The position numbers were made by a program, and so were the translations under genes. Positions 1-64,000 of a DNA stretch of 64,000 nt are shown piece after piece. The DNA is from an uncultured Alkaliphilus sp. GTDB lineage: Bacteria > Bacillota > Clostridia > Peptostreptococcales > Natronincolaceae. Under the pieces are notes generated by a model. It saw only the letters and a list, made by a program, of their open reading frames with translations. It was not told the origin of the DNA and did not search any database. The DNA lies in contig CALJEQ010000006.1 of the NCBI GenBank assembly GCA_938074565.1, forward strand, positions 451,672 through 515,671, written 5' to 3'. Within the stretch, counting starts at the first letter, position 1. Each line of letters begins with the position of its first letter.

Positions 1-1
1 T

Positions 2-289
2 AAAATAATACAAAGCTTTAGAGTAGATAAAGTTTTTGTTGGTGCCAATGGTATTACACCACAAGATGGTTGCACAACCCCAAATATGGATGAAGCCCAT
101 ACAAAAAGGATTATGATAAAATCAGCCAAAGAAATATACATAGTAGCAGATCATAGTAAATTTGGCAATGTGTCTTTTGCAAGATTTGCTAAGTTGGAAG
201 AGATAGATGGCATAATAACCGATGGAAATATTGATAAAAATGTCTTAGAAAAATATACAGCTAATCATATACAGGTTATCTATCGTTAA
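2..289 (+). CDS. DeoR-family transcriptional regulator, C-terminal fragment (probable fructose operon regulator), truncated by window start
   Basis: Frame is open from base 2: KIIQSFRVDKVFVGANGITPQDGCTTPNMDEAHTKR...VADHSKFGNVSFARFAKLEEID, a typical DeoR sensor-domain C-terminus; directly upstream of a 1-phosphofructokinase. Confidence 0.85.
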   Translation, partial: KIIQSFRVDKVFVGANGITPQDGCTTPNMDEAHTKRIMIKSAKEIYIVADHSKFGNVSFARFAKLEEIDGIITDGNIDKNVLEKYTANHIQVIYR

Positions 290-299
290 GGAGGTTAAT

Positions 300-1229
300 A
301 TGATTACAACAGTAACACTTAATCCAGCAATAGATAAAAGTATTTTCATTGATGGGTTTCAATTAGGAAGAGTGAATAGAGTAAATAAGTCTAGATTAGA
401 AGCTGGGGGAAAAGGAATAAATGTATCAAAAGTGTTAAAGGTTTTAGGGGAAGACTCTATTGCAACGGGGTTTCTTGGTGGAGAGACTGGAACATGGATA
501 GACAATTGCTTAAAGAGTAAAGGTATAAAAACAGATTTTGTTGTGACTAATGAAGAAACAAGAACAAATATACATATAATTGACCATAAAAAGAGTATCA
601 TTACAGAGATTAATGATCAGGGAAAGTTACTACAAGATAATTATTTAAAAGAGTTACAAGTAAAAATAAAAAACCTAGCTAAATGTAGTGAAGTAATGGT
701 GTTTTCAGGGAGTTTACCCAGTGAGATGCCAAAAACAACTTATAGAGATTTATTAAAAATTGCTAATGGGTGTGGAAGCAAAACAATACTAGATACAGAG
801 GGCGAAAGTTTACTCTATAGTATCGAGGCAAAACCCTACATGATTAAACCTAATATCCATGAGTTAGAAAATACTTTAAAGGTAAAGTTTGATAATGAAG
901 TAGACATTATTAATCATTGTAAGTCTTTTATAGATAGAGGTGTAACTATTTTAGTAGTATCAATGGGTGAAGAAGGTGCTTTACTAATTACAAAGGATAG
1001 TGTACTAAAGGCAGAAAAAATAAAGGTAGAAGTAAATAATACAGTAGGGGCAGGGGATTCCATGGTGGCAACCTTTGCCTATGGCATTAAGAAGGGTTTT
1101 GATCTAGAAGAAACTTTTAAGATGGCAATTGCAACAGCCACATTAAGTGTTAGTAAGGAAATAACTTTTTTACATAAAGAAGAAATACAAAGCTATATGA
1201 AAAAAGTAAGAATGACTAAGTTAAAATAA
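300..1229 (+). CDS. fruK: 1-phosphofructokinase (PfkB family)
   Basis: MITTVTLNPAIDKSIFIDGFQLGRVNRV..GGKGINVSKVL and C-terminal NNTVGAGDSMVA motif; RBS ggagg upstream. Confidence 0.93.
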   Translation: MITTVTLNPAIDKSIFIDGFQLGRVNRVNKSRLEAGGKGINVSKVLKVLGEDSIATGFLGGETGTWIDNCLKSKGIKTDFVVTNEETRTNIHIIDHKKSIITEINDQGKLLQDNYLKELQVKIKNLAKCSEVMVFSGSLPSEMPKTTYRDLLKIANGCGSKTILDTEGESLLYSIEAKPYMIKPNIHELENTLKVKFDNEVDIINHCKSFIDRGVTILVVSMGEEGALLITKDSVLKAEKIKVEVNNTVGAGDSMVATFAYGIKKGFDLEETFKMAIATATLSVSKEITFLHKEEIQSYMKKVRMTKLK

Positions 1230-1242
1230 AAGGAGAATTTAT

Positions 1243-1686
1243 ATGGAAATTAAAGATATTTTGAAACCGAGTCTTATGATATTAGATTTAAAAGCCAACA
1301 ATAAAGCTTCAGTGGTGGAAGAATTAATTAAACCATTGGTGGTGGAAGGAATTGTGAAGGAAGAGAAAGTTTTTTTAAAAGTTGTTATGGATAGAGAAGA
1401 ACAGTCAACTACAGGAATCGGAATGGGAATTGCCATCCCCCACGGTAAATCTTCAATGGTGACAACCCCTTCAATAGTTTTTGGAAAATCAAAAACTGGG
1501 ATTGAATATGAAGCTTTAGATGGTAAACCCAGTCATATTTTCTTTTTGATTGCTGTACCAGAAGACTCTAAAGAGGAACATTTAAAAGTACTTAGTCAAT
1601 TATCTAGAAAATTAATGAATTCAGAAATAAGAGCAAAATTATTAAATGCAACTACAGCAGAAGATGTTATTAACTCGTTTGACTAA
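1243..1686 (+). CDS. PTS fructose-type EIIA component
   Basis: EIIA(Fru) active-site region GIGMGIAIPHGK; in fruK-EIIA-EIIBC order. Confidence 0.92.
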   Translation: MEIKDILKPSLMILDLKANNKASVVEELIKPLVVEGIVKEEKVFLKVVMDREEQSTTGIGMGIAIPHGKSSMVTTPSIVFGKSKTGIEYEALDGKPSHIFFLIAVPEDSKEEHLKVLSQLSRKLMNSEIRAKLLNATTAEDVINSFD

Positions 1687-1707
1687 AGTATGGTAAGGGG
1701 GACTATT

Positions 1708-3072
1708 ATGAAATTAGTTGCAGTTACTTCTTGTCCTACGGGAATAGCCCACACCTATATGGCGGCAGAGGCACTGGAAAGTGTTGCACGTAAAAAAGGA
1801 ATTAATATAAAAGTTGAAACACAAGGTTCTATTGGTGTTGAAAATCAATTAACTGAAGGGGATATTGAAGATGCCCATGTTGTAATTATTGCAGCAGGTA
1901 CAAATATTTCTAAAGAAAGATTTAGTGAAAAGACAGTATTAGAGATACCTATAACAGAGGCTATTAAAGACCCAGAAGGAATTATTGAAAAAGCAATAAA
2001 TTTAGAGCCTAAAATAAAAAAATTAAATAAAGAAGCTGAAGAAATAAATAAAAAAGAAATTAGTGTGAGTACAGGGCCATATAAACATTTAATGACTGGG
2101 GTTTCCTTTATGTTACCATTGGTGGTGGCGGGAGGACTGATAATAGCCCTTTCCTTTATATTTGGTATAGATGCCTTTCAACAGGAAGGGACTTTAGCTG
2201 CGGCATTAATGCAAATTGGTGGTGGAGCAGCTTTTACCCTGATGGTACCTGTGCTGGCAGGATACATTGCGTATTCTATTGCAGAACGACCGGGACTGGC
2301 TCCTGGTTTAATTGGAGGTATGTTAGCCACTGTAATTGGTGCAGGTTTTTTAGGGGGTATTATAGCAGGCTTTGTTGCAGGTTATACGGTTAGTTACTTA
2401 AATAAGGTTATTAAATTACCAAAAGCAATGGAAGGTTTAAAGCCTGTGTTGATTTTACCATTATTATCTACTTTAACAGTTGGCCTATTAATGACTTATG
2501 TTATTGGTTTACCATTAAAAAGTATTATGGATGGGTTAACCAGTTGGCTACAACGACTAAGTGGAACAAATGCCATGTTGTTTGGTGGGATATTAGGGTC
2601 AATGATGGCTTTTGATATGGGGGGGCCTATTAATAAGGCAGCCTATACTTTTGCCATAGGATTAGGTAGTTCTAATATTTTTCAACCCCAAGCAGTGGTA
2701 ATGGCAGCTGGAATGACACCTCCTTTAGGTTTGGCTTTAGCAACGGTGTTATTTAAAAAGAAATTTACAAAGGATGAAATTGAAACTGGAAAAGCTGCAT
2801 GGATAATGGGAATGTCCTTCATAACTGAAGGGGTTATCCCTTTTGCAGTAGCTGACCCCCTAAGGGTAGTTCCTTCTATTGTGATGGGCTCAGCAGTAAC
2901 AGGGGCTTTATCAATGATGTTTGATGTTACTTTAAGGGCACCCCACGGAGGCGTTTTTATATTACCTATCCCAAATGCAGTAGGAAATTTAGGGGGATAT
3001 TTAATTTCTATTATAATTGGTACTATAATAACAGCTTTACTTGTAGGTTTTTTCAAGAAAAAGGCAGTTTAG
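1708..3072 (+). CDS. PTS fructose-type EIIBC component
   Basis: EIIB motif AVTSCPTGIAHTYMAAEAL and membrane EIIC domain; start at 1708 preferred (aagggg RBS) over the 1690 ORF start. Confidence 0.92.
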   Translation: MKLVAVTSCPTGIAHTYMAAEALESVARKKGINIKVETQGSIGVENQLTEGDIEDAHVVIIAAGTNISKERFSEKTVLEIPITEAIKDPEGIIEKAINLEPKIKKLNKEAEEINKKEISVSTGPYKHLMTGVSFMLPLVVAGGLIIALSFIFGIDAFQQEGTLAAALMQIGGGAAFTLMVPVLAGYIAYSIAERPGLAPGLIGGMLATVIGAGFLGGIIAGFVAGYTVSYLNKVIKLPKAMEGLKPVLILPLLSTLTVGLLMTYVIGLPLKSIMDGLTSWLQRLSGTNAMLFGGILGSMMAFDMGGPINKAAYTFAIGLGSSNIFQPQAVVMAAGMTPPLGLALATVLFKKKFTKDEIETGKAAWIMGMSFITEGVIPFAVADPLRVVPSIVMGSAVTGALSMMFDVTLRAPHGGVFILPIPNAVGNLGGYLISIIIGTIITALLVGFFKKKAV

Positions 3073-3160
3073 TGAATCATTAATATATATTTAGTTGATA
3101 TATAATTTATCCTGTCTACAAATAATATTAAAATAGATGTCCTAAGGAAGGATGATGTAA

Positions 3161-3424
3161 ATGTTAATAAAAACTGTTGTTGTTAAGAATAACTCAGGGT
3201 TACATGCTAGACCTGCTACAATGGTGGTTAAAGAAGCTTCAAAGTATAGAAGTGAAATTATGATAATAAATGGTACCATAGAAGTTAATGCAAAGAGTAT
3301 TATGGGTATTATGGCAATGGGAGCAAATAAAGGACAAGAATTAGAATTAAGAATAGATGGTTCAGATGAAAAAGAAGCATTAGAAGCATTAGGGGCTTTG
3401 TTTGAAACGAACTTTGATGAATAA
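3161..3424 (+). CDS. ptsH: Phosphocarrier protein HPr
   Basis: 87 aa, GLHARPATMVVKEA (His15 site) and NAKSIMGIMAM (Ser46 site). Confidence 0.95.
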   Translation: MLIKTVVVKNNSGLHARPATMVVKEASKYRSEIMIINGTIEVNAKSIMGIMAMGANKGQELELRIDGSDEKEALEALGALFETNFDE

Positions 3425-3437
3425 AGGGGGCAGAAAA

Positions 3438-5129
3438 ATGTTAAAGGGGATAGGTGCTTCACCTGGAATTGCAATAGGAAAAGTTTTATTGTTAAAAAAA
3501 GAAGAACTTAATTTTCAACATATGACAATAACTGATGTTGAAGGAGAGAAAAAAAAGCTACATAAAGCATTGGAAATATCGAAACAACAACTGGAGGAAA
3601 TAAAAAAAACCTCAACAGAACAACAAAGAAGTATTTTAGATGCTCATGTTATGATATTAGAAGACCCAGAATTAATTAGTAGCGTAGAAGGTAAAATAGA
3701 TTCTGAAAAGTTGAATGTCGAAGCAGTTCTTGATGAAGTATTAAAAATGTTTATTGCCATCTTTGAAGGTATGGATAATGAATATATGAAGGAAAGGGCT
3801 GCTGATATAAGGGATGTAGGTCAGAGGCTAGTGATGAATCTGATGGGAAAAGAACAGCTTAACCTACAAGAATTAAAAGAACCAGTTATTTTAGCAGCCC
3901 ATGATATTACGCCTTCTGATACAGCTCAAATGGATAGAGAGATGGTATTAGGCTTCATTACCGACATTGGAGGGAGGACATCCCACAGTGCAATTATGGC
4001 TAGGTCTATGGAAATTCCTGCTGTTGTAGGGTTAGGAAATATTACAGAAGAAGTTAAAATGGGAGATACTATTATTTTAGATGGAAAAGAAGGAACGATT
4101 TTAATTAATCCAGATAGTTCTGTAATAGAAGAATATGCAAAACGTAGAGAAGAAGAAGAAGAAGTAAAAAGAGAGTTAAGAAAATTAGTTAATAGCGATA
4201 CTGTTTCTAAAGATGGGGTTAAGGTTGAATTAGCCTCTAATATAGGAAACCCAAAAGATGCAAAAAAAGCCCATGAAAATGGTGCAGAGGGAATAGGCTT
4301 ATATCGTACAGAGTTTTTATATATGGACAGGTCAAGTCTTCCAACAGAAGAAGAACAATTTAAAGCATATAAAGAAGTGTTGGAAATTATGGGAGATCGC
4401 CCTGTCGTTATTAGAACATTGGATATTGGTGGAGATAAAGAGTTACCTTACTTAAACTTACCTAAGGAAATGAACCCTTTTCTAGGTTATCGTGCTATTA
4501 GAATTTGTTTAGATGAAAAGGAAATCTTTAAAACTCAATTAAGGGCATTGCTAAGGGCAAGTGTGTATGGAAATTTAAAAATTATGTATCCTATGATTTC
4601 TTCTGTAGAGGAAGTAAGACAAGCAAATGAAATATTAGAAGAAGTTAAACAAGAACTTAAGGCTGTAAATATCAATTATTCAACTGAAATTGAAGTAGGA
4701 ATTATGATTGAAATTCCTGCGGCGGCTGTTATTTCAGATATATTAGCAAAGGAAGTAGATTTCTTTAGTATTGGAACAAATGATTTAATACAATACACCA
4801 CTGCTGTAGATCGTATGAATGAAAAAATTTCTTATTTATATAACCCTTTTAATCCTGCTGTATTAAGATTAATTAAAACAGTTATAGATAACGGACATAA
4901 AGCAGGTATTTGGGTGGGTATGTGTGGTGAAGTGGCGGGAGACCAACGCCTAATTCCTATCCTATTGGGTATGGGTTTAGATGAATTTAGTATGAGTGCA
5001 TCTTCTGTTCTTCCTGCTAGAAAACAAATTCAAGGCTTATGCTATGAAGAAATGAAGGGTATAGCTGAAAAGGTATTAGAAATTAGTACGGCGAAGGAAA
5101 TAGAAGAATTTGTAAAATTAAACATCTAA
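3438..5129 (+). CDS. ptsI: PTS enzyme I (phosphoenolpyruvate-protein phosphotransferase)
   Basis: MLKGIGASPGIAIGKVLLL, GGRTSHSAIMARSMEIPAVVG, GIGLYRTEFLYMD; start at 3438 after gggggc RBS. Confidence 0.95.
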   Translation: MLKGIGASPGIAIGKVLLLKKEELNFQHMTITDVEGEKKKLHKALEISKQQLEEIKKTSTEQQRSILDAHVMILEDPELISSVEGKIDSEKLNVEAVLDEVLKMFIAIFEGMDNEYMKERAADIRDVGQRLVMNLMGKEQLNLQELKEPVILAAHDITPSDTAQMDREMVLGFITDIGGRTSHSAIMARSMEIPAVVGLGNITEEVKMGDTIILDGKEGTILINPDSSVIEEYAKRREEEEEVKRELRKLVNSDTVSKDGVKVELASNIGNPKDAKKAHENGAEGIGLYRTEFLYMDRSSLPTEEEQFKAYKEVLEIMGDRPVVIRTLDIGGDKELPYLNLPKEMNPFLGYRAIRICLDEKEIFKTQLRALLRASVYGNLKIMYPMISSVEEVRQANEILEEVKQELKAVNINYSTEIEVGIMIEIPAAAVISDILAKEVDFFSIGTNDLIQYTTAVDRMNEKISYLYNPFNPAVLRLIKTVIDNGHKAGIWVGMCGEVAGDQRLIPILLGMGLDEFSMSASSVLPARKQIQGLCYEEMKGIAEKVLEISTAKEIEEFVKLNI

Positions 5130-5177
5130 GTTTTTATAAATATAATTTTATTTAGTAAATTAAATTTATTATTATTT

Positions 5178-5224
5178 TAAAAAGCACAGTCTATAACATT
5201 TTAAGTTAAGGACTGTGCTTTTTG
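5178..5224. terminator. Bidirectional intrinsic terminator between ptsI and tyrS
   Basis: aaaagcacagtc...gactgtgcttttt inverted repeat flanked by A/T runs between convergent genes. Confidence 0.85.
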
Positions 5225-5242
5225 TGTAATAGATAATTATAA

Positions 5243-6466
5243 CTATACCAATTTTACTTGATGGAATGATTTTTTACCTTTTTTAATCATTAAAGCCCTA
5301 TCTATAAAGCTGTCTACCGTAATAGCAAGCCCTATATCTGTTACTTTAACTTCATCAATAGCAATGCCTCCTTGTTGAACAAGACGACGGGCTTCACCTC
5401 TGGATGGAGCAAGTTCTGTTTTTACTAATAGACCTAAGATGTCCATTCCATCTAATTCTGTTTCAGTTATTTCGGTGGTGGGTACAGAGCCTGCTAAAGG
5501 ACCTTTGCCAAATAGAGATTTAGCAGCTTCTTGAGCTTTGTTGGCTTCATCTTCTCCATGAACTAATTTAGTTACTTCAAAGGCAAGTATTTCTTTAGCT
5601 TTATTAATTTCTGATCCTTCTAAGGAGCTTAATCTTCTTACCTCATCCATTGGTAAGAAAGTTAAGAGGGATAAACATCGTTCAACGTCTTTATCATCAA
5701 CATTTCTCCAGTATTGGAAAAATTCAAAGGGTGAAGTTTTTTCAGGGTTTAACCAAATAGCTCCATTTTCAGTTTTACCCATTTTTTTACCTTCACTGGT
5801 GGTTAGTAGGGTGAAGGTCATACCGTAGGCAGCAGCTCCTTCAACCCGTCTAATTAGGTCAGCACCAGCAATAATATTAGACCATTGATCGTCTCCTCCC
5901 AATTGAACACGACAACCATGTCTTCTGTATAGTTCAAGGAAATCGTAACTTTGCATAATCATGTAATTAAATTCTAAGAAGGATAACCCCTTCTCCATAC
6001 GGCTTTTAAAACATTCTGCTGTTAACATACGATTAACAGAAAAATGTCTGCCAATTTCCCTTAAGAAGGGAACATATTGTAAACCAAGTAGCCAATCTGC
6101 ATTGTTTACCATAATGGCATTGCCTTCTGAAAAATCTAAAAATCCTTTCGTTTGTTCTAAAAAACAGTTACCATTATGTTGAATTTCTTCTGGGGTTAAC
6201 ATTTTTCTCATGTCGGTTTTTCCACTTGGGTCACCCACCATGGCTGTTCCACCACCAATTAGAAAAATTGGTTTATGACCAGCTCTTTGTAAATGGGCCA
6301 TAGCAATTACTTGTAAAAAATGCCCCACATGTAGGCTGTCGGCTGTTGGGTCAAAACCAATATAAAAAGTAACTGACTCTTTACCAAATAGTTCTCTAAT
6401 TTCTTCTTCATGGGTTGTTTGTTGAATAAACCCTCTTTCTTTAAGTACGTCAAAAATATTAGACAT
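5243..6466 (-). CDS. tyrS: Tyrosyl-tRNA synthetase
   Basis: [18 protein letters not shown] (HIGH region), [12 protein letters not shown] (KMSKS-like), C-terminal S4 domain. Confidence 0.95.
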
Positions 6467-6527
6467 AACATAACCTCCCTATAATTAAATTGTTATAAAA
6501 TAACTAAGTTTATTGAATCCACAAAAA

Positions 6528-6750
6528 TAAAAAAGGGCCTACTCGTCTTATTGAAAGGACGAGGAGACCCGTGGTACCACCTTTATTTGCATATTAAATG
6601 CCTCTACCAAGATAACGGATGGGAACCGTCGAAGCTTTTAACTCCGAAACTCCAAAGGGTAATTCATCTTACCATGTACTGTAGATTTTTCATCAGCCAA
6701 TCTACTTTCTAGGTTGTAACCATGGGGACTACTAATCTTCTTCAACGTTT
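6528..6750 (-). promoter_or_regulatory. T-box leader upstream of tyrS
   Basis: Minus strand reads AAAGGTGGTACCACGGGTCTCCTCGTCC...GGACGAG-type terminator plus T run; T-box core TGGTACCACG immediately upstream of an aminoacyl-tRNA synthetase. Confidence 0.9.
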
Positions 6751-6949
6751 TTATTATAACTATTAGTACATTTTAACATATGAGTAAGAAGTTTTTCAAT
6801 AGAAAATTTTTAAAACCTTAAATTAGTTTTACCACTATGAAAGTAAAATATTATCGAATAGAAAATTTTACTTATGTAAACCTTTGCTGTAGTTTAGTAT
6901 AATAGATTTAGGCTGTTGTTCGGGAAAATAACAAAAGAGAGGGTAATAT

Positions 6950-8236
6950 ATGATGAAAAATTATATTGAAGGAATTTATATTAAAATAGCAATAATTACC
7001 TTGGCGATTATGACCATAGGTGTATATGTAACTTTTGCTATATTCCCAATTAAGGAGGTAAATCTTCCAATTACAGCAGTTGAAATAGGTAAGGATATAA
7101 TTCTTGAAAGGGATTATTATTTAGATCAAATGACTGTCTATGCAAATAATCCAACTGTTGGTACCAATCAAGTAAGTTTGAAAGCAGAAGAAGAGAATAA
7201 GCAACAAGTGTTGCCAATACAAACTGATAAGTCTAACAATTCTGCTGTTTTGATAGAAAATCAAAATGTAGATGAAGGGCAGAAAACAAATGTAGAAAAA
7301 CAAACAAAAGATGTAAATTCAGTAGGTCAGGTAAGTATTGTAAATACAGTAGATTCAGTAGACATAACAAATGAGATAAACACAACCAAAGAAGTAACTG
7401 AAAAAACAGAAGTAAGTATAGTAAATGCAGTTAGCACAGAGAATGAAGTTAAAGAGCAAAATGAAGTAAATGAAATAAAAGAATTAAACGAAGAAGAAAA
7501 AGAGGCAATTGAGGAAAAAGAAACAAAAGAAGTAAATGAACTAAAGGTAGAGAATAAACAACAAAATGCAAAGACTAAGGAAAAAGAGGCAATAATGCAA
7601 AAAGATCTTAATTCATATGTACTGGATGTTATTAAAACATATCCTATTGGACTCTACCCCTATTTATTAAATAATGATTTTCAGAACTATAATGGAGTTA
7701 CTACTAACATAAATTATAAGGGGAAATTGTTATTAAAGGCTCATCCTAGTGGAAACAGAGCAAGTCATTGTTCTGGTATTACATTTGAAGTGTTTTATAA
7801 AGCTATGCAGAAACGAAATAAGGAAGTTGGTATATCTACTGACGATTTTAATGGAATGACTTATAATCAATTATACGACTTTGTTTTAATTTGGTATGTT
7901 GCCACAGGCAATAAAAGTAGCAATAACATAGCAACTGCTATGGAGAAGTACGGTGTGGGAAAAGAAATTAGTAACTTTGAAGATGCTAGAGCAGGGGATT
8001 TTATTGATTTCAGTCGAGAAAACAATACTGGACATACTGGAGTTTTTATAAAGTGGATTAGAGATAACGGGAAGATTGTTGGTGTAAGGTATTGGTCCAG
8101 CCAAAATTCAACAAAGGGAATAAATTATAAAGAGGAATACTTTAATATACAAAAAAGAGATGGAAAAAAATATGGTAACTTAATGATAAATCAAGTGTAT
8201 ATTGGTAGGGTTACCTCTATTAATCAATATAAATAA
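6950..8236 (+). CDS. Membrane-anchored protein with long acidic/low-complexity linker and C-terminal putative NlpC/P60/CHAP-like (Cys-His) domain
   Basis: N-terminal TM helix; Glu/Lys/Asn/Val-rich repeats aa ~60-215; C-terminal NRASHCSGITFEVFYKAM ... AGDFIDFSRENNTGHTGVFI, Cys/His arrangement of papain-fold hydrolases; family is inference. Confidence 0.5.
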   Translation: MMKNYIEGIYIKIAIITLAIMTIGVYVTFAIFPIKEVNLPITAVEIGKDIILERDYYLDQMTVYANNPTVGTNQVSLKAEEENKQQVLPIQTDKSNNSAVLIENQNVDEGQKTNVEKQTKDVNSVGQVSIVNTVDSVDITNEINTTKEVTEKTEVSIVNAVSTENEVKEQNEVNEIKELNEEEKEAIEEKETKEVNELKVENKQQNAKTKEKEAIMQKDLNSYVLDVIKTYPIGLYPYLLNNDFQNYNGVTTNINYKGKLLLKAHPSGNRASHCSGITFEVFYKAMQKRNKEVGISTDDFNGMTYNQLYDFVLIWYVATGNKSSNNIATAMEKYGVGKEISNFEDARAGDFIDFSRENNTGHTGVFIKWIRDNGKIVGVRYWSSQNSTKGINYKEEYFNIQKRDGKKYGNLMINQVYIGRVTSINQYK

Positions 8237-8294
8237 CCTGATAATTTAAATTAATAATAATTTTTTGACCTTGTATTAAAGATTGTGTAATTTA

Positions 8295-8336
8295 CAAAAA
8301 GAGTATTTCTCAACAAGAGATGTGCTCTTTTTTTCT
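8295..8336 (+). terminator. Probable intrinsic terminator after 6950-8236
   Basis: aaaaagagtatttctc aaca agagatgtgctctttttttct. Confidence 0.6.
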
Positions 8337-8720
8337 ATAGATTTATAAAATCTACAAAAAATATAGGACTTTTGTAATTGGAAAATAATATCAAAAATGG
8401 TACTAGTGATGGATTTTATTGGTAATAAACTAGAGGTATAATAATATTAATCAAACAACAGATGTTGAACAAAGTGTTAATTAAGGTTTATAAAAATTGT
8501 ACTTTGTTTTTTTAGACACATAAATGGTTAAATTTTGCATATTTTACAAAATAATTAAGTTATACAATATTATAATAAGTGTTATAAAATTTATTAGGAG
8601 GTGGTTGCATGAAAAAAATAGTTTTCTATTACATAGTGCTCAACTTCTACTGAAAGATTATGAAAAACTTATGTAAGGTAGGAAACGATGTGTTAAATTA
8701 AAAAAATACTAACGAAAAGG

Positions 8721-9263
8721 GTGGTTATTATGATGAAAAATAAAATTAAAAAAATGGCTATTGTTGCTTCAGCTTTTATGTTATTATCAATTCCAATGTC
8801 GTTTGCCAGTGAAGTAGTAGAAAGTAATTTTGATGATGTTCAACCAATGGTGTCACAAATTACTAACAAAATTAATTTTAATAAAGTAAATGTATTTAAA
8901 GGTGAAACGCTAACTTATACTGCTGAAGTAGAATTTGGTAATTTTGCAATGACAAATCCATTTACTTCCTGTATGGATATTGCTATTAATTACAACGTGT
9001 TTGAAAAACCATCAATAGGTTCCAATAATACGGGACAAACAGTTAGCTACTCTTATTTGTCTTCTGATAGTAAAATTAATGCACCGTCTTGGTCTTGGCA
9101 ATCTGGTACTAAATGGTTCTATGTACCAAAAACATGGACTGTTTCAGGTACTGCCAAAGTAAGATCAAATTCAGTGGCTTCTGGTAGTAGTTTTGTTGGT
9201 CAAAAAGATAAAACTTGGAACTCTTCAGGTTATGATGCATTTGCAACAGTTTATGTAAAATAG
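8721..9263 (+). CDS. Secreted protein of unknown function
   Basis: Signal peptide MMKNKIKKMAIVASAFMLLSIPMSFASEV; remainder rich in Ser/Thr/aromatic residues, no recognised domain; good RBS (aagggtgg). Confidence 0.6.
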   Translation: MVIMMKNKIKKMAIVASAFMLLSIPMSFASEVVESNFDDVQPMVSQITNKINFNKVNVFKGETLTYTAEVEFGNFAMTNPFTSCMDIAINYNVFEKPSIGSNNTGQTVSYSYLSSDSKINAPSWSWQSGTKWFYVPKTWTVSGTAKVRSNSVASGSSFVGQKDKTWNSSGYDAFATVYVK

Positions 9264-9274
9264 TAAATAAATAC

Positions 9275-9315
9275 TAACGCTCAAGTCTTATATTTAATTG
9301 AGGCTTGGGCGTTTT
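9275..9315 (+). terminator. Intrinsic terminator/attenuator between secreted and membrane protein genes
   Basis: aacgctcaagtc ... gaggcttgggcgtttt inverted repeat with G-U pairs. Confidence 0.6.
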
Positions 9316-9351
9316 ATAAAGTATATAGTCTTATGAAAAGGAGATAATAAT

Positions 9352-10272
9352 GTGAAAAATTTAGGGAAATTTATACTATTAACGTTAATTCTATTTATCT
9401 CAACTGCATTATTTACCGTAGGCTATTTAGAATACAAAAACATTGGGTACAATAATTGTTTTCAGTACGATTTTATAGTTACTGGACCTATCACAGAAGA
9501 CGAGTATACTAGTTTCAGTAGTTTAGGTATTGTAAAGGGGGTTTTTGAGACAAGACCTCTATATGTAATGAATAATAATAAAGCAGCTGAAATTTTTAAA
9601 GTAACTTATTACAATAATGAAACTGAGACATTGTTACCCTATTCAGAGGAAATAATTTATCATGAGGATGAAAAAAAAATAATTTATAGTGGAATTGATT
9701 ATATAACTGCTTCAAGTCTTAACGTGAAAATAGGGGATACTCTATTATTGGTTTATGATGAAGCGTTGACTATTCCAATAAAGGTTGATACAATTTTTTA
9801 CTCGGCAGGAGAATTGACAAGATCTGTTTGGACTAGGTCAGAGGAATTTAAAAATGTTGTAGAGGGTAAAAAATACAATTATACAAAAGTATTTATAAAA
9901 GCTAATGAAAATCTTCCTATATTAAAGGAGAAGTTAGAAAAATATATTAATGAAGTAAATAGTGAATTAAACCTCTATTCTAATGATGACTTAGTTAATA
10001 ATGCTAAATCAAATTTTAAGTCAACTCTAGTATATGTTGTAGTTGCAATCATATTTTCTTTAATAGGTTATTTGTATTTAACTAATATAATTAGTAAAAA
10101 ACTAATCATATTGAGCTTTATTATATGTAATCTTTCTATACTTTTATTAAAATTAGATTATTTATTTAAGAGTACTTATTATGTAATATTGCTAATTCAA
10201 TTTGTTATTATTTTATTAAAATTGCTTTTAAAACATAGAACTGAATTAATTCATATGCAAAAAACAAGTTGA
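9352..10272 (+). CDS. Membrane protein of unknown function (large extracytoplasmic domain between N-terminal TM and C-terminal TM helices)
   Basis: GTG start after aaggagataataat; TM near N-terminus, ~180 aa soluble region, then ~3 C-terminal TMs; weakly reminiscent of MacB/FtsX-like periplasmic core organisation. Confidence 0.5.
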   Translation: MKNLGKFILLTLILFISTALFTVGYLEYKNIGYNNCFQYDFIVTGPITEDEYTSFSSLGIVKGVFETRPLYVMNNNKAAEIFKVTYYNNETETLLPYSEEIIYHEDEKKIIYSGIDYITASSLNVKIGDTLLLVYDEALTIPIKVDTIFYSAGELTRSVWTRSEEFKNVVEGKKYNYTKVFIKANENLPILKEKLEKYINEVNSELNLYSNDDLVNNAKSNFKSTLVYVVVAIIFSLIGYLYLTNIISKKLIILSFIICNLSILLLKLDYLFKSTYYVILLIQFVIILLKLLLKHRTELIHMQKTS

Positions 10273-10304
10273 ATCCTCAAATAAAATTCATATAAAAATT
10301 ACAA

Positions 10305-10348
10305 TAAAAGTCAGTCTCTTCTCAAATAAAAGGGTACTGGCTTTTACA
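10305..10348 (+). terminator. Intrinsic terminator
   Basis: taaaagtcagt ... actggctttta inverted repeat. Confidence 0.55.
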
Positions 10349-10441
10349 GCAACGGAGAAAATGGAGTATTCTATTAATACAAAAATGAGACCATAATTTT
10401 TATATAGCCTCATTTTCAATATGTTTAATACTTAAATAAAA

Positions 10442-10771
10442 CTAATCTTGCACTATCTCCAGTGCACCAGATTGTTCCATCATTTCTCTTATTCTGTTAG
10501 TGTTATGTTTGGATGTTTCCACTGCAACAATAACTCCAGTGTCGCCTTCTAAACCCTTTATTCCACTGGCAAAGGATCGAAACTCTCCTAAACTATCCCT
10601 CTCTGTTTTAATAAATGAAATATTTTCAGCAGCTTCTTGAAAACTAGACCATTCTTCATTTTCAGATAGACTACTTACAATCATATCTTTTCTATCTAAC
10701 CCAGTATTTCTTAAGCTATCAATTAAAGCGCTTACATCCCTTTTGTCGGTAAAACGACATATTAACCTCAT
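10442..10771 (-). CDS. Hypothetical protein (109 aa)
   Basis: ORF with upstream RBS (ggaggtgattt on minus strand); no recognised family. Confidence 0.5.
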   Translation of the reverse strand: MRLICRFTDKRDVSALIDSLRNTGLDRKDMIVSSLSENEEWSSFQEAAENISFIKTERDSLGEFRSFASGIKGLEGDTGVIVAVETSKHNTNRIREMMEQSGALEIVQD

Positions 10772-10822
10772 TAAATCACCTCCATAGTTAGTATAACCTC
10801 TCCATGGAGGGATTATATCCTT

Positions 10823-12136
10823 CTAACTTTGAATTTTTTTCTTCCCCTCAATTGTAGTTATAGTTTCTCCATTGGGTAGATTTAACATTCTACTTTTAGG
10901 TTCAAATATTTTTTGAGCAGCATAAATTCCATGATGACCAGAAAAAATATAACTAACAATACAAGCAATAAAAAAATATTCAATTCCTTTACCATCAAAT
11001 AATTCAAGTGCCAAAAGAAAGCAGGAAATAGGAGCATTTGACGCACCAGCAAATACTGATATTAAACCTAACGCAGCTAGAAAAGATATAGGCATATTAA
11101 AAAAAGGCGCTAATGTATTTCCTAAGGTAGCACCAACAAAGAACAGTGGAATAACTTCTCCACCACGAAAGCCAGTCCCCATCGTTATGGCAGTAAATAT
11201 TATTTTTGCTAAAAATGCGAAGGGAGGGACTTTCCCTTCAAAGGATCTTTCAACCATTGGTAAACCACGGCCTAGATAATCCCTAGAACCGATAAGGTAG
11301 ACTAAAGCTAAAATGATTATTCCACCAACAAAACCTCTTAACATTAAATTTTTTAAATATTTCTCTGAATATTGCTTTATGCTGTGTCTTAGTTGGCTGT
11401 AAATTACACTAGAGAAACTAAAAATAATAGAAACAATAATAATTTTTAGTATAGTTATGGCTGTTAAGTCTGGTAAACTTTTTATTATAAGATGCTCATG
11501 TTCAACTCCCCATGCTGTTGAAACGTAATGACCAACAAAGCTTGAAACAAAACAAGGAACTAAGGCTTCATATTTCATTTTCCCTAAAGAAATCACTTCC
11601 ATTCCAAAAATTGTCCCTGTTAATGGAGTACCAAAGGCGGAACCAAAACCGCCACTTATGCCACTCATTATTAAAATTCTTTGATCTATTTCATTAACTT
11701 TAAAAACACGATTAACAGCTTCGGCTATGCTGGTTCCCATTTGTATTGCCGCCCCTTCTCTACCTGTAGAACCACCAAAAAGGTGGGTAATAAAGGTAGA
11801 AATAAATACGATGGGTCCCATTCTTAATGGAATTTTCCCTTGACCATGATGAATATGTTCTAAAATAAGGTCATTTCCTTTACGGGAATTTGCCCCATGA
11901 TAGCGATATAAGTAGCCAATTACAATACCACCTAGAGGAAGAAGAAAGATTAACATTGGATTATTTTCTCTAGTATCAGTTAAAAAATCATTTGTATTTA
12001 ATAATAATGTAGATGTAGAGCCCACTAAAATACCTATAATGCTTCCCCAAAAAGTCCATTTAACAAGGGTGGTAATAAATGTAATGTACTTTGTTTTTTC
12101 AGTGGGGCTAAAAAATTTATTTATAAGATTTTCCAT
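10823..12136 (-). CDS. Voltage-gated chloride channel / ClC-type transporter
   Basis: GGSTGREGAAIQMG, GFGSAFGTPLTGTIFGMEV, GTGFRGGEVIPLFFVGATLG motifs of ClC family. Confidence 0.9.
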   Translation of the reverse strand: MENLINKFFSPTEKTKYITFITTLVKWTFWGSIIGILVGSTSTLLLNTNDFLTDTRENNPMLIFLLPLGGIVIGYLYRYHGANSRKGNDLILEHIHHGQGKIPLRMGPIVFISTFITHLFGGSTGREGAAIQMGTSIAEAVNRVFKVNEIDQRILIMSGISGGFGSAFGTPLTGTIFGMEVISLGKMKYEALVPCFVSSFVGHYVSTAWGVEHEHLIIKSLPDLTAITILKIIIVSIIFSFSSVIYSQLRHSIKQYSEKYLKNLMLRGFVGGIIILALVYLIGSRDYLGRGLPMVERSFEGKVPPFAFLAKIIFTAITMGTGFRGGEVIPLFFVGATLGNTLAPFFNMPISFLAALGLISVFAGASNAPISCFLLALELFDGKGIEYFFIACIVSYIFSGHHGIYAAQKIFEPKSRMLNLPNGETITTIEGKKKIQS

Positions 12137-12198
12137 TTAAGTGCCTCCTTAATAGAGGAATTAAAATTATAATTAATATTTAAATATAATTTTAATTA

Positions 12199-12450
12199 TT
12201 AATTATTAAAATCTTGATATAACTGATTATTAAGGGTTAGATATTCTAATCTGCTATTGAGAAATTGTATATGTTTATCCATATCGGACTTCATATTATT
12301 AAACATTTGTTTTACCTGTTGATCATCGGTGGAATGGGCCATCATAGCGTAATTGCCCTTGTTAGCTTCACACATTGCAACAGCCTTTTCATAATCACTT
12401 TTAACTGTCACTTTTGCATCATCTCCTTTCATCACAGTTAGTTTAACCAA
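12199..12450 (-). CDS. Small protein, possibly DUF1657-like
   Basis: 83 aa, ...STDDQQVKQMFNNMKSDMDKHIQFLNSRLEYL; resemblance to DUF1657 helical proteins only by eye. Confidence 0.45.
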   Translation of the reverse strand: MVKLTVMKGDDAKVTVKSDYEKAVAMCEANKGNYAMMAHSTDDQQVKQMFNNMKSDMDKHIQFLNSRLEYLTLNNQLYQDFNN

Positions 12451-12971
12451 TATTTTTATTATTAATGCTTAAGTAAATTAATCTAGTTATCCAGAAACTA
12501 AGTGTTAGCTGAATATATATATTATTATAAATAGAAAGTGAATCTTCACTTGTGCTGGTCATTTAATTTTAATAAATAACTGTTTTTAAGAAAAAAAACT
12601 GTAGTTTATGGTATAATAACTATATGTGTAACTAATTCTAGAAGGGGTTAAAGCTCCTAATTAGTGCAATGATCTTATGAAGAATCAGAAAGAACTTTGT
12701 GAAATTATAATAGAGTACTGTTTTTTTATGAATAGTTTTATTAAACACAATATTAATGAGTATATTTAGTAACGTATATCATTTTTGTAAAGGAAAATAC
12801 AATTATTTGTCGAATATAAAATTATGTTAATATTCATTATTATCTAAGTAATGTTTAAATTAGCAATTTAAAATTTATTAAAGGATAAAAAGAAAAACAA
12901 ACATTCTATACTTTTAGTCGTAAATATGACTGTAGGGTGTTGAGGATGTTAGAAGGAGGAACAAAAATGCT

Positions 12972-14597
12972 ATGGGGGATGTAAATTTCAACAACCTTGC
13001 CATAAACACCATAAAATGTAAAGCTAATAGCATTTATGAAGATATTTTTGTCTTACCTAAAGATCGACGTGGGTTTGCTTATAATAAGCAATTAATGGTA
13101 ATGCCCACCTATTTTTATAGGATTATTGGCATCGATGACGAAGTAAGTTATGAATTAAGACTATTAGAGCTTCATCAGAAATTGACAGAGTTTGATGGTA
13201 TATATTTGAAGTTTGATAAGAGTTTAGATCGTGCTATTCCCAATGACTTTATACAAAAAACCAATCAATACTGGAACCAGATGAGTAATGTCAATTCACC
13301 AGCAGCAGGTACCATTGTGGAGTTTACCATTAAGCCAGAAATATTGACATCCATAAATCCTACTAAAAATAAATTGATAAAAGATAAATTGATTATTTTA
13401 TTAGATGTTTTTATGGCGAATCAGAAAAATTTAAATATTGTAAAAAATTTATATATAAAGCTACTTTATTGGATCGAAAAATATGCTATTCCCGTGTTAA
13501 GGGCATACCAGTATGGTGAAATGAATCCTAAAGTGTTGTTTTATGGAGAAATTCAAAGGGATGAAGTATACTTTTTAATTTTCTTGTCGTTGATGGGATT
13601 CGACGTCCTTTACTTTAACTCCTTTGAAGAAGGTCGATTTGATGACATCCCTAAAATAGAAGTCTACACCAATTTAATGGAATATCCTCATCGTAAGTCC
13701 CTTAAGTCCTTTCCTGTAGTTGCAAAGGTAAAGAGGCAAGAGACGGTAGCCTATAGAGCTTCTGTAGAGATAGATCACATATTACATACGGAGGATAGTG
13801 GTGTATATAAACCATGGCAGTTTGAAAATCATGAAGTGGTGGTTAGTTCCCTTAAGACCACCTATGATGAACTGTTTATCCTTTGGAAAGAGGATGCAAG
13901 ATTTAGAGAAGGCTTTAAAGCTGATAAGAATAAAATATATGTTCCTAATATATTTGCAAAAATTAGTGGAACCTTAGCGGATATGAATGCATACTGGACT
14001 AACTTTAACTTATTGTTGGAGAAGAAAGAATCCTCAATCTTAATTGAGAAAATTCCCTTTACTCCTTCTAGAAACTATTTAGTAAATCGTAATGTATTAA
14101 ATATAGATGGGAGCCTTAACTTAGATAAGGTTAAACAATTAAATGAGTATCGATTCCATTATTTAAAGACATCAGTACAAAATTTGATTCTTAATAAGTT
14201 GAATGAGTTGATTATTTCAGAAGATTTCTTTAGCTTTCAAGTTACTGCTGAGTTTAAAACTAAGGCTTTATATACTATATTATCCTTAGATAAATCATAT
14301 TTAGATTTGATTCAGAAGTTTGATTATCCTTATAATATTCCTAAAATTGTTGTTTTTGATGGGGATGAAAATACTTTCTCGATGGAAGATATTATCATTC
14401 TAACTTTTTTACATTTTGTTGGGTTTGATATAGCCATATTTACCCCTACAGGATATAACAATATTGAGAATGGTGTCCTTCAATCCTATTACGATGTTCA
14501 TAAGTTGGAGGAGTTAAAATTTGATTTAAATCTTGTTACACAACAGCAGAATAAAACAGGTAAACTTAAAAAAGGATTTTTGTGGTTTTTTCAATAA
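12972..14597 (+). CDS. yceG: YceG-family protein (putative component of Ter 'biosynthetic module')
   Basis: 541 aa protein with YceG-like regions (PTYFYRIIGIDDE..., VFDGDENTFSMEDIIILTFLHFVGFDIAIFTPTGYNNIE); directly upstream of TelA and TerD genes as in Bacillus yceCDEFGH. Confidence 0.8.
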   Translation: MGDVNFNNLAINTIKCKANSIYEDIFVLPKDRRGFAYNKQLMVMPTYFYRIIGIDDEVSYELRLLELHQKLTEFDGIYLKFDKSLDRAIPNDFIQKTNQYWNQMSNVNSPAAGTIVEFTIKPEILTSINPTKNKLIKDKLIILLDVFMANQKNLNIVKNLYIKLLYWIEKYAIPVLRAYQYGEMNPKVLFYGEIQRDEVYFLIFLSLMGFDVLYFNSFEEGRFDDIPKIEVYTNLMEYPHRKSLKSFPVVAKVKRQETVAYRASVEIDHILHTEDSGVYKPWQFENHEVVVSSLKTTYDELFILWKEDARFREGFKADKNKIYVPNIFAKISGTLADMNAYWTNFNLLLEKKESSILIEKIPFTPSRNYLVNRNVLNIDGSLNLDKVKQLNEYRFHYLKTSVQNLILNKLNELIISEDFFSFQVTAEFKTKALYTILSLDKSYLDLIQKFDYPYNIPKIVVFDGDENTFSMEDIIILTFLHFVGFDIAIFTPTGYNNIENGVLQSYYDVHKLEELKFDLNLVTQQQNKTGKLKKGFLWFFQ

Positions 14598-14627
14598 GAG
14601 TAATAATTATATTTGGAGGGATTTAAA

Positions 14628-15701
14628 ATGAGTGAAATATTAGAGGTACACGAAATTGATCTTGATAAAAAAGCGCTTGAGGTAGCAAATAGGGTAAAGT
14701 CATCACCTGAAATACAAAAACTAGCAACACAATTAGATATTAGAAATGCTCAATCTATTATGTCTTTTGGACAAGAAACAGCTGTTGAAATTTCAAAATT
14801 TAGTGATAGGATATTATCTTCTATTAGTAATTCTTCTGTTGAGGATAGTGGTAAGATGCTACAACAGTTAAATTCTATTATGTCAAAGTTTGATCCTAAA
14901 GATTTTATAGATGAAAAACAAGGATTGTTAAGTAAAATTTTTAACAAGGTTAAAAATGACATCAATAAACTCTTAGCAAAGTACCAAACTATGGATAAGG
15001 AAATCTCAAAAGTATATGTAGAAATTAAACAATATGAAGGTGAAATAAACAAAACTAATCTTATGTTGGAAGAAATGTTTGAAAAAAACCTAATATATTA
15101 TGAAAATCTAGAAAAATATATTCAAGCAGGGTATATTATATTAGATAATATGAAAAGTAATGTTATTCCTCAATTGGAGCAAAAGGCTGCTGCTGGACAA
15201 CAAATAGATAGCATAAATTTACAAAACGCACTTCAAGCACTGGAAATGGTAGATCAAAGAGTACAAGATCTAGAGATGGCTAAAATGGTATCATTACAAA
15301 CAGCACCCCAAATTAAATTAATTCAAAGGGGTAACTATAATCTATTAAGAAAAATTGGTAGTGCCTTTGTAATAACTATACCAGTATTTAAGTCTGGTTT
15401 AATACAAGCTATCGCAATAAAAAGACAAAAAATACAAGCTGAAGCAATGAAGGCGTTGGATGAAAAAACCAATGAAATGTTATTAAGAAACGCCCAAAAT
15501 ATTGCCAGTAACTCTGTAGATATAGCCAGACTAACCTCAGGCTCTAGTATTAAGGTAGAAACATTAGAAAAGACATTTGAAACCATTATGAAGGGTATTG
15601 AAGAAACAAAACAAATAGAGGTGGAGAATAGACAAAATCGTGAAGATGGTAGAAAACGATTATTGGAGTTACAAAACAAGTTAGAAAAAAGTAATAATTA
15701 A
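14628..15701 (+). CDS. TelA-family toxic anion resistance protein (YceH-like)
   Basis: QIVSFGQETAVEISKFSDRIL-type N-terminus, coiled-coil centre, ...YNLLRKIGSAFVITIPVFKSGLIQAIAIKRQKIQAEAMKALDEKTNEMLLRNA; ATG 14628 after ggaggg RBS. Confidence 0.9.
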   Translation: MSEILEVHEIDLDKKALEVANRVKSSPEIQKLATQLDIRNAQSIMSFGQETAVEISKFSDRILSSISNSSVEDSGKMLQQLNSIMSKFDPKDFIDEKQGLLSKIFNKVKNDINKLLAKYQTMDKEISKVYVEIKQYEGEINKTNLMLEEMFEKNLIYYENLEKYIQAGYIILDNMKSNVIPQLEQKAAAGQQIDSINLQNALQALEMVDQRVQDLEMAKMVSLQTAPQIKLIQRGNYNLLRKIGSAFVITIPVFKSGLIQAIAIKRQKIQAEAMKALDEKTNEMLLRNAQNIASNSVDIARLTSGSSIKVETLEKTFETIMKGIEETKQIEVENRQNREDGRKRLLELQNKLEKSNN

Positions 15702-15766
15702 TGAAAATTGGTAATAATAGTTGATAATTGTATACAAATATAAAAGAAAAGAAGGAAGGTATTATT

Positions 15767-16348
15767 ATGGCAATTAGTTTGAGTAAAGGTCAAAAAGTTG
15801 AATTAACAAAGGGAAATCCAGGACTTAGTAAAATTATAGTAGGTCTGGGATGGGATATTAATAAATATGACGGAGGCTCACAATTTGATTTAGACACAGC
15901 GGCTTTTTTATTAGGAGAATGGGGAGCTGTAACAGGTGATTCGGATTTTGTATTTTACAATAATTTAATGCATCCATCTAATTCAGTACAACATTTGGGA
16001 GATAACTTAACAGGTGAAGGAGATGGGGATGACGAGCAAGTTAAGGTTGATTTAAGTAAAGTACCTGCTAACGTACACCGTATTGCCTTTACCGTAACAA
16101 TTCATGATGCTGAACAACGGGCGCAAAATTTTGGACAAGTTTCCAACTCTTATATTAGAATATTTAAAGAAGACACAGGAGAAGAACTAATCCGTTATGA
16201 TTTAGGGGAAGACTTTAGTGTTGAAACTGCCCTTACAGTGGGAGAACTCTATCGTCATGGTGCTGAATGGAAATTCAATGCCATTGGTAGCGGGTTCCAA
16301 GGTGGATTATCAGCCCTTTGTCAAAATTTTGGAATTAGCTTAGCTTAA
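15767..16348 (+). CDS. TerD-family protein
   Basis: [31 protein letters not shown]...[10 protein letters not shown]...[16 protein letters not shown]. Confidence 0.93.
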
Positions 16349-16370
16349 ATAAGTTAAAGGGGGAGAAATA

Positions 16371-17054
16371 ATGGAGTATAAAATACTATATGAACAAGCC
16401 TTTCCTATCGTGGAAGTTAAACTACAAAAAGGCGAAAGCTTGAAGGCAGAATCTGATGCTATGGTTTCCATGTCGCCAACTGTAGATTTAAATGGTAAAA
16501 TGGAAGGTGGCTTATTAAAAGGATTAGGAAGAATGCTGGCAGGAGAAAAATTCTTTTTTCAGACTCTTATTGCCAATAGAGGAAATGGTCAAGTTCTTTT
16601 AGCACCTTCTATCCCTGGCACAATAACAGATATAACTTTAGATGGTTCCTATGGTCTATGTGTACAAAAAGATGGCTTTTTAGCAGCCACAGAACATATT
16701 GAAGTATCTACTCAAATGCAGAATCTTACTAGAGGATTATTTTCAGGAGAAGGCTTTTTTATTCTAAAAATAAGTGGAAGAGGCACAGCCTTTATTAATT
16801 CTTACGGAGCGATTCACCCAATTAACTTAGAAGCGGGAGAAGAGGTAATTATTGATAATGCCCATTTGGTAGCATGGCCTGATTATATGAGCTACAAGAT
16901 TGAAAAGGCTTCAAAGGGTTGGGTGTCCAGCTTTACTTCAGGAGAAGGTTTAGTTTGTCGATTTACAGGACCTGGGACTGTGTTGATTCAAACCAGAAAT
17001 CCTAAAGGGTTTGGTTCATGGATACAGCAATTCATTCCTGTTAATAATAAGTAA
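16371..17054 (+). CDS. AIM24/TIGR00266-family protein
   Basis: YKILYEQAFPIVEVKLQKGESLKAESDAMVSMSPTVDLNGKMEGGLLKGLGRMLAGEKFFFQTL typical of the family; co-directional in ter cluster. Confidence 0.88.
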   Translation: MEYKILYEQAFPIVEVKLQKGESLKAESDAMVSMSPTVDLNGKMEGGLLKGLGRMLAGEKFFFQTLIANRGNGQVLLAPSIPGTITDITLDGSYGLCVQKDGFLAATEHIEVSTQMQNLTRGLFSGEGFFILKISGRGTAFINSYGAIHPINLEAGEEVIIDNAHLVAWPDYMSYKIEKASKGWVSSFTSGEGLVCRFTGPGTVLIQTRNPKGFGSWIQQFIPVNNK

Positions 17055-17088
17055 AACCTTTCAAAACTCATTTAGGGGGGAATTATAG

Positions 17089-17700
17089 ATGGCAATTAAT
17101 TTACAAAAAGGGCAAAAAATAGATTTAACAAAGGGAAATGCCGGTTTATCTGAAATTATGGTTGGGTTAGGTTGGGACTCAGCTAATCAAAACAATTCTG
17201 GTTCTGGAATATTTGGAAAACTTTTCGGTGGTGCTCAAGCACCTAATATAGATTGTGATGCTTCTGTATTAATGCTAAATGAAAATGATAAATTGGTTAA
17301 TAATAAAAATTTAATCTATTTCGGAAACCTTAAAAGTAACTGTGGTAGTGTAAGACATACTGGTGATAATTTAACTGGAGACGGTGATGGAGATGATGAA
17401 GAAATCATCGTTAATTTACAGAAAGTACCACCAAATATTAATAAGCTAGTATTTGTTGTTAATATTTATGATTGTATTAAAAGAAATCAACATTTTGGTA
17501 TGATTAATAATGCATATATTCGAGTTATTAATATGTCAAATAAACAAGAACTAATTAGATTTAATTTGACAGAAGATCATTCTGGAAAAACCACTCTTAT
17601 AGTGGGGGAAATATATAGACATGGCAACGAATGGAAGTTTGCAGCCATAGGGCAAGGAACACAAGATACTTCTCTTAGTGAGATTATTAAAAAGTACTAG
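17089..17700 (+). CDS. TerD-family protein, divergent paralogue
   Basis: [31 protein letters not shown] + Gly/Ser/Phe insertion + IDCDASVLML...[14 protein letters not shown]. Confidence 0.9.
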   Translation: MAINLQKGQKIDLTKGNAGLSEIMVGLGWDSANQNNSGSGIFGKLFGGAQAPNIDCDASVLMLNENDKLVNNKNLIYFGNLKSNCGSVRHTGDNLTGDGDGDDEEIIVNLQKVPPNINKLVFVVNIYDCIKRNQHFGMINNAYIRVINMSNKQELIRFNLTEDHSGKTTLIVGEIYRHGNEWKFAAIGQGTQDTSLSEIIKKY

Positions 17701-17766
17701 TCTTACTAAGGTTTGATAATAAATTTATGGAATGTAAATTATGAGTAATGAAAGGGGATAGAAGAA

Positions 17767-18348
17767 ATGACAATTAATTTATCAAAGGGACAAAAAATAG
17801 ATTTAACTAAAGGTAGTCCTAACTTAACTAAAATTATAGTAGGATTAGGTTGGGATACTAATAAATATTCTGGTGGATATGACTTTGACCTAGATGCTTC
17901 GGCTTTTATAGTAAGAGCAAATGGGAAATCATTAAATGAGAATGATTTTATCTTCTATAATAACCTTGAAGGTGGAGACGGGTCAGTAATTCATACAGGG
18001 GATAATAGAACTGGTGATGGAGATGGAGATGACGAACAAATTAAAGTTGATTTTTCGAAAGTTCCAGCTTATGTTGATAGAATTGCAATTACGGTTACAA
18101 TTCACGATGCAATACAGAGAGCTCAAAATTTTGGACAAGTATCTAATGCCTATGTAAGGGTAGTAAATGAAGAAACTAATGAAGAAATTTTAAGATACGA
18201 CCTTGCAGAAGAGTTCTCTATAGAGACCGCATTAGTGGTATGTGAAATCTACCGATATAATAACGAATGGAAATTTAGTGCTATTGGAAGTGGTTTTCAA
18301 GGTGGTTTAGCAGCTCTTTGCAACAATTACGGACTAGATGTAGGTTAA
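17767..18348 (+). CDS. TerD-family protein
   Basis: [49 protein letters not shown]...[14 protein letters not shown]. Confidence 0.93.
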
Positions 18349-18385
18349 ATAATATATGACTTTTTAGGAATTATGGAAATAGAAA

Positions 18386-18423
18386 CAAGGGTGTACAATT
18401 AGTATTTACTAATTGCACCCTTG
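18386..18423 (+). terminator. Strong hairpin between terD and the P-type ATPase (terminator or processing element)
   Basis: caagggtg-ta-caattagt-attt-actaattg-cacccttg; only a weak T tract follows. Confidence 0.6.
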
Positions 18424-18470
18424 TCTTAAGTTATATTTTCTAAATTGTAAACAATTAAGGAGATGAGAGT

Positions 18471-21203
18471 ATGAAGTATGATATTAATGGCTTAGACGAT
18501 TCCGTCGTTAGAAAGTCAAGAGAGGAACATGGTTCTAACCAACTTACCCCTCAAGAAGTAGAAGGTTTCTGGGATAAATTTAAAGGTAATTTTGAAGATC
18601 CTATTATTAAAATATTAATAGTTGCACTAATAATTAATGTTATATTTATGTTTTTTGGAAAAACAGAATGGTATGAATCGGTGGGTATTGCAGTAGCAGT
18701 AATATTGGCAACGATGATAGCTACATGGTCAGAACACAGTAATGAAGAGTCTTTTCAAAAACTACAGGAAGACGCTTCTAAAATTGTGTGTAAAGTATTT
18801 AGAAATGGTTTAATTCAAGAGATATTAATTGATGATATTGTAGTAGGAGACTATGTTTTACTGCAAACGGGGGATAAAATACCCGCAGATGGAAAACTTT
18901 TTAGTGGTGAATTAAAGATAAATCAAGCTGCTCTTACTGGAGAAACAAAAGATATTAAAAAAATAAGCATACCAGTAGGTTTCAACGAGAAAGAGCAAAA
19001 CACTGATTTAAGTAATCCTTATGATGTCTACAGAGGAACACTGGTGGCATCTGGTGAAGCTGTTATGTTAGTGGAAATTGTTGGCGATAAAACCTTCTAT
19101 GGAAAACTAGCACAAGAAATGCAAATTGACGATAGAGATTCTCCTTTGAAAGTAAAATTAAACACATTAGCAGAGGGAATAAGTAAGTTTGGTTATATAG
19201 GTGGTACGTTGATTGCTGTGTCTTTTATGTTTAAGAAAATAGTTATTGATAATGGTTTTGATTGGACAGAAATTTTAGCTTATTTATCCAACTGGCAAAA
19301 TCCAGTAAACGATCTAGTTACAGCTGTAATTTTAGCAATCATTATTATTGTTGTTGCTGTACCAGAGGGACTTCCAATGATGATCGCAATGGTTTTATCC
19401 TTAAATATGAAGAAATTGTTAAAGGATAATATACTCGTTAGAAAGTTAATTGGTATTGAAACAGCTGGAAGTATTAATATTCTTTTTTCAGATAAAACAG
19501 GAACAATTACTAAAGGAAAACTAGAAGTAGTAACCTTTATAGATGGTGGTAACACTAATTATTCTAAATTTAAACAAGTACCTGATAAATTAGGAGAATT
19601 ATTAAATTTATCATTAAGACAGAATACAAACGCCCTAATTAAAGAAGGTGAAGATTGTGAACTACAGGTTATTGGAGGAAATGCAACAGAAAGAGCATTG
19701 CTTCATTTTGTATCCTGTACCCAACTTAATAAGTATTCTTTGGAAACTGTGAAGACCCTTCCGTTTTCCAGCGACAAGAAATATTCTGCTACTGAAATTA
19801 AAGGAGAATACAATCTTACTTTAATTAAGGGAGCACCAGAGAAAATTTTAAACCAATGCTCTTTCCGTTACGATGAAAATGGAGAAGTAGTACCATATAA
19901 GGATAAAAGCGTATTGGAGAATACCATTGAGACCTTAGCAACTAAGTCGATACGTGTAATAGCAGTAGCTACTTCACAAGAAGAACTTAAAGACGATAAC
20001 GATTTTAAACAGTTAACCTTAGTTGGTATTATTGGAATTAGGGATGATTTAAGACCTGAATCTGTTAAAGCAATAAAAGAAGCACAAAGTGCCGGTATTC
20101 AAGTAGTAATGATTACAGGTGATGGTAAGGAAACAGCAGTGGCAATTGCTAAAGAGACAGGATTATTGAAATATGAATCGGATATTGTTTTAACTTCTCA
20201 AGAAATTCAAGCATTAACTGATGAAGAGTTAAAATTGTTGTTACCGAATATTAGAGTGGTTTCAAGGGCGTTGCCAACAGATAAATCAAGACTGGTAAAA
20301 ATTGCCCAAGAACTAGATTTAGTAGTAGGAATGACTGGTGACGGTGTTAATGATGCTCCAGCGTTAAAAAGAGCAGATGTTGGGTTTGCCATGGGTAGTG
20401 GAACAGAGGTGGCAAAAGAGGCTGGAGATATTGTAGTATTGGATGATAACTTCCTTTCAATAACAAAATCTATTTTATATGGTAGAACTATTTTCAACAG
20501 TGTTCGTAAATTTATAGTTTATCAGTTGACTGTTAATATGGCAGCTATCTTAATTGCCTTTTTAGGACCATTTATTGGTGTAGATTTACCCCTTTCAATG
20601 ACACAAATGCTTTGGGTTAATCTAGTAATGGATACCTTAGCAGCCCTTGCTTTAGGTGGAGAAGTTGCCCTTCAAAGATATATGAAGGAACCGCCAAAGC
20701 GTAGAACAGAATCTATTATCAATAAAGATATGTGGAGTTCTATTTTAACAAACGGTTCTTTTATTGCGGCAATGAGTATTTTCTTCTTAAAGTCATCTAG
20801 AATAAGAGAAGTCTTTAGAGTAGGAAGTACAGGAAATGAAGATATATATCTTTTAACTGGTTTCTTTGCCTTCTTTATCTTCGTTAATGCCTTTAACACC
20901 TTTAATGCACGAACAGAGGGTTTGAATTTATTTAGCCATGTTTTACAAAACCGTGGGTTTTTACAGGTAGTAGCTCTTATATTCTCAGTACAGATTTTAT
21001 TAACTTATGTTGGTGGAGAGGTATTGAGAACCAGTGGATTAAATTTAGTAGAATGGGGTTATGTTACTTTACTGGCATCCTTAATTATACCAGTAGATTT
21101 AACTAGAAAGCTCATAAGAAATATCCTATTCCCATCTAAAACTATTGTTTCAAACCAAGTACAAGAAGAAAACCAATTATTTATTGATGATAAAGTGGCA
21201 TAA
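18471..21203 (+). CDS. Calcium-translocating P-type ATPase (PMCA-like)
   Basis: SDKTGTITKGKLE phosphorylation motif, TGDGVNDAPALKRADVGFAMGSGTEVAKEAGDIV, VPEGLPMMIAMVLSLNMKK. Confidence 0.92.
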   Translation: MKYDINGLDDSVVRKSREEHGSNQLTPQEVEGFWDKFKGNFEDPIIKILIVALIINVIFMFFGKTEWYESVGIAVAVILATMIATWSEHSNEESFQKLQEDASKIVCKVFRNGLIQEILIDDIVVGDYVLLQTGDKIPADGKLFSGELKINQAALTGETKDIKKISIPVGFNEKEQNTDLSNPYDVYRGTLVASGEAVMLVEIVGDKTFYGKLAQEMQIDDRDSPLKVKLNTLAEGISKFGYIGGTLIAVSFMFKKIVIDNGFDWTEILAYLSNWQNPVNDLVTAVILAIIIIVVAVPEGLPMMIAMVLSLNMKKLLKDNILVRKLIGIETAGSINILFSDKTGTITKGKLEVVTFIDGGNTNYSKFKQVPDKLGELLNLSLRQNTNALIKEGEDCELQVIGGNATERALLHFVSCTQLNKYSLETVKTLPFSSDKKYSATEIKGEYNLTLIKGAPEKILNQCSFRYDENGEVVPYKDKSVLENTIETLATKSIRVIAVATSQEELKDDNDFKQLTLVGIIGIRDDLRPESVKAIKEAQSAGIQVVMITGDGKETAVAIAKETGLLKYESDIVLTSQEIQALTDEELKLLLPNIRVVSRALPTDKSRLVKIAQELDLVVGMTGDGVNDAPALKRADVGFAMGSGTEVAKEAGDIVVLDDNFLSITKSILYGRTIFNSVRKFIVYQLTVNMAAILIAFLGPFIGVDLPLSMTQMLWVNLVMDTLAALALGGEVALQRYMKEPPKRRTESIINKDMWSSILTNGSFIAAMSIFFLKSSRIREVFRVGSTGNEDIYLLTGFFAFFIFVNAFNTFNARTEGLNLFSHVLQNRGFLQVVALIFSVQILLTYVGGEVLRTSGLNLVEWGYVTLLASLIIPVDLTRKLIRNILFPSKTIVSNQVQEENQLFIDDKVA

Positions 21204-21204
21204 C

Positions 21205-21250
21205 AAAAATGGGTCAGCAGAAGAATTTCTCTTCTGCTAACCTATTTTTT
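21205..21250 (+). terminator. Intrinsic terminator after the P-type ATPase
   Basis: aaaaatgggt-cagcagaagaa tttc tcttctgctaacctattttttc. Confidence 0.75.
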
Positions 21251-21333
21251 CTATATTTTTAAGTTCTGCTTGGCATATTAAATAGAAGGTTAAAATCATA
21301 CTAATAAATAATTTAGGGGAGAAGTGCAGAAGA

Positions 21334-22437
21334 ATGAGATATTTTAACAACCTAAATGAGGAAAAAAAGTCTGTTTTTTATAGACTACCTCAATCATTTC
21401 ATCGGTCTAGCCATAGGGAAACATTGGCCTATGCACTAGGAGCAACCTTATACATGCCCGCCACTAGGGAAATCATTTTAGCAGATCTTTTATCGGAGAA
21501 ATTACAGGGACTTAAATCAATGGTGATCTGTCTAGAGGATGCTGTAGGAGATTTAGAGGTAAAGAAGGCAGAAGTTAACCTTATAAATCAATTGACACAG
21601 TTAATAAAAGCTAAGGAAGAGGGTCTGATAGACGAAGAAGAAATACCTTTGATTTTTATTCGTATTAGAAATCTTCATCAAATGAAGATGGTCATAGAAA
21701 ACTTTGGAGAAAACCCTTTACTTACGGGTTTTGTATTTCCTAAATTTACAGTAGAAAAGGGATATTTGTACTTAGAAGCATTGAAAGAAATGAATATAAA
21801 ATATAATAGAAATTTGTTTGCTATGCCCATATTAGAAGATAAAAATGTTATCTATAAGGAAGACAGGTTTAAAAATTTACAGGAAATGAAAATGCTATTT
21901 GATGAATTCAAAAGCATGGTTTTAAACATCCGAATTGGAGCAACGGATTTTTGTAGTTTTTTTGGACTTAGAAGAGGTATGGAGACCACCATCTATGATG
22001 TGGCAGTAATTCGTAACTGCATAGAAGACGTTGTTAATATCTTCTCAAGAATGGAAAATGATTACGTGGTATCTGGTTGTGTATGGGAATATTATTCTTC
22101 TACTAAAGGAAGTAATGACTTATTCAGCAGGGAGCTTCAAGGGCTAATTAAGGAAATTATCCTAGATAAACAAAATGCACTATTGGGGAAGACAATTATT
22201 CATCCTAGCCAAATACTACCTGTACAGGCATTACAGGTGGTTAGCCAAGAAGAATATCTTGATGCTTGTAAAATTATATCCAACAGTGAGGAAAACAATG
22301 GGGTTATAAATAGTCAATATGGAAATAAGATGAATGAAGTGAAGCCACACCTTAATTGGGCTAAAAAAATCATTAAACGAGGAGAAATTTATGGAGTATT
22401 CAACCAAGAAAGAAGCTATATCGACCTACTTAAATAA
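21334..22437 (+). CDS. HpcH/HpaI aldolase / citrate lyase beta-like protein of Ter biosynthetic module
   Basis: ATLYMPATREIILADLL...MVICLEDAVGD...PLIFIRIRN...FVFPKF...LNIRIGATDFCSFFGLRR...TIIHPSQILPVQAL (CitE-like). Confidence 0.82.
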   Translation: MRYFNNLNEEKKSVFYRLPQSFHRSSHRETLAYALGATLYMPATREIILADLLSEKLQGLKSMVICLEDAVGDLEVKKAEVNLINQLTQLIKAKEEGLIDEEEIPLIFIRIRNLHQMKMVIENFGENPLLTGFVFPKFTVEKGYLYLEALKEMNIKYNRNLFAMPILEDKNVIYKEDRFKNLQEMKMLFDEFKSMVLNIRIGATDFCSFFGLRRGMETTIYDVAVIRNCIEDVVNIFSRMENDYVVSGCVWEYYSSTKGSNDLFSRELQGLIKEIILDKQNALLGKTIIHPSQILPVQALQVVSQEEYLDACKIISNSEENNGVINSQYGNKMNEVKPHLNWAKKIIKRGEIYGVFNQERSYIDLLK

Positions 22438-24910
22438 AGAAAATATATATGAGTACCAGTTAATCAATGGACTTAAAATAAGTCTGCTAGTAAAACAAAA
22501 TGTTTATAACATTCCGTTAAACAACTTATTTTCCCTAGCAACAAGAAAAAATCCTAAAAGAAGTTTTCTGTTTGTCAGTAGACTATTAGGGAAACATATC
22601 CCTGTTGATCCTTGTACATATCAGTTGGCTGGTAGGGCATTGGCTTTAAGATTACTAGAAGAGGTTTATTTTATAAAGGATGAAGAAAAAAATCAAGCAA
22701 TCACCCATCTATTAATGAACCAGGATGACTGTGGAGAATTACATAGGGATATTTATGCTAATCCTCTTTCATTGCCTGAACCAATGGTTTTTTTAGGCTT
22801 TGCTGAAACTGCCACTGGGTTGGGGTATGGAATGTTTGACAGTTTCAATGGTGACTGCAACTATATACATACCACCCGTGAAGTTATTCCAAATATAGAG
22901 AATAAAATTTCATTTAGTGAAGAACATTCCCATGCCAGTAGTCATTACATTTATAACGTAAAAGAACAAACATTAAAAAATGATAAAACCATTGTCTTGG
23001 TAGACGATGAACTTACAACAGGTAAAACTGCTTTAAATATAATAGATGCATTGCAGAAAAAATATGCCAGAAAAAAATATGTTGTTGCAACTATATTAGA
23101 TTGGCGTTCGGAAGAAGATCAAAGGACGTTTGATATAAAAGCAAAAGAACTGGGAGTGTCAATACAAGTAATATCACTTCTACAAGGACAATATCAGCTT
23201 TCATGGACAGGAACTCCCTTTAATGACACAATGCCAATAAAGGTTGAAAATGCTAATGATACATCTACAGATGCCAACATTACATACTATAGACTGGACG
23301 AAACCTTTAGGGGGGGACTAGATTATACATCAGTAAATGAAGGTGGGGAGGAAAATAGGAGTCCTTACCTCATGGAAACGGGTCGTTTTGGAATTTGTGG
23401 CAAAAACAAAGAAGTTTTACATATAAAATTAAAAGATGTAGGGGAATCGTTAGAGAAAACCAGACGAGGTAAAAACACCCTTTGTCTAGGGATGGGAGAG
23501 TTTATTTACATTCCTATGGTAATCTCATCTTGGATGGGAAGAGGGATAAAATACCATTCCACCACAAGAAGTCCAATTTATCCCTGCAACAAAGAGTACT
23601 ATGCAATAAAAAATGCATTTAAGTTTCAAAGTCCAGAAGACCCTAGCATAACCAATTACTTATATAATATCCCTGTAAATTATTATGATGAACTCTATCT
23701 ATTTATAGAAAGACAAATAGAGGAGAGTGACTTACAGCCATTATTAACCATATTAAAGGGATTGGGCATACCAAATATCAATATTGTTACTTGTATTGGT
23801 AAAGATGTAACCCCTGTTATTGGGAGTTATCATCCAACAGATGTAACCTTTCTCCTAAAGGATATTAGTAAAGAAATTGAGGAAAAGGGAACGGAAGATC
23901 GGGAAGAAGCCATTCAATCGGGAACCCACTACTCTGAAATGCTACCTTTGGAATATAAACCATCTAAGGAATACATTAATCTATTTCATTTATCATTAAA
24001 GGAAACTGCTGAAAAACTGGCAGTTGCAACTGGTGTTGTGGCAGAGAAAATTCTACGTAATAAGGAGAAAGACATTGTTTTGGTTTCTTTAGCACGGGCA
24101 GGAACACCAGTGGGAATCCTTGTTAAACGCTATATTAAGTTTCGTTATGGAGTAGATCTACCCCACTATAGTATATCTATTATTAGAGGTAAGGGTTTTG
24201 ATCTTAATGCTTTGAAATATATTTTTAAATATCATCCAGGTAAAACAATACAGTTCATTGATGGTTGGACGGGTAAAGGAGCAATAGCCAATGTGTTAAT
24301 AGATTCATGTAATCAGGTACAGAAAGAACTGGACATACAGTTGGATCCAGATTTAGCAGTATTGGCGGACCCTGCCCATTGTACGGCAACTTTTGGGTCT
24401 AGGGAAGATTTTCTAATACCAAGTGCCTGTTTAAATGCAACTGTATCAGGTCTAATTAGCCGTACTGTCCATAGAAGAGATTTAATTGGTGAAGAGGATT
24501 TTCATGGTGTTAAATATTATAAAGAGTTGTTGAGGGAGGATGTATCCAATTTATTTGTTGATACTATTTCTAATTACTTTCCTTTGATAGTTGACGAGGT
24601 AAACAAACAGCTACAGTTGGAAGGAGATTTGCCAGCTACAGTTAGTTGGAAGGGATTAGAGGATATTAAAAAAATACAAGAAGAGTTTAAAATAGAGGAT
24701 ATAAACTTAATAAAACCAGGAATAGGAGAGACCACTAGGGTTTTACTAAGAAGGGTACCGTGGAAAATACTAGTTAAAGAAATGACCAATGAAAACCTTA
24801 ATCATATCTTGGTGCTGGCTAAAGAAAAGGGTGTAATGGTGGAACTGTATCCTAATATGACTTATCAATGTTGTGGTTTAATTAAACCTTTAAGAGGTGA
24901 TGCTGAGTGA
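22391..24910 (+). CDS. Multidomain Ter-module enzyme: two phosphoribosyltransferase-like domains plus C-terminal PELOTA-like RNA-binding domain
   Basis: First PRTase-like motif TIVLVDDELTTGKTALNIIDAL; second region KDIVLVSLARAGTPVGILVKRYIKFRYGVDLPHYSISIIRGKG...IQFIDGWTGKGAIANVLI; C-terminus VPWKILVKEMTNENLNHILVLAKEKGVMVELYPNMTYQCCGLIKP (PELOTA/L7Ae-like). Confidence 0.82.
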   Translation: MEYSTKKEAISTYLNKENIYEYQLINGLKISLLVKQNVYNIPLNNLFSLATRKNPKRSFLFVSRLLGKHIPVDPCTYQLAGRALALRLLEEVYFIKDEEKNQAITHLLMNQDDCGELHRDIYANPLSLPEPMVFLGFAETATGLGYGMFDSFNGDCNYIHTTREVIPNIENKISFSEEHSHASSHYIYNVKEQTLKNDKTIVLVDDELTTGKTALNIIDALQKKYARKKYVVATILDWRSEEDQRTFDIKAKELGVSIQVISLLQGQYQLSWTGTPFNDTMPIKVENANDTSTDANITYYRLDETFRGGLDYTSVNEGGEENRSPYLMETGRFGICGKNKEVLHIKLKDVGESLEKTRRGKNTLCLGMGEFIYIPMVISSWMGRGIKYHSTTRSPIYPCNKEYYAIKNAFKFQSPEDPSITNYLYNIPVNYYDELYLFIERQIEESDLQPLLTILKGLGIPNINIVTCIGKDVTPVIGSYHPTDVTFLLKDISKEIEEKGTEDREEAIQSGTHYSEMLPLEYKPSKEYINLFHLSLKETAEKLAVATGVVAEKILRNKEKDIVLVSLARAGTPVGILVKRYIKFRYGVDLPHYSISIIRGKGFDLNALKYIFKYHPGKTIQFIDGWTGKGAIANVLIDSCNQVQKELDIQLDPDLAVLADPAHCTATFGSREDFLIPSACLNATVSGLISRTVHRRDLIGEEDFHGVKYYKELLREDVSNLFVDTISNYFPLIVDEVNKQLQLEGDLPATVSWKGLEDIKKIQEEFKIEDINLIKPGIGETTRVLLRRVPWKILVKEMTNENLNHILVLAKEKGVMVELYPNMTYQCCGLIKPLRGDAE

Positions 24911-25713
24911 TTTTTGCATCAGACCTCGATGGAACTTTAATATTTAGTAAACGGTATCTAGTGGAAGTAGATGATAAAATAATCCAATCCCTTCATTTAG
25001 TAGATGTTGTTGAGGGTATTAGCAGATCATTTATCACTAAACCTGCAAAGGAAAAACTAGCGATTATTAATAAAAAAATGTTTTTTGTACCTGTCACCAC
25101 TAGAACTATTAATCAATATAATCGGATGGTTTTCTTTCAAAATGAAATAAAGCCCCTATATGCTATTGTTAGTAATGGAGGAAATATTCTAATGGATGGA
25201 AAACCTTTGGAGGAATGGCAACTATTAATAAAGAAGCACTTAAAGGATACTGCCATTTCCCATGGGGATGTATTAAAGAAGTTTAAAGAGTTAGAAATAA
25301 GTAGATATACCAGTGATTTAAGAATTGCAGATGATTTGTTTATCTGTCATAAAGTTGATATAAGTAAAGTAGAAAGAGAAGAATTCTATCCATTTTTTCA
25401 GTGGCTAAAAAGTCATAATTGGACAGGCTCACTACAGGGGCGGAAACTATACTTTATTCCAGACTGTGTAAATAAAAGGGATTCTTTATTGTTTTTAAAG
25501 GAACGGCTGGGAAGTGGTAAATTAATTTCAGCAGGGGACTCTTTACTTGATATACCAATGCTAGAGGTTGCTGACCATGCTATTTCTCCATTTCACGGGG
25601 AAATTAAACAATGCTTTGGTGAAAAATTAAGGGAAAAAGGAATACAGTATACTCTTAATGAAGGAATAGAGGCAGTGGAGGAAATATTGGACTTTGTGAT
25701 GGGTAGAATTTGA
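24907..25713 (+). CDS. HAD-superfamily phosphatase of Ter biosynthetic module
   Basis: GTG start overlapping upstream stop; FASDLDGTLIFSKR (DxDGT), GRKLYFIPDCVNKRDSLLFL, SAGDSLLDIPML. Confidence 0.88.
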   Translation: MIFASDLDGTLIFSKRYLVEVDDKIIQSLHLVDVVEGISRSFITKPAKEKLAIINKKMFFVPVTTRTINQYNRMVFFQNEIKPLYAIVSNGGNILMDGKPLEEWQLLIKKHLKDTAISHGDVLKKFKELEISRYTSDLRIADDLFICHKVDISKVEREEFYPFFQWLKSHNWTGSLQGRKLYFIPDCVNKRDSLLFLKERLGSGKLISAGDSLLDIPMLEVADHAISPFHGEIKQCFGEKLREKGIQYTLNEGIEAVEEILDFVMGRI

Positions 25714-25746
25714 TTATATTAAATTGAATAAGTAGGTTTTATAATA

Positions 25747-25796
25747 GTCAGCCACCCAAAATAAAGTTTAATGTGTTTGGGGGCTGATTTTTTTAG
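25747..25796 (+). terminator. Intrinsic terminator ending the ter module
   Basis: agtcagccacccaaa...tgtttgggggctgattttttt. Confidence 0.8.
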
Positions 25797-26108
25797 TTTT
25801 GTTTTACTATATCTTCTTTAATAGTTGTGCTAATCAAATCTTCTTTCCCAACGGGAGGGAGAAATTAGCCGTGTTATCTTCCTTAGTATAGGCTATTCTA
25901 CCTGACACTGGTGTCATGTTTCTTAAAGTATATAGTGTTCGACACTATTAACGGGCTAACAATTTAATTATAAAATAAAGGGAAGTTATAGTATTTATAG
26001 AACTATAAGAGTATTGCATAAGACAAATACTGACTCATAATCATGCTGTATGTAAATATTGTGAATTAGCATTACTTAAAAAAATTATAATTATTGAGGT
26101 GGAAGTAT

Positions 26109-27077
26109 ATGGAACTAAAAGTAATACCAGAAAAACTGTACAATCCAGAAAATTATATGGAGATAGAGTCAAGAGATGTTAGGTTAGCAATAAGCAAAGT
26201 GAATGACTTTATTGAAACACTTGGTGATGCCTCATTATCTCTTGTGTATTGCGATAAGCGAGAACACCAAGGAGTTGAAGAAAGACTATTGAATATAGTT
26301 AGAAGAATTCATATTCGTCATGCAATTGTTGATTTAAACAACGCCTTTGATATATTGATACAAGTGCCTTGGTTTCAATATAGATGCTGGGAGGAGTTTA
26401 ACAGAGGAGGCAAATATTGTCACCCCAAACATAAAGCTAAAGATGATATCATGAGAAATTCTACAGGATGGGTTGACAAAGTAGAAACTGCTTGTTCTTA
26501 TAAAAATGTAATTAAATTTCTTAAAGGTTCGCCTAACTCTACTTTAAATAAGCTTGCTTTGAATTATGAAGCCTTTAATAAGAATTTTAGGTACAACAAA
26601 AGTAAGATATGTGTTGTGAGAGAAATAGCAAATCAAATAAAACACAAACATAATATAAAACTTAAAGAATTTTATGAACCATATAATTTTAATATGATTA
26701 TCAATGGAGAAAAAATAAATCTTAAGGAGCAAGGTCTTTACTCCAAAATAGTAGTAGAGTTCTATGAAAAGGATAATGAAAGTATACAGGGCGAAATTAT
26801 TACTAAATATAAAGATGACTTAGAGATTGATATTGAGTATAATTCAGGAGAAAAATTTTTGGGAAAGGATTTATTAAATCAGAGAAACAGCTATGCTATC
26901 GATGATTTAAGAAGTGAAATGGTAGACTATTTTAATAACATTATTAATTTATTTAATCAAGTATATAATGTTATTAAGGATGACATAAAAATAAACCCTT
27001 TTGTGGATATACCTACTATAACAAAAACTAAACAGTATAATATAGACACGTTTTTTAAATCACGTTTAGACGAGTAA
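26109..27077 (+). CDS. Protein of unknown function (possibly HEPN-like helical protein)
   Basis: 322 aa ORF with gaggtgg RBS before ATG 26109; motif VVREIANQIKHKHNIKL; no confident family by eye. Confidence 0.45.
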   Translation: MELKVIPEKLYNPENYMEIESRDVRLAISKVNDFIETLGDASLSLVYCDKREHQGVEERLLNIVRRIHIRHAIVDLNNAFDILIQVPWFQYRCWEEFNRGGKYCHPKHKAKDDIMRNSTGWVDKVETACSYKNVIKFLKGSPNSTLNKLALNYEAFNKNFRYNKSKICVVREIANQIKHKHNIKLKEFYEPYNFNMIINGEKINLKEQGLYSKIVVEFYEKDNESIQGEIITKYKDDLEIDIEYNSGEKFLGKDLLNQRNSYAIDDLRSEMVDYFNNIINLFNQVYNVIKDDIKINPFVDIPTITKTKQYNIDTFFKSRLDE

Positions 27078-27341
27078 TAATTAGATTAAGGTTAACTCTG
27101 TTAAAAAAATCATTCATGCAAAAATAACTAGGTTATATAAGTAAAAAGAAAATCAACCCGATAAATTATTGAACTTACAGTATATTTCTAATATAATTAA
27201 GTTAAGGTAATATAATTATGGACAGGGAATAGTAAGTTAATAGAAATATATTTAATATACAATTAGAAACCCGAAAAGGAAAAAGTATAATCGAAATAAG
27301 AAATAAAGGGGTATGAATTAACACTAAAAGGGGACATAACT

Positions 27342-27932
27342 ATGGGAATAGAATCAGCTAAAAGTCAAAAACTTCTCTATCATTTAACTAAATTAGACAA
27401 CTTGGATTCTATTTTAGAATATGGGTTAGTACCAAGAAAATATCTCGTAGATAGCCAAGTAATATTTGGTGATGTTGCTGCTCCAGGTATAATTACCAAA
27501 AGAGAAGAATTAGGTTTAGATATATATACACCTTTTCATTTCCATCCCTATTCTTCCTTTGACGTTGCAGTGAAGAGTACTTACCCACAAACCGAATTTA
27601 TTTATATATGCATTAAACGAGATTTAGCACGGCATAATAAGTTTAAAATACTTCCGATACATCCAACCTCAAGTTATGAATATAAACTTTATGAGTATGA
27701 CGATGGATTTGAACAAATAGATTGGGTTACGTTAACGGCAAAAGGAAGGGTTGACCATTATGCAAAGCAAGTAAAAATGGCTGAATGTCTTACTGAGTTA
27801 AAAATAGGTGTGGAGTCTTTTCATTCAATTATCGTTAGAAACAATGATGTAAAAAATATTGTTGAATATAAGTTAAGGAAAAAAATCAAAAAAATCGAAC
27901 CTCCATATGTAGATGTTAAGAATTTGTTTTAA
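27342..27932 (+). CDS. darT: DarT-family (DUF4433-like) ssDNA ADP-ribosyltransferase toxin
   Basis: LLYHLTKLDNLDSILEYGLVPRKYL (YHiT..dNL.sIL..GL), GLDIYTPFHFHPYSSFDVAV, conserved Glu context KMAECLTELKIGVESFHSIIVRN; followed by macro-domain antitoxin. Confidence 0.82.
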   Translation: MGIESAKSQKLLYHLTKLDNLDSILEYGLVPRKYLVDSQVIFGDVAAPGIITKREELGLDIYTPFHFHPYSSFDVAVKSTYPQTEFIYICIKRDLARHNKFKILPIHPTSSYEYKLYEYDDGFEQIDWVTLTAKGRVDHYAKQVKMAECLTELKIGVESFHSIIVRNNDVKNIVEYKLRKKIKKIEPPYVDVKNLF

Positions 27933-27959
27933 TAAGAATAAATTGAAAGGGGTGAGACT

Positions 27960-28985
27960 GTGATTGTTTATACAACAGGTGATTTACTAACTTCCTCAGC
28001 TGATGCATTAGTTAATACGGTGAACTGTGAAGGCTATATGGGTAAAGGTATTGCATACCAGTTTAAGTTGAAATACCCCGAAAATAACGTTGACTACGTT
28101 AAGGTTTGTAAGAATGGAACTCTTAGAGTTGGAAAGCTTCATTATTTTATGGAAAAAGGTAAAATAATAATTAATTTCCCCACTAAGGATAAGTGGAGGG
28201 CTAAATCTAAAATGGAATACATAGTTAGTGGTTTAGATGAATTAGTTTGTTTAATTAGACAGTTAGACATAAAGAGTATAGCAATTCCACCCCTTGGAAG
28301 TGGAAATGGTGGACTAATATGGGCAGAAGTTAAAGATTTAATAGAAAAAAAGCTTACTGTATTATCCAATGATGTTGAAATATATATTTACGAGCCATCA
28401 AAAAAATATAACGCACAACCAACAGTTGAACCTAAACTTAGTATGTCAGCACTTGTCTTAATGGAAATTAAAGAACGTTTAAGTAAATTTAATACTTTAA
28501 GACTACAAAAAACAGCTTATTTTGTAGATGTTTTTTCTGGAGAAAAATATTTCAAATTTAAGCGTCATAAATATGGACCATATGATAATTCAATAGCTAT
28601 AATAAGTAGAAATATTAAGGAATATCAAAAATATCATAATTTTAAAAGTACAAATGAGGCATATAAGATACTATATAATAAAATAGTAAGTGAAAGTGTT
28701 TCAACTAAATTAATACAATTGGCACCTTCCGTACTAAAGGCAACTGAATATGTCAATTCGATAAAAACAGACTTTGAGTTAGAATGTCTTTCAACAATTG
28801 TTTATTTAATAGATGAACAAGGTAGTTTATTAGATTGCGAAATTGTTGAAAAATTTAAAATGTGGTCAGAAGATAAGGCAAATAGGTTCTCGGAAGATGA
28901 GATAATAAGAGGGATAGAAAGGTTAAATAATGAAAATGTAATTGAGAAAACTTTAACTGGTTATGCTATTGTAGTGAAATATTGA
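27960..28985 (+). CDS. darG: DarG-family macro-domain antitoxin
   Basis: GTG start after aaaggggtgag; macro domain TTGDLLTSSADALVNTVNCEGYMGKGIAYQFKLKYPEN...IAIPPLGSGNGGL plus ~170 aa C-terminal domain LQKTAYFVDVF...KFKRHKYGPYDNSIAIISRNIKEYQKYH. Confidence 0.85.
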   Translation: MIVYTTGDLLTSSADALVNTVNCEGYMGKGIAYQFKLKYPENNVDYVKVCKNGTLRVGKLHYFMEKGKIIINFPTKDKWRAKSKMEYIVSGLDELVCLIRQLDIKSIAIPPLGSGNGGLIWAEVKDLIEKKLTVLSNDVEIYIYEPSKKYNAQPTVEPKLSMSALVLMEIKERLSKFNTLRLQKTAYFVDVFSGEKYFKFKRHKYGPYDNSIAIISRNIKEYQKYHNFKSTNEAYKILYNKIVSESVSTKLIQLAPSVLKATEYVNSIKTDFELECLSTIVYLIDEQGSLLDCEIVEKFKMWSEDKANRFSEDEIIRGIERLNNENVIEKTLTGYAIVVKY

Positions 28986-29009
28986 AAATTATGTAATAAT
29001 TAACACCTA

Positions 29010-29041
29010 CAAAAAAGAACTTATTGCTAGGTTCTTTTTTC
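29010..29041 (+). terminator. Intrinsic terminator after darG
   Basis: aaaaaagaac ttattgcta ggttctttttt. Confidence 0.75.
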
Positions 29042-29136
29042 ATCATACTAATGGTCTAAAACTCACCAAGTCGCAAATTTGTTATTGTAATAAAATTTAG
29101 CTAATATATAGATTATAAAAATAATAGGTAAACTTT

Positions 29137-29168
29137 AAAAACCATGTCTACATATAAACATGGTTTTA
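29137..29168. terminator. Hairpin terminator (DUF2382 gene, minus strand, or bidirectional)
   Basis: aaaaccatg tctacatataaa catggtttt. Confidence 0.6.
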
Positions 29169-29194
29169 TTTTTGATCAGATAAAATTTGATGTG

Positions 29195-29815
29195 CTAGTC
29201 CTCTTTATTTATTATTTTAGGGTTTCCAGTGGTTTTAATATGTAACTTTTCCTTTGCTAAAAGCTCTTGAACATGTTGAATTTCACTTGTTTGTTCTTTA
29301 TAAATTTTAACATCTTCTTGCGCTACTGGATGTTTGATAATTTCTATAAGTTCTTCTTTAATTGGTATACGAATAGTCTCGGTTCTTTCATTTGTTTTGC
29401 TGGGATCAGCCTTATCCAATACTTCTTTTTCTATTACAAGTTCTTCACGGGTGACAGGCACAGTTATATTTTTTTCTTCTTTGATAATCTCTTTGTGAAC
29501 AGTAACTACTGCTGTTTTTACCCGTCTCTTTGTTATGTCAAGCTGTTCCTCCTTAAGATGAAGCTTTGATTGATTGATACTGGAGTCTTTTTTTTCAATT
29601 GTTTTATCTTTTTGAATATAGTTAATCAAACTACCTATAACTGCACCAGTAAAAATACCTAGAATAGTTCCTATCGTCATTACTTTGTTTGGACTGTACT
29701 TAAAAACTCCCCCTAAAGGAAGAAGATTTTGTCTATATAAAAAACCAATAAATCCTCCTAAAATACCCCCAACAACTAAATAAGAAAAAACTCTAGTTGT
29801 AATTTTCTTAGCCAT
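29195..29815 (-). CDS. DUF2382 (YsnF/AvaK-like) domain protein with N-terminal TM/glycine-rich segment
   Basis: KLHLKEEQLDITKRRVKTAVVTVHKEIIKEEKNITVPVTREELVIEKEVLD...TIRIPIKEE plus N-terminal GGILGGFIGFLY and GTILGIFTGAVIGSLI. Confidence 0.82.
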   Translation of the reverse strand: MAKKITTRVFSYLVVGGILGGFIGFLYRQNLLPLGGVFKYSPNKVMTIGTILGIFTGAVIGSLINYIQKDKTIEKKDSSINQSKLHLKEEQLDITKRRVKTAVVTVHKEIIKEEKNITVPVTREELVIEKEVLDKADPSKTNERTETIRIPIKEELIEIIKHPVAQEDVKIYKEQTSEIQHVQELLAKEKLHIKTTGNPKIINKED

Positions 29816-29844
29816 ATTTTATCCTCCAAATTAAGAAGTAAAAA

Positions 29845-29880
29845 CACCTCACAAATCGAACTTAAGATTGAGAGGTGTTT
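29845..29880. terminator. Hairpin between the two DUF2382 genes
   Basis: aaacacctc...gaggtgttt. Confidence 0.55.
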
Positions 29881-29901
29881 CCTGCTTTATGTTAAATATA
29901 C

Positions 29902-30366
29902 CTATTGAAGACTACCATCTTCATCAGAAATTATATGAGGATCACCGTCTTTATGAACACGAGCTTCTTCTCTTCGTAAGGTTTCTTTTACTTCTCGTGT
30001 TTCTACTTGTTCACGCTTTTTAGCTGAAATCTCCCCTGTTACTACAGTATGTTTACCAACTTCAACTCGATCTTCGCTAACAGGGATACGAATAGTTTCC
30101 TCATCACCAATAGGCGAATCACTTAACTCATTGTCTAAAGATCTTCTTTCTATTACAACTTCTTCGTGGGTAACAGGTACATCAACTGATTGAAGTTCCT
30201 CGACAATCTCTTTACTTATTTCTACTTCTCCAACTTGAACTCTATTTTTAGTTATGTCCATTTCTTCTTTACGAAGACGAAGTTTTTCATCATTAACTGT
30301 TTTTTCTTTTTTATCTTCATCTTTAGATTTACCAAAAAGGTTCATATAATTACCTCCTATACTCAC
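29902..30366 (-). CDS. DUF2382 (YsnF/AvaK-like) domain protein
   Basis: KLRLRKEEMDITKNRVQVGEVEISKEIVEELQSVDVPVTHEEVVIERRSLDNE...ETIRIPVSEDRVEVGKHTVVTGEI. Confidence 0.88.
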   Translation of the reverse strand: MSIGGNYMNLFGKSKDEDKKEKTVNDEKLRLRKEEMDITKNRVQVGEVEISKEIVEELQSVDVPVTHEEVVIERRSLDNELSDSPIGDEETIRIPVSEDRVEVGKHTVVTGEISAKKREQVETREVKETLRREEARVHKDGDPHIISDEDGSLQ

Positions 30367-30639
30367 ATTTATTAACTTCTATAATAGATTGCCCTGTCAG
30401 AGTTTTTACTATTCTATAAAGAAATATTTTTATATATTTTCGTTTATAATATGTTTAATTATGGTAAGTAAATTTTAACTTTTACTGAAAACTTGTAAAC
30501 AATTACTTAGCAAAAATACAAAAAAATTGACAAATTCAAAATATAAAGTTAACATGTATTATTATGTTGTAAAAAATAATAATAAGATTGACAGAGCTTT
30601 AGTCAGTCTTTACTATCTATTATGAAATGAGGAACAATA

Positions 30640-31731
30640 ATGAAAAAAGTCAGTTTACTAATAATATTTATAACAATAATGTCAGTAATTTATTCTGGAA
30701 TGAATTATTACGTTTACTATAGTCTTGTGAAGGGACTAGGACTTGTGGGTAGGTGGAAATTAATTTTGCAGATAGTATTTATTATTTTAGCCTCTACTTT
30801 TATAATAGGTCGATTTCTACAGATCAAATTTCCAGTATATAAATTAACTTATATAGGTAACTTATGGTTTGGAATTATATCCATTGCCATTACTGTTTTT
30901 ATAGGAAAAGATATACTTATATTACTTATTGGTAAACAGTATAAAAATACAGGGTTTATATTGGCTTTGTTATTAGTGATAATTTTAATCTTTTGGTCAA
31001 TCTTCAATGTTATTAAAGGGACAATAGTTAAAGAAGTTAAGATAAATAGTAGTAAATACCAGAATGATAATCCTTTGAATATTGTACTTTTATCAGATGT
31101 TCACTTAAGTAGAATGGTTTCTACAAAGTGGCTTAAATCAGTGGTAAAACAAGTAAATGGACTTTCACCAGACGTAATTGTTATTACAGGTGATTTTGTA
31201 GATGATGATTATCAATATTTAGAAAAGTTTGTGCCAATCTTAAAGCAGTTAAAAAGCAAACTGGGGATTTATGCGGTGGCAGGAAATCACGATCATTTTA
31301 GAGGGGTGGAGGGCTTTGCTAATTATTTAGAAGAAGTTAACGTTCATTTATTATTAAATGAAGGGGTTAAGGTGTCATCACAAGTTAATTTAATAGGTCT
31401 AGATGAAGGGGTGGCTAGATACAATAATACACTATTTAAAGAGGTATTATCCCAGTGTAAGTCAGAACAATATAATATTTTATTATCTCACCAACCTGTT
31501 GGGTTTAAAGAGGCTGTCGAATTGGGAGTAGACCTACAACTATCAGGACACACCCATAATGGTCAAATTTTACCTTTAAACTTGATGATTAACATTTTTT
31601 ATCGCTATGCCTATGGATTGTATAAATATAAGACAGGACATATATATACTACTTCTGGAACAGGAACCTGGGGACCACCTATGCGGTTATTTTCCAACTG
31701 TGAAGTAGTTAAGTTAATAATAGATAAATAA
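30640..31731 (+). CDS. Membrane-anchored metallophosphoesterase
   Basis: N-terminal TM helices; LLSDVHLSRM, ITGDFVDDD, AVAGNHDHFRG, LSGHTHNGQI motifs. Confidence 0.92.
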   Translation: MKKVSLLIIFITIMSVIYSGMNYYVYYSLVKGLGLVGRWKLILQIVFIILASTFIIGRFLQIKFPVYKLTYIGNLWFGIISIAITVFIGKDILILLIGKQYKNTGFILALLLVIILIFWSIFNVIKGTIVKEVKINSSKYQNDNPLNIVLLSDVHLSRMVSTKWLKSVVKQVNGLSPDVIVITGDFVDDDYQYLEKFVPILKQLKSKLGIYAVAGNHDHFRGVEGFANYLEEVNVHLLLNEGVKVSSQVNLIGLDEGVARYNNTLFKEVLSQCKSEQYNILLSHQPVGFKEAVELGVDLQLSGHTHNGQILPLNLMINIFYRYAYGLYKYKTGHIYTTSGTGTWGPPMRLFSNCEVVKLIIDK

Positions 31732-31750
31732 ACTTTATCTTTTTCATCAC

Positions 31751-31806
31751 TGAAAAAACTCAGCACCTTTACGTATTTCTGATACGTTGCAGTGGCTGAG
31801 TTTTTT
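31751..31806. terminator. Bidirectional intrinsic terminator between convergent genes
   Basis: aaaaaactcagc...gctgagtttttt. Confidence 0.85.
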
Positions 31807-31857
31807 AGTTCCTGTAACCTGAAATTTTTCATCAGACTATATTTTGTTGCTTTTATA

Positions 31858-32607
31858 TTAGCGTAGTTTATTAAAAGAGATCGTTTCACCCCGTTGGTTA
31901 ATGATGAAGGTGGAAATAGGATAACATTGGACTTTGGTTGAAAAGTCTTGAGTTATATGATATTCATTAGCAAAGTGCATAGGAATTAAAAGTTTTGGAT
32001 TTAATTTATGGGCAAAATATTCCCCACCTAAATGAAAGTATTCTTCTAACCTAGGGTCAACAGGAACAAAGGCAATGTCAATGGTTTCAGTAATTTGATT
32101 TACTTCCCGTTTAAAGTCTTTTTCTTCAATCAATTGTTTTTCTGATTCTGAATTTTTCCAATGCCACCAATTTAAATCACCTGCATGGAAAATAGTAAAG
32201 CCATCAACTTTAACTAAAAAGGAAACCCCTTGATCAGTAGTTCCATAGGTTTTAATAGAGGTAGTATCCTCTAAAGTCAAAGTATTATAGGACTCCATAG
32301 TATAGACATTTTTTAAATGGGAAGGTACAGTAACATCGTCACTGAGGATATATGTATTGAGGGGGTTATACTGTTGCCATTGAAAAATGACAGGGTTAAA
32401 ATGATCCTTATGATTGTGGGTAACAAAGACGAGTACATTCTTTTTTTCTCTAATTAGCTCTGGTGTAATAACACCATTTTCTATTGTATTTTCATAACCT
32501 TTAGCTACTTTATTTAAAAAGTAATCAAAAATTAAGAAGTGACTTGACGTCTCTACAGCAAAGCCACTATGAAAAAGATGATGGATTTTAGCTTCTATTT
32601 TTTCCAT
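31858..32607 (-). CDS. MBL-fold metallo-hydrolase
   Basis: FVTHNHKDHFNPV, FHAGDLNWWHWK; UlaG-like beta-lactamase fold. Confidence 0.88.
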   Translation of the reverse strand: MEKIEAKIHHLFHSGFAVETSSHFLIFDYFLNKVAKGYENTIENGVITPELIREKKNVLVFVTHNHKDHFNPVIFQWQQYNPLNTYILSDDVTVPSHLKNVYTMESYNTLTLEDTTSIKTYGTTDQGVSFLVKVDGFTIFHAGDLNWWHWKNSESEKQLIEEKDFKREVNQITETIDIAFVPVDPRLEEYFHLGGEYFAHKLNPKLLIPMHFANEYHITQDFSTKVQCYPISTFIINQRGETISFNKLR

Positions 32608-32762
32608 AATAATACCTCCTAAAAATTGTTTGAAAAATCCGTTGCTATGTAAAAATAAGTGTATACCATTGATATTATATTATTATACCAAAAAATATTA
32701 CTTAGAAACTTCTTGCAACAAACAAAAATGGTAGAAAAAGTTTTAATGTGGTTAATAAAATA

Positions 32763-32799
32763 AAAAAAGGTTACAGATAAAAATCTGCAACCTTTTTAC
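32763..32799 (-). terminator. Intrinsic terminator of speD
   Basis: aaaaaggttacagat aaaa atctgcaaccttttt. Confidence 0.8.
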
Positions 32800-33614
32800 T
32801 ATACCTTAGGAATGTTTCTTCCGTAGAAGATTTCCGCCATTTCCTTTTTTAATCTTTGTTTAATTTTTTTCTTTTCACCTGGAAGAAGATCTTTTTTATT
32901 AATACCGAATAAGTAGTTATCTAAATCAAATTCTTTTAAGATCATTTTAGTATGGAAAATATTTTCTTGATAAACATTAACATCTATCATTTGGTATCTA
33001 TTTTTAGTTTCACCGGCAATATAATTTTGGATAGAGTTAATTTTATGATCGATAAAGAACTTTTTGCCGCTGATGTCTCTAGTAAATCCTCTAACTCGAT
33101 AATCTATAGACATAATGTCGGAGTCAAAGCTGTGAATTAGATAATTCAATGCTTTAAGTGGAGAGATATGTCCACATGTAGATACATCAATGTCAGCTCT
33201 AAATGTACTTATTCCTTCATCTGGGTGACTTTCTGGATAGGTATGAACTGTAATATGACTTTTATCTAGATGGGCAACAACTCCATCAGGTAGTGGACCA
33301 GGGGTTTCGCTTTCATGTTCAGGGGTATGATCAGAAGCTACCAATCCTTCAGAAACCAGCATCGTAACACTGGCACCTTGAGGGTCATAGTCTTGTTTTG
33401 CAATATTTAATACGTTTGCTCCAATAATGTCTGCTACATTAGTTAAAATATTGGTTAATCTTTCTGCATTATACTGTTCATCGATATATTCAATATAATT
33501 TTTACGATCTTCCACTGTTTTAGCATAACAAATATCGTACATATTAAAACTCAATGTCTTAGTTAAGTTATTAAAACCGTATAGTTTAAGTTTTTTTAAT
33601 GGTTTAACGTCCAT
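32799..33614 (-). CDS. speD: S-adenosylmethionine decarboxylase proenzyme
   Basis: [65 protein letters not shown] (E. coli-type SpeD). Confidence 0.92.
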
Positions 33615-33894
33615 ATTTAAATTAGCTTCCTCCTTTGCGTATATTCTATATTAAATAATATTAATATTATTTATTATTCCTTGCGATTTCAATTATAAAC
33701 CTCTTGGCGAAATATATCAAGTAGTTTCAAAAACATAAAGATATTTTATAGTAAATACATTAAATATACAATAAGATTTTAAGTATTTTATATTAAAAAC
33801 AATAGTATTCGACAAAATATTACATAAAAAAACAATAGTTTCTTGCAGAATTGTGATATAATTACATTATGAAAATTAGTATGGAGGTGTAATG

Positions 33895-34359
33895 ATGAAG
33901 GCACAATTTGTAAATCCATTTTTAAAGGCTATTCAAGATATTTTAAATCAGATAACAGGTATGAGTATGGAAATAAAAAAGACTAATTTAAATCAGACAT
34001 CATCAGTTTCTAAAGATGTGGCAATTTTAATTGGGGTTACAGGACAATTAGAAGGACAAACCATGATCAATTTAGATGAACATTTCGCTATGAAAATTGC
34101 ATCTAATATGATGGGTGGAATGCCTGTTACAGAATTTGATGATATTTCAAAAAGTGCTGTTGCAGAATTAGGTAATATGATTTTAGGGAATGCTGCAAGT
34201 ATTTTATATAACGAAGGTTATAAAATAGATATTACACCCCCAACCTTATTAACAAGAGAAAGTGCTGTTACATGGGACATAAAGCAACCCATGTTATCTA
34301 CAACACTGGAAAATAATTTAGGAATAATTGAAATGAATTTAGCTTTAATTGCGAAATAG
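33895..34359 (+). CDS. cheX: CheX-type chemotaxis phosphatase
   Basis: AQFVNPFLKAIQDILNQITGM...GQTMINLDEHFAMKIASNMMGG...DISKSAVAELGNMILGNAAS. Confidence 0.88.
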   Translation: MKAQFVNPFLKAIQDILNQITGMSMEIKKTNLNQTSSVSKDVAILIGVTGQLEGQTMINLDEHFAMKIASNMMGGMPVTEFDDISKSAVAELGNMILGNAASILYNEGYKIDITPPTLLTRESAVTWDIKQPMLSTTLENNLGIIEMNLALIAK

Positions 34360-34447
34360 AGTTTACTAGATTATTATTGTTAATGATAATAAAATGGTTA
34401 ATAAACAATAATAGATACATGGTGAAAATGTATAGGAGGTTTAAGGT

Positions 34448-34918
34448 ATGCCATTAAATATAGTTTTATATGAACCAGAGATTCCACAAAATACAGGTAA
34501 TATTGCTAGAACCTGTGTTATTACCAACTCCATACTACATATTATTGGCCCTATGGGTTTTTCGTTGGATGAAAAACAAGTAAAAAGAGCGGGTTTAGAT
34601 TATTGGGATCTATTAGATTTAAGATATTATGATAATTATCAAGCTTTTATAAAAGCTAATCCAGATGCCTTAATTTACTATTGTGAGACTAGAACTAAAA
34701 ATATCTATTCTGATGTTACCTACCCAGATAATTGTTACATTATGTTTGGTAAGGAAACTACAGGTATTCCTAAGGAAATATTAGAAGAAAATATAGAAAC
34801 CTGTATTAGAATACCCATGCTGATTAATGAGAAGGCAAGATCATTAAACCTATCCAACACAGTAGCCATTGCTGTATATGAAGTGTTAAGGCAATGGAGT
34901 TTTCCGGGAATGGTGTAG
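34448..34918 (+). CDS. trmL: tRNA (cytidine(34)-2'-O)-methyltransferase (SPOUT)
   Basis: NIVLYEPEIPQNTGNIARTC...IIGPMGFSLDEKQVKRAGLDYW...MLINEKARSLNLSNTVAIAVYEVLRQ. Confidence 0.93.
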   Translation: MPLNIVLYEPEIPQNTGNIARTCVITNSILHIIGPMGFSLDEKQVKRAGLDYWDLLDLRYYDNYQAFIKANPDALIYYCETRTKNIYSDVTYPDNCYIMFGKETTGIPKEILEENIETCIRIPMLINEKARSLNLSNTVAIAVYEVLRQWSFPGMV

Positions 34919-35197
34919 AATAGGACAGACTATTATTTTGGTAAAAAATTAAATATAATACAGAAAATTACGAATATATTAGGACAACTTAGTAAATATA
35001 TACCTATAATGAAGTAAAATACTCATTTGAATTATTAATTACTAAAAGTGCCTCTAATTACACAAATATTTTCCAATAAAAATAGTTGCTAGTACAAGCC
35101 TTATATAATATAATGACAGTATAGATATAAACTATAGAAAATTGTTGTGACATAGGAAACTTATATAATTAAACTGAATATATTTTACTGGAGGATA

Positions 35198-35398
35198 GAT
35201 GCGGGAGAGACTTGATTCCCATTAGAATCAAGCGCCGAAGGAAGAAGCTAAAGAGTACGCCACTTTTTTAGTGAACATCTCAGGCAAAAGGACCGTGTTT
35301 GGACAGTACTCTGGAAAGCGGGAGCACCGAAGGAGCAACTTCTATACTTATTAAGTTAAGTTGGAAAGAATCTCTCAGGTTTTAAGAACAGAGATAAC
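35198..35398 (+). promoter_or_regulatory. Tandem (double-aptamer) glycine riboswitch upstream of the grd operon
   Basis: gcgggagagac...gcgccgaaggaagaagc...tctcaggcaaaaggaccg...tactctggaaagcgggagcaccgaaggagcaact...aatctctcaggttttaagaacagag. Confidence 0.93.
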
Positions 35399-35432
35399 TA
35401 TGGCATTAGGCGATGACATAGTTATCTTTTTT
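35391..35432 (+). terminator. Terminator-type expression platform of glycine riboswitch
   Basis: agataactatg...catagttatctttttttg overlaps the 3' side of aptamer 2. Confidence 0.75.
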
Positions 35433-35502
35433 TGTTTTTGTATAATTTACATGAGTTGTGGAGATATTGAAGAGATAGTAAAGTAGATAATGAGGTGTAT
35501 AC

Positions 35503-35895
35503 ATGATAAAAAAGAATGCAACAATTATTACCAATAACACCCTTGTTTGTGATAAATATGACGATAAATTTTCCCTTTTATATATAGAAGACTCGTTAAT
35601 AGAAGTGTTAAAAGTAACACGGGATAAAATCCATGAAGGTCATAAGCTTTTGACTCATCCTTTATCGGGTAGTGTCAAGCCTAATGAGACCCTATACAAA
35701 ACTGTGATAGTCTCTAATGAAAAGGGAAAGCTTGATATGGAATCACTGTTAATAATAGAGTCTGCCATTGAAACAGCTGAAAAATTTATGAGTATGAAAC
35801 AGCCTCCAAATTGGAAGGATGAAGTACTGGCAGATTTTAGAGAGATTGATTGTACCTTGATTGATAGTGCTGTTGAAAGTATGAAAAACTATTAG
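35503..35895 (+). CDS. grdX: GrdX protein
   Basis: 130 aa first gene of glycine reductase cluster; SLLYIEDSLIEVLKVTRDKIHEGHKLLTHPLSGSVKPNETLYKTV. Confidence 0.88.
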   Translation: MIKKNATIITNNTLVCDKYDDKFSLLYIEDSLIEVLKVTRDKIHEGHKLLTHPLSGSVKPNETLYKTVIVSNEKGKLDMESLLIIESAIETAEKFMSMKQPPNWKDEVLADFREIDCTLIDSAVESMKNY

Positions 35896-35979
35896 AGATT
35901 TACGCTAAGCTTCCATTAGCTTAGGATTTAAAATACCTCAATCTACTAAAAGCAAAAATAAGTTTAAGGAGTGGAACAA

Positions 35980-36927
35980 ATGGAAAAAATTTATGACGTT
36001 GTCATTATTGGTGCGGGGCCTGCGGGTTTATCAGCAGGATTATATGCTGCAAGAGGAAAAATGTCCACATTGATATTAGAAAAATCTAAGACTGGCGGAC
36101 AAATTGCATCTACTGAAGAAGTTGCAAATTATCCTGGTTCAATTGAACATGCAACTGGACCATCTTTAGTGGCAAGAATGGTAGAACAATGTAAAGAGTT
36201 TGGGGCAGAGATGGATAAGGACACTATAAAGTCTGTTAAACTTGATGAAAAAATAAAAGTTTTAGTTGGAGAAAAAAATACATACTATGCTAGGTCAGTT
36301 ATTGCAGCACCTGGAGCTACTCCAAGATTACTAGATGTACCTGGAGAAAAAGAGTTTACAGGAAAAGGAGTTTCCTACTGTGCAACATGTGATGCAGATT
36401 TCTTTACTGATTTTGAGGTGTTTGTTATTGGTGGTGGAGACTCAGCAGTAGAAGAAGCATTGTTTATGACTAAATTTGCTCGTAAAATAACAATTGTTCA
36501 TAGAAGAGAAGAGTTAAGAGCAGCTAAATCAATTCAAGAAAAGGCCTTCAATCATCCTAAAATAGACTTTATGTGGAACACTGCCATTAAAGAAATTAAA
36601 GGTGATGGAGTAGTTGAAGCAGTTACTTTTGAAAACTTAGTAACTGGAGAAATTACAGAACATCAAGCCCATGAAGATGATGGTACTTTTGGAATCTTTG
36701 TATTTGTTGGTTATTTACCACAAACAGAAATTTTTAAAGACTTATTAGATATGGATAAGGCTGGATACTTTATTACAGATGATAATATGAAAACTAATAT
36801 TCCTGGTGTCTTTGCAGCGGGAGACTGTCGAGTAAAATCTTTAAGACAAGTGGTTACAGCAGTATCAGATGGGGCAATAGCAGCTGTTCAAGCTGAAAAA
36901 TATATTGAAAATGCATTCCATGAATAA
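35980..36927 (+). CDS. trxB: Thioredoxin reductase (glycine reductase-associated)
   Basis: YDVVIIGAGPAGLSAGLYAARG, CATCDADFF redox motif, GVFAAGDCR. Confidence 0.95.
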   Translation: MEKIYDVVIIGAGPAGLSAGLYAARGKMSTLILEKSKTGGQIASTEEVANYPGSIEHATGPSLVARMVEQCKEFGAEMDKDTIKSVKLDEKIKVLVGEKNTYYARSVIAAPGATPRLLDVPGEKEFTGKGVSYCATCDADFFTDFEVFVIGGGDSAVEEALFMTKFARKITIVHRREELRAAKSIQEKAFNHPKIDFMWNTAIKEIKGDGVVEAVTFENLVTGEITEHQAHEDDGTFGIFVFVGYLPQTEIFKDLLDMDKAGYFITDDNMKTNIPGVFAAGDCRVKSLRQVVTAVSDGAIAAVQAEKYIENAFHE

Positions 36928-36964
36928 TTAGTTAAAAATAGTTTATTCTAAGGAGGTGAAGTGG

Positions 36965-37282
36965 ATGTTAGCAGTTGATAAAGATACATTTGAAGCAGAG
37001 GTATTACAATCAGAAGGTTATGTATTAGTTGATTTTTGGAGTGATGGATGCGAACCATGCAAAGCCTTAATGCCAGATATTGAAGCATTAGAAGAAGCGT
37101 ATGGTGCTCAAATCAAGTTTGTAAAACTTAATACAACTCAAGCTAGAAGATTAGCTATTAAAGAGAAGGTGTTGGGTTTACCAACCATCTCTATGTATAA
37201 AGATGGTGCTAAAATTGAAGAATTAACTAAAGAAGATGCAAACAAAGAAAATATTGAATCAATGATCAAGAAATTTATTTAG
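36965..37282 (+). CDS. trxA: Thioredoxin of glycine reductase system, with atypical GCEPC active site
   Basis: [42 protein letters not shown]; start at 36965 after gaggtgaag. Confidence 0.9.
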
Positions 37283-37333
37283 GGTTAACATGGGCCTGAA
37301 AAGGCCCTTGATAAATAAAGGGAGGTGAAGCTT

Positions 37334-38620
37334 GTGCGATTAGAATTAGGAAAAATCTTTATTAATGATGTACAATTCGGTAACACAACTAAGGTTGAAA
37401 ATGGAGTGTTATTCATTAACAAAGATGAAATGATCCAAGAAATTGGAGGAGATGAGCACATTAAGAGTATTGAGATTGAACTGGCTCATCCTGGTGAAGA
37501 GGTAAGAATAACACCAGTAAAGGATGTTATCGAGCCAAGAGTTAAAGTAGAAGGACCGGGAGGAATTTTTCCTGGAATATTAAGTAAGGTTGATACAGTT
37601 GGTACAGGTCGCACTCATGCATTAAAAAATGTTGCGGTTGTTACTGCTGGTAAAATCGTTGGTTTCCAAGAGGGAATCATTGATATGACAGGTCCTGGTG
37701 CAGATTATACACCCTTCTCAAAACTACACAATGTAGTTGTGATCGCTGATCCTATCGATGGTTTAAAACAGTATGACCATGAAGCAGCTGTAAGAATGAT
37801 TGGATTTAAAGCTGCTGCTTACCTTGGTAAAATTGCTAAAGATATACAACCTGATGAAGTAAAGGTATATGAAACTGAACCACTTTTAGAGTCAGTTAAA
37901 AAATACCCAGATCTTCCTAAAATAGGTTATGTATATATGCTTCAAACACAAGGTCTTCTACACGATACCTATGTTTATGGAGTAGATGCTAAGAAAATTG
38001 TCCCTACACTACTTTATCCAACTGAAATTATGGATGGTGCAATCATTAGTGGTAACTGTGTTTCTGCTTGTGACAAAAACCCAACCTATATTCACTTAAA
38101 CAATGGAATTATTGAAGATCTTTACGAAAAGCATGGTAAAGAAATTAATTTTGTTGGTGTAATAATCACCAATGAAAACGTATACCTAGCAGATAAGGAA
38201 AGATCATCCAACTGGACTGCAAAACTTTGTAAATATTTAGGATTAGATGGTGTAATCGTTTCTCAAGAAGGGTTTGGTAACCCAGATACAGACTTAATTA
38301 TGAACTGTAAAAAAATTGAAAACGAAGGCATTAAAACTGTAATTGTAACAGATGAATATGCTGGTAGAGATGGGGCATCTCAATCTTTAGCAGATGCTGA
38401 TGTTAAAGCTGACGCAGTTGTTACAAATGGTAATGCCAACGAAACCATTGTATTACCTCCAATGAAGAGATTAATTGGAACAACTAAATATGTAGATGTT
38501 ATTGCAGGTGGTTTCGATGGAAGTTTAAGACCAGATGGTAGTATTGAAGTTGAGATCCAAGCAATTACAGGTGCTACAAATGAAACAGGTTATGTAACAT
38601 TATCTGCAAAAGGATTCTAG
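37334..38620 (+). CDS. grdE: Glycine reductase complex component B proprotein subunit (GrdE)
   Basis: MRLELGKIFINDVQFG...; putative pyruvoyl cleavage region SGNCVSACDKNPTYIHLNN. Confidence 0.94.
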   Translation: MRLELGKIFINDVQFGNTTKVENGVLFINKDEMIQEIGGDEHIKSIEIELAHPGEEVRITPVKDVIEPRVKVEGPGGIFPGILSKVDTVGTGRTHALKNVAVVTAGKIVGFQEGIIDMTGPGADYTPFSKLHNVVVIADPIDGLKQYDHEAAVRMIGFKAAAYLGKIAKDIQPDEVKVYETEPLLESVKKYPDLPKIGYVYMLQTQGLLHDTYVYGVDAKKIVPTLLYPTEIMDGAIISGNCVSACDKNPTYIHLNNGIIEDLYEKHGKEINFVGVIITNENVYLADKERSSNWTAKLCKYLGLDGVIVSQEGFGNPDTDLIMNCKKIENEGIKTVIVTDEYAGRDGASQSLADADVKADAVVTNGNANETIVLPPMKRLIGTTKYVDVIAGGFDGSLRPDGSIEVEIQAITGATNETGYVTLSAKGF

Positions 38621-38682
38621 TAGATAAAATGTTAGATAATTTATTAGAACAGTATAAATAAAATAGAGGAAGGATGGTTAAA

Positions 38683-39153
38683 ATGTCTTTATTTGATGGA
38701 AAGAAAATCATCATTATTGGCGATAGAGATGGTATTCCGGGCCCAGCTATCGAAGAATGTTTAAAGACCACTAGTGCGGAAGTATTATTTTCTGCTACAG
38801 AATGTTTTGTCTGAACCGCTGCAGGCGCTATGGACCTAGAAAACCAAAAAAGAGTTAAGGATTTTACTGAGAAGTTTGGGGCAGAAAATGTCATTATACT
38901 TCTTGGAGCAGCTGAGGCTGAATCTGCTGGATTAGCAGCAGAAACAGTTACAAATGGCGATCCTACTTTTGCAGGTCCTTTAGCAGGAGTCCAGTTAGGA
39001 CTTAGAGTATTTCATGCTGTAGAAGCAGAATTTAAAGAAAATGTAGATGCAGGCGTATTTGACGATCAAATTGGTATGATGGAAATGGTACTAGACGTTG
39101 ATGCAATTGCTGCGGAAATGAATGCAATAAGAAGTGAATTTACAAAATATTAA
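38683..39153 (+). CDS. grdA: Glycine reductase selenoprotein A (in-frame TGA/Sec at codon 44)
   Basis: [69 protein letters not shown] at 38812-38814 is in frame with the ORF track entry 38830-39153. Confidence 0.96.
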
Positions 39154-39201
39154 TCCGATGAAAATAACAATTCCCGTTAAAATTTAGAGAGGGGGGAAAC
39201 T

Positions 39202-40509
39202 ATGAGCAAAAAGAGAGTAGTTCATTATATTAACCAATTCTTCGCAGGTATCGGTGGAGAAGAAAAGGCAGACATCAAACCTGAAATAAGAGAAGGTGTT
39301 GTTGGGCCTGGAATGGCATTAAATGCAGCAATGAAAGAAGAAGCTGAAATCGTTGCAACTGTCATTTGTGGTGACTCTTACTTCAATGAAAATGTAGAGG
39401 AAGCTAAAGCTGCTATCATTGAGATGATTAAGGGATACAACCCTGATTTGTTTATAGCAGGTCCAGCTTTTAACGCAGGTAGATATGGAGTAGCGTGTGG
39501 TACCATCGGTAAAGCTGTTGCTGATGAATTACAAATTCCCGTATTATCTGGTATGTATATTGAAAATCCTGGTGCTGATATGTTTAAGAAAAGCATCTAT
39601 ATTGTTCAAACAGGTGATTCAGCTGCTACAATGAGAAAAGCTGTACCTGATATGTCAGCTCTTGCGCTTAAAATGTTGAGGGGTGAGGAAATTGGCTCTC
39701 CAGAAGCAGATAAATATATTTCCAGAGGAATAAGAAGAAATTACTTTGCTCAAGATAGAGGTTCTAAGAGAGCCGTTGATATGCTGTTAAAGAAGCTTAA
39801 AGGTGAAGAATTCGTTACAGAATATCCTATGCCTGACTTCGATAGAGTAGAACCAAACCCAGCAGTAAAAGACTTAACTAAGTCTAAAATTGCATTGGTA
39901 ACTTCTGGTGGTATTGTACCAAAGAATAACCCAGATAGAATTGAATCTTCAAGTGCATCAAAATATGGTGAATACGATATTTCTGGATTTAATGACTTAA
40001 CAGAAGCAGACCATGAAACAGCCCACGGTGGTTATGACCCTGTTTATGCTAATATTGACCCAGACAGAGTATTACCAGTGGATGTACTAAGAGACCTTGA
40101 AAAAGAAGGGGCTATTGGCGAGCTTTACAAATACTTTTATACAACTGTAGGAAATGGAACATCAGTTGCTAACTCTAAAGCCTTTGCCGCTGATTTTGCA
40201 AAAAAATTAAAAGCAGATGGCGTAGATGCAGTTATCTTAACCTCCACCTGAGGTACCTGTACACGTTGCGGTGCAACGATGGTGAAAGAAGTTGAAAGAG
40301 CTGGAATTCCAGTAGTTCACATTTGTACAGTAGTTCCAATCTCATTAACAGTAGGGGCAAACAGAATAGTTCCAGCAATCGCTATTCCACATCCATTAGG
40401 AAACCCTGCATTAGATGCTAATGAAGAGAAGAATTTAAGAAGAAAAATAGTGATGAAGTCTTTAGAGGCTTTAACAACAGAAGTAGACGGACAGACTGTT
40501 TTTGAATAA
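39202..40509 (+). CDS. grdB: Glycine reductase complex component B selenoprotein gamma subunit (in-frame TGA/Sec at codon 350)
   Basis: MSKKRVVHYINQFFAGIGGEEKAD...VILTST-U-GTCTRCGATMVKEVERAGIPVVHICTVVPIS; TGA at 40249-40251 joins ORFs 39202-40251 and 40279-40509. Confidence 0.96.
40264..40278 (+). promoter_or_regulatory. Candidate bacterial SECIS apical stem-loop in grdB
   Basis: CGTTGC-GGT-GCAACG perfect 6-bp stem 13 nt 3' of the UGA. Confidence 0.5.
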
Positions 40510-40590
40510 TAGAATGCCGGTTGTTATCAGCAACCGGCTTTCAATATATTATAAATAAGTATGTTTTTAAATTCTATGGAGGTGAAATTA

Positions 40591-42129
40591 ATGGCATATG
40601 CAGTAGTAAAAGGTGGAGGTTTTGTTTTAATTCATACACCTGACATGATTACCCATAACGGGACAACTCAAACTACAGAAAGATTGGTTAATCCAGATTC
40701 AGAGTACTTAAAAAAATTGCCTAATTATTATCGTACTTATGAGGAAGTTATAAGCTATCCTCCAAATCAAGTTTATATTGGTACAATTAAGCCAGAAGAC
40801 TTAAGAAGTTATGAAATGCCATGGTATAAGCAACAGGTTGAAGGAGCAACTCGAAATGGTAAGCATGGTGAAATCATGCCTCAAGAAGAATTCCTTGCTA
40901 TGTTAAAAATGGTAGATGTATTTGACTTAGTTAAGTTAAATAAAGAATTTACAAACATGGTAAAGCCAAAATTTAATCAACATCCTTTAATGACTGAGGC
41001 GATGGTAGCTAAGCTTAAAGATGGAGATGACATGGTAGAGATTGAAAAATATCTTAACGAACAACATGCAGAGCCACTATACCACGATAATAAATTAATA
41101 GGTTGTGTAAAAAGAGCCCATGATATTGACCCTAACTTAAATGCTCATGTTATACTTGAAAACTTAATTGTTAAGGCTTCGGGAGTATTAGCATTTCAAC
41201 ATTTGTTAGATAAAAATAACATTGATGTAACAACAATTGATTATGTTATTGAGTGTTCTGAAGAAGCCTGCGGAGATATTAATCAAAGAGGTGGCGGTAA
41301 CTTTGCTAAGGCAATTGCAGAAACTGTAGGAGCAGTAAATGCAACAGGTTCTGACACAAGAGGTTTTTGTGCTGCACCAACCCATGCATTAATTGAAGCA
41401 GCAGCTTTAGTTCAAGCAGGAGTTTTTGAAAATGTGGTAATTGTTGCTGGTGGAGCTGTAGCAAAACTTGGTATGAATGGTAAAGACCACGTTAAGAAGG
41501 AAATGCCGGTATTAGAAGATGTAATGGGTGGATTTGCTGTTTTAATTAGTAAAAACGATGGAGTACACCCTATTCTAAGAACAGACCTAGTAGGAAGACA
41601 CAAGGTAGGAACTGGTTCTGCACCACAAAATGTTATTACAGCATTAATTACAGAACCACTAGATAAAGGTGGATTAAAAATTACTGATGTAGATAAGTAT
41701 TCAGTTGAAATGCAAAATCCAGACATCACAAAGCCAGCAGGAGCAGGAGATGTACCAGAAGCTAACTATAAGATGATTGCAGCCCTTGGAGTTAAGCGGG
41801 GTGAATTAGAAAGAACAGCAGTAAATACCTTTGTTGAAAAACATGGGATGCCGGGTTGGGCACCAACTCAAGGTCATATTCCATCAGGAGTACCATATTT
41901 AAGTCATGCAGTTGAAGCTTTCTTAAATGGAGAGATTCAAAGAACAATGATAGTTGGAAAAGGAAGTTTATTCCTAGGAAGAATGACAAATCAATTTGAT
42001 GGAATTTCAATTGTAATGGAAAAGAATGATGGTCAAACTGGTGACAAAGCAACAGGTGTGTCGGAAACTGAAGTTAAAACAATGATCGCAGAAGCAATGA
42101 GAAATTTTGCGTCCCATCTATTACAATAG
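40591..42129 (+). CDS. grdC: Glycine reductase complex component C subunit beta
   Basis: FabH-like fold; VIECSEEACGDINQRGGGNFAKAIAE; start at 40591 after ggaggtg. Confidence 0.94.
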   Translation: MAYAVVKGGGFVLIHTPDMITHNGTTQTTERLVNPDSEYLKKLPNYYRTYEEVISYPPNQVYIGTIKPEDLRSYEMPWYKQQVEGATRNGKHGEIMPQEEFLAMLKMVDVFDLVKLNKEFTNMVKPKFNQHPLMTEAMVAKLKDGDDMVEIEKYLNEQHAEPLYHDNKLIGCVKRAHDIDPNLNAHVILENLIVKASGVLAFQHLLDKNNIDVTTIDYVIECSEEACGDINQRGGGNFAKAIAETVGAVNATGSDTRGFCAAPTHALIEAAALVQAGVFENVVIVAGGAVAKLGMNGKDHVKKEMPVLEDVMGGFAVLISKNDGVHPILRTDLVGRHKVGTGSAPQNVITALITEPLDKGGLKITDVDKYSVEMQNPDITKPAGAGDVPEANYKMIAALGVKRGELERTAVNTFVEKHGMPGWAPTQGHIPSGVPYLSHAVEAFLNGEIQRTMIVGKGSLFLGRMTNQFDGISIVMEKNDGQTGDKATGVSETEVKTMIAEAMRNFASHLLQ

Positions 42130-42140
42130 GGGTGATCTAA

Positions 42141-43325
42141 ATGGCTGAAAATAAAGTATTAAAAGAAATGATTGGTAAAGTATTCAATGATATTGCTGAT
42201 GCTATTGAAACTGGGCAATTTTCAAAATCCATCAGAATAGGTTTAACTACTCTTGGTAGTGAAAAAGGAGTAGAAAATCTTGTAAAAGGTGGAGAAATTG
42301 CCGCTAATCGTGGCGGTGGTTTTGAAGTAATACTAATTGGCCCCAAAATAGATACTAAGCTACAACTGGTGGAAGCCAACACGGAAGAAGAAATGCATAA
42401 AAAAATGGAGGAACTATTGGACAATGGAACAATAGATGCTTGCGTTACAATGCATTATAACTTCCCGATAGGTGTTTCAACTGTTGGAAGGGTAATTACA
42501 CCTGGAAAAGGAAAAGAATTATTTATTGCCACCACAACAGGAACATCATCTCCCCATCGTACAGAAGCAATGGTTAAAAATGCCTTAAATGGTATTATTG
42601 CCGCTAAAGCTACAGGTATAGAAAACCCCACAGTAGGTATTCTAAATGTCGATGGAGCTAGACAGGTGGAAAGAGCACTAAATGAATTGACTGCCAATGG
42701 ATATAAAGTCAATTTTACTGAAAGTGGACGTTCTGATGGTGGAGCTGTTATGAGGGGTAATGACCTGTTGGCAGGTACTCCAGATATTATGATTCAAGAT
42801 ACATTAACAGGAAACATATTAATGAAAATGTTCTCTGCCTTTACAACAGGGGGAGACTATGAAGCAACTGGCTATGGTTATGGACCAGGAATTGGAGAAG
42901 GATATGACCGAACTGTATTAATCCTTTCTAGAGCCTCTGGAACACCAGTTGTTGCCAATGCCCTACAATATGCGGCAGACTTAGTAAGAGGAAACGTTAA
43001 AGAAGTTGCGAAAAGAGAATTTGCAGCTGCAAAGAAGGCAAAGTTAGATGAAATTTTAAAGTCCCTAACTAAAGATACGAAAAAAGCATCCACCGACGAT
43101 GAAATTGTAACTGCTCCTCCTCAAGAAGTGGTAACAGGTTCAATTGCAGGAATAGACATTATGGACTTAGAAGATGCTGTTAAAGCTTTATGGAAAAAAG
43201 GAATATATGCAGAAAGCGGTATGGGCTGTACAGGACCAATCGTTATGGTTAATGAAGATAAAATGACTGACGCTATAAATGTATTGGCTGATGCAGGTTT
43301 TGTTGCTAAAGAGTCTGCTTGTTAA
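42141..43325 (+). CDS. grdD: Glycine reductase complex component C subunit alpha
   Basis: PlsX-like; KSIRIGLTTLGSEKGVENLVKGGEIA...MGCTGPIVMVNEDK. Confidence 0.94.
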   Translation: MAENKVLKEMIGKVFNDIADAIETGQFSKSIRIGLTTLGSEKGVENLVKGGEIAANRGGGFEVILIGPKIDTKLQLVEANTEEEMHKKMEELLDNGTIDACVTMHYNFPIGVSTVGRVITPGKGKELFIATTTGTSSPHRTEAMVKNALNGIIAAKATGIENPTVGILNVDGARQVERALNELTANGYKVNFTESGRSDGGAVMRGNDLLAGTPDIMIQDTLTGNILMKMFSAFTTGGDYEATGYGYGPGIGEGYDRTVLILSRASGTPVVANALQYAADLVRGNVKEVAKREFAAAKKAKLDEILKSLTKDTKKASTDDEIVTAPPQEVVTGSIAGIDIMDLEDAVKALWKKGIYAESGMGCTGPIVMVNEDKMTDAINVLADAGFVAKESAC

Positions 43326-43329
43326 TAAA

Positions 43330-43367
43330 GAAAATCCCTTGACTTAGTTTAGGTCAAGGGATTTTTA
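43330..43367 (+). terminator. Intrinsic terminator of grd operon
   Basis: aaatcccttgac ttagttta ggtcaagggattttt. Confidence 0.85.
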
Positions 43368-43537
43368 TGCATAAAAGACAAAGACGATTAATAGAATGTA
43401 TGGACAAGTAAGAATATAAAAAAGGTGTAAGATGCAAAATTTATGCCAACAATTTGAAATTACACATAATATCTTTATTATTTAATTAATAAATGTTATA
43501 ATAGGTTTAATAACTAAAAAGGTGAGGATGGTTAAAC

Positions 43538-44932
43538 ATGAGAATGGGTTATAATTTACAACTAGAACAATCACAAAAATTAATTATGACGCCACAACTT
43601 CAACAGGCAATTAAAATACTTCAATTAAATGCAATAGAACTAGATCAATTTATTCAAAAAGAAATTGAAACCAATCCCTTTTTAGAATTAAATGAAAACT
43701 ATGAAACAGATTATGAAAAGAATATTAAAGAAATAAAAAGGGATAAGGTTAAAGAAATTGACTGGAAAGAATATAGTGATGACTATCATAGCAGAGGAGA
43801 CAGTTTTAGTAAAGGTTCTTACTCTGGTGAAAACGATTTCAATTACGAAAATATGGTATCTGAAAAACCCACCCTACAAGATTATTTAATGTCTCAATTT
43901 CACTTAACTATTTTAAATAAAAAATATCATCAAGTAGGTGAGTATATTATTTATAGTTTAGATGAAAATGGATATCTAAATTTAGCAATAGATGAAATCG
44001 TCAAGGAGTTTGACTTGGAAGTAAAAGTTGTAGAGAATATATTAAAGGTAATACAAACCTTTGATCCTCCAGGGATAGCAGCACGAAACTTAAAAGAATG
44101 TTTGTTAATACAGTTGTCGCATCTTGGTATAGACTATCCAAAAGCATATGAGGTAATAGAAAAATATCTGGAAGAAATTGCTGATAATAAGTACCCCCAT
44201 GTGGCAAAAAAACTGAATGTTTCAGTTGAGGAAGTGCAAAAAATATGCGATTTAATTAGAACTTTAGAGCCTAAACCTGGAAGAAAGTTTTCATCCTTCA
44301 ACCACACATACATTGTACCCGATGTAGTGGTGAAAAAGGTAGGGCATGAATATATAATAGTTGTTAATGATTATAATGGGCCTCGTTTAATGATTAGAGA
44401 AGATTACCGAAAAATGTTACTCTCTAATGATGAAAATTCTGAAACAGTGAAATACATTAATGATAAATTAAATTCTGCCAGTTGGCTTATTAAAAGTATA
44501 GAACAAAGACAACAAACAATCTACAAAGTTGTGGAAATGATTATAAGAAGACAAAAAGATTTTTTTGAATATGGTAAAAAGTTTTTAAAGCCTATGACAT
44601 TAAAGGAAATTGCTGAAGAAATTAATGTTCATGAATCTACTGTAAGTAGAGCAACCAATGGAAAATATGTTGAAACACCCATTGGAACCTTTGAATTAAA
44701 ATACTTTTTCACCAGTGGAATAGAGGGAGACAATGGTGAAGGGGTGTCAGCAGAAAGTGTGAAGAGTTTTATTAAAGAAATTATTGAAGGAGAGAATCCT
44801 AAAAAGCCATTAAGTGATAGTAAGATTACAGATCTATTATCTGCTAAAGGGATGACCATTTCTAGAAGAACAGTAGCTAAATATAGGGATGACCTATTAA
44901 TACCGCCGTCATCAAAAAGAAAGAGATTCTAA
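43538..44932 (+). CDS. rpoN: RNA polymerase sigma-54 factor
   Basis: NLQLEQSQKLIMTPQLQQAIKILQLNAIEL; RpoN box region TDLLSAKGMTISRRTVAKYRDDLLIPPSSKRK (ARRTVAKYR). Confidence 0.96.
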   Translation: MRMGYNLQLEQSQKLIMTPQLQQAIKILQLNAIELDQFIQKEIETNPFLELNENYETDYEKNIKEIKRDKVKEIDWKEYSDDYHSRGDSFSKGSYSGENDFNYENMVSEKPTLQDYLMSQFHLTILNKKYHQVGEYIIYSLDENGYLNLAIDEIVKEFDLEVKVVENILKVIQTFDPPGIAARNLKECLLIQLSHLGIDYPKAYEVIEKYLEEIADNKYPHVAKKLNVSVEEVQKICDLIRTLEPKPGRKFSSFNHTYIVPDVVVKKVGHEYIIVVNDYNGPRLMIREDYRKMLLSNDENSETVKYINDKLNSASWLIKSIEQRQQTIYKVVEMIIRRQKDFFEYGKKFLKPMTLKEIAEEINVHESTVSRATNGKYVETPIGTFELKYFFTSGIEGDNGEGVSAESVKSFIKEIIEGENPKKPLSDSKITDLLSAKGMTISRRTVAKYRDDLLIPPSSKRKRF

Positions 44933-44934
44933 CA

Positions 44935-44966
44935 AAAATCGGGGAAATTCCCGATTTTTTTTGTTT
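44935..44966 (+). terminator. Intrinsic terminator of rpoN
   Basis: aaaaatcgggg aaa ttcccgattttttttg. Confidence 0.88.
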
Positions 44967-45248
44967 TTTTATATAGAAAAGTTATATTTACGTGATTAAA
45001 AACACATTGATATACAGTAGGTGTTTAACAAAAAATATTAAAAAATAAGAATTTTAGAGACTTTTGATATAATATATAAAATAATTATATTCTATTTTGT
45101 GTATAAATATAAAATGGTAAGTCAATAAAATTCACTAGCTTCAGTTTCTTAATATAAATTTCTAAAATTTTTCAACAAAAGAGATTGATTATTGGAATAT
45201 AGTGTTATATAATAAATTTGTAGTGAAGTTCATTTTTTTTACAGCAAT

Positions 45249-45284
45249 AGGGACATAATATGCATATGTGGGACTTCATTAGTC
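45249..45284 (+). promoter_or_regulatory. CggR operator
   Basis: aGGGAC-ataata-TGCA-tatg-tGGGAC-ttcatt-AGTC; spacing matches the B. subtilis CGGGACN6TGTCN4CGGGACN6TGTC arrangement, just upstream of cggR. Confidence 0.8.
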
Positions 45285-45306
45285 CATGCAACAGGGGAGG
45301 TAAAAG

Positions 45307-46329
45307 ATGAAGGAAATCATCAATATACAGAAAAAAATAATTCCAGAAGCTTTTGCCACATTAGAAAAAAGATATGATATTTTAAGAAACATATCAATAC
45401 TACAGCCTATTGGCAGAAGAGCTTTAGCCAACAGACTTTCTTTAGGGGAAAGAATAGTTAGAAGTGAAATTGAGTTCCTTAAAGGTCAAGACTTAATTGA
45501 TGTTAATGTAGCAGGTATGATGATTACAAAGGATGGAGATGTTTTAGTAGATCAACTAAAAGAAATGATTTATCATTTGAAGGGAATTAGTGGACTACAA
45601 GAACAATTAAAAAGAAAATTACAACTTGAAAAAGTTTTTATTGTACCAGGTAACATTGAAAATGATGAATATGTAATTAGTGATCTTTCAAAAACAACTT
45701 CTCGTATACTAGAAGGTCAAATCTTAGAAAACAGCATTGTTGGTGTAACCGGTGGTAACACAATGGCAGCTGTAGCAAATGAAATGACTCAACAAACAAA
45801 GGATCGAGGAATTGTAGTTGTTCCTGCCCGTGGAGGTCTTGGAAAAAAGGTTGAGGGTCAAGCAAATACCATTGCCGCAAAAATGGCTGGTAAATTTAAA
45901 GGAACGTATCAATTGCTTCATGTTTCAGATACTTTAAGTCAAGAGGCAATTAAAAGTCTATTGCAAGATCCTGAAATTAAACGAATAACTGATTTAATTA
46001 AACAGGTGAATGTACTATTGTTTGGTATTGGACGAGCAGACAAAATGGCACAAAGACGAGAACTATCAAAAGAGACTGTAGATTTATTACAGGAACGAAA
46101 GGCAGTTGCCGAAGCTTTTGGTTATTACTTCAATAGAGAAGGTGAAATTGTCCACGAAATGAAGACAGTCGGAATAGACTTAGATGATTTCAACAATGTA
46201 CCTGTAACCATTGGTGTGGCAGGGGGACCTAATAAAGCAGAGGCAATACTAGCAATTACTAAAATTAAGAAAGACATGATTTTGGTAATTGACGAAGGTG
46301 CAACAAGAGAAATATTAGACAAATATTAG
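45307..46329 (+). CDS. cggR: Central glycolytic genes regulator (SorC/DeoR family)
   Basis: N-terminal winged HTH (RALANRLSLGERIVRSEIEFLK), SorC effector domain; immediately upstream of gap. Confidence 0.93.
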   Translation: MKEIINIQKKIIPEAFATLEKRYDILRNISILQPIGRRALANRLSLGERIVRSEIEFLKGQDLIDVNVAGMMITKDGDVLVDQLKEMIYHLKGISGLQEQLKRKLQLEKVFIVPGNIENDEYVISDLSKTTSRILEGQILENSIVGVTGGNTMAAVANEMTQQTKDRGIVVVPARGGLGKKVEGQANTIAAKMAGKFKGTYQLLHVSDTLSQEAIKSLLQDPEIKRITDLIKQVNVLLFGIGRADKMAQRRELSKETVDLLQERKAVAEAFGYYFNREGEIVHEMKTVGIDLDDFNNVPVTIGVAGGPNKAEAILAITKIKKDMILVIDEGATREILDKY

Positions 46330-46396
46330 ATAATAAGTTTATGCTTTTAAAGCAAATTTAAATAAAATTATTTTTTATATCATAGGAGGTAATAAC

Positions 46397-47407
46397 ATGA
46401 GTGTAAAAGTAGCAATTAATGGTTTTGGAAGAATTGGTAGAAACGCTTTTAAAGTAGCAGTAGAAGAACAAAGAGATTGGGAAATAGTAGCAATCAACGA
46501 TTTAACAGACCCAGCAACATTAGCTCATTTATTAAAGTATGACAGTTTATATGGAAAATTCAATGGTACAGTTGAAGCAAAAGAAAATGCTATCGTAGTA
46601 AATGGAAAAGAAATTAAAATCTACGCTGAAAGAAACCCTGAAAACTTACCATGGAAAGAATTAGGAGTAGATGTTGTTATTGAAGCAACAGGTATTTTCA
46701 GAACTAAAGATCAAGCTATGATGCACATCAATGCTGGAGCTAAAAAAGTAGTTATTACTGCTCCTGCTAAAAAAGAAGACATTACAATCGTAATGGGTGT
46801 AAATGAAAAGAACTATGATCCTGCAAACCATCATGTAGTTTCAAATGCTTCTTGTACAACTAACTGTTTAGCTCCTTTTGCTAAAGTAATTGACGAGAAA
46901 TTTGGAATCAAAAAAGGTTTAATGACTACAATTCATGCATATACAAACGATCAACGTATTCTTGACTTACCGCATGAAGACTTAAGAAGAGCTAGAGCAG
47001 CTGCACAATCAATGATTCCTACAACTACAGGAGCAGCAGAAGCAGTTTCATTAGTACTTCCTCAATTAAAAGGTAAATTAAGTGGTATGGCAATGAGAGT
47101 TCCAACTCCTACAGTTTCAGTAGTAGACTTAGTATTAGAAACTGATAAAAATACTACAGTTGAAGAAGTAAATGCAGCTCTTAAGAGTGCAGCTGAAGGA
47201 GATTTAAAAGGAATTATGATGTATTCTGATGAGCCATTAGTATCTATGGACTACAGACAAGATCCTCATTCTTCTATTATTGATGGTTTATCTACAGCTG
47301 TAATGGGAGAAAACATGGTTAAAATCATTGCTTGGTATGACAATGAGTGGGGTTACTCTGTAAGAGTAGTAGATTTAGTATCTTACATAGTTGCTAAAGG
47401 TTTATAA
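46397..47407 (+). CDS. gap: Glyceraldehyde-3-phosphate dehydrogenase
   Basis: [33 protein letters not shown]. Confidence 0.98.
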
Positions 47408-47416
47408 ATATAAATA

Positions 47417-47462
47417 TAAAAAAAGTTCGGTTTTATAGGTAACTATAGAACTGAACTTTTTA
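47417..47462 (+). terminator. Hairpin between gap and pgk (terminator/attenuator)
   Basis: aaaagttcggttttatag gtaa ctatagaactgaactttt. Confidence 0.75.
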
Positions 47463-47600
47463 AACATTTCATTTAAAAAACTAGCAACATGTGGTAATCT
47501 ATAATATGAACATTACAATAAACCGTATATTGTTAACTAATATATATTTTCCAAAGTATAACAAATAGAAAGTTGATAATAATAAAGGAGGCCTATCAAG

Positions 47601-48794
47601 ATGCTTAATAAAAAATCAGTTAAAGATTTTGAAGTAAAAGGCAAAAAAGTATTGGCGAGATGCGATTTTAACGTTCCAATGGATAAAGAAGGCAATATAA
47701 CAGATGATAGAAGAATCCGAGAAGCATTACCGACGATTACATATTTATTAGAACAAGGTGCAGCTGTTATTTTAATGTCCCACTTTGGAAGACCAAAGGG
47801 AGAGGCAAACCCTAAATATTCATTAGCACCTGTTGCTAAAAGATTAGCTGAATTATTAAATAAAGAAGTTGTTTTTGCTGATGACGATGTAGTTGTTGGT
47901 GAAAAAACTGTTGAATTAGCTTCGAAACTTAATGCAGGTGAAGTAATGTTACTTCAAAATGTTCGTTATAGAAAAGAAGAAGAGAAAAACAATGCAGATT
48001 TCTCAAAAGAACTAGCATCATTAGGGGACTTATTTATCAATGATGCATTTGGAACTGCCCATAGAGCCCATAGTTCTACAGCTGGTGTAGCTGATTTCTT
48101 ACCTGCGGGTATGGGTTTCTTAATTGAAAAAGAAGTAAACTTTATGGGTAAAGCATTAGAAAACCCAGAAAGACCTTTTGCTGCAATTTTAGGTGGAGCA
48201 AAAGTATCTGATAAAATTGGTGTAATCGAAAACTTATTAGAAAAGGTAGACGTTCTTCTTATTGGAGGAGGAATGGCTTATACTTTCTTAAAGGCTCAAG
48301 GTTACGAAATCGGAAAGTCACTTTTAGAAGAAGACAAAATGGAATTAGCTTTAAACTTAATCGAAAAAGCAAAAGAAAAAAATGTAGAGTTATTACTTCC
48401 ACTAGATTCAGTTGTAGCCAGCCAATTTGCTGCTGATGCAGAACATAAAACAGTTACTAACGAAGAAATGCCTGCTGAATGGTTAGGTGTAGACATCGGA
48501 CCAAAAACTGTAGAACTTTATGCTGAAAAAATTAAAAGTGCTAAAACTGTAATTTGGAATGGACCTATGGGTGTATTTGAAATGCCAGCTTTTGCTGTTG
48601 GAACAAAAGAAGTTGCAAGAGCATTATCCCTATGTGAAGGAACTACTATCATTGGTGGTGGAGACAGTGCAGCGGCTGTAGAACAATTAGGCTTTGCAGA
48701 ACAAATGAGCCATATTTCTACAGGTGGAGGAGCTTCTCTTGAATACTTAGAAGGAAAAGTACTTCCAGGTATAGATGTTTTAGCTAATAAATAA
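47601..48794 (+). CDS. pgk: Phosphoglycerate kinase
   Basis: [37 protein letters not shown]. Confidence 0.98.
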
Positions 48795-48817
48795 AGCGTA
48801 GAAGGGAGCATTTTTAT

Positions 48818-49564
48818 ATGCGTATACCAATTATTGCTGGTAACTGGAAAATGAATAAAAATGTTGACGAAGCTCTTGAGTTTGTCAACCAACTTAAAAA
48901 TGAAGTTAATGAAACTGATGTTGAAGTGGTGCTTTGTTGCCCATTTATAGCCCTATCTGAAGTGAAAAAAGCTATTGAGGGCACTAAAGTTAAATTAGGA
49001 GCACAAAATATGCATTGGGAAGAATCTGGTGCTTATACTGGCGAAATTTCAGCAGATATGTTGTTAAATATCGGCGTAGATTATGTAATCATTGGTCACT
49101 CTGAAAGAAGACAATATTTCAACGAAACTGATGAAATTGTTAATTTAAAAGTGAAAAAAGCAGTGGCAAAGGGTATTAAGCCAATACTTTGTATAGGTGA
49201 AACCCTAGAAGAAAGAGAATCTAACCAAACTTTTGAAGTGGTTAAAACTCAAACTGTAAAAGCATTAGAAGGTATTACAGAAGAAGATTTAAAAAATATT
49301 GTTATTGCATATGAGCCAATTTGGGCTATCGGAACTGGTAAGACTGCATCATCTCAAGATGCTAATGCTGTAATTGCCAATATAAGAGAAGTTGTAAAAG
49401 AATTATATAATGAAACAGTTTCAGAAGTTGTAAGAATTCAATATGGTGGTAGCGTAAAGTCTGCTAATGCTACAGAAATAATGAATGAGTCTGATATTGA
49501 TGGAGCCCTTGTAGGGGGAGCCAGTTTAGAAGCTAAAGAATTCTTAGGAATTGTTCACTTCTAA
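48818..49564 (+). CDS. tpiA: Triosephosphate isomerase
   Basis: IIAGNWKMNKN, VIGHSERR, AYEPIWAIGTGKTA. Confidence 0.98.
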   Translation: MRIPIIAGNWKMNKNVDEALEFVNQLKNEVNETDVEVVLCCPFIALSEVKKAIEGTKVKLGAQNMHWEESGAYTGEISADMLLNIGVDYVIIGHSERRQYFNETDEIVNLKVKKAVAKGIKPILCIGETLEERESNQTFEVVKTQTVKALEGITEEDLKNIVIAYEPIWAIGTGKTASSQDANAVIANIREVVKELYNETVSEVVRIQYGGSVKSANATEIMNESDIDGALVGGASLEAKEFLGIVHF

Positions 49565-49585
49565 ACAACAGAAAGGAAGAGGAAT

Positions 49586-51118
49586 ATGAAGAAACCAGTA
49601 GCACTAATCATACTAGATGGTTTTGGAATAAACAACAATACTCTTGGAAATGCTGTTAAGGCAGCTAATATACCTCAAATTAATAAATTGTTTAATCAGT
49701 ACCCAGTAACTGAAATTCAAGCCAGTGGTTTGGCTGTAGGACTTCCAGAAGGTCAAATGGGTAACTCTGAGGTAGGCCATTTAAATATTGGGGCAGGGAG
49801 AGTTGTTTATCAAGAATTAACTAGAATTTCCAGGGAAATAGAATTAGGTGAATTCTTTGTAAATCAAACTTTAATTGATGCCATTGATAATGCTATAAAC
49901 AATAAAACACAACTTCATTTAATGGGACTTGTATCAGATGGTGGAGTGCATAGCCATAGTCAACACTTATTTGCTCTATTAAAATTGGCTAAAGAAAAAG
50001 GATTAAAGGATGTTCTAGTTCATTGTTTCTTAGATGGAAGAGATACACCGCCTCAAAGTGCTCTACAATATGTAGAAGAACTTGAAAAAGCCATTGTAGA
50101 AATAGGTGTAGGAAGAATTGTTACAGTTAGTGGTAGATACTACGCTATGGATAGAGACCAAAGATGGGAAAGAACTAAAGAAGCTTATGACGTTATTACT
50201 ATGGCTAAAGGACCGGTGCAGACCGATGCTCTTGAAACCATTAAGAAGTCATATGAGGCTGGAGAAGTGGATGAGTTCGTAAAACCAACAGTTATTTCTA
50301 AAAATGGAGAACTTCATTCCATGAATAATGGAGATTCTATTATCTTCTTTAACTTTAGACCAGACCGTGCTAGACAAATGACTAGAGCCTTAATGGATGA
50401 TGAATTCCAGGGTTTTGTTAGAGATAATGGAACTTTATCCCTACATTATGTTTCAATGACTTTATATGATTCTTCAATTAAGGGAGTAAATATTGCTTAT
50501 CCACCTCAAACATTGGATAATACATTGGGAGAATATTTAAGTAAAAACAATATTAATCAGTTAAGAATTGCAGAAACTGAAAAATATGCCCATGTTACTT
50601 ACTTCTTTAATGGTGGGGAAGAAGTGGCTTATACTAATGAAGACCGTAAACTAATTCAATCTCCAAAGGTAGCTACATATGACTTAAAGCCTGAAATGAG
50701 TGCTGACGAAGTAACTGTAGAATTACTTAAGGCAATTGATGAAGATAAATATGATTTTATAGTATTAAATTATGCAAATCCTGATATGGTAGGACATACA
50801 GGTATTTTAGATGCTGTGGTAAAGGCTATAGAAACAGTAGATAATTGCTTAGGAAAAGTTATTGATAAATTATTAGAAAAGGGCGGTAAAGCTATCGTTA
50901 CTTCTGACCACGGTAATGCTGAATGTTTAATTGATGAAATTACAGGTGGTCCTGTAACAGCCCATACAACAAATCCTGTACCTTTAATTTTAGTGGGTGA
51001 GGGTAACTATCAACTAGCTTCTGATGGAAAGCTATGTGATATTGCACCGACTATACTTGAATTATTAGGAGTAGAAAAACCTGCTGAAATGACAGGTAAA
51101 AGTTTATTAGTTAAGTAA
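49586..51118 (+). CDS. gpmI: 2,3-bisphosphoglycerate-independent phosphoglycerate mutase
   Basis: ALIILDGFGIN, MGNSEVGHLNIGAGRVVYQ, TSDHGNAE. Confidence 0.97.
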   Translation: MKKPVALIILDGFGINNNTLGNAVKAANIPQINKLFNQYPVTEIQASGLAVGLPEGQMGNSEVGHLNIGAGRVVYQELTRISREIELGEFFVNQTLIDAIDNAINNKTQLHLMGLVSDGGVHSHSQHLFALLKLAKEKGLKDVLVHCFLDGRDTPPQSALQYVEELEKAIVEIGVGRIVTVSGRYYAMDRDQRWERTKEAYDVITMAKGPVQTDALETIKKSYEAGEVDEFVKPTVISKNGELHSMNNGDSIIFFNFRPDRARQMTRALMDDEFQGFVRDNGTLSLHYVSMTLYDSSIKGVNIAYPPQTLDNTLGEYLSKNNINQLRIAETEKYAHVTYFFNGGEEVAYTNEDRKLIQSPKVATYDLKPEMSADEVTVELLKAIDEDKYDFIVLNYANPDMVGHTGILDAVVKAIETVDNCLGKVIDKLLEKGGKAIVTSDHGNAECLIDEITGGPVTAHTTNPVPLILVGEGNYQLASDGKLCDIAPTILELLGVEKPAEMTGKSLLVK

Positions 51119-51134
51119 TAACCCAAAGGGTTAA

Positions 51135-52454
<1,320 letters not shown>

Positions 52455-52496
52455 TTAAAGTAATTAAAGTATAAGTATAATAATATTTAGTATAGA

Positions 52497-52531
52497 CAAT
52501 AATAGGGGTATTCGTTACCCTTATTATTGCT
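52497..52531 (+). terminator. Intrinsic-type hairpin after eno
   Basis: caataataggggta-ttcgt-tacccttattattg. Confidence 0.75.
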
Positions 52532-52658
52532 TTATATGAATAAATTACAAAATGCCTGTAGTTAATTTATTTTATTAAGAAGTATGAATTATTTGGTTGA
52601 TTTTATAAGTAGGCTGTGTTAAAATATGTATGTTAATCTCACGTAGGGAGGTGGAAAC

Positions 52659-52889
52659 ATGCTAAGAACAATTTTAATGGTTATTCAAGTAATTACATGC
52701 TTAGTATTAATAGGAAGTATTTTATTGCAATCTGGAAAAGACCCAGGACTTTCAGGTTCTATTACCGGTGGAGCTCAACAGCTTTTCGGTAAGCAGGCTA
52801 AAGGGTATGAAGGAATGTTAAGTAAATTAACTTCTGTTGGTGCTGCATTATTTATCATTGTTGCAATTGCTTTAGTGGCAATTCAATAG
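52659..52889 (+). CDS. secG: Preprotein translocase subunit SecG
   Basis: 76 aa, two TM helices, ITCLVLIGSILLQSGKDPGLSGSITGGAQQLFGK. Confidence 0.93.
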   Translation: MLRTILMVIQVITCLVLIGSILLQSGKDPGLSGSITGGAQQLFGKQAKGYEGMLSKLTSVGAALFIIVAIALVAIQ

Positions 52890-52930
52890 AAACATAAAAC
52901 TGAATAGGTAGAAGGAGAGGAGTAAAGTAA

Positions 52931-54943
52931 ATGAATTTATTGATATTAGCACCAGTTGTAGGTGTTATAGCATTAATATTTGCATATATACTTACAACTA
53001 AAATCAACAAAGTATCAGCTGGTACAGAAAGAATGAAAGAAATTGCTTCTTATATTCAAGAAGGTTCTATGGCATTTTTAACTAGAGAATATAAATATCT
53101 AGTTATTTTTGCTGCTATTTTATTTGTTATTTTAGGTTTAGGTATTGACTGGGTTACTGCAATTTGTTTCTTATTTGGTGCTTTTTTCTCTGGTTTAGCT
53201 GGTTACTTCGGAATGAGAGTAGCTACAAAAGCCAATGTAAGAACTGCTAATGGAGCAAAAGAAGGCGGAATGAACAAAGCTTTAAGCGTTGCCTTTTCTG
53301 GTGGTGCTGTAATGGGTATGTCAGTAGTAGGTCTTGGTCTTTTAGGAGTTGGAGGACTTTTTCTTATTCTTTCTAATATGTATGGAAATACAGACGCTGC
53401 TACATACATCACAGGTTTTGCATTAGGAGCTTCTTCTATTGCGTTATTTGGACGTGTAGGTGGAGGAATCTATACTAAGGCAGCAGACGTTGGAGCTGAC
53501 CTTGTAGGTAAGGTTGAAGCTGGTATTCCAGAAGATGACCCAAGAAACCCTGCTGTTATCGCTGATAACGTTGGAGACAATGTTGGTGACGTTGCAGGTA
53601 TGGGAGCCGATTTATTTGAATCTTATGTTGGTTCTATTATTTCTGCTATTGCATTAGGTTTAATCGCATATGGTATTAATGGAGCAATTTTCCCATTAAT
53701 GTTAGCTGCAACAGGTATTATTGCTTCAATTATTGGAAGCTTCTTTGTAAAAGGTGATGAAAATAAAGATCCTCAAAAGTCTTTAAAAATGGGTACTTAT
53801 ATATCAGGTGCAATTACTGTGGCTGTAACTTATTTCTTAAGTACATATTTCTTAGAGAGTACTAGTGGTTTTTATGCTGTTGTTACTGGTTTAGTAGTTG
53901 GAATCATCATTGGTCAATTAACAGAAATATATACTTCAAGTAGTTTTTCACATGTTAAAAAGATTGCTAAGCAATCTGAAACTGGTCCAGCAACAACAAT
54001 TATTAGTGGACTTGCAGTGGGAATGCTTTCTACAGCATGGCCGATTCTTTTAATTGCTGCAGGTATCTTAATTGCCTACGGTGTAGCTGGTTTATATGGT
54101 ATCGCTCTTGCGGCTGTAGGTATGTTGGCAACAGCAGGTATGACTGTAGCAGTAGATGCATATGGTCCTATTGCTGATAACGCTGGTGGTATTGCTGAAA
54201 TGTGTGAATTACCAAAGGAAGTAAGAAAAATTACAGATAAGTTAGATGCTGTTGGTAATACAACTGCTGCTATGGGTAAAGGTTTTGCTATTGGATCTGC
54301 TGCCTTAACAGCGTTAGCATTATTTGCAACTTATACTGAAGCAGTTGGATTAAGTTCAATTGACTTAACAAGACCTAATGTAATTGCAGGTATGTTAATT
54401 GGTGGTATGTTACCATTCTTATTCTCTGCATTAACAATGGAGGCTGTTGGTAAAGCAGCTTTTGAAATGATAGAAGAAGTTAGAAGACAATTTAGAGAAA
54501 TCCCAGGAATCATGGAAGGTAAAGGTAAGCCAGAATATGCTACTTGTGTAGACATTAGTACAGCTGCTGCCTTAAAAGAAATGGTTATTCCAGGTGTTTT
54601 AGCTGTAGTTGCACCTATTGCCACTGGTTTAATTTTAGGATCAGATGCAGTTGGTGGATTATTAGCTGGTTCATTAGTAGCAGGGGTTTTAATGGCTATT
54701 ATGATGGCTAATGCTGGTGGAGCATGGGATAATGCTAAGAAGTACATTGAAGAAGGACATCATGGTGGAAAAGGTAGTGAACCTCATAAAGCAGCTGTTG
54801 TTGGTGATACAGTAGGGGATCCATTCAAAGATACTTCTGGACCATCAATCAACATTCTTATTAAGTTAATGACAATTGTTTCAGTAGTATTCGCACCATT
54901 ATTCTTAAGATATGGTGGAATGATAGTAAAATTATTTGAATAA
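52931..54943 (+). CDS. hppA: Membrane-bound ion-translocating pyrophosphatase (vacuolar type)
   Basis: [55 protein letters not shown]. Confidence 0.97.
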
Positions 54944-54955
54944 TATTACAGTTGA

Positions 54956-54988
54956 TAAAGCCCTTAATCTTTAGATTAAGGGCTTTAT
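54956..54988 (+). terminator. Intrinsic terminator of hppA
   Basis: aaagcccttaatc ttta gattaagggctttattc. Confidence 0.85.
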
Positions 54989-55077
54989 TCTACTCAACGT
55001 AATTCAGTATTAAATATATTGAGAAGAATAGTAGGAAGTAGAAGGTAGCTTTATAATATTCATGTATATAAGGGGGA

Positions 55078-55398
55078 ATGAAAATGCACTTTTTAAATTA
55101 CAATATAGAAGGTTTAATTATAATTATTTATTTATCATTCATTATCACAATTAACTTTGTCTCTTTTGTACTTATGGGATTAGATAAATATAAGGCCATA
55201 AAAGGAAGTTATCGTATTTCAGAAATATCCTTTTTGACCTTAGGTTTTATGGGTGGGGCTGTAGGTGTTTTACTAGGAATGGTTTGTTTCCGTCATAAAA
55301 CCAATAAAAAGAAGTTTTATATAGGGATACCGATATTATTTGTTATTAACCAAATAGTACACTTGCTAATTTATTATATTGGAACAAAACTAAACTAA
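55078..55398 (+). CDS. DUF1294-family membrane protein
   Basis: FVLMGLDKYKAIKGSYRISEISFLTLGFMGGAVGVLLGMVCFRHKTNKKKF. Confidence 0.85.
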   Translation: MKMHFLNYNIEGLIIIIYLSFIITINFVSFVLMGLDKYKAIKGSYRISEISFLTLGFMGGAVGVLLGMVCFRHKTNKKKFYIGIPILFVINQIVHLLIYYIGTKLN

Positions 55399-55414
55399 GC
55401 AAAAATATAATAAA

Positions 55415-55843
55415 CTAAGCTATCTTCTTTTTAAGCTTTAATCTATTGTGGAATACAAAAGCAAAAATGAAGAAGATAGACGACACTAAAATTGCTAAGG
55501 GAAGCTCATGGGAATGTTGAGAAGTATCTTCTCCAATCTTCAATTTGGCTTTATGACCTAAAGTATCCATTACAACCATTAAATGAGCACCTATTTCTGT
55601 GGGATATTGAAAAGTACCATCGGCTTCTAGGTCACCCTTATAAAGTTCAATGTAATCTTCACTATAGAGAATTACTTCTCCAGAAGAGGGGCTAGTACCA
55701 TTGGCGTAATAAACTCCTATTTCACCAGGTTGAAGTTCTTTTATACTCATTTTGTGGGCAAAGCTAGAAGAAGTATTTATTGAAAAAACTAATAAAATAA
55801 TAATTATTGAAATTAAATTTTTGTTTATCCTATTTATCAACAT
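55415..55843 (-). CDS. Small extracytoplasmic/membrane subunit of cobalt/nickel ECF transporter (NikL/Ig-like, not classical CbiN)
   Basis: Signal peptide, Ig-like extracytoplasmic domain (VILYSEDYIELYKGDLEADGTFQYPTEIGAHLMVVMDTLGHKAKL), one C-terminal TM; last gene of cbiM-Q-O cluster. Confidence 0.6.
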   Translation of the reverse strand: MLINRINKNLISIIIILLVFSINTSSSFAHKMSIKELQPGEIGVYYANGTSPSSGEVILYSEDYIELYKGDLEADGTFQYPTEIGAHLMVVMDTLGHKAKLKIGEDTSQHSHELPLAILVSSIFFIFAFVFHNRLKLKKKIA

Positions 55844-55847
55844 TATA

Positions 55848-56666
55848 CTAGACTCCTTTTAATAGTTTTAAGATGATTTGATTCGCTTCTTCTAAGGTTC
55901 TAGGAAATATCCCAGTTTGTAGAAATATTGAAGCAAACTTCGGGGTATTAAGTAGGGATATTTCCATTAAATCAGCATCACATAACAATTCTACAGTACC
56001 TTGTGTCAGCAGTGTTCCCTGTTGTAATATGATAACTTCATCCGCCCAACTATAAGTAAAATCCACATCATGGGTACTAATAATGATGGTACAATCATTT
56101 TTATTCAGTTTTTCTAAAATGATTTGTAATTGTTGCGAGGAAACAGGATCAAGTCCAGAAAAGGGTTCATCAAGTATTAATAATTTTGGTTCCATTGCCA
56201 ATACCCCTGCAATTGCAACTCTTTTCTTTTGTCCTAAACTTAGATTATAGGGTGGGCGATTAACATAGTCCAACATACCAACTTCTTCTAAAGCACTAAG
56301 AACCCTTTTCTTTACTGTAACCTCATCTAATTTTAAATTTCTTGGCCCAAAGGCAACATCTTCAAAAACAGAAGTTGCAAACAATTGATTATCAGGGTTA
56401 TCAAAGACTAAACCTATGGTTTCACGAATGTATTTTATTTCATCACCTGTAATGGTTTTACCAAAAATGTTAATAGAGCCTTCTTGTGGAAGGAATAATC
56501 CATTCAAGTGTTGAAGTAAAGTGGTTTTACCACTGCCATTTGACCCCAGTATAGCAATTTTCTTATGGCATTCAATAGATAAATTAATGTTTTGAAGGGC
56601 TTTAGTACCATCAGAATAGCTATAATTCAAATTTTTTATTTCAACTGCCTTCACTAAATTAACCAC
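55848..56666 (-). CDS. cbiO: ECF transporter ATPase CbiO
   Basis: LGSNGSGKTTLLQHLNGL, LSLGQKKRVAIAGVLAMEPKLLILDEP. Confidence 0.93.
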   Translation of the reverse strand: MVNLVKAVEIKNLNYSYSDGTKALQNINLSIECHKKIAILGSNGSGKTTLLQHLNGLFLPQEGSINIFGKTITGDEIKYIRETIGLVFDNPDNQLFATSVFEDVAFGPRNLKLDEVTVKKRVLSALEEVGMLDYVNRPPYNLSLGQKKRVAIAGVLAMEPKLLILDEPFSGLDPVSSQQLQIILEKLNKNDCTIIISTHDVDFTYSWADEVIILQQGTLLTQGTVELLCDADLMEISLLNTPKFASIFLQTGIFPRTLEEANQIILKLLKGV

Positions 56667-57406
56667 CCTTCTAATAAAATAATACTAATGGTAAAGCAGG
56701 CTACTAAAATTGTTTTTAATAGATCAATACTAGAGACTTTTTTCGGTAAAGACGTAGGTATTTTACCTTCAAAACCTCTAGAAATCATGGCCTTGTAGAC
56801 TGTTTCAGAGGTATCGATTGACTTTATTAATATTCCCCCCGCCAATTGACCATATAATTTCATATTCTCTTTACTGAACTGATGTCGGTATGATCTCGAA
56901 ATTAAGGCTTTTCTAGTATTTTGTAGGTCATTTATAAAAAGGAACAAATAACGATAAGCTAAAAAAAATACAGATAGTAAAGCAGATGGTATTTTCATAT
57001 ATGCCATACCATTGAATATTTCTTGTGGACTTTGGGTATAAATAACAATAATCATAAGCAATAAAGATGAAAACCCTTTAAATGTAACTGTTAATAAGAA
57101 CTGTAATGCTTCTACCGATAGAGGATAACCACCTCCAAATAGTATGGGAATACCCATCAGAAGAAAAAAAGGTAAAATAACAACCAGTCTAGTAAACAAA
57201 ACTATAAAGGGTAGCCCCATAGAAAGGGCCGCAATAAATATTATCCCAAAAGTTAAAGATAATAAGGGTAAAGAGTGTAAGTAGACGATTCCAATTATTA
57301 AAAGCATTGTTGCAATTAATTTACAACGGGTTTCCCATCTATGGCCCCAAGATGACTTTTGATGAAGTTTTTGTAAGTTATATTGATTAATAAGTTTAAT
57401 GTTCAA
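56654..57406 (-). CDS. cbiQ: ECF transporter T component CbiQ
   Basis: Multi-TM; signature KALISRSYRHQ and YKAMISRGFEGK. Confidence 0.9.
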   Translation of the reverse strand: MNIKLINQYNLQKLHQKSSWGHRWETRCKLIATMLLIIGIVYLHSLPLLSLTFGIIFIAALSMGLPFIVLFTRLVVILPFFLLMGIPILFGGGYPLSVEALQFLLTVTFKGFSSLLLMIIVIYTQSPQEIFNGMAYMKIPSALLSVFFLAYRYLFLFINDLQNTRKALISRSYRHQFSKENMKLYGQLAGGILIKSIDTSETVYKAMISRGFEGKIPTSLPKKVSSIDLLKTILVACFTISIILLEGWLI

Positions 57407-57450
57407 TTACTGGCACTCCTCTTTTTGTCAATTATCCCTAAGTATTAAAG

Positions 57451-58056
57451 CTACACCTCTACTGACAATACAGAAGGTCTGATACGGCTGATAAATTCCA
57501 CTGAAAATCCAGTTAGTAAACCTTCAATTATTAACAAAGGAAGATAGTTTACTATAATAAGATGAATTACAGAAAAGAATCCATTACTGTAGTGGGGACT
57601 ACTAAAGTATAAAACTGAAACCAACAATAATACACATCCAATAACACCAATTACACCTGAAATAAATCCTTTAAGGAAAATTGATTTTAATTTAAAAGAG
57701 TTAAAAAATAAATTTGCCATCAGTGCGGGTACTGCTACTAGTAAAGTATTAACGCCTAAAGTTGTTAATCCTCCATGTTGAAAGAGTATAGCTTGTAATA
57801 GCAGGCCAATAAATAAGGCAATGACTGCTTTTCCCCCCAACATAATGCCTAATAGACCTGCTAATAGGGGGTGTACAGAGGTGGGGCCAATCGGTAGACT
57901 AATCAAGGAGAAAACAAAGAAACCTCCCGAAAGCAAACTGATCATCGGTATTTGTTCCTCTTTAACTTTTCTAATTGATTGAAATAATAGACCACCTGTA
58001 ATTGTTGTAGTTGCCACCACCATAGGAATACTTATAACGCCATCTGACAAATGCAT
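57451..58056 (-). CDS. cbiM: ECF transporter substrate-specific component CbiM/NikM
   Basis: N-terminal MHLSDGVISIP (metal-binding His2), multi-TM, GPTSVHPLLAGLLGIMLG. Confidence 0.92.
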   Translation of the reverse strand: MHLSDGVISIPMVVATTTITGGLLFQSIRKVKEEQIPMISLLSGGFFVFSLISLPIGPTSVHPLLAGLLGIMLGGKAVIALFIGLLLQAILFQHGGLTTLGVNTLLVAVPALMANLFFNSFKLKSIFLKGFISGVIGVIGCVLLLVSVLYFSSPHYSNGFFSVIHLIIVNYLPLLIIEGLLTGFSVEFISRIRPSVLSVEV

Positions 58057-58074
58057 AAAAAACCTCCCTTCAAA

Positions 58075-58112
58075 AAATAAAAAATCCTACAAAGAGTTTT
58101 ATGTAGGATTAT
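58075..58112 (-). terminator. Rho-independent hairpin between B12 riboswitch and cbiM (probable expression platform)
   Basis: Minus strand: aatcctacataaaactctttgtaggattttttatttttt. Confidence 0.75.
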
Positions 58113-58205
58113 AAATAATTATGTTAACATAGCAATTTTAAAATATACTAACATCGTATTTATATTCTTATAATCCATACACCGTAGACTCTTAAGAAAA
58201 ATAAA

Positions 58206-58345
58206 TAAGAAGGTATCCTGGCTCAGGTTCATCATTTTTCAACACCTTCCCAGATGTAAATCCAGTGGTAACGTTGAAAACTCTCCTTTACAGTGGCGGG
58301 ACCGCGTTGGAATTTCACCAACTTCCCTTTCATTTCAAAATGAAA
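58206..58345 (-). promoter_or_regulatory. Cobalamin (B12) riboswitch
   Basis: Minus strand: GAAAGGGAAGTTGGTGAAATTCCAACGCGGTCCCGCCACTGTAAAGG...CCACTGG...GGGAAGGTG...GAACCTGAGCCAGGATACCTTCTT (B12 box and conserved core). Confidence 0.95.
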
Positions 58346-58595
58346 ACTTATTTATTAATTATTTAGTTCTCTTTTAATTTACCATAACAGTGGTATAATA
58401 GCAATATAATCCAATAAAACACATTAATATTTACATACTTGAAAACTAGAGTTTAAAATTTGCAATTATGAAAGGTTAATTTAAAAAGAAGTACTTAATT
58501 AATATAATTTATTAGTATAATCACTAAATATGGTTAAAATAAGAGATATATTGATATAATTAACCTTCAATGAATAAGAAAATAGGAGGGATTAC

Positions 58596-60728
58596 ATGTC
58601 ATCAAAAGAAAGAATTGTAGAGTTTATGAGGGAGTCAGCCTATAACCCAATGTTGGAAGAAGAGCTGGCAAAAGCATTGGAGTTAAGTAAAGAGGACAAA
58701 AAGCAGTTTTCTAACTTGTTGGATGAAATGGAAAGAGAAGGTCTAATTATTAAGACTCGTAAAAAAAGATATGGTGTACCTGAGTTAATGGGTTTAGTTG
58801 TGGGTAGACTTCAAGGAAATGCAAAGGGTTTTGGTTTTGTTATTCCTGACGTACCAAATATGGAAGATGTATTTATACCTGCTAACTCAATGAATGGTGC
58901 AATGAATAATGATCGTGTTATAGCTAGAGTAAACAACGTAAATACAAAAACAAAAAAATCTGAAGGCGAAATTATCAGGATTTTAGTGAGGGCAAATAAA
59001 GAAGTGGTTGGTACATATGAAGACAGTAGAAACTTTGGTTTTGTTGTGCCAGATGATCCTCGAATTAATGTGGATATATATATTCCTAAGAGTGAAAGTA
59101 AAAAGGTGAAAGATGGCTATAAAGTAGTATGCGAAATTACCCGATACCCAGAAGCAAGAAGAAACCCTGAAGGTGTTATTATTGAAATATTAGGTCATAA
59201 AAATGATAGTGAAACTAATATTGTCTCTATCATGAGAAAATATAATTTAGAAGCAGAATTCCCAACCCAAGTAGAAGCAGAAGTAGCACTTATTCCTGAT
59301 GAAGTACAAGAGGAAGAAATTGCCAAACGTAGGGATTTAAGGGATTTAAAAATGGTTACAATAGATGGTGCAGATGCTAAAGACTTAGATGATGCTGTAT
59401 CTATTGAAAGATTAGATAACGGTAATTATCGACTAGGAGTTCATATTGCTGACGTAACCCATTATGTAAGGGAAGGAACTGAACTGGATAAAGAGGCTCT
59501 TAATAGAGGAACCAGTGTGTACTTGGTGGATAGGGTTATTCCAATGCTTCCTAGAAAACTATCCAATGGTGTGTGTAGTTTGAATCCTAAAATTAATCGT
59601 CTTGCCCTAACAGTATTTATGGATATAGATAGCAAAGGAAAAGTACAGAAACATGAAGTTGTTGAAAGTGTTATCAAGACAAATGAACGTATGACCTACA
59701 CTGATGTTTCTGATATTCTTGAGAAAAACGACGAAGCTCTTAAGGAAAGATACAAAAATTTAGTGGAAGACTTTAAAATGATGGAAGAGCTTTGTTATAT
59801 ATTAAGAAATAGAAGAGAAGAACGAGGAGCAATCGACTTTGACTTCCCAGAGGCTAAGGTTATTTTAAATGAAGATGGTAAACCTATTGAAATAAAGAAA
59901 TATGAACGCCGAATAGCAAATAGAATTATAGAAGAATTTATGTTGGTATGTAATGAGACAGTGGCAGAAAGTTACTATGAGTTGAACGTACCCTTTGTAT
60001 ATAGAGTGCATGAAGACCCAAGTGTGGAAAGAATTGAAGATTTCAATAAATTCATTCATAACTTTGGTTACCATTTAAAAGGTACTAATAATGAAGTGCA
60101 TCCAAAAGTATTGCAAGAGTTATTGAAAAAAATAGAAGGAACAAGGGAAGAGGTGTTAATTAATACTTTAATGCTTCGATCTTTAAAAAAGGCAAGGTAT
60201 GCAGCTGACAATTTAGGTCATTTTGGTTTAGCAGCAGAGTATTATAGCCACTTTACATCACCTATTAGAAGATACCCTGACTTAGCCATCCATCGTATTA
60301 TGAAAGCATTTCTTAAGGAAGGTGCTAAAAGTAAGTGGCTAGAAAAGGTTAGTGGTTTAGTGGGTTATATAGGAGAGCAATCCTCCATACGAGAAAGAAA
60401 TGCTGATGAAGCTGAAAGAGACACAGTTGATTTGAAAAAAGCTGAATATATGTCAGAACGTATAGGAGAAGTTTATGAAGGAGTTATTTCTGGTGTTATA
60501 TCCATTGGAATGTTTGTAGAACTAGAAAATACCGTAGAAGGATTAGTTCGAGTAAGTTCGCTGGAAGATGACTACTATCGCTTTGATAGTGAACAACATT
60601 CTTTAACTGGTGAGCGTAAACGAAGAGTATTTAGAATAGGTGATATTGTTAAAATAAAAGTTGCTAAAGTAGATGTTTTACAAGGTGAAATTGATTTTAC
60701 ATTGGTGGAAGATTCACAACAAAACTAA
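58596..60728 (+). CDS. rnr: Ribonuclease R
   Basis: DGADAKDLDDAVSIERL, GVHIADVTHYVREGTELDKEA, SHFTSPIRRYPDLAIHRI, C-terminal S1 domain. Confidence 0.97.
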   Translation: MSSKERIVEFMRESAYNPMLEEELAKALELSKEDKKQFSNLLDEMEREGLIIKTRKKRYGVPELMGLVVGRLQGNAKGFGFVIPDVPNMEDVFIPANSMNGAMNNDRVIARVNNVNTKTKKSEGEIIRILVRANKEVVGTYEDSRNFGFVVPDDPRINVDIYIPKSESKKVKDGYKVVCEITRYPEARRNPEGVIIEILGHKNDSETNIVSIMRKYNLEAEFPTQVEAEVALIPDEVQEEEIAKRRDLRDLKMVTIDGADAKDLDDAVSIERLDNGNYRLGVHIADVTHYVREGTELDKEALNRGTSVYLVDRVIPMLPRKLSNGVCSLNPKINRLALTVFMDIDSKGKVQKHEVVESVIKTNERMTYTDVSDILEKNDEALKERYKNLVEDFKMMEELCYILRNRREERGAIDFDFPEAKVILNEDGKPIEIKKYERRIANRIIEEFMLVCNETVAESYYELNVPFVYRVHEDPSVERIEDFNKFIHNFGYHLKGTNNEVHPKVLQELLKKIEGTREEVLINTLMLRSLKKARYAADNLGHFGLAAEYYSHFTSPIRRYPDLAIHRIMKAFLKEGAKSKWLEKVSGLVGYIGEQSSIRERNADEAERDTVDLKKAEYMSERIGEVYEGVISGVISIGMFVELENTVEGLVRVSSLEDDYYRFDSEQHSLTGERKRRVFRIGDIVKIKVAKVDVLQGEIDFTLVEDSQQN

Positions 60729-60955
60729 GACCCATCAATAACCATAAAATTTAGATGTATAATAAAGTTAGTTTCCACAATGTTTTATGGGTAAGAAAGG
60801 TTGCTGACTTTTGCAGTAATGATGAAGAGGAAGTTTTTCATCATTTTAAGGAGAGGAAAGATTCTCTCCTTATTTATTTTTAGTTGTTGTATTTTTCTTA
60901 TTTGGGGTATATATTCTATGGTAAAGGAATTTTTAGGGGGTTGGAGGGATGAATT

Positions 60956-61642
60956 ATGCCAATTACTTATGGTTTAATTATACTGATTTTTATAGCGTTA
61001 TTGGTGGAAGTCCTTTCAATAGCTCTAAAGGTAACAGGATTAGATTTAGAAAAAGCTAGATTTCAAGTAGTTTCCATCATAACCCATACAGGGTTTACCA
61101 CAAGGGAGTCAGAATTAATTACACAACATCCCACCAGAAGGAAGATTGCGCAAATTTTAATGTTGGTAAGTTATGTAAGTACAGCTACATTAATTAGTAT
61201 TATCATTAGTGCTTTTAGAAATTATCGTTCTTTTATGTATTTCTCTATATATGTTTGTGGTGTGCTACTGATCATTCTATTTTTAATGAGAAATAAACAT
61301 ATATTAAAAAGAATAGAGAATTTAATAGAAAAACAACTGATTAAACAAATGAAGAAAAATTTAAGGTATAAAACAGTAGAAGAAGTGTTAAAACTAAATG
61401 ATGAATATGGTGTGGCTGAATTTGTAATTGAAGAAAATAATATACTACTGGGTGTAGCATTGGAAAAGTCAGGGCTTAAACAAAACTATATTCAAGTGCT
61501 TAACATTGATAGAGGTTCTCATATTGTTCACTTTCCAAAAAACAACATGGTATTTAGACATGGTGACAAGGTATTGGTTTACGGTCAATTGGAGAAGATT
61601 AGAGAATTTATTATAACTCAAAAAGAACAGCGATCAAAATAA
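60956..61642 (+). CDS. Membrane protein with TrkA-C (RCK_C) domain
   Basis: N-terminal TM region with HTGFTTRESELI; C-terminal LGVALEKSGLKQNYIQVLNIDRGSHIVHFPKNNMVFRHGDKVLVYG (TrkA_C). Confidence 0.82.
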   Translation: MPITYGLIILIFIALLVEVLSIALKVTGLDLEKARFQVVSIITHTGFTTRESELITQHPTRRKIAQILMLVSYVSTATLISIIISAFRNYRSFMYFSIYVCGVLLIILFLMRNKHILKRIENLIEKQLIKQMKKNLRYKTVEEVLKLNDEYGVAEFVIEENNILLGVALEKSGLKQNYIQVLNIDRGSHIVHFPKNNMVFRHGDKVLVYGQLEKIREFIITQKEQRSK

Positions 61643-61712
61643 GTAATTGACTTTTTGAGGTGTATATGATAAATTAGAAAGAGTCACTTTTAAAAGTCAT
61701 GGTGGTGAGGGT

Positions 61713-62180
61713 ATGTCAAAAGAAGCAAGAAAAGTTTTAGCAACAAATAAAAAGGCTAGGCACGATTACTTTATTGAAGAAACCTATGAATGTGGTATTG
61801 AATTAAGAGGTACGGAAGTAAAGTCTATCCGTCTGGGTAAACTTAACATTCGAGATGGGCATGCCCGTGTTGAAAATAGTGAAGTTTTCCTGTATAATAT
61901 TCATATAAGTCCTTATGAGCAGGGGAACATTCATAATGTTGATCCCCTTAGACCAAGAAAGCTATTACTTCATAAAAGAGAGATTCTAAAGCTTATTGGT
62001 TATATTCAACAAAAAGGTTATACGTTAATTCCCCTTAATGTTTATTTAAAACAGGGTTTAATTAAAGTAGAACTGGGGGTAGCAATAGGTAAAAAACTCT
62101 ATGACAAGCGTCAAGATATTGCTAAAAAAGAGTCCCAAAGAAGAATAGATAAAGAATTAAGGGCTAGACAAAAAGTTTAA
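61713..62180 (+). CDS. smpB: SsrA-binding protein
   Basis: [44 protein letters not shown]; adjacent to ssrA. Confidence 0.97.
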
Positions 62181-62218
62181 AGTAAATCTTGTGTTGAATC
62201 AGATTTACCCATATATAT

Positions 62219-62569
62219 GGGGGCGTACTGGTTTCGACGGGGGTTTAGATCCTTTAGTAGCGAGCCGTGTTTTGCTTGGTGACACGTAAAAAAACTGGGC
62301 AAAAAAGATAAACGCAAACGATAATTACGCAATAGCTGCCTAGTTGCAGCTCGTTTCTACCTGACCTCCTGCCGTTAGGATAGAAACGCCAACCATGCAG
62401 GGAACGTCTTAAGGGTTGCCTTGACCTTAAGTTGTACAATTGAGGCTGGTTGAATCCAGAGTTTGTTGTTAGACGCTGGAGGAGATGAGATCTAAAATAG
62501 CAACTGCGCTCGGAGAAGCTGAAGGTGAAGGGCCTTCGGACAGGGGTTCGATTCCCCTCGCCTCCACCA
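62219..62569 (+). ncRNA. ssrA: Transfer-messenger RNA (tmRNA); encoded tag ANDNYAIAA
   Basis: 5' gggggcgtactggtttcgacggggg, tag ORF gca aac gat aat tac gca ata gct gcc tag (62314-62343), 3' T-arm ggttcgattcccctcgcctccacca. Confidence 0.96.
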
Positions 62570-64000
62570 CTCAAATCCACAATAGTATTGAATGTGAAGA
62601 CCACAGTAATGTGGTCTTCATTTACTATAATTTCCTTTACAAAATTTTGTATAAAACTTTTGATTTCTACTGAAACGTTGTTAGCTACATTCGATTTGAA
62701 ATGTTTGATGGCGTTTAATATGACTTTCTCATCTACTCTATGTGTTAGAGTATTAGAAATTAGGGTGTCTAGTTCGTATTCTAACTCTGCTTTCTCTTCC
62801 TCACGCTGGCTTAGTTGTTTCGTTATACCGTCACTAATTGCACCGCTTTCAACAAATCCAATCAAGTTATTAATAGCTTTATCTTTTTCTCTAAGCTGAC
62901 TTTTAATTAATTCTATTCTATTCGATGCATCATCTTTTTTTAAAGCTTGGTATTTTGTTAGCTCCTCTATTAAGAGAGGAATATTCTTTGGAGAGAATAT
63001 TTTCGCTGTTAATTCTTTAATGATGAATTCCTCAAGGTATTCTTTTCTAATTTCTTTATTTCCGCATCCCACTTTCCCTTTTCTTAATCTATTATTACAT
63101 CGATGAGTAACATATAGAGTTTTATTTCTTCCAGAAAATTTTCTGTTTCCCGCCATAAAATGATTACATATACCACATCTTACTAAACCAGACAGTAGAT
63201 AAACTTCTTCAGCCTTATGTTGACCTGCCTGCCTATTACGCCCTCTTTCTTTGAGTTTTTTTTGCACTTTATTAAACAATTCCTCTTCTATTATGGCAGG
63301 AAAGGCATTTGGTACTCGAATTATCTCTTCTTCAGATTTTGATTTCCAATTATTCCTAGTACCATCAACTGTTTTTGACTGAGCTCTGTTGAATATATAA
63401 GTACCAATGTACTTTTCGTTCCTTAAAATTCCAGAAATACTATTATTGGTAAATAAATTTCCTAATTTAGTCTTATAACCTTTATCATTAAGTGTTTTTA
63501 CGATTCTTTTGTAGCCAAAGCCAAGTTCATACATTTCAAATATCTCTTTGACTATAACCGCTTCCTTAAGGTCTATAACATATTTCATAGTGTCTCTATC
63601 TACATCTAAACCTAACGGAGGAATCCCCCCATTATGAATGCACTTTCCAGCATTAAGTTTCATAACCTTCATCACTTCTCGAGAAAGATTAGCAGAGTAA
63701 TATTCGTTCATACCGTCTATAATAGATTCCATCATTATAGATTCAGGCGAATTATCGATTCTTTCTAAAACACTCCGTATAGATACTTTATTAGTTTCTA
63801 ATTTTCTCTTGTTAATAACCTTATCATAACGATTACGTGAAAACCTATCTAGCTTATGTACCAGAACAATATCGAATGACTTATATTTACTATCAGCAAT
63901 CATTCTTTGAAATTCTGGACGGTTATCATTGGTGGCAGATTTTGCTCTATCGATGTACGTATTAACAATAATTAAGTTATTATCTAATGCATGTTTTTCA
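62254..64000 (-). CDS. Large serine site-specific recombinase, 5' end truncated by window edge; ORF runs antisense into ssrA
   Basis: Reading upstream of the listed M at 63903 continues the frame to the window edge: EKHALDNNLIIVNTYIDRAKSATNDNRPEFQRMIADSKYKSFDIVLVHKLDRFSRN; Recombinase domain GGIPPLGLDVDRD, zinc-ribbon CGICNHFMAGNRK; the last ~115 codons are antisense to ssrA and probably not part of the ancestral protein. Confidence 0.88.
   Translation of the reverse strand, partial: EKHALDNNLIIVNTYIDRAKSATNDNRPEFQRMIADSKYKSFDIVLVHKLDRFSRNRYDKVINKRKLETNKVSIRSVLERIDNSPESIMMESIIDGMNEYYSANLSREVMKVMKLNAGKCIHNGGIPPLGLDVDRDTMKYVIDLKEAVIVKEIFEMYELGFGYKRIVKTLNDKGYKTKLGNLFTNNSISGILRNEKYIGTYIFNRAQSKTVDGTRNNWKSKSEEEIIRVPNAFPAIIEEELFNKVQKKLKERGRNRQAGQHKAEEVYLLSGLVRCGICNHFMAGNRKFSGRNKTLYVTHRCNNRLRKGKVGCGNKEIRKEYLEEFIIKELTAKIFSPKNIPLLIEELTKYQALKKDDASNRIELIKSQLREKDKAINNLIGFVESGAISDGITKQLSQREEEKAELEYELDTLISNTLTHRVDEKVILNAIKHFKSNVANNVSVEIKSFIQNFVKEIIVNEDHITVVFTFNTIVDLSGGGEGNRTPVRRPFTFSFSERSCYFRSHLLQRLTTNSGFNQPQLYNLRSRQPLRRSLHGWRFYPNGRRSGRNELQLGSYCVIIVCVYLFCPVFLRVTKQNTARY

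Follow-up and report, generated by a model that had tools for sequence, protein, structure and literature searches.

A recombinase gene that reads antisense into the gene for tmRNA (ssrA) raises the question of how the two came to share DNA and whether the shared stretch has any function. Such a pair occurs near the end of the 64,000-nucleotide stretch of an uncultured Alkaliphilus genome that we analyzed (here called the window). The answer reached below is that an integrative element very probably inserted into the ssrA 3' end by means of its own large serine recombinase, and that the junction in the window is attL. The features concerned are as follows.

62219..62569, plus strand: ssrA (tmRNA), found by ARAGORN and Rfam (RF00023, 189.5 bits); proteolysis tag ANDNYAIAA
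62219-62557 and 62560-62569: ssrA bases assigned to the host and to the element, respectively, by attL/attR comparison
62558..62569, plus strand: attL direct repeat TCGCCTCCACCA; identical 12-mer at attR, minus strand of contig C40 of the same genome
62558-62559: probable TC crossover dinucleotide, the first two repeat bases being the center of attP symmetry
62560..64000: in-window portion of the integrated element, continuing on contig C46 and ending at attR on C40, judging from contig overlap, attR, and C40 synteny
62573..62586, plus strand: P' arm AAATCCACAATAGT, inverted partner of the P arm beside attR
62594..62621, plus strand: hairpin (12-bp stem, 4-base loop) just 3' of ssrA, within the recombinase C-terminal codons; -20.8 kcal/mol, z about -5
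62254..64000, minus strand: large serine recombinase ORF (PF00239, PF07508, PF13408), with the C-terminal 581 of 608 codons in the window, completed on C46

A recombinase frame open across the ssrA 3' end

The recombinase gene and ssrA are convergent. As the earlier note had read it, the recombinase frame crosses the ssrA 3' end without a stop; the ORF listing shows the minus-strand frame open from 63999 to a stop at 62254. The antisense-ssrA tail described there exists, although its size was given as ~115 residues and the count is 104 codons. These are the last 104 codons of the gene; the first 3 to 4 are element DNA (the duplicated ssrA 3' end) and about 100 are host derived. Both the recombinase N terminus (MNRCVIYARYSSGNQ...) and the catalytic motif YARYSSGNQ are encoded on C46, which shares a 122-bp exact overlap with the window end, giving a 608-amino-acid (aa) ORF. 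The Resolvase, Recombinase, and Zn_ribbon_recom domains all scored above the Pfam cutoff.

The arrangement exceeds chance, because related recombinases abut ssrA convergently elsewhere and because G002, a genome of the same family, has an in-frame C-terminal recombinase remnant at the same ssrA site. G002 was rejected as an example of a complete element, since this remnant is all that it retains. The right edge of the window coincides with the right end of contig C6, only 1.4 kb from the ssrA junction, which might raise the suspicion of a chimeric contig or misassembly. However, the junction lies inside this 515-kb contig, and several other genomes have equivalent junctions, leaving an assembly artifact with a negligible probability. 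Elsewhere in the window, a cobalamin riboswitch (58191-58366, minus strand, 106 bits) lies upstream of a membrane-protein ORF (57451-58056) that, as judged by eye, has a likeness to cobalt transport proteins.

The displaced ssrA end and the chromosome beyond

A second copy of the ssrA 3' end, marking attR, had been named beforehand as the check on an insertion. A genome-wide scan for CTCGCCTCCACCA, tolerating one mismatch, yielded five sites. The site at 59229-59241 of C40 (minus strand) reads ...ATATTGTGGTTTCGAAACAGTACGCT-TCGCCTCCACCA-ATAAAAGATGAAAACCCACTGTGAAAACAGTGGGTTTTTT, in which the ssrA terminus precedes a terminator of the same kind as that trailing ssrA in relatives. Other one-mismatch copies, on contigs C8, C31, and C62, were rejected as attR; no terminator adjoins them, and the C31 copy lies inside a coding sequence. 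Genes on C40 match a region adjoining ssrA in G018 (71% identity), one ~14 kb downstream of ssrA in G001 (81%), and one ~50 kb downstream of ssrA in G002 (89%). This synteny with DNA downstream of ssrA identifies C40 as the chromosome past the element and the site as attR. The expected second copy was thus found, together with a native-type terminator and chromosomal genes, and the element lies between ssrA and a displaced duplicate of the ssrA 3' end, as an ssrA-integrated genomic island does.

Contigs C46 and C40 each terminate in a genome repeat, and the element interior between them is unassembled; the att arms and the synteny suggest that the two contigs belong to one element. Downstream DNA of G001, which is of the same genus, gave no usable match when used as a probe for the displaced chromosomal side. 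At the C40 contig end near attR is a 141-bp repeat (L193; positions 1645-1785) that recurs at many other contig ends and by eye resembles the 3' end of a group II intron. The end repeats of C40 and C46 had no match in Rfam. Cargo genes on C46 (L011) include a type I restriction-modification methylase and specificity genes (105-2937).

Attachment site symmetry and restoration of ssrA

When the element halves of attR and attL are put together, they reconstruct a symmetric attP, the outer arms of which pair at 12 of 14 positions around TC. None of 20,000 random P arms drawn from the window paired as well, and arms taken from other elements paired at 7, 7, and 10 positions. The reconstructed attP has two inverted arms around a central dinucleotide common to attL and attR, as is the case for large serine recombinases. 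A symmetric two-arm attP is the form of serine integrase sites. The attR repeat and this symmetry support the earlier proposal that a serine-recombinase element integrated at the ssrA 3' end and displaced its own original stop. attL, attR, the direct repeat, the attP symmetry, the restored ssrA, and the extended ORF are apparent in the assembled sequence; the window recombinase presumably catalyzed the integration.

Integration could instead be credited to a tyrosine recombinase, the usual enzyme type at ssrA, with the serine recombinase as a passenger. C46 does encode a phage-integrase-family protein (L011, 3272-3877; PF00589, phrog_216). However, this protein is only 201 aa long and does not adjoin the att site, the attP has the symmetric shape described above, and serine recombinase genes whose 3' ends lie at the ssrA junction are found repeatedly, in Bacillota, in a Moorella phage, and in Fusobacterium. 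We therefore regard the passenger scenario as highly improbable and retain the serine recombinase as the likely integrase.

The element may still be able to excise. That it entered as proposed and has since become an immobile remnant is somewhat unlikely, though the most serious of the alternatives considered: G002 keeps just a C-terminal remnant at the same site, and the element is broken up by repeats, one of which resembles the end of a group II intron. Against this, the present genome has an uninterrupted recombinase ORF running from the start codon to att, and core and arms agree between the two att sites. Directly upstream of the recombinase on C46 is a 66-aa ORF without a family match (8378-8578), followed by an HTH_3 regulator and then ORFs without Pfam matches. 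Similar-looking ORFs (SR..LY near the N terminus, leucine-rich C terminus) precede the recombinase at loci L196, L057, and L178. By eye only, the 66-aa ORF is a candidate partner or directionality factor.

Recombination at TC, 12 to 11 bases before the ssrA 3' terminus, would join host ssrA to the P' half of attP. The first bases of this half duplicate the final 10 of ssrA (GCCTCCACCA), so that the acceptor strand of the tmRNA is restored along with CCA, and the former ssrA end and its terminator are pushed out to attR. The predicted attP junction of the circular form is ...ATATTGTGGTTTCGAAACAGTACGCT/TCGCCTCCACCACTCAAATCCACAATAG..., and the predicted empty attB is ...TTCGATTCCCC/TCGCCTCCACCAATAAAAGATG.... 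G001 has no such recombinase, yet its ssrA trailer is partly similar (AAATCCATGATA versus AAATCCACAATA); part of the P' identity may therefore be common to host ssrA trailers.

Elements with the same layout

Three independent elements with both ends known, two from Paenibacillus and one Moorella phage, have the same geometry, with the center at repeat offset 1. In Paenibacillus montaniterrae, attR lies 44 kb from ssrA with the native terminator AAATCCACAACC-GCAAGA-GGTTGTGGATTT. The element of Paenibacillus HW567 (~25 kb) has the weakest attP symmetry (9/14). Its P' copy contains the restored strand CGGCTCC, which fits the variant acceptor strand of the host, GGGGCCG, as restoration requires. 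An 86% ssrA fragment 28 kb away (L183) was rejected as attR of this element, being a different displaced fragment; attR is at about 5990948 of G020:C1. The integrase of Moorella phage MCACPph1 (OR602863.1, WPA89741.1) is 40% identical to the window recombinase, and its ORF likewise runs antisense into tmRNA. The repeat CCGCCTCCACCA occurs near both ends of the phage record, with the same attP geometry. Unlike the present element, this is a phage genome record with the central dinucleotide CC, and the tmRNA overlap is unannotated in it.

Related recombinases end convergently at tmRNA in Paenibacillus (two), an Oscillospiraceae genome (L109), the Moorella phage, and a Fusobacterium replicon. At L105, the protein match stops just short of the adjoining tmRNA and the frame is interrupted. 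Other recombinases of the group overlap tRNA-Pro, -Arg, -Asn, -Asp, and -Leu genes with the same antisense pattern. A single clade of ssrA-targeting recombinases was rejected: of the six, five belong to a well-supported group of 18 that has other members as well, L109 sits among the tRNA-overlapping recombinases, and the starred branches of the tree require the ssrA label to have changed at least twice.

The Fusobacterium replicon (L197; F. animalis pSB029A, NZ_CP077186.1) is a 218-kb sequence labeled "plasmid" that carries ssrA and hemW, with a similar recombinase at the ssrA 3' end. Within the family of the present genome, partial ssrA copies were seen in G006, G009, G010, G011, G015, and G017, several of them 5 to 20 kb from ssrA on the same contig, which suggests repeated island insertion at ssrA. 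At L025, L027, and L031 (genomes G005, G010, and G006), the ssrA match does not extend past base 336, which is in the T-loop region, and gives way to foreign group I intron-like sequence; this sequence had no Rfam intron match at the gathering score.

The ssrA-encoded tail of the recombinase

Because the recombinase gene ends at attP, the codons beyond the core change on integration. The circular form would encode ~23 element-derived terminal residues, while the integrated form has ~100 antisense-ssrA codons. In the reconstructed attP, the recombinase frame ends with AYCFETTISRQELYQQFSSFIKS after GGGE. Such attP tails (AYCFETTISRQELYQQFSSFIKS, LTLLKTLSVRYINLKLGKNTIKAKG, and others) have no obvious common sequence among the elements compared. 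Within the tmRNA group, the attL tails contain between 6 and 104 ssrA-antisense codons, the window having the most. The same antisense frame is open for 6 to 69 codons in the element-free ssrA genes of relatives, which indicates that the openness of the frame comes largely from ssrA itself.

These observations bear on whether the integration state acts as a switch, with the ssrA-encoded tail altering recombinase activity and coupling excision to the C terminus. The C terminus does differ between the attL and the reconstructed attP forms in all four elements examined, and the same possibility was raised for the recombinase DsiB by McMurdie et al. 2011 (PMC3146451). The variable attL tails, the dissimilar attP tails, and the frame already open in element-free relatives nevertheless make a switch very unlikely. 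The link between excision and a changed C terminus put forward in the earlier note found no support, as the tails are unconserved in both states. Most simply, the long tail would be a by-product of the position of attP at the end of the gene. It looks incidental, with no mark of selection on the 104 codons, and is probably functionally neutral.

A hairpin beyond ssrA

The hairpin at 62594-62621 is possibly a substitute terminator for ssrA, although it lacks a canonical T-run and was not called in the terminator scan. We consider it unlikely, while worth stating, that the 3' end of the recombinase gene is dual coding, specifying the C terminus on one strand and a replacement tmRNA acceptor strand plus a substitute terminator on the other. 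In favor of this, G002 keeps the hairpin, two of its pairs having changed on both sides (read by eye), and L105 and L109 also have strong hairpins. Against it, no strong hairpin is present in three ssrA-adjacent relatives, and L178 has one without ssrA. As a group trait, the hairpin is unsupported, the tmRNA group overall differing little from controls. If the dual coding were real, the recombinase, the host ssrA variant, and the terminator would coevolve.

Relation to known islands and significance

The use of ssrA by a serine recombinase, which the earlier note considered notable, is less so because it has been published for DsiB, found at ssrA genomic islands of Dehalococcoides (McMurdie et al. 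2011, PMC3146451). The dsiB gene always overlaps attL and reaches a stop only upstream of the island, inside ssrA if needed, or in a neighboring island; its native stop was called unclear (PMC3146451). Those islands have a 20-bp repeat and insert in the T-loop between 333 and 334 (PMC3146451). Compared by described features, the present locus is like DsiB in having a serine recombinase beside ssrA, an ORF over attL, and a stop within ssrA. It differs in phylum, in its 12-bp repeat, and in its TC core 11 to 12 nt before the 3' end, and the small serine recombinase DsiA and the six-gene module of the Dehalococcoides islands have no counterpart beside the window recombinase. A serine recombinase of ssrA with its ORF over attL has thus been known since 2011; the present case extends it to other phyla and has another crossover point. 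Further precedents may exist, one open-access library having been searched.

The element also resembles a tyrosine-integrase island in a tRNA gene, in that the 3' part of the gene is targeted, the island restores the gene, and a displaced fragment marks the other end. The differences are that the enzyme adjoining the att site here is a serine recombinase, with no tyrosine integrase adjoining it, and that the attP is short with symmetric arms.

Restoration of the 3' ends of essential RNA genes is usually credited to tyrosine integrases. The four elements with both ends mapped indicate that serine recombinases restore ssrA too, with a 12- to 14-bp repeat and a fixed core position. Their relatives overlap tRNA genes likewise, and the attP/attB pairs are ready-made at a conserved gene. 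The layout also explains a recurring annotation artifact, in that recombinase tails such as GGGEGNRTPVRR are antisense tmRNA or tRNA.
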